26,947 nucleotides of DNA from Actinoplanes subtropicus (GTDB taxonomy: Bacteria > Actinomycetota > Actinomycetes > Mycobacteriales > Micromonosporaceae), in contig NZ_JOJL01000073.1 of assembly GCF_000721705.1 (NCBI RefSeq), forward strand, positions 1 through 26,947, in the 5' to 3' direction. Position 1 is the first letter of the stretch; every line of letters starts with the position of its first letter. Of the stretch, positions 1-26,947 are shown piece by piece. The notes under the pieces were generated by a model that was not told the origin of the DNA, did not search any database, and saw only the letters and a program-made list of their open reading frames with translations. A program made the translations under genes and the position numbers.

Positions 1-151
1 CGCCGACCGCATCCACATCCAGCGGCTGGGCCGGCGGGCCACGGTGATCACCCCGAAGTCCCACTCGATGTCCGAGGCGGTCGCCATCATGACCGGCGCG
101 GCGCCGCCGCCCGATCAACCGATCGATGGAGAGGCCCCGCCGCCCAGTTGA
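1..151 (+). CDS. Sugar ABC transporter ATP-binding protein, C-terminal end (partial)
   Basis: The frame starting at base 2 is open from the window edge to TGA at 149-151 and gives 49 residues. It reads ADRIHIQRLGRRATVITP, then KSHSMSEAVAIMTGA, then a Pro-rich tail. The block with RIHIQRLGRR and SMSEAVAIMTGA is typical of the extreme C-terminus of FrcA-type single-domain ATPases of carbohydrate (CUT2) ABC importers. These hydrolyse ATP to drive sugar uptake through a membrane permease. The Walker motifs and the rest of the gene lie outside the window, so the substrate cannot be judged. The next gene is on the same strand about 100 bases later. Confidence 0.75.
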   Translation, partial: ADRIHIQRLGRRATVITPKSHSMSEAVAIMTGAAPPPDQPIDGEAPPPS

Positions 152-254
152 GCGCCTGATTCCACCACCCGCCCGAGAGATCGGGCGATCCGAGCGTGGT
201 GCCTCCGTTGCGACGCTGTCCTCATCGACAACGACAACGACGGAGGCACCCGAA

Positions 255-614
255 ATGCGCAACATCATCTGGCAGGTCAGCGGATACGTGGCGGTCAGTC
301 TGGTGACCGTGGGCGTGATGGTGGCGTTCCGGCACGACACCGCCATGGTCACGCCGGGCGTCTGGATCCGGGGCTCGATCGTCGCGGCGGCGTCGCTGCT
401 CACGCTGCTGTTCGCGGTCCGGGCGGTGCGCGGCGACCGGAAGATGCTGCTGCGGCTGCGACTGGTCACCGCGATCATGCTGGTCGCGCTCGTGGTGATC
501 GCCTCGCTGCCGGGCGCGTTCCCGGTCTGGTTCCGGCTCGAGCAGGCACTCTGCGCGCTGTTCCTGCTGCCGGTGGCCGTCCAGATCAACCGGCGGTCGG
601 TCACCCAGGCATGA
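255..614 (+). CDS. Small four-helix membrane protein, function unknown
   Basis: This encodes 119 residues. I chose ATG 255 because GGAGG at 242-246 lies 8 bases upstream; the longer in-frame start near 126 would overlap the preceding ABC gene and gives an Arg/Pro/Thr-rich leader. Four hydrophobic segments are visible at about residues 8-25, 39-57, 68-86 and 96-111, separated by short basic loops (RAVRGDRKMLLRLRL), and the protein ends with a short hydrophilic tail. No catalytic motif is seen and I do not recognise the family. It resembles the many small integral membrane proteins of actinobacteria. A perfect hairpin follows the stop codon, so the transcript probably ends there. Confidence 0.7.
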   Translation: MRNIIWQVSGYVAVSLVTVGVMVAFRHDTAMVTPGVWIRGSIVAAASLLTLLFAVRAVRGDRKMLLRLRLVTAIMLVALVVIASLPGAFPVWFRLEQALCALFLLPVAVQINRRSVTQA

Positions 615-625
615 TCCCCACCAAA

Positions 626-661
626 CGACGACGACCGGCCATCGCGGGCCGGTCGTCGTCG
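626..661. terminator. Strong bidirectional hairpin between convergent genes
   Basis: A perfect 15-bp stem (CGACGACGACCGGCC, loop ATCGCG, complementary arm at 647-661) sits between the stop codons of two converging genes. There is no clear U-tract on either side. In high-GC actinobacteria such long GC stems commonly act as terminators, so it probably serves both genes. Confidence 0.75.
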
Positions 662-668
662 CGTACGG

Positions 669-914
669 CTATTTCTTCTTTTTCTTGTCCTTCTTCTTGC
701 CCTTCTTGCCGCCGCCGTCGCCCTTGCCGGCCAGCTCCTGGAGCAGCATCCGGTCGCGCTCGTCCGCCAGGTCACGGGCGGTCTTGGGCGCGGGGACAAG
801 CAGCTTGAACAAGATCGCGCCGACCACGAACACCCAGACCCACCACGGAATGCCCGACTCCGGACCGAACAGATTGCTGGTCACGGTGTACGCGTTGGCC
901 ACGATCTGGTTCAC
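669..914 (-). CDS. Small single-pass membrane protein with poly-lysine C-terminus
   Basis: The product is 81 residues. The GTG at 914-912 was chosen because AGGAG lies 7 bases before it; a longer frame to 968 exists without a ribosome site. A short N-terminal stretch (MNQIVANAYTVTSNLFG) is followed by one transmembrane helix at about residues 23-41 (WWVWVFVVGAILFKLL), an acidic/basic amphipathic stretch (ARDLADERDRMLLQELAG) and a tail of Gly and Lys ending in five consecutive lysines. The layout suggests a membrane anchor with a highly basic cytoplasmic tail that could touch anionic lipid head groups or nucleic acid; that role is inference. I do not recognise a named family. Confidence 0.65.
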   Translation of the reverse strand: MNQIVANAYTVTSNLFGPESGIPWWVWVFVVGAILFKLLVPAPKTARDLADERDRMLLQELAGKGDGGGKKGKKKDKKKKK

Positions 915-983
915 GACCACACTCCTGTCCGCTCCGGGTCGGCCCCCAATATCGGGCGCCACCCCCACCCGCCTTAGCGAAAG

Positions 984-1772
984 TCAGAGGGCATCCGCGG
1001 CGGCGCGGAGGGCGGCCAGGCGGGACTCGTCGGCTCGGGTGCGCCAGCGGGTGAGTTCCCGGACGGCGACTTCGAGCTGCACCCGCAGGCCGCGCAGGTG
1101 TTGCTCGGCTGCCATCGCCGCCGGCCGGCCCTGGGGCAGCGCGGCGACGTCCAGCGTCGGCCGCTCGGGCGGCGGCGTGCCGGTCGACTCGGCCAGTGCC
1201 CGGGCCGCTCGGTCGATCGTGCGGCGCAGCGCCGGGACCGACGAGCGCAGTTCGGTGACCAACTCGTCGAAGCGCTGCCGGGCGAACTCCGCCTCGTGCC
1301 AGGATTCGGTGTTCGTGGTGTCGCGGGCGTTCCGGGCCGGCTTGGTCACGGCCGGCTTCGCCAGGGCCGAGGACAGGCTGAAGCGCATCTCCTCGGCGGC
1401 TCGTACGGCCTGGTCACAGACCCGGACGGCGGCGAGTTTCCGCTGGTAGCCCGGGTCGTCGCGGATCAGGATCGGCTCGAGCAGGCCGTCGATCCGCTCG
1501 GCGTACCGGGTGTAGCGGGCCCGGGCGGCGGCCAGCGTCTCGTCCGCCGCCTTCCGGGTGCCGCGGGCCTGCCGATAGCGCCGGGACCGGCCCTCGTCGA
1601 CGCTGAGCAGGCCGCCGAGCAGCCGGTCCCGCCAGTCGGTGCCGGTCGTCGACTCGGTCGCCTGCCGCTCGGCCTCGTCGTACGCCCGCTGGGCTGTTGC
1701 CAACTCGGCCTGGGCGGCGCGCAGCAGCGGCAGATGAGGTGCCAGGAGGAGGCGATCCCGGTCGCTCGGCAT
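984..1772 (-). CDS. Hypothetical coiled-coil protein, last gene of the ArsR operon
   Basis: The product is 262 residues starting at ATG 1772, four bases after the TAG of the gene upstream, so it is probably translated from the same mRNA. It is soluble, with no signal peptide or membrane helix. Long Ala/Arg/Glu-rich helices dominate: about 15-50 (LPLLRAAQAELATAQRAYDE), 70-115, 125-150 and a C-terminal helix. A Thr-Pro-Pro-Pro break occurs about three quarters of the way along. The composition resembles actinobacterial helical-bundle proteins of unknown function. TACCGT at 1779-1784 is followed by 6 bases and the ATG, so an additional leaderless promoter is possible. No enzymatic motif is seen. 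Confidence 0.6.
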   Translation of the reverse strand: MPSDRDRLLLAPHLPLLRAAQAELATAQRAYDEAERQATESTTGTDWRDRLLGGLLSVDEGRSRRYRQARGTRKAADETLAAARARYTRYAERIDGLLEPILIRDDPGYQRKLAAVRVCDQAVRAAEEMRFSLSSALAKPAVTKPARNARDTTNTESWHEAEFARQRFDELVTELRSSVPALRRTIDRAARALAESTGTPPPERPTLDVAALPQGRPAAMAAEQHLRGLRVQLEVAVRELTRWRTRADESRLAALRAAADAL

Positions 1773-1776
1773 CCCT

Positions 1777-2352
1777 CTACGGTAGGGGCTTCCACTCCGG
1801 GTCGCGCCCGATGAAACCCAGCAGCCGGGCCTGGACGTCGGCGCCGGCCGGCACCTCGACCCGCGGGCCGTACTGGCCGGACGAACGGATGATCTCCTCC
1901 ATCGGCTCCATCCCGCCCAGCAGCCGGGCGCAGAAGTCGGGATCCAGCCGGTCGTCCTGGCCGGTCGCCCGGGACAGGTCCCAGGTGTGCATGAAGACGT
2001 CGGACGTGTAGAACTGGTCGATCGCGGCGTCCAGCGGCAGGCTGCCGATGTGCGGGTTGGTGAGCTTGCGATCGGCCGTCTCCGGGTCGTCGAGCAGGGC
2101 CTGCACCGCGTCGGCGTGCACCTGCCAGGCACCGACCGGGTCGTCGTCCACCGACGGGCCCTTCGGCAGCTCGACGCTCGCGCCGCCGGCGAGGAACGCG
2201 GGCAGCCATTCCACCAGATGTCGTACGACGTCGCGGGCCGTCCACTCCGGAACCGGGGCCGGGACGTCCCACTCCCGGGTGCCGCGGACCCGCTCGGTGA
2301 AGACCCCGGCGAGCTGCGCGTGGCGCTCGGCGGGACGGTCAGAAACTGCCAT
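1777..2352 (-). CDS. DinB/TIGR03086 family protein (mycothiol maleylpyruvate isomerase-like fold)
   Basis: The product is 191 residues from ATG 2352, overlapping the SRPBCC stop codon by 14 bases. The N-terminal part (AERHAQLAGVFTERVRGT, then PEWTARDVVRHLVEW) and the central FYTSDVFMHTWDLSRATG match the actinobacterial TIGR03086 family, which shares the four-helix DinB/MDMPI fold. In this superfamily three histidines often bind a metal used in mycothiol- or bacillithiol-dependent reactions. Here the visible candidates are the His in VVRHLVEW and the His in FMHTWD. The actual reaction is unknown. Its place after an ArsR/SRPBCC pair is a common actinobacterial arrangement. Confidence 0.75.
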   Translation of the reverse strand: MAVSDRPAERHAQLAGVFTERVRGTREWDVPAPVPEWTARDVVRHLVEWLPAFLAGGASVELPKGPSVDDDPVGAWQVHADAVQALLDDPETADRKLTNPHIGSLPLDAAIDQFYTSDVFMHTWDLSRATGQDDRLDPDFCARLLGGMEPMEEIIRSSGQYGPRVEVPAGADVQARLLGFIGRDPEWKPLP

Positions 2353-2821
2353 CGAGAAGCATCCTCTCCAATGCGGCGTAACCCTCGTTGACGCCGGTCT
2401 CCATGCCGGAACGCAGCCAGGCGTCCCGGCTGGAGAAGCTGTCGACCAGCGACTGGGTGCGCAGCCGGCTGCGGCCGCCGCCCAGGTCGTCGAACCAGAG
2501 CGTCTGCAGCGCCACGCTGTCGGGCTGGCCCTCATAGGTGAAGGTCTGGACAATCCGATCCGGTCGTACGTCGTGGAAGCACCCGCGGAACCAGAACTCC
2601 TGTCCGTCGCCCGTCGACGCATACCGCCAGCTGCCGCCGGGCCGGGCGTCCCAGTGCTCGATCTTGGTGGTGAGCCGGTCGGGGCCGACCCAGCGGGCGA
2701 ACAGGACGGGGTCGGTGTGGGCGCGGAAGAGCCGCTCGGGCGGGGCGGCGAACTCGCGGGTCAGCCGGATGATCGGCAGGCTCGGGTCGGCTTCGATGGT
2801 CGTTTCGGGTATCGGCTTCAT
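2339..2821 (-). CDS. SRPBCC (AHSA1-like) domain protein
   Basis: The product is 160 residues. Its ATG (2821-2819) overlaps the TGA of arsR as ATGA, which points to translational coupling. The sequence has the hallmarks of the AHSA1 branch of START-like SRPBCC proteins: an early beta strand IIRLTREFAAPPERLFRAHT, the motif DPVLFARWVGPDR, then GGSWRYAS, and a C-terminal helix (GMETGVNEGYAALERMLLD). These proteins form a helix-grip fold with a deep hydrophobic cavity that binds small ligands. The ligand here is unknown. ArsR-SRPBCC pairs are widespread, and the regulator is usually thought to control its partner gene. Confidence 0.88.
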   Translation of the reverse strand: MKPIPETTIEADPSLPIIRLTREFAAPPERLFRAHTDPVLFARWVGPDRLTTKIEHWDARPGGSWRYASTGDGQEFWFRGCFHDVRPDRIVQTFTYEGQPDSVALQTLWFDDLGGGRSRLRTQSLVDSFSSRDAWLRSGMETGVNEGYAALERMLLDGSF

Positions 2822-3150
2822 GCCTCGTCTCCGCTCATCTCCGCCAGCAACGCGTCGAGCCGGCGATACCGCTGCTCGGCGCGCCGCCGGTGGCGCTCGA
2901 TCCAGTTGTCCATCAGGTCGAACACGTGCACCTCCAGACGCACCGGGCGGGGCTGCGGCCCGGGCGGGCGGGTGACCAGGCCGGCCTGCTCGAGCACGCG
3001 CAGGTGCTTGTAGACCGCCTGCAGGGTCATCTGATACGGCTCGGCCAGCTGATTCGCGGTGGCGTCGCCCTCGGCGAGCCGGGCCACCATGTCGCGGCGG
3101 GTCGGATCGGCGAGGGCGGCGAAGACCCGGGACAGCGCTTCCGTGGTCAT
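2818..3150 (-). CDS. ArsR/SmtB-family transcriptional regulator
   Basis: The product is 110 residues from ATG 3150, with GAAAGG about 8 bases upstream; a TTG start five codons earlier is less likely. It is a compact winged helix: ALSRVFAALADPTRRDMVAR at the N-terminus, the recognition region QLAEPYQMTLQAVYKHLRVL and the wing GLVTRPPGPQPRPVRLE, then a basic C-terminal helix. No cysteine metal site is visible, so this is probably one of the non-metal ArsR proteins paired with SRPBCC genes. It heads an operon with the next three minus-strand genes, and the two palindromes in its promoter probably make it autoregulatory. Confidence 0.9.
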   Translation of the reverse strand: MTTEALSRVFAALADPTRRDMVARLAEGDATANQLAEPYQMTLQAVYKHLRVLEQAGLVTRPPGPQPRPVRLEVHVFDLMDNWIERHRRRAEQRYRRLDALLAEMSGDEA

Positions 3151-3158
3151 CGGCCGGC

Positions 3159-3180
3159 CTTTCAACTTTTCGGTTGAAAG
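3159..3180. promoter_or_regulatory. Palindromic operator 1, downstream of the arsR -10 box
   Basis: CTTTCAAC and GTTGAAAG are perfect inverted arms around TTTTCG. The core TCAAC-N6-GTTGA (3162-3177) is the same as in operator 2, 46 bases away. It sits between the -10 box and the arsR start codon, where bound repressor would block transcription. Assignment to this ArsR protein is inferred from position and symmetry. Confidence 0.7.
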
Positions 3181-3182
3181 CC

Positions 3183-3211
3183 ACGCTAGACCCGCCCCGC
3201 CATCCCGTCAA
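3183..3211 (-). promoter_or_regulatory. Sigma70-like promoter of the arsR operon
   Basis: Read on the minus strand, TTGACG (3211-3206) is followed by exactly 17 bases and TAGCGT (3188-3183), a good match to a housekeeping actinobacterial promoter. The -35 box lies inside one palindrome and the predicted start site falls in or next to the other. Confidence 0.65.
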
Positions 3212-3223
3212 CCGCCCGGTTGA
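3208..3223. promoter_or_regulatory. Palindromic operator 2, overlapping the arsR -35 box
   Basis: TCAACC-GCCC-GGTTGA is a perfect palindrome containing the same TCAAC-N6-GTTGA core as operator 1. It overlaps the -35 hexamer of the arsR promoter and lies about 25 bases before the start of the divergent phosphoesterase gene, so one regulator could act on both directions. Confidence 0.65.
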
Positions 3224-3234
3224 AAGAGCTGCTC

Positions 3235-3240
3235 TATGGT
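3235..3240 (+). promoter_or_regulatory. Probable leaderless -10 box of the phosphoesterase gene
   Basis: TATGGT is followed by six bases and the GTG start at 3247, so transcription would begin at the start codon itself. No Shine-Dalgarno sequence is present. Confidence 0.4.
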
Positions 3241-3246
3241 GATGGG

Positions 3247-3813
3247 GTGCGGCTCGTGCTGACCAGCGACACCCACCTGCCCCGGCGCGCCCGGGACCTG
3301 CCCGCCCCACTGTGGGCAGCCATCGACGACGCGGACGTGGTGGTACACGCCGGCGACTGGGTCGACGTGTCCACACTCGACGCCCTGGAAGCCCGCTCGA
3401 CCCGGCTGATCGCCTGCTACGGCAACAACGACGGCCCGGCCCTGCGCGCCCGCCTCCCGGAGATCGCCTACGCCGACCTCGACGGCTTGCGGCTGGCGGT
3501 CGTCCACGAGACCGGCCCCTCCACCGGCCGCGACGAGCGGTGCGCGGCCCGCTTCCCGGAGGCCGACGTGCTGGTCTTCGGCCACTCGCACATCCCGTGG
3601 GACACCACCGCCCGAACCGGCCTGCGACTGCTCAACCCAGGCTCCCCGACCGACCGCCGCCGGCAGCCCTTCGCCACCTTCATGACCGCCACCATCGACG
3701 GCAGCCGGCTGACCGAGGTCACCCTGCACGAGTTGCCCGGGCCTTTCCCCACCCACTCGGAAGGAAAGGGCCGCCGAGCGGTTCGAGGTACCGGATCTAC
3801 AGTGGACGGCTGA
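3247..3813 (+). CDS. YfcE/MJ0936-type metallophosphoesterase
   Basis: The product is 188 residues from GTG 3247; an upstream TTG frame start at 3220 lies inside an operator and is rejected. The calcineurin-like metal site is complete: D8 and H10 in SDTHLP, D37 in HAGDWVD, N60 in GNND, H87 in VVHETG, and H113/H115 in GHSH. The length and the motif NPGSPTDRR after the last metal ligands fit the YfcE/MJ0936 subfamily, cytoplasmic enzymes that cleave phosphodiester bonds in small substrates. The natural substrate is not indicated. The gene is divergent from the arsR operon, with two shared operators between them, and its last 17 bases overlap the convergent GNAT gene. Confidence 0.9.
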   Translation: MRLVLTSDTHLPRRARDLPAPLWAAIDDADVVVHAGDWVDVSTLDALEARSTRLIACYGNNDGPALRARLPEIAYADLDGLRLAVVHETGPSTGRDERCAARFPEADVLVFGHSHIPWDTTARTGLRLLNPGSPTDRRRQPFATFMTATIDGSRLTEVTLHELPGPFPTHSEGKGRRAVRGTGSTVDG

Positions 3814-4720
3814 ACATCTTGCGGTTGGCGAAGTTGTGGTAGCCCGCCCGCTGGAAGGCCTTGACCATGCCGATGTTGCCGGTGTCGCAGTCCCCGCGGA
3901 TTTCCGTCGCCCCGGCGGCGACAAGGATGTTCGTGCCGCGGGCCACGGCGGCGGTGGCGTAGCCGTGACCGCGTCCGGCCGGGGCGACGCCGACCAGGCC
4001 GACGACCGCTGAGCTCGGCGTACGGGCGGGCAGGCTGATCGCGACCGGCCGGTTCCGCAGGTCGTAGCCGATCTCGAACCAGTCCCGTTCGTGGTCCAGC
4101 TCCAGCATGTCGGCGAGGTTGCGCTCGGCCGCGCCGCGCAGGCCGTGTTCGGCGATCTCGGCGAGGAAGATGGAATCCTTCGTGTCGGTGAAGGTGTCGG
4201 CGAGCAGGTCGACGAACGGCTCCTCGCCCAGCTCGGCAAGTGACCGCCAGTGCAGCCGGTCGTCCTGGGCGGGCAGCGGAGAGCCAGCCTGCCAGAGGAA
4301 CCGGCGTCCGTCGCGGGCGACCGAGAAACCGTGCGTGGCGAGCAGTTGCTCGCGTCGCTGCGGGTCGCGCTGGAACTGTGGGGCCTGGCTCGGCGTGTCC
4401 AGTACATGGCCCTGCGTTGGCGCACCGAGCGAGCGGGCCAGTTCGGCGGCGTGCGTCAGCAGGGCGGCGGCGGTCTGATCGTCGCCCGGCTCCAGCAGCA
4501 CGATGTCCATGGGCGCCGAGCGGCCGGGAACCGTCCACAGCACGACGTTGCCGGTGAGCTCGTTGTCCTGCTCGGCCACCAGGCACCAGGCCGGTCGCGT
4601 GCAGCCGCTGGCGAGCAGCCCGGACAGGTAGGCCGCGGTCGCGCGGTTGCGTTCGTCGTCGTCCGGGTACGCCGTCAGGGCGGGCAGCTCTTCGGGCCGG
4701 GCGGTGCGGATCGTCAGCAC
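3797..4720 (-). CDS. GNAT-family N-acetyltransferase
   Basis: The product is 307 residues from GTG 4720, with GAAGGA about 8 bases upstream. The acetyl-CoA binding loop is clear at residues 246-257 (APAGRGHGYATA), followed by the helix and the C-terminal strand pattern GDCDTGNIGMVKAFQRAGY typical of GNATs. The first 140 residues form a second, degenerate GNAT-like half (LVAEQDNELTGNVVLW, then LGAPTQGHVLD), so this is a tandem GNAT in which only the C-terminal half keeps the cofactor loop. Such enzymes acetylate amines of antibiotics, peptides or metabolites; the substrate is unknown. It overlaps the phosphoesterase gene tail to tail. Confidence 0.85.
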   Translation of the reverse strand: MLTIRTARPEELPALTAYPDDDERNRATAAYLSGLLASGCTRPAWCLVAEQDNELTGNVVLWTVPGRSAPMDIVLLEPGDDQTAAALLTHAAELARSLGAPTQGHVLDTPSQAPQFQRDPQRREQLLATHGFSVARDGRRFLWQAGSPLPAQDDRLHWRSLAELGEEPFVDLLADTFTDTKDSIFLAEIAEHGLRGAAERNLADMLELDHERDWFEIGYDLRNRPVAISLPARTPSSAVVGLVGVAPAGRGHGYATAAVARGTNILVAAGATEIRGDCDTGNIGMVKAFQRAGYHNFANRKMFSRPL

Positions 4721-4955
4721 AGTCAGTTTCCTTCGTCAGTCATCGTTGGCAGCCCGCTCCGACCTGGGTGAGCAGGATCCCGATGAGCTTCGTTCATGGC
4801 ACCAACGATCACCGGGCCGTCGGCGTGGAACAACGCAAAAGATCGAACCGCCGGATCAGCCACCGGTTACCGGTCGGCCGTCGCCCGGATCACGATCATG
4901 GGTGCGGCCGTCCGGCCGTAGACTTCGTGCGGGTGATCGGAGGGGACACGGCCTG

Positions 4956-5274
4956 GTGGAGCTGCGCGACATCGAGATCTTCCTGACGCTGGCGGAAGAG
5001 CTTCATTTCGGGCGTACGGCCGAACGTCTGCGCGTGTCGTCAGCGCGCGTGAGTCAGTCGATCAAGCAGCAGGAGCGGCGGATCGGCGGCGCCCTGTTCG
5101 AGCGGACCAGCCGCAGCGTCCGGCTGACCCCGCTCGGGCGGCGGTTTCGCGACCGGCTCGACGCGGGCTATCGCGAGATCGCGGCCGGCCTCGACGAGGC
5201 GGCCACCATCGCTCGAGACTCCGCTGGTTCGCGCCTTCCTCCAAGCCGCGGACGACGCACGGAGCGGCACCTAG
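4956..5274 (+). pseudogene. LysR-family regulator remnant with internal deletion
   Basis: From GTG 4956 (GGAGG at 4939-4943) the frame gives a complete LysR winged-helix domain: ELRDIEIFLTLAEELHFGRT, the recognition helix SSARVSQSIKQQERRIG and FERTSRSVRLTPLGRRF, then part of the linker helix. About residue 88 the frame turns into low-complexity sequence. In the +1 frame, bases 5215-5274 read ETPLVRAFLQAADDARSGT and stop, which looks like the usual last residues of a LysR protein. So about 200 residues of the effector domain are missing and the two ends are out of frame. A truncated DNA-binding fragment could still be made, reading on to 5384 inside glyA. Confidence 0.75.
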
Positions 5275-5304
5275 GGGTCGGCTGGCCGGGGCACCACCCA
5301 CCCT

Positions 5305-5343
5305 GGCACGGTAGGAAGTTCTTTTCGAACCTCATACCGTGCC
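5305..5343. terminator. Hairpin between the lysR remnant and glyA
   Basis: GGCACGGTA and TACCGTGCC form a 9-bp stem. Inside it GTTC-TTTTC-GAAC forms a second stem, with a 4x4 internal loop between the two. It lies between convergent genes, 24 bases beyond the glyA stop codon, and probably terminates glyA. There is no U-tract. Confidence 0.55.
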
Positions 5344-5366
5344 GGACGAAGCAACCGGAAAGGCAA

Positions 5367-6791
5367 TCAGCCCAGGTCGACTGAGGGGTAGAGCGGGAAC
5401 GGCGCCAACAGCTCGGTCGCCTGCTTGCTGATGCGGTCGGCGAGGGCCGGGTCGAGGTTGTACTTGGCCTTCGAGCCCTCGGCCGGCGTGGTGTTCGCGA
5501 GCACGGTGTGGATCAGCTCGGCGATCTGGTCCATCTCGTCGACGCCGAGGCCGCGGGAGGTCAGCGCGGGAGTGCCGATGCGGATGCCGGAGGTGTACCA
5601 GGCGCCGTTCGGATCCTGCGGGATCGCGTTGCGGTTGGTGACCACGCCGCTGTCCAGGAGTGCCTGCTCGGCCTGGCGGCCGGTGAGGCCGAACGGATGC
5701 ACGTCGAGCAGCACCAGGTGGTTGTCGGTGCCGCCGGAGACCAGGCGGACGCCGCGCTTGGCCAGGCCCTCGGCGAGCGCCTGGCTGTTGGTGACGATCT
5801 GCTGGGCGTACGTCTGGAAGGAAGGGTCGCGCGCCTCGGCGAAGGCGATCGCCTTGGCGGCCATCACGTGGCTGAGCGGACCGCCGAGGACCATCGGGCA
5901 GCCGCGATCGACCTGGTCGGCCAGTTCGGGCCGGGCCAGGACGGCGCCGCCGCGCGGGCCGCGCAGGCTCTTGTGAGTGGTGGTGGTGACGATGTGGGCG
6001 TGCTCGACCGGGTTGAAGTCGCCGGTGAAGACCTTGCCGGCGACGAGGCCCGCGAAGTGCGCCATGTCGACCATGAAGGTCGCGCCGACCTCGTCGGCGA
6101 TCTCGCGCATCGTGGCAAAGTTCACCTTGCGCGGGTACGCCGAATAGCCGCCGACGATGATGAGCGGCTTGAACTCGCGGGCCGACTCGCGGAGGGCCGC
6201 GTAGTCGATCTGGCCGGTCGCCGGGTCGACGCCGTAGCTGCGCTGGTTGAACATCTTGCCGGAGATGTTCGGCCGGAAGCCGTGGGTGAGGTGGCCGCCG
6301 GCGTCGAGCGACATGCCCAGCATGCGCTGGTTGCCGAACGCTTCCCGCAATGACGCCCACTCGGCCTCGGTGAGGTCGTTGACCTGGCGCTTCTCGAACT
6401 TCTTGAGGTAGGGCACCTCGACCCGGTCGGCCAGGATCGCCCAGTACGCGACCAGGTTCGCGTCGATGCCGGAGTGCGGCTGTACGTACGCGTACGGCGC
6501 GTTGAACAGGGCCTTCGCGTGCTCGACGGCGACCGCCTCGACGGTGTCCACGTTCTGGCAGCCGGCGTAGAAGCGGCGGCCGATGGTGCCCTCGGCGTAC
6601 TTGTCGGAGAGCCAGTTGCCCATGGCGAGCAGCACGGCGGGCGACGCGTAGTTCTCGCTGGCGATCAGTTTCAGGGACTCGCGCTGGTCGTTCAGTTCCT
6701 TGGCGATCGCGTCGGCGATGCGCGGCTCAACGGAGCGGACCACCTCGAGCGCGGAGCGGAAGGCGTTCGATTCGGCATTCAACTCGGACAT
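5367..6791 (-). CDS. glyA: Serine hydroxymethyltransferase
   Basis: The product is 474 residues from ATG 6791, with AAGGAGG close upstream. SHMT interconverts serine plus tetrahydrofolate with glycine plus 5,10-methylene-tetrahydrofolate, feeding one-carbon units to purine and thymidylate synthesis. The PLP lysine is K274 in [14 protein letters not shown], preceded by VDMAHFAG (D242, H245). The N-terminal block [13 protein letters not shown] and [13 protein letters not shown] are canonical. At 474 residues it is longer than the usual roughly 420 because of an insertion of about 40 residues near 118-160 ([19 protein letters not shown]), known in a class of actinobacterial SHMTs. Its leader carries a ZTP riboswitch that links expression to folate status. 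Confidence 0.97.
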
Positions 6792-6814
6792 GGGTCCTCC
6801 TTATCACGGTGCAA

Positions 6815-6902
6815 GAGGGCCCAGGCGCGCGGCAGTCGTCATTGGCGACGGGGCCGCTCCCCAATGGTTTTCCCATCCGAACACGCCAGTCACGGCCCGT
6901 CG
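6815..6902 (-). ncRNA. ZTP (pfl) riboswitch in the glyA leader
   Basis: Read on the minus strand, the leader contains the conserved pfl blocks in the right order: GGGCC-GTGACTGGCG (core at 6893-6884), GGGAAAACC, GGGGAGCGG (6862-6854), and the 3' block CGCCTGGGC (6827-6819). These match the consensus of the ZTP/ZMP-sensing riboswitch, which turns on glyA, folD and purine genes when 10-formyl-tetrahydrofolate is short. GGGCCCTC (6822-6815), which overlaps the 3' block, can pair at 7 of 8 positions with GAGGACCC (6799-6792), which holds the Shine-Dalgarno of glyA. This suggests ligand binding frees the ribosome site. Confidence 0.9.
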
Positions 6903-6905
6903 GTG

Positions 6906-6911
6906 AGCATA
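6906..6911 (-). promoter_or_regulatory. Probable -10 box of glyA
   Basis: TATGCT on the minus strand places the start site at about 6899, exactly at the first helix of the riboswitch. Only a weak -35 (TGGCCG, 17 bases upstream) is visible. Confidence 0.5.
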
Positions 6912-6985
6912 CCGGCGCTGCGTGCCCCGGCCACCCCCGTTCAGCGGAGCGACGTGTCCCACAACCGACAGCGAGGTCGGCCCTT

Positions 6986-6991
6986 TAGCCT
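6986..6991 (+). promoter_or_regulatory. Probable leaderless -10 box of the antiporter gene
   Basis: TAGCCT is followed by seven bases and the GTG at 6999. There is no Shine-Dalgarno sequence, so a leaderless transcript is likely. Confidence 0.4.
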
Positions 6992-6998
6992 GATCACC

Positions 6999-8573
6999 GT
7001 GGATGGCGTTCAGCTTCTGCTCATCATCGGTGCCGGCATCGCGATCTCGGCGGTCGCCAAGAAGCGGAACCTCGAACCCGGGCTGATCATCGTGGTACTT
7101 GCCGCGGCGGCGTCGTTCATCCCGGGCATGCCGCGGTTGGAACTGCCCAGCGAGTTGATCCTGGCCGTCGTGGTGCCGCCGCTGCTGTACTCGGCGACCC
7201 GCGGCTCGTCGTTCAGCGCGTTCGGCGCCAACCTCGGCCCGGTGATCACCCTCGGCGTGCTGCTCGTGCTGCTCACCAGCGGCCTGCTCGGGCTGGTCGG
7301 GGCGTGGCTGCTGCCGTCGATCGGGGCGGCCGCCTTCGTGCTCGGGGCGGTGCTGGCGCCACCCGACACGATCACCACGGTGTCGCACGGCGACGAGATC
7401 GGCCTGCCCGGTCGGGTCACCTCGATCCTGACCGGGGAGAGCCTGGTCAACGACGCGACCGCGCTCACCGTGTTCGCCATCGCGGTCGGCGCGGTCCACG
7501 GCGAGCACACGAGTTGGGGGCACGGCGCGGTCGAACTGCTGCGCAACACGTTAGTCGGGATCGCGATCGGCGCGGTGTTCGCGGTGGGGACGCTGTGGCT
7601 GCGCAAGCGGCTCGGCAACCCGACGCTGGAGACCTCGCTCGTGCTTCTCCTGCCGTTCACCGCGTTCCTGGTGGCCGAGCAGGTGCACGCGTCGGGCATT
7701 CTCGCGGTCGTCACGGCGGCGTTCTCGGTGAGTACGAACCTGACCCTCGACCCGAAGCACCAGTACCCGGGCGGATACCGGACGCGGCTGCAGGAGGAGG
7801 CGTTCTGGCCGGTCGTCGACTTCGTGCTGGAGACGTTCGTCTTCGCGTACATCGGCTTCCAGCTGCGGTTCGTGCTGTCCGACCTGGCCGGCTCGGCGGC
7901 GCCCGGCCTGTGGCCGACGCTGGTCGCGGCGGGCGTGCTGCTGGTCGTGGCGATGGTGTCCCGGCTGGTCGCGGTCTACCTGCTGTTCGGCCGCTACACG
8001 CTCCGGGACCGGCTGGCCAGACGCCGGGCGGCGAGCAACGAGCGGTACCGGGCCCGGGTGGAGGCCGTCCAGCAGCGGCGGCGGGAACGCGGACGGAGCG
8101 GGGAGCCGCTGGGGCCGCCGACCCGGAAGGAGACGCTGCTGGTCGGCTGGGTCGGCATGCGCGGCATCCTGACGCTGGCCGCGGCCGGCTCGGTCCCGAA
8201 GGACGTGCCCGGGCGGGACGCGATCCTGGCGATCGCGCTCCTGGTCACGCTGGGCACGCTGCTGATCCAGGGCACGACGATCGGCTGGCTGACCCGCCGG
8301 CTGCGGTTCGACCTGACCGCGGAGCGCGCCGAGGACGAGGAGATGCGGAAGACCGGGCGGGAGGTCGTGAACGAGGCCGTGGCGGGGAAGCGCGACCAGG
8401 CGATCACCGACCCGGACGCGTGGTTCGACGCGCAGCGGCTCGCGCTCGGCAAGGCGGTGCTGGAGCGGCGGCTCACCGAGGAGGTGGCCCGCGCCATGAT
8501 CGAGGACATCGACCTGCGGCAGGCGGCCCGGCACACCCTGCCGCCGAACCGGGGGAAGATCGCGAGGGCCTGA
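6999..8573 (+). CDS. CPA1-family Na+/H+ antiporter
   Basis: The product is 524 residues. GTG 6999 was chosen because the hydrophobic N-terminus starts there (MDGVQLLLIIGAGIAISAVA); the open frame further upstream is antisense to glyA. About eleven to twelve membrane helices cover residues 3-430. The exchanger motif GESLVNDATALTVFAIAVG, with the Asn-Asp pair typical of electroneutral CPA1 proteins, and the helix VGWVGMRGILTLAAAGSVP are clear. A basic cytoplasmic loop (about 340-370, RRRAASNERYRARVEAVQQR) and a charged tail of about 90 residues follow. It exchanges cytoplasmic Na+ or another monovalent cation for protons. It is divergent from glyA. Confidence 0.9.
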   Translation: MDGVQLLLIIGAGIAISAVAKKRNLEPGLIIVVLAAAASFIPGMPRLELPSELILAVVVPPLLYSATRGSSFSAFGANLGPVITLGVLLVLLTSGLLGLVGAWLLPSIGAAAFVLGAVLAPPDTITTVSHGDEIGLPGRVTSILTGESLVNDATALTVFAIAVGAVHGEHTSWGHGAVELLRNTLVGIAIGAVFAVGTLWLRKRLGNPTLETSLVLLLPFTAFLVAEQVHASGILAVVTAAFSVSTNLTLDPKHQYPGGYRTRLQEEAFWPVVDFVLETFVFAYIGFQLRFVLSDLAGSAAPGLWPTLVAAGVLLVVAMVSRLVAVYLLFGRYTLRDRLARRRAASNERYRARVEAVQQRRRERGRSGEPLGPPTRKETLLVGWVGMRGILTLAAAGSVPKDVPGRDAILAIALLVTLGTLLIQGTTIGWLTRRLRFDLTAERAEDEEMRKTGREVVNEAVAGKRDQAITDPDAWFDAQRLALGKAVLERRLTEEVARAMIEDIDLRQAARHTLPPNRGKIARA

Positions 8574-8664
8574 GACAGGGACAAGTTATCCCTGGATCGG
8601 CTCTCCCTTCCGCGGATCGTGCGGCCGAGCCAGTCTTGAGACGTCACCGAGGGAGGCTGATCAG

Positions 8665-9486
8665 ATGGACCGGGCGCAACTCGCCGACTTTCTCCGGACC
8701 CGCCGCGAGGCGCTCCAGCCGGAGGATGTCGGCCTGCCGCGCGGGCAGCGCCGCCGCGCCGGCGGGCTGCGCCGCGAGGAGGTTGCCGCCCTGGCCGACA
8801 TGTCGGCCGACTACTACGGGCGGATAGAGCAGCAACGCGGCCCGATGCCGTCCGAGCAGATGCTGGCCGCGCTGGCCCGGGCGCTGCATCTGAGTCTCGA
8901 CGAGCGCGACCATCTCTTCCGGCTCGGCGGACATTCGGCGCCGCAGCGGGCACTGCGCGAGGACCACATCGGCCCCGGCATGATGCGGATCTTCGACCGG
9001 CTGGCCGACACCCCGGCCCTGGTGCTCTCCCGGTTCGGCGAGACGCTGCGGCAGACCCGGCCGGCGGTGGCGCTGCTCGGCGACGAGACGCACTACAGCG
9101 GGCTGGAGCGCTACATGGTCTACCGCTGGTTCACCAACCCGCAGTCACGCCGGATCTACCCGGTCGCCGACCACCCGACCCACGCCCGGGTCTTCACCGC
9201 CCAGCTGCGCGAGGTGTATGCGGCGGCGCCGGGCGGCCGGGCCGGCGAGATCGTCGACGCGCTGCTCGCGGCGAGCCCCGAGTTCGCCGAGATCTGGGCC
9301 GCCCACGAGGTCGGCGTCACCCACCTCGACCGGAAACGCTTCGCCCACCCGGCGCTGGGCGAGCTCGAGCTCTACTGCCAGACCCTGCTCGACCCCGACC
9401 AGGCCCAGGTGCTGCTGGTCTTCACCGCGGTGCCCGGTTCGCCGAGCCACGAAAAGCTCCAGTTGCTGGCCGCGGTCGGCGACTGA
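8665..9486 (+). CDS. XRE-family regulator with MmyB-like ligand-binding domain
   Basis: The product is 273 residues with a strong GAGGGAGG site 8 bases before ATG 8665. The HTH covers about residues 28-75: RRAGGLRREEVAALADMSADYYGRIEQ is a signature of this actinobacterial group. The rest (from about 100, GMMRIFDRLADTPALVLSRF, then YMVYRWFTNPQSRRIYP and GELELYCQTLLDPDQAQVLLVF) is the PAS-like MmyB ligand-binding domain, which in crystal structures holds a fatty-acid-like ligand. These regulators usually sit next to, and repress, a short-chain dehydrogenase; that is the arrangement here, with the SDR 33 bases downstream. Confidence 0.92.
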   Translation: MDRAQLADFLRTRREALQPEDVGLPRGQRRRAGGLRREEVAALADMSADYYGRIEQQRGPMPSEQMLAALARALHLSLDERDHLFRLGGHSAPQRALREDHIGPGMMRIFDRLADTPALVLSRFGETLRQTRPAVALLGDETHYSGLERYMVYRWFTNPQSRRIYPVADHPTHARVFTAQLREVYAAAPGGRAGEIVDALLAASPEFAEIWAAHEVGVTHLDRKRFAHPALGELELYCQTLLDPDQAQVLLVFTAVPGSPSHEKLQLLAAVGD

Positions 9487-9519
9487 AATATCCGATTTCA
9501 TACGCAGAAAGGCACCACC

Positions 9520-10245
9520 ATGCCCAAAATCGCCCTGATCACCGGCGGCAACCGCGGACTCGGCCGGGCCACCGCCGAGGCACTGATCGCGGACGGCGTC
9601 GAGGTGATCTACACGTACCGGGACGACCGGGGCGAGAAGATCGACGCGATCGCGCTCCCGCTGACGGTCGGCGACCTCGACTCGTACCCGGCGTTCGTCG
9701 AGTCCCTGCGCGAAGTGTTGCGCGACCGGTTCGGCCGGGAGGACTTCGACTTCCTGATCAACAACGCCGGCGTCGGTATCGCCGGGAAGATCGCCGACTT
9801 CCCGGTCGAGGCGTTCGACGAGCTGATGAACGTCCACCTGCGCGGCATGTTCTTCCTGACCCAGGCGCTGCTGCCGCTGATCGCCGACGGTGGGCGCATC
9901 CTCAACGTGTCGACCGGGTTGGCCCGCTTCACCGGCGAGGGCATCTACGCCGCGTACGGGTCGATGAAGGCGGCGGTCGAGGTCTTCACCCGCTACCTGG
10001 CCAAGGAGGTGGGGCCGCGCGGGATCAGCGTGAACGTGGTCGCGCCGGGTGCGACCGCCACCGACTTCGGCGGCGGCGCGCTGCGCGGGAACGAAGCGAT
10101 CCGGGAGCACATCAGCGGTCAGATCGCCTTCGGCCGGCTCGGTGAGCCGGAGGACATCGCCGGCGTGATGGTCGCGATGCTCGCCGACAACACCAAGTGG
10201 ATCACCGGCCAGCGCATCGAGGCGTCCGGCGGCATGCTCCTGTAG
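9520..10245 (+). CDS. Short-chain dehydrogenase/reductase, paired with the XRE regulator
   Basis: The product is 241 residues, with GAAAGG before ATG 9520. It is a classical SDR: the cofactor motif TGGNRGLG at residues 8-15, NNAG at 81-84, Ser in NVST (131), and the catalytic YxxxK at Y146/K150 (YAAYGSMKAA). The end ITGQRIEASGGMLL is the usual SDR C-terminus. The second strand ends in YTYRDDR, with an Arg that suggests NADPH preference. It is cytoplasmic and reduces or oxidises a carbonyl/alcohol; the substrate is unknown. It is almost certainly co-transcribed with and controlled by the MmyB-like regulator upstream. Confidence 0.93.
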   Translation: MPKIALITGGNRGLGRATAEALIADGVEVIYTYRDDRGEKIDAIALPLTVGDLDSYPAFVESLREVLRDRFGREDFDFLINNAGVGIAGKIADFPVEAFDELMNVHLRGMFFLTQALLPLIADGGRILNVSTGLARFTGEGIYAAYGSMKAAVEVFTRYLAKEVGPRGISVNVVAPGATATDFGGGALRGNEAIREHISGQIAFGRLGEPEDIAGVMVAMLADNTKWITGQRIEASGGMLL

Positions 10246-10257
10246 CCGACGGCCAGG

Positions 10258-10290
10258 TTCCGTAACTCAGATTGCTTGCGTGTTACGGAA
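10258..10290. terminator. Inverted repeat after the SDR gene
   Basis: TTCCGTAAC and GTTACGGAA form a perfect 9-bp stem with a 15-base loop, starting 13 bases after the SDR stop codon. It may terminate the SDR transcript or be an operator. The bases up to 10397 hold no convincing gene. Confidence 0.5.
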
Positions 10291-10397
10291 TGCATCGACG
10301 AGACTGACTGCGTCGGGCGCGCCTCGCCGCCGATCCCCTGCCGGATCACCTCGGTCGTTCCCCGGACCGGGCACGGCGCGGCGGCGCAGGTGCGCCC

Positions 10398-11627
10398 TCA
10401 GATTCCGGTCAGCGCGAGGCTCAGCCAGAGCGCCAGCACCCCGGCGACCAGCGCCGCCGGCACGCTGACCAGGCCCAGCTTGAGGAAGTCCCGGCCGTCC
10501 GGCGGGGCGTCCCGGCTGTGCAGGATTTGCCGCCACAGCAGGGTCGCCAGCGAGCCCACGTAGGTGAGGTTCGGCCCCACGTTCACCCCGAGCAGCACCG
10601 CGAGCAGCAGCGCCGGGTGGGCCTGCACGGCCGGCACCAGCACCAGCGTGGCCGGCAGGTTGTTCACCACGTTGGCCAGCAGCGCGGCGAGCCCGGCCAC
10701 CGCGAACAACTGCCACCAGCCGCCGTGCGCCGGGACCAGCGCTTCCACCGCCCGGTCGAGCCCGTGCTGCCGAACCGCGAGCACCACCACGCCGAGCGCG
10801 AGCACGAAGGCGCAGAACGGCAGGTTCGCCTCGCGCAGCAGCACCTTCGGGCCGACCCGGCGCGGGACAGCAAGGGCAAGAGCACCAACCGCGGCAAACC
10901 AAGCCGGGTGTACGCCGAGCGGCTGAGCAACCGCAAACCCGGCCAGCGTCAGCCCCAGCACGACCAGCGCCCAGCGCGGCGCGGGCGGCACGTCACCGGC
11001 CGAGACCGGTTCGGCCGGCGCGCTCAGGTCGGAGCGGAAGTACCAGCGGAACACCGCGTACTCGGCGAGGATCACCGCCAGCCAGGGCAGCGCCATCACG
11101 CCGGCGAACCCCAGAAACGTCAGCCCGCTAGCCGCAAATGCCAGCAGATTGGTCAAATTGGACACCGGCAGCAGCAGGGAGGCCGCGTTGGCCAGATGCG
11201 CCGACGCGTAGGCGGCCGGCCGCGGCCGGGCCCCGGTGCGCGCCGCGGTGGCCAGCACGACCGGGGTGAGCAGCACCACCGTGGCGTCCAGGCTGAGCAC
11301 GGCGGTGGTCACCGACGCCACCACGAAGACCGCGGTCAGCAGCCGGGCCGGCGAACGGCCGCTGATCCGGGCGGTCAGCGCGCCGGCGTACCGGAAAACG
11401 CCGTGCTCCCCGGCCAGGTGGGCGAGGAGCAGCACGGCGGCGAGGAACCCGACGGTCGGCCCGAGCGCGCGCAACTCGGCCAGCGCGTCGCGCCACGGCA
11501 GCAGTCCCGTGACGACCGCGACGACGGCGGCCGGCACCGCCACGGTGGCCTCGGGCAGCCCACGCGGGCGCCCGACCGCGAACGCGAGCACGCCGACCAG
11601 CAGGGCGGACGCGTACACAAGCAGCAT
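10398..11627 (-). CDS. ArsB/SLC13-type membrane transporter
   Basis: The product is 409 residues from ATG 11627. There are about ten to eleven membrane helices. The ion-transporter signature is clear: NVVNNLPATLVLVPA (about 319-333) followed by GVNVGPNLTYVGSLATLLW (about 348-366), and the first-half counterpart SLDATVVLLTPVV and SNLTNLLAFAAS. These match ArsB arsenite exporters and related SLC13/NhaD carriers. No ars gene lies nearby, so the substrate is open. The A of the ATG comes from the TA at the edge of a MITE-like element and there is no Shine-Dalgarno sequence. The frame stays open through the element to 11771, so an N-terminal extension is possible. Confidence 0.85.
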   Translation of the reverse strand: MLLVYASALLVGVLAFAVGRPRGLPEATVAVPAAVVAVVTGLLPWRDALAELRALGPTVGFLAAVLLLAHLAGEHGVFRYAGALTARISGRSPARLLTAVFVVASVTTAVLSLDATVVLLTPVVLATAARTGARPRPAAYASAHLANAASLLLPVSNLTNLLAFAASGLTFLGFAGVMALPWLAVILAEYAVFRWYFRSDLSAPAEPVSAGDVPPAPRWALVVLGLTLAGFAVAQPLGVHPAWFAAVGALALAVPRRVGPKVLLREANLPFCAFVLALGVVVLAVRQHGLDRAVEALVPAHGGWWQLFAVAGLAALLANVVNNLPATLVLVPAVQAHPALLLAVLLGVNVGPNLTYVGSLATLLWRQILHSRDAPPDGRDFLKLGLVSVPAALVAGVLALWLSLALTGI

Positions 11628-11793
11628 AGGGTCTGTCCTGTCGATCACGCGGGGCTGCGGCGTGGCCCAGGCGGCGCCTGACGGCGTCCGCGAAACGACC
11701 ACATACAACCCCGGTATGCGGCCGCTTCGCGGCCGACGCCAGCCACCACCTGGACCTCGCCTCGCTCCCACGTGATCGACAGGACAGACCCTA
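11627..11793. mobile_element. MITE-like element with 24-bp terminal inverted repeats and TA ends
   Basis: Bases 11626-11649 and 11771-11794 are perfect inverted repeats of 24 bases (outer part GGGTCTGTCCTGTCGATCAC). TA dinucleotides flank the 163-bp core (11629-11791), as expected for a TA target duplication used by IS630/Tc1-mariner and some IS5-group elements. The interior holds no transposase, only a GC-rich stretch with a hairpin CGGCCGC-TTC-GCGGCCG (11718-11734). This fits a non-autonomous miniature element. On the minus strand its right end completes the TAG stop of the STAS gene and its left end supplies the A of the transporter start codon. Confidence 0.85.
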
Positions 11794-12102
11794 TCCGCCG
11801 AACAACTCGAGCGCGCCGGACACCTTGAGCACCTGGGCGACCACTCCGCGCGCGTTGACCACCCGGAAGCCGGCCGGCCGGACGCGCGCGGCCTGGTAGC
11901 CCTCGATCAGCACGCCGAGCGCCTCGGAGTCGACGAAGGTCACGCCGGCCAGGTCGATCACCACGTCGCCGGCGCCGACCGCGGCCAGAACCGTCTCGCG
12001 CAGGGCGTCGCGCGCGGTGATGTCGAACTCGCCGCCCAGGTGCAGGAGCGTCGCGGACCCGTCGGCCGCTCGCTCCTGGCCGATCGTATAGATGTCCGCC
12101 AC
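11791..12102 (-). CDS. Anti-sigma factor antagonist (STAS domain)
   Basis: The product is 103 residues, starting at GTG 12102. It is a lone STAS domain: the beta strand LLHLGGEFDITARDAL, then DVVIDLAGVTFVDSEALGVL, where S59 of VDSEALG occupies the phosphorylated serine position of SpoIIAA/RsbV proteins. In partner switching, the unphosphorylated protein binds the anti-sigma kinase and frees the sigma factor. The kinase gene lies 28 bases upstream on the same strand. The TAG stop is created by the adjacent MITE-like element, so a few native C-terminal residues may have been lost or changed. Confidence 0.92.
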   Translation of the reverse strand: MADIYTIGQERAADGSATLLHLGGEFDITARDALRETVLAAVGAGDVVIDLAGVTFVDSEALGVLIEGYQAARVRPAGFRVVNARGVVAQVLKVSGALELFGG

Positions 12103-12130
12103 GGGGACTTTCTACCAGCAGCCGGCCGAT

Positions 12131-12550
12131 TCAGCTCGGGAAGCTGGCCCAGACGTGTTTGGTGAGCTCGGTCGCGTACCAGCCGACGTCGATGGCGAAC
12201 CGACGGGTGAGCTGAAGGCCCAGGCCACCCCCGCCCAGCGGCCTGTTCTCGGCGAGCCGGGGCTCGGCCTCCCGGTCATGATCCGACACGTCGATGATCA
12301 GGCGATCGCCCTCGCGCAGCAGCCGCACCACGGTCGGCGGCAGCCCGTGCCGCAACGCGTTGGTGGCCAGCTCGGTGGCGACCACGGTCATCCGGTCGGA
12401 GACATCCGGCCCGGCCGCCGCGACATCCACCGCGGCGCGCAGGCCGGCGCGCAGCCCGCGCAGGTCCCCGAAGGTCGCGAGGGTCCACCGGCATATCTCG
12501 GCGGCCCGCGGGTACGGAACCGAGGCGGGCAGCGAAGGCATGGCGTTCAT
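12131..12550 (-). CDS. Anti-sigma factor kinase, RsbW/SpoIIAB-type HATPase
   Basis: The product is 139 residues from ATG 12550 (ATG 12541 is an alternative). The GHKL ATPase motifs are intact: N box ELATNALRHG at 60-69, G1 box DVSDH at 87-91, G2 box GGGGLGL at 106-112. It is small, with no membrane or sensor domain, as in RsbW-type serine kinases that hold a sigma factor inactive and phosphorylate a STAS antagonist. The neighbouring genes supply exactly those partners: STAS downstream and a sigma-B/F-type factor divergent upstream. Which sigma it binds is inferred from this layout. Confidence 0.92.
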   Translation of the reverse strand: MNAMPSLPASVPYPRAAEICRWTLATFGDLRGLRAGLRAAVDVAAAGPDVSDRMTVVATELATNALRHGLPPTVVRLLREGDRLIIDVSDHDREAEPRLAENRPLGGGGLGLQLTRRFAIDVGWYATELTKHVWASFPS

Positions 12551-12628
12551 CTTGCCCGGAGCTGGGGTTATGCCGCATCGGCCGACCGGCGGGGCGTGGA
12601 TGACCTTCGAACGATCTCCCTGTATTAC

Positions 12629-12657
12629 TTGTCATCACGCAAAGTCACTCATACTTT
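12629..12657 (+). promoter_or_regulatory. Probable promoter of the sigma-factor gene
   Basis: TTGTCA (12629-12634), 17 bases, then TACTTT (12652-12657), in an AT-rich patch of the divergent intergenic region. AAAGT-N7-ACTTT (12641-12657) is a small palindrome overlapping the -10 box. A second weak repeat, GGTTA-N9-TAACC, lies at 12682-12700 in the 5' leader of about 160 bases. None matches a clear sigma-B-type promoter. Confidence 0.4.
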
Positions 12658-12823
12658 CGGCTAGTCTTTTCTCCACCCCTCGGTTAGGGTCTTGGTAACC
12701 GAACGGCCAAATGCGCCGTCGACGGGGTCGGATCGACTCCCGTCGGCAACCGATAGGGACACCCGACCGACCGGGTCCGCACAGTGGACCGGCTCTCCGG
12801 AGAGGTGCCAGGGAGGACCAAGC

Positions 12824-13525
12824 ATGACCGTCACCGAGACCTCGCAGATCTCGCCCGCCACCAAGGCCGGCGCCGAGGCGCCCGCCGACAGCGCCGCCGA
12901 GTTGCTGAACGCGATGGCCGCGATGCCGATCGGCCATCCGTCCCGCGCCCAGCTGCGCGACAGCGCGATCGAGGCGTGGCTGCCGCTCGCCCGCCACCTG
13001 GCCAACCGCTACTCCGGCCGGGGCGAGCCCACCGACGACCTGATCCAGACCGCCACGGTCGGCCTGATCAAGGCGGTCGACAAGTTCGACCCGGACCGCG
13101 GCGTCGACTTCGCCGGCTACGCCATCCCGACCATCATCGGCGAGATCAAAAGACACTTCCGCGACCGTACGTGGAGCGTCCGCGTCCCCCGCCGGCTCCA
13201 GGAGCTGCGGCTGGCCATCACCGAGGCGAACAGCACGCTGACCCACTCGCTGGGCCGCTCGCCGACGGTGGCCGACATCGCCGCGCACCTGTCGATCACC
13301 GAGGAGGACGTGCTGGAGGGGCTGGAGGGCGCCCGCGCCTACAACGCCACCTCGCTGGCGACGCTCGACGAGCGCGAGCAGAAGATCCTGACGCTGCGCT
13401 TCTACGGCAACCTGACCCAGTCGCAGATCGCCGAGCAGATCGGCATCTCCCAGATGCACGTCTCCCGGCTGCTGACCAAGGCGCTCACCAAGCTGCGCGG
13501 CCACCTGGCCGGCGACGAGATCTGA
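12824..13525 (+). CDS. Sigma-B/F-type RNA polymerase sigma factor lacking the region 3-4 linker
   Basis: The product is 233 residues, with GGGAGG 7 bases before ATG 12824. Region 2 (about 45-115) includes GEPTDDLIQTATVGLIKAVDKFDP and GYAIPTIIGEIKRHFRDRTW. Region 3 (120-172) begins VPRRLQELRLAITEANSTL. Region 4 (182-230) has the HTH SQIAEQIGISQMHVSRLL. All are close to actinobacterial SigB/SigF. Those proteins are usually about 255-270 residues, with an acidic linker of roughly 35-40 residues between ARAYNATSL and LDEREQKIL. Here the two blocks are joined directly near residue 178 (about base 13357), in frame. Its kinase and antagonist genes are divergent. Confidence 0.93.
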   Translation: MTVTETSQISPATKAGAEAPADSAAELLNAMAAMPIGHPSRAQLRDSAIEAWLPLARHLANRYSGRGEPTDDLIQTATVGLIKAVDKFDPDRGVDFAGYAIPTIIGEIKRHFRDRTWSVRVPRRLQELRLAITEANSTLTHSLGRSPTVADIAAHLSITEEDVLEGLEGARAYNATSLATLDEREQKILTLRFYGNLTQSQIAEQIGISQMHVSRLLTKALTKLRGHLAGDEI

Positions 13526-13543
13526 TCCGCCCCGCCAAAAGCT

Positions 13544-13578
13544 AGCGGCGGCCGGCCCGGTTCGGGTCGGCCGCCGCT
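13544..13578. terminator. Strong terminator between the sigma gene and the DUF1906 gene
   Basis: An 11-bp perfect stem AGCGGCGGCCG/CGGCCGCCGCT encloses a second short stem (GCCC-GGTT-CGGGT), followed by TTGT. It lies between convergent stop codons and probably serves both genes. Confidence 0.8.
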
Positions 13579-13594
13579 TGTCCTTGCGAGACCC

Positions 13595-15181
13595 TCAGGC
13601 GAGCGGGGTACGTCCCGGCATGCTGCCCAGCCTGGTCCGCATCGTCAGCGTGCCGTTGCCGCCGGCGAACAGCCACAGGGCGTTGTCCGCCTTTGCGACC
13701 GCCACCAGGTCGACCGTGCCGTCGCGGTCGAAGTCGCCGACGCCGACCAGATCGCGGAAGCCGTTCCAGCCGGTACCGATCTGGCTGCGCGCGCCGAGCG
13801 CCGCCTTGCGACCCGGGTACAGCCAGAGTGCGCCGGGCGTGTTGCGGGCCACCAGGTCGGGGTAGCCGTCCCCGGTCAGGTCGCCGATCCCGGCCAGCTC
13901 GCTCATCCCGGACCAGCCCGTCGCGGCGATCCGTACCCGGGCGCCCAGCGCCGAGCCGGACTTGCCGGGGAAGAGGTAGAGGGCGCTGCCGCTGATCGCG
14001 ACGAGGTCCGGGTAGCCGTCCCGGTTCAGGTCGCCGACCGCGGTGATCTCCCGATACCCGCTCCACTTGGTGGCGATCCTCTTGCGTGCGCCCAGGCCGC
14101 CGCCGCCGGTGCCGGGGTAGAACCACAGGTCGCCGTTGGTCTGCCGGGCGACCAGGTCCTCCTTGCCGTCCCGGTTCAGGTCGCCGATCCGGACGACGGC
14201 GTTCATCGACTTCCAGGCCGAGCCGATCTTCTTCGCGCCCGTCTCGGACACGGTCGCGCCGTTGCCGGGGTAGAGGACGATGTCCCCGGTGGAGGCGGTC
14301 CTGGCCACCACATCCGGCCAGCCGTTGCCGGTGAAGTCGGCCATCCGCGGGGCGGGCAACGGGGCGAAATCGACGTAGCTGCTGTCGATGGTGACCGTGG
14401 CGCCGCCGTACGTCTCCTGATGACCGCCCAGGTACTGCTTCATCCGGCGGTGTCCCGGCCAGGCGGTGTCCGGGATGATGGCGTCGGTCAGCGTGACCGC
14501 CTGGTCCCAGCGGGCGAAGTCCACATAGTCCGGCCGCGCGTACCCGGCGGCCGAATAGTTGACGACCTGGTCGGCGATGCCCGAGCCGACGCTCGAGTAG
14601 TAGCCGGAGAAGTAACCGAGGTCGTGCAGCCGCGACGTCCAGGCGTTCATGAAGGTCAGCACGCCGGTCCGGCAGCCCGCGTCCGTGGTGTCGTACGCCT
14701 CCATGTCGTAGATCAGCACGCTGCCCCGGGCCAGCCCCAGCGCCGTGGCCTGGGTCACCGCGTCGGTGGCGGCGGCCTGCCCCATCGCGGCGGCCCTGGT
14801 GTCGTCGATCCGGTTCCGCTTCGTGGCGCACGAGGCCTGCGGCCCGACGTACAGCGGCAGCAGCTTCCACCCCGCGGTGACCTGCGTCCGCACCCACGAC
14901 GCGGTGAGGTTCGCCTGGGTGCAGCCGCGGGCCACGCCACCGATGTAGATGCCGACCGCCCCGTACGGCGAGGTGCCCTTCCACGCGGCCATCGTCGCGC
15001 CGGCCGGCGCGGTGCACGTGTCGAACGCCTTCCCGGCGAAGGTGCCCGGCTGCACCGTGGCGAACGTGCTCGCGGCGCCGGCCTCGGTCCGGGACAGCCC
15101 GAACAGCGCCGCCACGAGGACCAGGGCGAGGAACGACGCCTTGATCGCGCCGGCGTGTCGCGGCACGTACCTTGCCCCCAT
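13595..15181 (-). CDS. Secreted DUF1906 (Rv2525c-like) protein with FG-GAP/VCBS repeats
   Basis: The product is 528 residues from ATG 15181, with AAGGG 6 bases upstream; a GTG two codons earlier is less likely. A signal peptide (basic start, AIKASFLALVLVAALFGL, cleavage near AGAA-S at 37) leads to a DUF1906 glycoside-hydrolase-like TIM barrel at about 45-275: AFDTCTAPAGATMAAW, SVLIYDMEAYDT and GYYSSVGSG. The second half holds five FG-GAP-type calcium loops (DFTGNGWPD, DLNRDGKED, DLNRDGYPD, DLTGDGYPD, DFDRDGTVD) separated by WLYPG-like strands, a beta-propeller for binding or stability. It is probably extracellular and acts on or binds cell-wall glycan; the activity is unproven for this family. 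Confidence 0.88.
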   Translation of the reverse strand: MGARYVPRHAGAIKASFLALVLVAALFGLSRTEAGAASTFATVQPGTFAGKAFDTCTAPAGATMAAWKGTSPYGAVGIYIGGVARGCTQANLTASWVRTQVTAGWKLLPLYVGPQASCATKRNRIDDTRAAAMGQAAATDAVTQATALGLARGSVLIYDMEAYDTTDAGCRTGVLTFMNAWTSRLHDLGYFSGYYSSVGSGIADQVVNYSAAGYARPDYVDFARWDQAVTLTDAIIPDTAWPGHRRMKQYLGGHQETYGGATVTIDSSYVDFAPLPAPRMADFTGNGWPDVVARTASTGDIVLYPGNGATVSETGAKKIGSAWKSMNAVVRIGDLNRDGKEDLVARQTNGDLWFYPGTGGGGLGARKRIATKWSGYREITAVGDLNRDGYPDLVAISGSALYLFPGKSGSALGARVRIAATGWSGMSELAGIGDLTGDGYPDLVARNTPGALWLYPGRKAALGARSQIGTGWNGFRDLVGVGDFDRDGTVDLVAVAKADNALWLFAGGNGTLTMRTRLGSMPGRTPLA

Positions 15182-15260
15182 GATCACCCTTCTCGATCCA
15201 ACCCTGGGAGCTAACCAACTGGTCAGTGGGGGCGTCGTCGGCCGAACGGGCCGAATTTCG

Positions 15261-16445
15261 CTATCGAGTCGCGCCGATCCCGGTGACGGTGCGACGACGG
15301 GCCATGGCCACCAGCGCGCCGGCCAGGCCGAGCGCGCCCACCTCCATCGCCGCCCCGACCAGCGGCGTCGCGGCGTAGCCCCAGCCGGCGGTGATCGCCA
15401 CGCCGCCGAGGTACGCGCCGGCCGCGTTGCCGAGGTTGAACGCGGAGACCGCGGCCGAGGAGGCCAGCAGGTTCTGCCCGGCGCCGTCGGCCGCGGTGAT
15501 CACCCGGGTGGTCAGGCCCGGCACGGTGGCGTACGCGGCCAGCCCGAGCAGGAACAGCGTGACCGTCGCCGGCGCCTTGGCGTGCGCTGTCCAGCCGAAG
15601 ACGATCAGCACCACGAGCATCGCCACCGAGGCGCCGACGATCGTCCCCATCAGACGCTTGTCCGCCGCCCGGGCCCCGATCACGTTGCCCAGCACCATCC
15701 CGAGCCCGAACAAGGCCAGCAGCCACGGCATCGCGCCCGCGGCGTACCCGGCGACGTCGGTCATCAGCGGCGCCACGTAGGTGAGCGGCGCGTAGACCGC
15801 CCCGAACGCCAGCGCGGTCAGGCCGAGCGACAGCCACACCGCCGGGTCGCGGAACGCGGTCAGCTGGGTGCGCGCCTCGCCGGTGGTCTCGCTGGCCGGC
15901 ACGAGGACGGCGGTCGACACCGCGGCGACCAGCCCGAGCAGCGCCATCGCCCAGAACGTGGCCCGCCAGCCGAGTTGCTGGCCGAGCAGGGTGCCCAGCG
16001 GCACGCCGGCCACGTTGGCCACGGTGATCCCGCTGAGCATGGCCGCGATGGCGCTACTCCGGCGGGTCGGCGAAACGAGGTCGCCGGCCACGATCGTGGC
16101 GAAGCCGATATACGCCCCATGGGTGAGCGCCGCCACGATCCGGCCGCCGAGCATCAGCGGGTACGTGGTGGCGACCGCGGACAACAGGTTGCCGGCCACG
16201 AAGAAGGCCAGCAGCCAGATCAGCACCGGTTTGCGCCGGCGGCGGGCCACCCCGGCGGTCATCAGCGGGCCGCCGAAGACCACCGCGAGCGCGTACCCCG
16301 AGACGAGCAGGCCGGCGGTGGGGATGGTGACGTCGAGGTCCCGGGCGATGTCGGGCAGCAGGCCGGTGATCACGAACTCGGTCATCCCGATCGCAAACGT
16401 ACCGACCGCCAGGGCGGCGAGGGCGTAGCCGGTGCGACTGATCAC
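15261..16445 (-). CDS. MFS drug/sugar exporter (DHA1, AraJ/Cmx-like)
   Basis: The product is 394 residues if GTG 16445 is used; this removes a 33-residue hydrophilic leader and leaves the usual MFS start ISRTGYALAALAVGTFAIG. Twelve membrane helices are visible. The signature GMTEFVITGLLPDIARDLDV belongs to the DHA1 subgroup containing AraJ and the chloramphenicol exporters, and GGRIVAALTHGAYIGFA and GNAAGAYLGGVAI are also typical. It likely exports a small hydrophobic compound using the proton gradient; the substrate is unknown. It is divergent from the glycosyltransferase gene, with a 73-base intergenic region. Confidence 0.9.
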   Translation of the reverse strand: MISRTGYALAALAVGTFAIGMTEFVITGLLPDIARDLDVTIPTAGLLVSGYALAVVFGGPLMTAGVARRRRKPVLIWLLAFFVAGNLLSAVATTYPLMLGGRIVAALTHGAYIGFATIVAGDLVSPTRRSSAIAAMLSGITVANVAGVPLGTLLGQQLGWRATFWAMALLGLVAAVSTAVLVPASETTGEARTQLTAFRDPAVWLSLGLTALAFGAVYAPLTYVAPLMTDVAGYAAGAMPWLLALFGLGMVLGNVIGARAADKRLMGTIVGASVAMLVVLIVFGWTAHAKAPATVTLFLLGLAAYATVPGLTTRVITAADGAGQNLLASSAAVSAFNLGNAAGAYLGGVAITAGWGYAATPLVGAAMEVGALGLAGALVAMARRRTVTGIGATR

Positions 16446-16518
16446 CCGTGCGACTCTCACAGACGCGGCACAGTTTTGCCACACCTTAAAGAAAGTGCGC
16501 GGGCGCACCTTCGAGCAC

Positions 16519-17331
16519 ATGAAACCTGTCCTCGACGTCGTCATTCCCGTCTACAACGAAGCCGCCGACCTCGAGCGCAGCGTGCGGCGGCTGCACGGCT
16601 ACCTGCTCTCGGTGTCGCCGTTCCCGTTCCGGATCACCATCGCGGACAACGCCAGCACCGACGAGACGCCGCTGATCGCCGGCCGGCTGGCCGCCGAGGT
16701 GCCCGAGGTGGCCGCGGTCTTCCTGGCCGAGAAGGGTCGCGGCCGGGCGCTGAAACACACCTGGCTGCACTCGGACGCGGACGTGCTCGCGTACATGGAC
16801 GTGGATCTCTCCACCGATCTGGCCGCACTGCTCCCGCTGGTCGCCCCGCTCGTCTCCGGCCACTCCGACGTCGCCATCGGATCGCGGCTGCGACGCGGGT
16901 CGCGGGTGGTCCGCGGGCCGAAGCGGGAGTTCATCTCGCGCAGCTACAACCTCATCCTGCGGGCCACGCTGAGTGCCGGGTTCACCGATGCGCAATGCGG
17001 GTTCAAGGCGATCCGCTCCGACGTGGCGCGGCAGCTGTTGCCGCTGGTGCGGGACACCAACTGGTTCTTCGACACCGAGCTGCTGGTGCTCGCCGAACGG
17101 GCCGGACTGCGTACGCACGAGGTGCCGGTCGACTGGGTGGACGACCCGAACAGCAAGGTCGACATCGTCGCCACCGCCCGCGAGGACCTCCGGGGCATCA
17201 CCCGCCTCCGGCGCACCATCCCGGACCTGCCGCTCCGCGAGATCAGGGCCCGGCTGGGTCGCACCGAATCACCGGTTTACACCATCGCGAAGTTCGGAGC
17301 TTCAGCCACAGAAGTGACACCACAGGTTTGA
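16519..17331 (+). CDS. GT2-family glycosyltransferase, dolichyl-phosphate glucosyltransferase-like
   Basis: The product is 270 residues from ATG 16519; no strong ribosome site is visible. The GT-A fold starts at DVVIPVYNEAADLERSVRRL, with IADNASTDET at 41-50 and the metal/nucleotide-sugar motif DVDLSTD at 94-100. EKGRGRALKH and GSRLRRGS fit enzymes that move glucose or another sugar from a nucleotide donor to a polyprenyl phosphate. FTDAQCGFKAIR and WFFDTELLVLAERAG are also family signatures. There is no C-terminal membrane helix, so it acts at the inner face of the membrane. A DedA-family gene follows 30 bases later on the same strand. Confidence 0.92.
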   Translation: MKPVLDVVIPVYNEAADLERSVRRLHGYLLSVSPFPFRITIADNASTDETPLIAGRLAAEVPEVAAVFLAEKGRGRALKHTWLHSDADVLAYMDVDLSTDLAALLPLVAPLVSGHSDVAIGSRLRRGSRVVRGPKREFISRSYNLILRATLSAGFTDAQCGFKAIRSDVARQLLPLVRDTNWFFDTELLVLAERAGLRTHEVPVDWVDDPNSKVDIVATAREDLRGITRLRRTIPDLPLREIRARLGRTESPVYTIAKFGASATEVTPQV

Positions 17332-17347
17332 CTCGCCCCACTCCGGC

Positions 17348-17361
17348 TACCGTGTTAGCCG
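17348..17361 (+). promoter_or_regulatory. Probable -10 box of the DedA gene
   Basis: TACCGT (17348-17353) is followed by eight bases and the ATG at 17362. There is no Shine-Dalgarno, so the gene may have its own leaderless promoter between the glycosyltransferase stop and its start. Confidence 0.35.
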
Positions 17362-18027
17362 ATGCCACCTTCAGCCGACCTTCCCGGATTCCTGCACGGA
17401 GTCGCCCCGATCCTCGATCGCTGGGGATACCTCGCCGTCGCCGCGATGATCGGCGTGGAGAGCTTCGGGGTCCCCGCACCGGGCCAGACGATCATGGTGG
17501 CCGCGGCCATCTACGCCGGTGCGGGCCGGTTGAACATCATCGGGGTGGCCGCCATCGCCTTCGTCGCGGCGGTCCTCGGCGACAACGTCGGCTACTGGAT
17601 CGGCGTGCGCGGTGGCCGCAAGGCGGTGCATCGCTGGGGCAAGTACATCTTCCTCACACCCGAGCGCTTGGCCCGAGCGGAGGGTTTTTTCGCGAGGCGA
17701 GGAAGTCGTATTGTTGTCATCGCTCGTTTCATTGACGGACTCCGGCAGTTCAACGGCGTCATCGCGGGGATCACCGCGATGCCGTGGCGTACCTTCCTGA
17801 TCTACAACGCGATCGGTGCGGCTCTCTGGGTCGGTTGGTGGACGAGCGTTGCGTATGTGCTCGGCAACCATCTCGTCGAGATCATCGAGCACGCGCATCG
17901 GTACAAATGGTGGGCAATCGCCATCATCACCCTCGCGGTGATTGCCTACGTCACCTTGCACCTCCGGCACATCAAACGCCGGCGCGCCCGCACCGTTGCG
18001 GCGGTCGTCGAGGAACCCCACGGCTGA
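17362..18027 (+). CDS. DedA-family membrane protein
   Basis: The product is 221 residues. The DedA/SNARE-associated core is clear: ESFGVPAPGQTIMVAAAIYAG, then FVAAVLGDNVGYWIG, the amphipathic RIVVIARFIDGLRQFNGVIAG and FLIYNAIGAALWVGWW. Conserved acidic and arginine residues (E32-type Glu in VESFG, R of ARFIDGLR) are present. Hydrophobic spans at about 22-45, 55-80, 130-165 and 178-200 fit the family. DedA proteins include undecaprenyl-phosphate flippases and proteins that keep membrane energetics. Its place directly behind a polyprenyl-phosphate-type glycosyltransferase makes a role in lipid-carrier recycling attractive, but this is inference. Confidence 0.92.
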   Translation: MPPSADLPGFLHGVAPILDRWGYLAVAAMIGVESFGVPAPGQTIMVAAAIYAGAGRLNIIGVAAIAFVAAVLGDNVGYWIGVRGGRKAVHRWGKYIFLTPERLARAEGFFARRGSRIVVIARFIDGLRQFNGVIAGITAMPWRTFLIYNAIGAALWVGWWTSVAYVLGNHLVEIIEHAHRYKWWAIAIITLAVIAYVTLHLRHIKRRRARTVAAVVEEPHG

Positions 18028-18075
18028 AGGCAGCGCGTGGGGGCGCCCCGGGGGTGCGAAACGGAAGGAGAGTTC

Positions 18076-18723
18076 GTGACCACCCCTCAGCTCGACCGCC
18101 GTCGTGCGCAGTCGGCGGCCGCAGGCGCCGCCGCCGAGAAGGCCCGGCTGGCCGTGACGGAGCTGGACAACCGGCTACGCACCAACACCGAGCTCGCCCA
18201 GCAGCAGTCCCAGGCGCTGCGTAACGCCGAGGCCGAGGTCAAGCGGCTCAAGCGCTCGCTGAAGACCCAGGAACGCGACCGGTCCCGCCTGGCCAAGGCC
18301 CACAAGAAGGCTGTGGCGAAGGCCTCGAAGACCGAGAGCCGTGCGGCCGACATCGACGCCAAGTACGACAAGGCCGTCCTGGCCGACCTGATCCGCCGCG
18401 AGAAGCAGCGCGACCAGGCGGCCGCCGCGGCGTCCACCCCCGCGACCGCGATCGTCCCGGCCCCCGCTCCGGCGCCGGCGCCGGTCCCGGCCGCCGAAGC
18501 CGCGCCGGCGGCAGCCCCCGCGGCGCCCGCGGCCCCCGCGGCGCCGGCCAAGACGGCCGCGACCGCCACCGCGGCGCGCACCACGGCCACGAAGGCCGCC
18601 AGCACCGCGAGCAGCCCGAGCCGCGGCGCCGGCACGACGGGCCGGGCCACCACGGCGCGCAAGGCCACGGCCGAGCCGGCCGCCGCCCGCCGCCGCGCCC
18701 CGCGCCGCACCACCGGTAGCTGA
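18076..18723 (+). CDS. Coiled-coil protein with Ala/Pro linker and histone-H1-like basic tail
   Basis: The product is 215 residues from GTG 18076, with GGAAGGAG 6 bases upstream (a GTG at 18037 has no site). Residues 5-110 form a charged helical coiled coil (NTELAQQQSQALRNAEAEVK, LKRSLKTQERDRSRLAKAHK). Residues about 125-165 are Ala/Pro-rich (PAPAPAPAPVPAAEAAPA). The last 50 residues are rich in Lys, Arg, Thr and Ala and end RRRAPRRTTGS, like the tails of actinobacterial histone-H1-like or nucleoid proteins. No enzyme motif is seen. It could bind DNA or polyphosphate; this is inferred from composition only. Confidence 0.75.
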   Translation: MTTPQLDRRRAQSAAAGAAAEKARLAVTELDNRLRTNTELAQQQSQALRNAEAEVKRLKRSLKTQERDRSRLAKAHKKAVAKASKTESRAADIDAKYDKAVLADLIRREKQRDQAAAAASTPATAIVPAPAPAPAPVPAAEAAPAAAPAAPAAPAAPAKTAATATAARTTATKAASTASSPSRGAGTTGRATTARKATAEPAAARRRAPRRTTGS

Positions 18724-18749
18724 TCGCTGATCGCGCCCGTCACACCTGA

Positions 18750-18778
18750 GCCGCCTCCGGGATTCCGGGGGCGGCTTT
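18750..18778 (+). terminator. Intrinsic terminator
   Basis: GCCGCCTCCGG-GATT-CCGGGGGCGGC forms an 11-bp stem with one G:T pair, followed at once by TTTGTGT. It ends the coiled-coil gene transcript, 17 bases before the HAD start codon. Confidence 0.8.
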
Positions 18779-18794
18779 GTGTCAGGCTCGACCG

Positions 18795-19418
18795 GTGGCT
18801 GACTTCAACCCCGCCGGCCTCCGGGCCATCCTCTTCGACATGGACGGAACGCTGGTCGACTCCGACCGCGCCGTCGAGCGATCGTGGCTGACCTGGGCAA
18901 ATGAGTACGGCGCGGACGGCCCCGCCGCGTACCGGATGGCACACGGCAGCCCCAGCGGACCCACCGTGCGCAGGCTGCTCGCCCACCTGCCCGAGGAGGA
19001 GATCGAGCGAGCCGCCATCCGCCAGCTGGAACTCCAATATGACGATTTGTCGGATGTAGTGCCCACGCCCGGCGCGCTCGACCTGCTCGCCACGCTCGAC
19101 CGCAAGGGCCTCCCCTGGGCCGTCGTGACCAGCGCCGACGACCGCCTGGCCAAGGCCCGCCTGACCGCCGCCGGCATCACCCCACGCGTCCTGGTCACCA
19201 CCGACGACGTAGAAGCCGGCAAGCCCGACCCCGCCGGCTACCTGCGCGCCGCCGAGTTGCTGGGCGTACCACCCGAGAACTGCCTGGTGGTCGAGGACGC
19301 CGAGGTGGGCCTCGAGGCAGCCCGCGCGGCCGGCGCCCACACCGCCGCCCTGCGCGGCCTGGACGGCGACCTGCGCCTGACCACGCTGTCCGACCTCACC
19401 GCCATCCTGACCGCCTGA
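18795..19418 (+). CDS. HAD-superfamily phosphatase, subfamily IA
   Basis: The product is 207 residues from GTG 18795; the upstream in-frame start at 18777 lies in the terminator. The four HAD motifs are complete: DMDGT with D15/D17, T112-S113 in VTSADD, K143 in AGKPDPAGY, and E167-D168 in VVEDAEVG. A helical cap lies between motifs 1 and 2. The layout resembles sugar-phosphate phosphatases of the GPH/YcjU type that act on small phosphorylated metabolites in the cytoplasm. CAGGCT is followed by six bases and the GTG, so a leaderless start is possible but weak. It is convergent with the DyP gene, 23 bases away. Confidence 0.92.
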   Translation: MADFNPAGLRAILFDMDGTLVDSDRAVERSWLTWANEYGADGPAAYRMAHGSPSGPTVRRLLAHLPEEEIERAAIRQLELQYDDLSDVVPTPGALDLLATLDRKGLPWAVVTSADDRLAKARLTAAGITPRVLVTTDDVEAGKPDPAGYLRAAELLGVPPENCLVVEDAEVGLEAARAAGAHTAALRGLDGDLRLTTLSDLTAILTA

Positions 19419-19442
19419 ACGCCCAGGTCTCCCACGCCAAGC
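19419..19442 (+). repeat. Inverted-repeat copy A, between HAD and DyP stop codons
   Basis: ACGCCCAGGTCTCCCACG-CCAAGC fills the whole gap between two convergent stop codons. Its reverse complement recurs at 26000-26024 with one extra base. Confidence 0.75.
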
Positions 19443-20386
19443 TATGCGGGTAGGTTGTCGAGGAATTCGGCGGTGGGGACGAAGAACAGGGAACCGGTCG
19501 TTGCCGTGGAGAAGTCCAGGATGCGGTCGTACGTGCCGTACGGGTTGCCGAGGAACATGCGGCGCAGCATCTGCTCCGGCACGTCGGGCGTCGACGCGTA
19601 GGCGATGTAATACGTCCCGAACTCGCCGTCCTTGATGGAGCCGAACGGCATGTTGTCGCGCAGGATCTTCAGTTCGTTGCCGTCCGGGTCGTCGACCGTG
19701 TTGAGGGCGACGTGCGAGTTCGGCGCCTTCTCGGTCAGCTCGACGTTGTCCAGCTTGGTGCGGCCGATCGCCGCCTCCTGCTCCTCGACCTTCAGCGCGT
19801 TCCACGCCGCCAGGTCGTGCAGGTACTTCTGCACCAGCACGTAGCTGCCGCCGGCGTACGCCGGGTCCTCGTCGCCGATCAGCGCATGCCGGGCGGCCAC
19901 CTCGCCGGTCGGGTTCTCGGTGCCGTCCACGAAGCCGAGCAGGTCCCGCTCGTCGAAGTACTTGAAGCCGTGCGTCTCGTCGACCACGTCGGCCACCGCG
20001 GCCAGCCGCCCGGCGATCTTCGAGGCCAGCTCGAAGCAGACGTCCATCTGCCCGGCCCGGATGTGGAAGAGCAGGTCGCCGGGGGTCGACGGGGCGCTGT
20101 GCCGGGGGCCCGTCCACGCCCGGAACTTGTGCAGCTCGGCTGGGCGCGGCGCCTGGAAGAGCCGGTCCCACAGCTCGGCGCCGATCCCGGTGACACAGGA
20201 GAGCTGCGCCGCCGGGAGCCGGAAGCCGACCGTCCGCTGCAACGCGCTCATGTCCTCGAGCAGGTCCCGGACGGTCGCCTCGCCGCCCTCCCGGACGGTC
20301 ATCACCAGGAAGATGGCGGCGTCGGTGAGCGGGGCGAGCACCGCCTGCGAGGTAACCAGCGGGCCGAGCGAGCGAGGCGCGGTCAT
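19442..20386 (-). CDS. Dye-decolorizing peroxidase (DyP type B)
   Basis: The product is 314 residues from ATG 20386. The catalytic GFVDGTENP motif has D154; the proximal heme ligand is H225 in APNSHVALN and the distal arginine is R243 in LKILRDNMPFG. The order and length match type-B DyP peroxidases such as the lignin-active actinobacterial enzyme. They oxidise phenols, dyes or Mn2+ with peroxide. There is no signal peptide, and the C-terminus (TAEFLDNLPA) lacks the encapsulin-docking tail; no encapsulin gene is nearby. TAAGCT on the minus strand (20399-20394) lies seven bases before the ATG, suggesting a leaderless transcript. Confidence 0.93.
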   Translation of the reverse strand: MTAPRSLGPLVTSQAVLAPLTDAAIFLVMTVREGGEATVRDLLEDMSALQRTVGFRLPAAQLSCVTGIGAELWDRLFQAPRPAELHKFRAWTGPRHSAPSTPGDLLFHIRAGQMDVCFELASKIAGRLAAVADVVDETHGFKYFDERDLLGFVDGTENPTGEVAARHALIGDEDPAYAGGSYVLVQKYLHDLAAWNALKVEEQEAAIGRTKLDNVELTEKAPNSHVALNTVDDPDGNELKILRDNMPFGSIKDGEFGTYYIAYASTPDVPEQMLRRMFLGNPYGTYDRILDFSTATTGSLFFVPTAEFLDNLPA

Positions 20387-20393
20387 GATCCGC

Positions 20394-20419
20394 AGCTTAC
20401 GGCCCCGGCGCCCGATAAT
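20394..20419. promoter_or_regulatory. Back-to-back -10 boxes of the DyP and monooxygenase genes
   Basis: TAAGCT (20399-20394, minus) is 7 bases before the DyP ATG and GATAAT (20414-20419, plus) is 6 bases before the monooxygenase ATG. The start codons are only 39 bases apart, so the promoters overlap and polymerases would compete. Neither gene has a clear ribosome site. Confidence 0.45.
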
Positions 20420-20425
20420 GGGCGG

Positions 20426-20963
20426 ATGAGTGATCGGGTTGACGTTCTCGTGGTCGGCGCCGGTCTGTCCGGCATCGACGCCGGCTATCGGCTGCAGACC
20501 CAGTGCCCCGGCCGGAGCTACCTGATCCTCGAGGGCCGCGAGACCTCCGGCGGCACCTGGGATCTGTTCCGTTATCCGGGCGTACGGTCGGATTCCGACA
20601 TGTTCCCCCTCGGCTACCCGTTCCGGCCCTGGCGGGACCCCAAGGCGATCGCCTCCGGCGAGACCATTCTGCGGTACGTACGGGAGACTCACCGCCCGGT
20701 ACGTCTGCCGGCTGCTCAACTACATGGCCCGGCACGACATCGACGTCACCACCCCGACCATGCCACCCGACCTGCCGGCGGTCGACGAGCCGCTGCTGAG
20801 CCTGACTTCGGGGTACGTCCGGCGGGCCGCCGCGATCCTGCCCCGGCAGGGCGCCCGCCACCCGTGGAAGATGCGCAACAACTACCTGACCGACCTGCCG
20901 GTCATACGGCTGGGGCGGATAGACGACGGCCACATGCGCTTCATCCGGAAGGCGGGTGTCTGA
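20426..20963 (+). pseudogene. Flavin-containing (Baeyer-Villiger) monooxygenase remnant
   Basis: ATG 20426 opens a frame with the FAD motif GAGLSG (11-16), then GGTWDLFRYPGVRSDSDMF and GETILRYVRET, the normal N-terminus of MymA/EtaA-type enzymes. At about 20690 homology stops and the frame turns to noise. From 20697, in another frame, RYVCRLLNYMARHDIDV, EPLLSLTSGYVRRAA, LPRQGARHPWKMRNNY and LGRIDDGHMRF are the normal C-terminus. About 300 central residues, including the NADPH site, are missing. CGGTACGT occurs on both sides (20672-20679 and 20697-20704), as may happen when a deletion forms between short repeats. The final TGA overlaps the SDR start. Confidence 0.85.
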
Positions 20964-21795
20964 GGTGCAGCGATTCGCGTTCGCCGGGCGCACCTGCCTG
21001 ATCACCGGCGCGGCCAGCGGGATCGGCGCCGCACTCGCGCTCGACCTGGCCAAGCGGCGGGCGGTGCTGGCCCTGCTCGACCGGGACGCCGAGGGGCTGG
21101 ACCGGGTCGCGGCGCTGGCCCGCGAGGTGGGGGCGGGTTCGGTCACCACGTACGTGGTCGATCTGAGCGACGGCGGCGATCGCCTGGACCTGGCCGCCGA
21201 GATCGCCTCCCGGCACGGCGGCGTCGACCTGCTGATCAACAACGCCGGGGTGGCCCTGTCCGGCACGTTCGAGCAGAACCGGATGGCCGACGTCGACTGG
21301 CTGCTGGAGATCAACCTGCACGCGGTCCTCCGGATGACCAAGGCGTTCCTGCCCCAGCTGCTGGCCCGGCCCGGCTCACACCTGGTCAACGTCTCCAGCC
21401 TTTTCGGCCTGATCGGCCCGCCCGGCCAGGTCGCGTACGCGACCAGCAAGTTCGCCGTACGAGGCTTCAGCGACGCCCTTCGGCACGAACTGGAGCCGCG
21501 CGGCGTCGGCGTAACGGTGGTGCACCCGGGCGGCATCAAGACCAACATCGCGGCCAGCGCCCGGATCAGCGGCCCCGACGCCGACGGGGAACAGGCCGAG
21601 CAGGCGCGGAAGTTCGCGGAGAAGGCGCTGACCATGCCGCCCGAGGAGGCCGCCCGGCAGATCGTGGCCGCGATCCAGACCCGCAAGCCGCGACTGGTCA
21701 TCACCCGGGAGGCCCGGGCGGCGGATTGGCTGGTGCGGCTGACCCCGAGCCGGTGGTGGCAGCTGAGCCAGCGGATGGCCCGCCGGGTCTCCTGA
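20956..21795 (+). CDS. Short-chain dehydrogenase/reductase, coupled to the monooxygenase remnant
   Basis: The product is 279 residues. Start candidates are GTG 20956, which overlaps the TGA of the upstream frame, and GTG 20965; GGAAGG at 20947-20952 favours neither strongly. SDR motifs are TGAASGIG (17-24), NNAG (95-98), the Ser of VNVSS (147) and YATSK with Y161/K165. Unlike the shorter SDR at 9520, it has an extended C-terminus (WLVRLTPSRWWQLSQRM) typical of the SDRs found beside MymA-type monooxygenases in mycobacteria and relatives, where they are thought to act on oxidised lipids. The functional partner here is broken. Confidence 0.9.
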   Translation: MSEVQRFAFAGRTCLITGAASGIGAALALDLAKRRAVLALLDRDAEGLDRVAALAREVGAGSVTTYVVDLSDGGDRLDLAAEIASRHGGVDLLINNAGVALSGTFEQNRMADVDWLLEINLHAVLRMTKAFLPQLLARPGSHLVNVSSLFGLIGPPGQVAYATSKFAVRGFSDALRHELEPRGVGVTVVHPGGIKTNIAASARISGPDADGEQAEQARKFAEKALTMPPEEAARQIVAAIQTRKPRLVITREARAADWLVRLTPSRWWQLSQRMARRVS

Positions 21796-22014
21796 GCCGC
21801 CCCCCGCGGCCCGCTTGTTGCGACAAACGTCTCTTCACACTGGTCGTCATTTCCAGCGTTTTCCCAGGTTGCGGCGGATGCCGCAGGGCTGAACCGCGCC
21901 GCCGCTCGTTTCCGTATCAGCGGGCGACTCGTTGGGGCTGTTCGGGGGAAACCGGAGGAACGGCGTGGGAAGACGCGGGATGGGTAACGGATTTCCAGCG
22001 GCAGTCGACCGCGC

Positions 22015-25000
22015 GTGCTGAGCCTCGACACGGTCGCCGGGTCGCAGGTCCACCCGGCCATCCGACCGGCCCTCGAACCGCCGAGCACCGCCGCCGTCTA
22101 CTCCGGCGGGCCGGAACCGGCCCCTCGCACCCTGATCGATGTGCTGGAAGCCACCGCCGCGATGTTTCCGCACGCACCGGCCATCGACGACGGCACTCGG
22201 GTGCTCGACTACCGCGCCATGCTGGACGAGGCCTCGCGGCTCGCCGGCCGGCTGGCCGAGGCCGGCGTCGGTGCCGGTGACCGGGTGGGCATCCGGGTCC
22301 AGTCCGGAACCGCCGACCTGTACCTGTCGATCCTGGCCGTGCTGGCGGTGGGCGCCGCGTACGTGCCGGTCGACCACGACGACCCGGACGACCGGGCCGA
22401 ACTGGTCTGGTCGGAGGCCGGCGTGTGCGCGGTCGTCGACCGTACCGGGCTGCGGGCCGGGCCGGGGCGCTCCCGCAGTCTCGGCCCGTACCGGCCCCGG
22501 CTGCGCGACGACGCGTGGATCATCTTCACGTCCGGCACCACCGGCAAGCCCAAGGGCGTCGCGGTGAAACATCGCAACTCCGCGGCGTTCGTCGACGCGG
22601 AGGCCCGGCTGTTCCTCCAGGACCGCCCGCTGGGCCCCGGCGACCGGGTGCTGGCCGGGCTCTCGGTCGCCTTCGACGCGTCGTGCGAGGAGATGTGGCT
22701 GGCCTGGCGGCACGGCGCCTGCCTGGTGCCGGCCGACCGCACGCTGATGAAGGCCGCCCCCGACCTGGCCGAGTGGCTGGGCGAGCGCGGCATCACGGTC
22801 GTCTCGACGGTGCCGACCATGGTCGCCTTGTGGCCGCCGTACGCTCTGGACAACGTGCGCCTGCTCATCCTGGGCGGCGAGGCATGCCCGGCCGGCCTGG
22901 CCGAGCGGCTGGCCAAGGGCACCACCGAGGTCTGGAACACCTACGGCCCCACCGAGGCCACGGTGGTGGCCTGCGCCGCCCGGCTGACCGGCGACGGCCC
23001 GGTCCGCATCGGCCTGCCGCTGGCCGGGTGGGACCTGGCGGTCGTCGACCCGGACAGCGGTGCCCCGGTCGGCTGGGGCGAGGAGGGCGAACTGGTCATC
23101 GGCGGGGCCGGCGTGGCGCGGTACCTCGACGCGGGCAAGGACGCGGAGAAGTTCCCGGCGTTGCCCCAGCTGGGCTGGCACCGCGCGTACCGCAGCGGAG
23201 ATCTGGTCCGGGCCGACCCGGAGGGCCTGGTCTTCCTCGGGCGGGCGGACAGCCAGGTGAAGATCCGCGGATACCGGGTCGAGCTCAGCGAGATCGAGTC
23301 GGTGATCCTGCAGCTGCCGGGCATCGCGCAGGCCGCGGTCACCACCTACGAGCGGCGGCCCGGGCTGATCGACCTGGTCGCGTACTACAGCCCGGCCGAC
23401 GACCGCACGCCGGTCGACGAGCCGCAGGTCTTCGAGGTGTTGCGCCGGCGGCTTCCGGCACACATGATCCCCGCGTACCTGGAACGCCTGCCCACCCTGC
23501 CGATCACCCGCAGCGGGAAGATCGACCGCAAGCGCCTGCCGGCGCCGACCGGCGCCCGCGGGGTGAGCGCCGACCAGCCCACCGCCGAGGCGGCCACCGC
23601 GGTCGAGAAGGCCCTCGCGGACACCCTCGCCGAGGTTCTCGGCCTGCCGCAGGTATCGGTGGAGAGCAACCTGTTCTCGGACCTCGGCGCCAACTCGCTG
23701 GTCATCGCGCACTTCTGCGCCGCACTGCGGCAGCGGGCCGACCTGCCACCGGTGTCCACGAAGGACGTCTATCTGCACCCGACCATCCGGGGCCTGGCCG
23801 CGACGCTTCCGGCGACCGCGCCGCCCCGGCCTCCGTCCAAAGTGCACACCAGGCCGGCGCCGCCGCCGGTGAGCACGCAACGCTACCTGCTCTGCGGCCT
23901 GATCCAGGCGCTGGTGTTGCTCGGCGGGGTGGCCATCACCGCGCAGATCCTGGAGACCGGCCTCGACTGGATCTCCGATGCTTCCGGCTTCGGGCACGTC
24001 TACCTGCGGTCGCTGGTCTTCGACGTGACCGTGTTCGCGGTCATGTCGATCCTGCCGATCCTGGTGAAATGGATGCTGATCGGCCGCTGGCAGCGCGCCG
24101 AGATTCCGTTGTGGAGCCTGCGGTACCTGCGTTTCTGGTTCGTCAAGACCCTGGTGCGCAGCAACCCGCTGGTGCTGTTCGCCGGCTCGCCGCTCTACAA
24201 CATGTACCTGCGCGCGCTCGGCGCCCGGATCGGCGCCCGCGCGCACATCATGTCGACCACGGTTCCGGTCTGTACCGACATGCTGAGCATCGGCCACGAC
24301 GCCGTGGTGCACCGCGCGTCCTCGTTCACCGGCTACCGCGCGCACAACGGGCAGATCGAGCTGGGCCCGGTGAGCATCGGCGACAACGCGTTCGTCGGCG
24401 ACCGGACCGTCATCGACATCGGCGCCCGCGTCGGCCGCCACGCGCAACTGGGACACGCCTCGGCGTTGCACGCCGAGCAGAGCATCCCCGACGGCGAACG
24501 GTGGCACGGTTCCCCGGCCGAGCCGGCGACAACCGATTACCGTACGCTCGCCCCGGCCGGACTCAGCCGGCTGCGCCGCTTCTCCACCAGCGTGTTCGGC
24601 TTGTTCGCGCTGCTGTTCGTGTCGCTGCCGGTGGCCACCGCGGTCAGCGTGCTGATCATCACCCGGCTGCGCGGGCTCGACCCGGAACTCCCCCGCGACG
24701 ACCAGTCCCTCTTCAGCGGCACGCTCTACAAGCAGGCCGCGGCCATCTCGTTCGTGCTGTTCTTCGGCGCCGTCATCGGCGGCGTGCTGCTCGTCGCCAC
24801 CGTCCCACGGCTGCTGCGGCGGTTCAGCCGGCCCGGCCGGATCTACCCGCTCTACGGGATGCACCACGCGATCCATCGGGCGGTCCGGCGGATCAGCAAC
24901 GCACACTTCTACATCGAACTTCTCGGCGACAGCTCGTACATCGTCGGCTACCTGCGGGCCATCGGCTACCGGCTGGCCCGTTCCGGCGGACAGACCGGCT

Positions 25001-25995
25001 CCAACTTCGGCTCGTCGCTGCAACACGACGACCCGTTCCTCACCAAGGTCGGCGGCGGCACCCAGATCTCCGACGACGTCTCCTTCGGCAACGCCGAGTT
25101 CACCAGTTCCTCGTTCCGGGTCAGCCCGGTGATCGTGGGCACGAACTCGTTCGTCGGCAACTCGATCACCTTCCCGACCGGCGCCCGGATCGGCGAGAAC
25201 ATCCTGGTCGCGACGAAGGCGATGATCCCGCTCGACGGACCCGTCCGCTCGGGCGTCGGCCTGCTCGGCTCGCCGCCGTTCGAGATCCCCCGCTCGGTCG
25301 AACGCGACGCCAGCTTCGACGCCATGAAGACCCCGGACGAGTTCCGCCGCCGGCTGACCGCCAAGAACCGCCACAACCTGGTCACCATGGCACTGTTCCT
25401 GGCCGCGCGCTGGCTGCACTTCTACATCCTGACGCTGATCGCCATGATGGCCAGCCACATCCTCGGCCATCCCGTCGTCCCGATCCTGCTCGCGTCGCTG
25501 CCGTTCAGCGTCGTCTACTTCATCGCGGTGGAACGGGCCACCCAGATATTCCAGGCCCTGCGCCCACGCTTCACCTCGATCTACGACCCGTACTTCTGGT
25601 GGCACGAGCGCTACTGGAAGCTGCAGACGCCGAGCACCAACCTCCTCAACGGCACGCCGATGAAGGCGCTGATCTGGCGGGCGCTCGGCGTACGGGTCGG
25701 CAAGCGCCTGTACGACGACGGCTGCACGATCGTGGAACGCAGCCTCGTCACGATCGGCGACGACGCGGCCCTCAACGCGGGTGCGGTCATCCAGTGCCAC
25801 AGCATGGAAGACGACACCTTCAAGTCGGACCGGGCGGTCGTCGGTTCCGGCTGCACGCTCGGGGTCGGCGCGTTCGTCCACTACGGCACGGTGCTCGCCG
25901 ACCACACGATCCTGGAAGCCGACTCGTTCCTCATGAAGGGAGAGCGGACGGCGGCCGCCTCGTACTGGGGCGGCAACCCGGCCCGCGAGCTGTAG
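22015..25995 (+). CDS. Pls/PosA-family peptide synthetase (epsilon-poly-lysine synthetase-like)
   Basis: The product is 1326 residues from GTG 22015, with a stop in the same frame at 21985 and no clear ribosome site. The adenylation domain (about 40-505) has FTSGTTGKPKG at 171-181, NTYGPTE at 308-314 and K502 in SGKIDRK. A carrier domain follows with S561 in LGANSL. After a Pro-rich linker come six membrane helices in pairs (about 624-645/664-686, 857-885/905-928, 1123-1148/1153-1173) alternating with three left-handed beta-helix domains (about 739-825, 996-1085, 1226-1308). There is no condensation or thioesterase domain. This is the Pls architecture, in which the C-terminal domains link the amino acid repeatedly. 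By homology to GrsA the pocket residues read D221, A222, E225, S264, I285, G287, T309, V317, V318, K502. Confidence 0.93.
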   Translation: MLSLDTVAGSQVHPAIRPALEPPSTAAVYSGGPEPAPRTLIDVLEATAAMFPHAPAIDDGTRVLDYRAMLDEASRLAGRLAEAGVGAGDRVGIRVQSGTADLYLSILAVLAVGAAYVPVDHDDPDDRAELVWSEAGVCAVVDRTGLRAGPGRSRSLGPYRPRLRDDAWIIFTSGTTGKPKGVAVKHRNSAAFVDAEARLFLQDRPLGPGDRVLAGLSVAFDASCEEMWLAWRHGACLVPADRTLMKAAPDLAEWLGERGITVVSTVPTMVALWPPYALDNVRLLILGGEACPAGLAERLAKGTTEVWNTYGPTEATVVACAARLTGDGPVRIGLPLAGWDLAVVDPDSGAPVGWGEEGELVIGGAGVARYLDAGKDAEKFPALPQLGWHRAYRSGDLVRADPEGLVFLGRADSQVKIRGYRVELSEIESVILQLPGIAQAAVTTYERRPGLIDLVAYYSPADDRTPVDEPQVFEVLRRRLPAHMIPAYLERLPTLPITRSGKIDRKRLPAPTGARGVSADQPTAEAATAVEKALADTLAEVLGLPQVSVESNLFSDLGANSLVIAHFCAALRQRADLPPVSTKDVYLHPTIRGLAATLPATAPPRPPSKVHTRPAPPPVSTQRYLLCGLIQALVLLGGVAITAQILETGLDWISDASGFGHVYLRSLVFDVTVFAVMSILPILVKWMLIGRWQRAEIPLWSLRYLRFWFVKTLVRSNPLVLFAGSPLYNMYLRALGARIGARAHIMSTTVPVCTDMLSIGHDAVVHRASSFTGYRAHNGQIELGPVSIGDNAFVGDRTVIDIGARVGRHAQLGHASALHAEQSIPDGERWHGSPAEPATTDYRTLAPAGLSRLRRFSTSVFGLFALLFVSLPVATAVSVLIITRLRGLDPELPRDDQSLFSGTLYKQAAAISFVLFFGAVIGGVLLVATVPRLLRRFSRPGRIYPLYGMHHAIHRAVRRISNAHFYIELLGDSSYIVGYLRAIGYRLARSGGQTGSNFGSSLQHDDPFLTKVGGGTQISDDVSFGNAEFTSSSFRVSPVIVGTNSFVGNSITFPTGARIGENILVATKAMIPLDGPVRSGVGLLGSPPFEIPRSVERDASFDAMKTPDEFRRRLTAKNRHNLVTMALFLAARWLHFYILTLIAMMASHILGHPVVPILLASLPFSVVYFIAVERATQIFQALRPRFTSIYDPYFWWHERYWKLQTPSTNLLNGTPMKALIWRALGVRVGKRLYDDGCTIVERSLVTIGDDAALNAGAVIQCHSMEDDTFKSDRAVVGSGCTLGVGAFVHYGTVLADHTILEADSFLMKGERTAAASYWGGNPAREL

Positions 25996-25999
25996 TAAC

Positions 26000-26024
26000 G
26001 CTTGGTCGTGGGAGACCTGGGCGT
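26000..26024 (-). repeat. Inverted-repeat copy B, after the synthetase gene
   Basis: This is the reverse complement of copy A with one inserted T. It begins five bases after the synthetase stop codon. AACGC-N17-GCGTT flanks GGTC-GTGGGA-GACC, so it can fold as a stem and is followed by TTTCCCTTT; it may also terminate transcription. Bases 26025-26158 hold no gene. Confidence 0.7.
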
Positions 26025-26158
26025 TTCCCTTTCGCGCCTTTGACCGTACGGCTCAGGCAAGCCCCCGGTGTGCCCGGGCCGCTGGTTGCAACACCGGCCC
26101 CGACCCCGGCCGCCGGGCTGTCCCGGCCCAAGACCGACACGGGGCCGCTCCGATCAGG

Positions 26159-26776
26159 TCAGAATTGCGGTGAGTTCCCATTCCCCTGGGCCGCCCGAAT
26201 CGGCAAGGGCAGAATCATGGCGTCGTATTCAGGTGAGTCGTCAAAGGGTTTTATGCTACCTATCTTTCGCCAGCCCCAAGAGGCATACGCGGCATGGGCT
26301 GGGGCGTTGTCCGGAAGAACCAGTAGTGTTGCGCGCTCCTCAGCCCGATCAGTCAGGAGAAGATCATGCAGTCGATGGGCGAACCCGCGGCGTCGCCAAT
26401 TTTCGAGCACCATGATCTCAGTCAGAGCGAAGGTTCGGTGTCCGTCTTCATGTAGTTCGCTTTGGTCGATGTCCGACCTGAGCCCTCGCCACCAGCCACT
26501 TCCTGCCGGAAGTGGGTAGCCGAGCTCCCTTTCGACGACTTCTCCGTAGATGCCGTTTTCGAGCATCCCGTAACCGTCTTGTGCGCTGGCCTTTGCTGCG
26601 CGCCAGAGGGTCGCGCCGCCGTGCTGATAGTCAAGGCCATAGAGCCACGCAGCGGTTTCTCGAAGCTCTTTGGCGTCGTTGACGCCGATCTTGCGTCGCT
26701 TCCCGTGAGCCGCAGAGCCGGAGCTTGCCAGGGCTGGCCCGACTATCCCCAGCGCTAGAAGACTTCGTCGTCTCAT
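26159..26776 (-). CDS. Chimeric gene: XRE-regulator fragment fused to a GNAT acetyltransferase
   Basis: The product is 205 residues from ATG 26776. Residues 1-78 (MRRRSLLALGIVGPALA, LYGLDYQHGGATLWRAA, QDGYGMLENGIYGE) match the middle of an actinobacterial XRE/TPR regulator, just after its HTH. From about residue 79 the sequence becomes a GNAT: VVERELGYPLPAGSGWWRGL, TEIMVLENWRRRGFAHRLHD with the acetyl-CoA loop RRRGFA, and TLLVLPDNAPAHAAYASWGW. The GNAT lacks its first 50-60 residues and the regulator lacks its HTH and C-terminus. The join is in frame at about 26540. It may be a decayed product of recombination, or a novel fusion. The frame is open upstream to the window edge. The GC content is lower than in its neighbours. 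Confidence 0.65.
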   Translation of the reverse strand: MRRRSLLALGIVGPALASSGSAAHGKRRKIGVNDAKELRETAAWLYGLDYQHGGATLWRAAKASAQDGYGMLENGIYGEVVERELGYPLPAGSGWWRGLRSDIDQSELHEDGHRTFALTEIMVLENWRRRGFAHRLHDLLLTDRAEERATLLVLPDNAPAHAAYASWGWRKIGSIKPFDDSPEYDAMILPLPIRAAQGNGNSPQF

Positions 26777-26947
26777 GGAATCACACGGAAACGCTCGTCG
26801 TCCCCGTTCGGAACTCTGGATCTGGGCCAGCGCGATCAGCTCGCCCTTGGGGGTGCGTTTTTCGCTGAGTGACCTTCGTGATGCATGTCGATGTCTGCCC
26901 GTTGCGGTAGCCGCTGACCGGTTGGTATGGGTTGGTGACCTGTTTCG
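26777..26947. other. Window end: no recognisable gene
   Basis: Two minus-strand frames stay open across this stretch. One continues the chimeric gene upstream (RSLSEKRTPKGELIALAQIQ). The other reads NPYQPVSGYRNGQTSTCITK and stops at 26783-26781, so it could be the end of a gene beyond the window. Neither matches a family I know. Confidence 0.3.

Follow-up and report, generated by a model that had tools for sequence, protein, structure and literature searches.

The open reading frame at positions 22015..25995 on the + strand of the window, which is the whole 26,947-nucleotide stretch of Actinoplanes subtropicus DNA analyzed here, encodes a natural chimera consisting of a Pls-like adenylation core (A-core) and a remainder that resembles synthetases of the diaminobutyrate (Dab) type. 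The architecture, the identity of the pocket, the chimeric ancestry, the breakpoint and the recurrence in relatives were established by computation. Probably, the enzyme arose by a single crossover between two synthetases of cationic homopolymers and makes epsilon-poly-L-lysine.

Domain organization and substrate pocket

The gene is complete, has a GTG start codon and encodes 1326 amino acids without an internal stop. The Pfam domains AMP-binding, AMP-binding_C and PP-binding were found at residues 44-369, 426-502 and 533-598, respectively; the Pfam table contained neither a TE nor a C domain. NCBIfam model TIGR02353 (Pls/PosA family) matched residues 627-1323 with 684.1 bits at a curated cut-off of 423.1. 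The preliminary description of a synthetase with A, PCP and six helices but without TE was confirmed. The PCP (carrier) domain (PF00550; 23611..23808; like all features below on the + strand) contains an LGANSL motif with S561. The A3, A5 and A8 motifs, the A10 lysine and the PCP serine are all present.

The A and PCP domains are followed by the membrane polymerization domain (23893..25983), which was assigned by TIGR02353 and, by median identities, to Dab-type ancestry. Hydropathy revealed six helices after residue 620, arranged in three pairs at residues 625-643/666-684 (23887..24066), 864-882/909-927 (24604..24795) and 1127-1145/1154-1172 (25393..25530). These pairs are accompanied by three soluble segments, C1 (residues 685-863; 24067..24603), C2 (928-1126; 24796..25392) and C3 (1173-1326; 25531..25992). 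Left-handed beta-helix (hexapeptide) matches were obtained for C1 (E 7e-5) and C3 (E 4e-5); in these scans of single segments, both stayed below the curated cut-off of Pfam, and the match of C2 was weak (0.025). In the PDB, a family profile of the C-terminus matched hexapeptide transferases and gamma-carbonic anhydrases with C1 and C3. The proposal of three beta-helix domains is thus supported by sequence for two of the three segments.

The A-core (residues ~38-411; 22126..23247) was classified as Pls-type (lysine) by its identity to Pls, its best PDB match 7wew and an outgroup-rooted tree. The pocket residues were read off the alignment with 7wew, a solved epsilon-poly-L-lysine synthase, and their spacing was cross-checked with the residues named in the PosA paper (PMC10522769). 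The segment from D221 to V318 (DAESIGTVV; 22675..22968) and K502 (23518-23520), which completes the code, gave D221 A222 E225 S264 I285 G287 T309 V317 V318 K502. This code, D-A-E-S-I-G-T-V-V-K, is identical to that of 7wew at 10 of 10 positions and to the one previously read by eye. The same pocket is carried by a canonical Pls encoded elsewhere in this genome, separate from the window gene. According to the PosA paper, Ala at the second code position corresponds to lysine, Met to ornithine and Phe to Dap/Dab. The window enzyme has Ala222 and lacks the Phe of the DFECLSVVTK type. Lysine, as suggested before, is the best-supported prediction for the monomer, judged by the pocket shared with 7wew. 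A lysine analogue (beta-lysine, ornithine or hydroxylysine) as the monomer seems quite improbable. Such analogues are not all separable by the pocket code; however, the known beta-lysine enzyme has the code DGESISVVNK and PosA the code DMEHNGTVSK, whereas 78 of 107 residues in the pocket region of the window enzyme (213-319) are as in 7wew. Furthermore, no aminomutase was found among the neighbors scanned, which comprised part of the window's ORFs.

Two ancestries joined at the A8 hinge

In the following, A-core denotes the protein up to residue ~411, and chassis denotes A-sub, PCP and C-terminal (polymerization) domain from residue ~417. Median identities were determined against 94 canonical Pls rows and 120 Dab-type rows. 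The A-core showed 69% identity to canonical Pls and 38% to the Dab-type. For the A-sub (residues 417-510; 23263..23544), which the outgroup tree also assigned to the Dab-type, the values were 60% to Dab-type and 38% to canonical Pls. The PCP was 58% identical to Dab-type, and the C-terminal domain 49% to Dab-type versus 27% to canonical Pls. Sliding identity exhibited a single switch near residue 410. The best split of the window sequence fell between residues 411 and 417, or, under a stricter choice of sites, between 407 and 418, and identified the A8 hinge GRADSQVK (residues 409-416; 23239..23262) as the switch site. Up to residue 412, 72 of 82 strict diagnostic sites agreed with Pls, 1 with Dab and 9 with neither; among the 19 sites beyond it the numbers were 1, 12 and 6 (101 sites altogether). 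For calibration, random canonical pairs with 65-72% A-core identity were compared and showed a mean of 51.6% in PCP plus C-terminal domain (minimum 38.8, n = 344). Window-type against canonical sequences gave means of 67.5% for the A-core and 27.3% for PCP plus C-terminal domain. The former designation as Pls-type therefore applies only to the first ~411 residues, whereas A-sub, PCP and polymerization domain go with the DFECLSVVTK type, whose Dab/Dap label derives from the code and the neighbors of these sequences.

Several early tree results were discarded. A nesting of window-type within Dab-type in the first trees vanished once P0118 and P0120, which carry a Pls-type A-sub, had been removed. 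The rejection of Pls plus window-type on A-sub, PCP and C-terminus (lnL 183 worse) was withdrawn since the set held these two proteins, which belong inside Dab-type; after their removal, the best unrooted tree itself contains the grouping of Pls plus window-type (Dab-type on one side, 97/96). An A-core test that rejected window-type plus Dab-type (lnL 133 worse) was withdrawn as well, as the lysine core T_P0092_1 was missing from the set. One origin of all lysine-core rows was rejected on PCP and C-terminus (lnL 216 worse) because the P0118 group sits inside the Dab-type rows (100/100); for the 14 main lysine-core rows a single clade was allowed (p 0.187).

Tests on three groups without an outgroup address no more than the attachment point of a long branch. 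Therefore, a four-group test was performed with 12 Pls, 14 window-type and 14 Dab-type rows, groups that were named after the identities had been seen, and nine ordinary NRPS modules as the outgroup. In the A-core tree window-type and Pls were united at 100/100. Window-type plus Dab-type was rejected (lnL 63.6 worse, AU p 3e-5), the alternatives being rejected at 3e-5 and 4e-5. Window-type was placed inside Pls (97/95 branch), with a single Pls clade still allowed (p 0.33); in a separate A-core test without outgroup, which left out T_P0092_1, the single Pls clade had p 0.052. For the chassis the test rests on A-sub and PCP (182 columns) because the C-terminal domain has no outgroup. Here, window-type and Dab-type were united at 100/99, and window-type plus Pls was rejected at a modest level (lnL 26.3 worse, AU p 0.029). 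Dab-type as a single clade had p 0.21. A phylogenetic position outside the Pls clade had been named as evidence against a Pls-type enzyme. The outcome depends on the part of the protein, because A-core and chassis group differently: the A-core goes with Pls and the rest with Dab-type. By these trees, the exchange may have run in either direction; the displaced core was presumably of the Dab-type.

Common descent of the entire protein with canonical Pls, as an ordinary epsilon-polylysine synthetase whose C-terminus evolves fast, would explain the architecture and the pocket, both the same as in Pls, but is hardly credible. The C-terminus is not merely fast in view of its higher median identity to the Dab-type chassis, and a single sharp switch at the hinge also speaks against this explanation, as does the A-sub plus PCP tree, although there the Pls grouping was rejected only at p 0.029. 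On the basis of part-wise identities, breakpoint and four-group test, an ordinary Pls orthologue was rejected.

Gene neighborhood and recurrence in relatives

An M1 peptidase was present at 69 of 74 canonical Pls loci, at 1 of 32 Dab-chassis loci and at none of the three window-type loci. A DABA-type (diaminobutyrate) aminotransferase occurred at 14 of 16 Dab-core loci, again at none of the three window-type loci, and is fused to the synthetase in P0199 and P0222. These three were the only window-type loci available with flanks; in the MAG locus L011 the synthetase frame is broken, and in the window contig 0.95 kb of sequence follows the synthetase gene. No peptidase, and hence no Pls-like peptidase operon, adjoins the window synthetase, in agreement with the preliminary description. 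The short-chain dehydrogenase upstream, previously regarded as possibly unrelated, was verified by Pfam and is not a conserved neighbor (best match in the relatives' loci searched 36%, in L011). A neighboring monooxygenase is degraded.

The split at 411-417 was the best one in 90 of 118 lysine-core rows, window included, and a few rows split elsewhere. Tandem pairs of cores occur in four proteins, and some relatives combine two different cores with a single chassis. Among 67 genomes of the genus, the chassis was detected in this genome and in one other, where it is A-less. In 396 genomes of the phylum (E<=1e-250) window-type was found only in its own genome, the three other matches being A-less. 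Among 394 genomes of the class (E<=1e-270) matches were obtained in the genome of the window itself, in G861 (72% to P0003, on what is apparently the L009 contig) and in G1172 (50% match), and A-less matches in 11 genomes. In 397 genomes of the order (E<=1e-140), none of the 29 chassis matches besides the window had a lysine core; the ORF included a Dab-type core in 14 cases and no A-core in the other 15.

That the gene is silent or decaying and yields no product appears very improbable. The rarity of the chassis in the genus, the lack of an adjoining self-protection peptidase and the degraded monooxygenase are in favor of it, but the ORF is intact and the motifs looked for are present.

Proposed product and comparison with known systems

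The following scheme of lysine activation and polymer linkage is inferred, as are chain length and expression. The N-terminal A-core would select and adenylate L-lysine, as in epsilon-poly-L-lysine synthetase, and the A-sub would hand it to the PCP. The membrane polymerization domain of poly-Dab lineage would then couple lysine iteratively, most likely via the side-chain amine, and epsilon-poly-L-lysine would be released, recognizable as a ladder of 128-Da steps.

The polymerization domain itself offers no argument for lysine, because in 0 of 226 conserved chassis columns did window-type agree with Pls and differ from Dab-type. With the Dab-type consensus residues thus retained, the domain might impose its own limits after lysine activation and yield a short oligomer, a chain of different linkage or a polymer containing both Lys and Dab. 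We regard this as unlikely, although the two-core relatives favor a mixed or limited product. Lysine-core members have diverged widely on the Dab-type chassis (45-94% identity in PCP plus C-terminal domain, 1490 random pairs), which suggests a working pairing, and no Dab-supplying aminotransferase adjoins the window gene.

Tentatively, it is possible that the polymerization domain does not choose the monomer, and that repeated crossovers at the A8 hinge or the A/PCP linker have placed a lysine core before a Dab-type polymerase, each event altering the entire polymer at once. Tandem lysine/Dab cores on one A-sub/PCP/polymerase might then be captured intermediates or makers of mixed lysine/diaminobutyrate polymers. 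Monomer choice, linkage and chain-length control in the Pls/PosA family are little understood, and according to the PosA paper of 2023 (PMC10522769), structural information on the C-terminal domain was lacking. Related polymerases combined with different A-cores, together with junctions of two kinds and the tandem-core proteins, form a natural test series. Production of polylysine by the lysine-core chimera would mean that the polymerase is tolerant and that the hinge is a natural reprogramming site for polymers that serve as food preservatives and antimicrobials. Whole-protein cut-offs, such as 40% identity in one published survey, would miss or misfile such chimeras: L058 has the A domain nearest to 7wew among the proteins retrieved, and its overall identity to the window enzyme is ~39%.

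Pls of Streptomyces albulus (7wew) has the same architecture and an A-core 67% identical over 366 residues, but its A-sub is only 39% identical. With L002 and L058, two relatives of Pls, the window enzyme shares 33-35% identity in the PCP and 26-27% in the C-terminal domain. Canonical Pls loci usually possess an M1 peptidase, in contrast to the window, and Pls in an operon with an epsilon-PL-degrading peptidase has been described (PMC8117764); the same paper expressed the Corynebacterium variabile gene in a Streptomyces laboratory host behind the pls promoter of S. albulus. Dab/Dap-type synthetases (e.g., L010 of Streptomyces rugosispiralis) are akin in A-sub, PCP and polymerization domain; they differ in the A-core (38%), in Phe instead of Ala at the second pocket position and in the aminotransferase neighbor. 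The delta-poly-L-ornithine synthetase PosA from Acinetobacter (PMC10522769) belongs to the same family with the same pocket logic (Asp217, Glu221, Thr304) and, unlike the window enzyme with its lysine-type code, prefers ornithine. In the tree of that paper, 'epsilon-PLs homologs' and unknowns form a third, small group, which may include window-type enzymes; recombination, chimeras, swaps and hybrids go unmentioned in its main text. A-core swaps in modular NRPSs, as described by Baunach 2021 (PMC8097286), likewise exchange the A-core and keep the A-sub and carrier interface. Those NRPSs have an upstream C domain, which the window synthetase lacks, and their swaps alter one peptide residue, whereas the window swap would alter every unit of the homopolymer.

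Domain organization and binding pocket of the synthetase

The intact open reading frame at 22015-25995 (+) specifies a protein of 1326 amino acids. This protein comprises, in this order, an A domain, the A-domain C-terminal subdomain (A-sub), a carrier domain (PCP) and a C-terminal domain whose score with the Pls/PosA family model, 684 bits, exceeds the cut-off of 423. Thus, the synthetase of the preliminary description was confirmed, as were its six membrane helices, which hydropathy analysis resolved into three hydrophobic pairs. Its three beta-helix domains were recovered in part. When scanned alone, segments 1 and 3 gave hexapeptide-type matches under the curated cut-off (E values of 7e-5 and 4e-5, respectively), but the match of soluble segment 2 was weak.

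The pocket residues D221, A222, E225, S264, I285, G287, T309, V317, V318 and K502 are spaced like those numbered in PosA, the delta-poly-L-ornithine synthetase of Acinetobacter, with a deviation of at most one residue. Their code is identical to that of the solved epsilon-poly-L-lysine synthase A domain (7wew), in line with the lysine-like pocket described preliminarily. According to the PosA paper (PMC10522769), code position 2 follows side-chain length, with Phe for Dap/Dab, Met for Orn and Ala for Lys. Since the pocket combines the 7wew code with Ala at position 2, lysine is the best monomer prediction for the enzyme.

Ancestry of the A-core and of the remaining protein

The window protein was compared with 94 rows of canonical Pls type, among which the genome's own Pls counts twice (L002 and L111, the latter being shorter). 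The second set for comparison comprised 120 Dab-type proteins (P0121-P0240), which ranked highest among 6815 found with the Dab-type synthetase of Streptomyces rugosispiralis (L010). All codes of the latter set are DFE-type (115 DFECLSVVTK, 4 DFECLSVVSK and 1 DFEVLSVVTK). Median identities to canonical Pls and Dab-type proteins, respectively, were 69% and 38% for the A-core, 38% and 60% for A-sub, 34% and 58% for the PCP, and 27% and 49% for the C-terminal domain. A sliding identity scan revealed a single switch near residue 410. At the 82 of 101 strict diagnostic sites up to residue 412 the window protein carries 72 Pls residues, 1 Dab residue and 9 of neither type; at the 19 sites thereafter the numbers are 1, 12 and 6. 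With looser sites the best break was located at 411 to 417, inside or just past the A8 hinge motif GRADSQVK. Because the residues ahead of the A-core proper are also Pls-like, one crossover is enough. Judged from its sequence, the window synthetase is a chimera of a Pls-like A-core and a Dab-type-like remainder.

Trees rooted on an outgroup of nine ordinary NRPS modules were calculated from 12 Pls, 14 window-type (lysine-type core on a Dab-type chassis) and 14 Dab-type rows, without P0118, P0120 and the tandem-core proteins; the groups were named only after the identities were seen. The A-core tree (residues 45-405) united window-type and Pls rows at 100/100, and the A-sub+PCP tree (residues 419-600) united window-type and Dab-type rows at 100/99. 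Grouping window-type with Dab-type cores was rejected (lnL 63.6 worse, AU p 3e-5). For A-sub+PCP, the grouping of window-type with Pls was rejected at a p value of 0.029 (lnL 26.3 worse), which is modest for this short stretch. The C-terminal domain was analyzed without an outgroup, and the evidence there is distance. Among 1483 random canonical pairs, the 344 with 65-72% A-core identity showed a mean PCP+C-terminal identity of 51.6% (minimum 38.8). Random window-type/canonical pairs gave means of 67.5% for the A-core and 27.3% for PCP+C-terminal.

In the rooted A-core tree the window-type rows were placed within Pls at 97/95, and one Pls clade was compatible with the data (p 0.33; 0.052 in another test). 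The rooted A-sub+PCP tree favours no direction of exchange. When P0118 and P0120 were left out, the Dab-type rows formed one side at 97/96 and the window-type rows a grade beside the long Pls branch. The simplest interpretation, which is not itself a finding, is displacement of a Dab-type core. None of 226 conserved chassis columns points toward Pls, and eight columns consistently distinguish window-type from Dab-type. Therefore, either the polymerase is permissive toward its monomer or a product other than ordinary polylysine is made.

Recurrence of the chimera and tandem-core proteins

Besides the window, all 119 matches listed (best 120 of 6714) contain a lysine-type first core (76 DAESIGTVVK, 40 DAESVGTVVK, 2 DAESVGTCVK and 1 DAASIGTLIK). 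The best split was determined for 118 lysine-core rows, including the window and the window-type locus L009 and leaving out three tandem proteins. It was found at 411-417 in 90 rows, at 405-407 in 17, at 407-411 in 5, at 417-418 in 2, at 398-405 and at 484-490 in 1 each, and at 503-538 in 2. The last two, P0118 and P0120, bear an entire Pls A domain upon a Dab-type PCP and polymerase, a second kind of fusion. In a tree of PCP+C-terminus, P0118, P0120, P0244, P0247 and P0249 fell amid Dab-type rows with 100/100 support. A single origin for all lysine-core rows was rejected on this region (lnL 216 worse); thus, fusion took place at least twice. By best match, the group of P0118, P0120 and P0243-P0250 consists of Dab-type chassis bearing a Pls-type core.

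Four of the 251 gathered proteins, a count that stems partly from a search aimed at them and is not a frequency, contain two tandem A-cores ahead of one A-sub/PCP/polymerase: P0092, P0102, P0103 (source name Arthrobacter pigmenti) and P0241. A lysine-type core is followed by a Dab-type core. Both pockets are intact in P0092 and P0102 (DAESIGTVV and DFEVLSVVSK); the first is degenerate in P0103 (DAASIGTLI) and P0241 (D-EPIGM-V, in part unalignable). In P0092 the end of the first core falls within the same hinge motif. The first cores of P0092 and P0102 group amid window-type cores, that of P0103 amid canonical ones (support 82, long branch). Such proteins may represent core replacement caught midway, retain decayed remnants, or act on two substrates.

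Chassis-like open frames without a matching A-core in the same ORF (816-1428 amino acids) were observed in L150, L151, L155, L157, L158, L162 and L163, and further ones in L165-L167, L169-L171, L173, L175, L178 and L189-L200. Confirmation of the PCP by Pfam is limited to L155; the next ORF there is an A-PCP-TE NRPS in which a condensation domain was matched weakly. An NRPS-like ORF is also present in several other such loci.

Gene neighbourhood, distribution and known systems

The window's own genome yielded 33 matches to the window protein at E 0.001 or better, mostly other adenylating enzymes. Contig C2 encodes a complete canonical Pls (L179:7954-11931, -; code DAESIGTVVK) whose A-core is 72% and whose C-terminal domain is 27% identical to the window protein. 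This gene overlaps the M1 peptidase gene directly downstream (L179:6623-7957), which served as reference. Such a peptidase was present within the fetched stretch of 69/74 canonical loci, adjacent in the matches listed, and was not found in the fetched stretches of the other five (L020, L038, L064, L071 and L084). It occurred in 1/32 Dab-chassis loci and in none of the three window-type loci (window, L009 and L011). L011 is a weak witness, because the reading frame of its synthetase is interrupted around residue 850. A Pls operon described in PMC8117764 includes an epsilon-PL-degrading peptidase.

A diaminobutyrate-type aminotransferase was detected in 14/16 fetched Dab-core loci (identity 38-56%; not in L013 and L177), in only 5/74 canonical loci (30-32%) and in 0/3 window-type loci. 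It lies downstream in 10 of the 14 loci, 123-270 bases past the C-terminal match, and upstream in four. Thus, had the commoner arrangement been present, it would have been visible in the 0.95 kb left past the window gene. Four plasmid loci were inspected apart from these 16: an annotated ectB adjoins the synthetase of L222 (DFECLSVVTK), and none is annotated beside those of L221 (DFECLSVVTK), L223 and L224 (both DFEALGTVTK). In P0199 and P0222 the listings show a class III (diaminobutyrate-type) aminotransferase fused to the C-terminus of a Dab-type synthetase; P0199 was domain-scanned. The neighbouring genes are consistent with a substrate change.

Genes for 4'-phosphopantetheinyl transferases were observed directly downstream of the synthetases of L009 (11211-11969) and L224 (6936-7601). 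The window further encodes a sigma-70 family factor with regions 2, 3 and 4 (12692-13525, +), a Dyp-type peroxidase (19442-20401, -) and, just ahead of the SDR gene, a flavin monooxygenase remnant (20426-20963, +). Pfam recognizes the NAD-binding N-terminal part of this remnant; visual inspection places a C-terminal-looking part in another frame, and the middle is missing. A GNAT-type acetyltransferase gene (26159-26776, -) is convergent with the synthetase gene, and its product shows a sub-threshold NsdA-family match at the N-terminus.

A family member above the cut-off was present in all 23 other genus genomes examined. The window-type chassis was found in 2/67 genus genomes (E<=1e-100), in the second (G021) without an A domain. 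Such sporadic occurrence of the window gene is what one expects of a transferred gene. Among the rows listed in literature searches, with subscription papers largely outside their reach, no paper dealt with homopolymer synthetases that are chimeric or carry two cores. In modular NRPSs core swaps are well described (Baunach 2021, PMC8097286).
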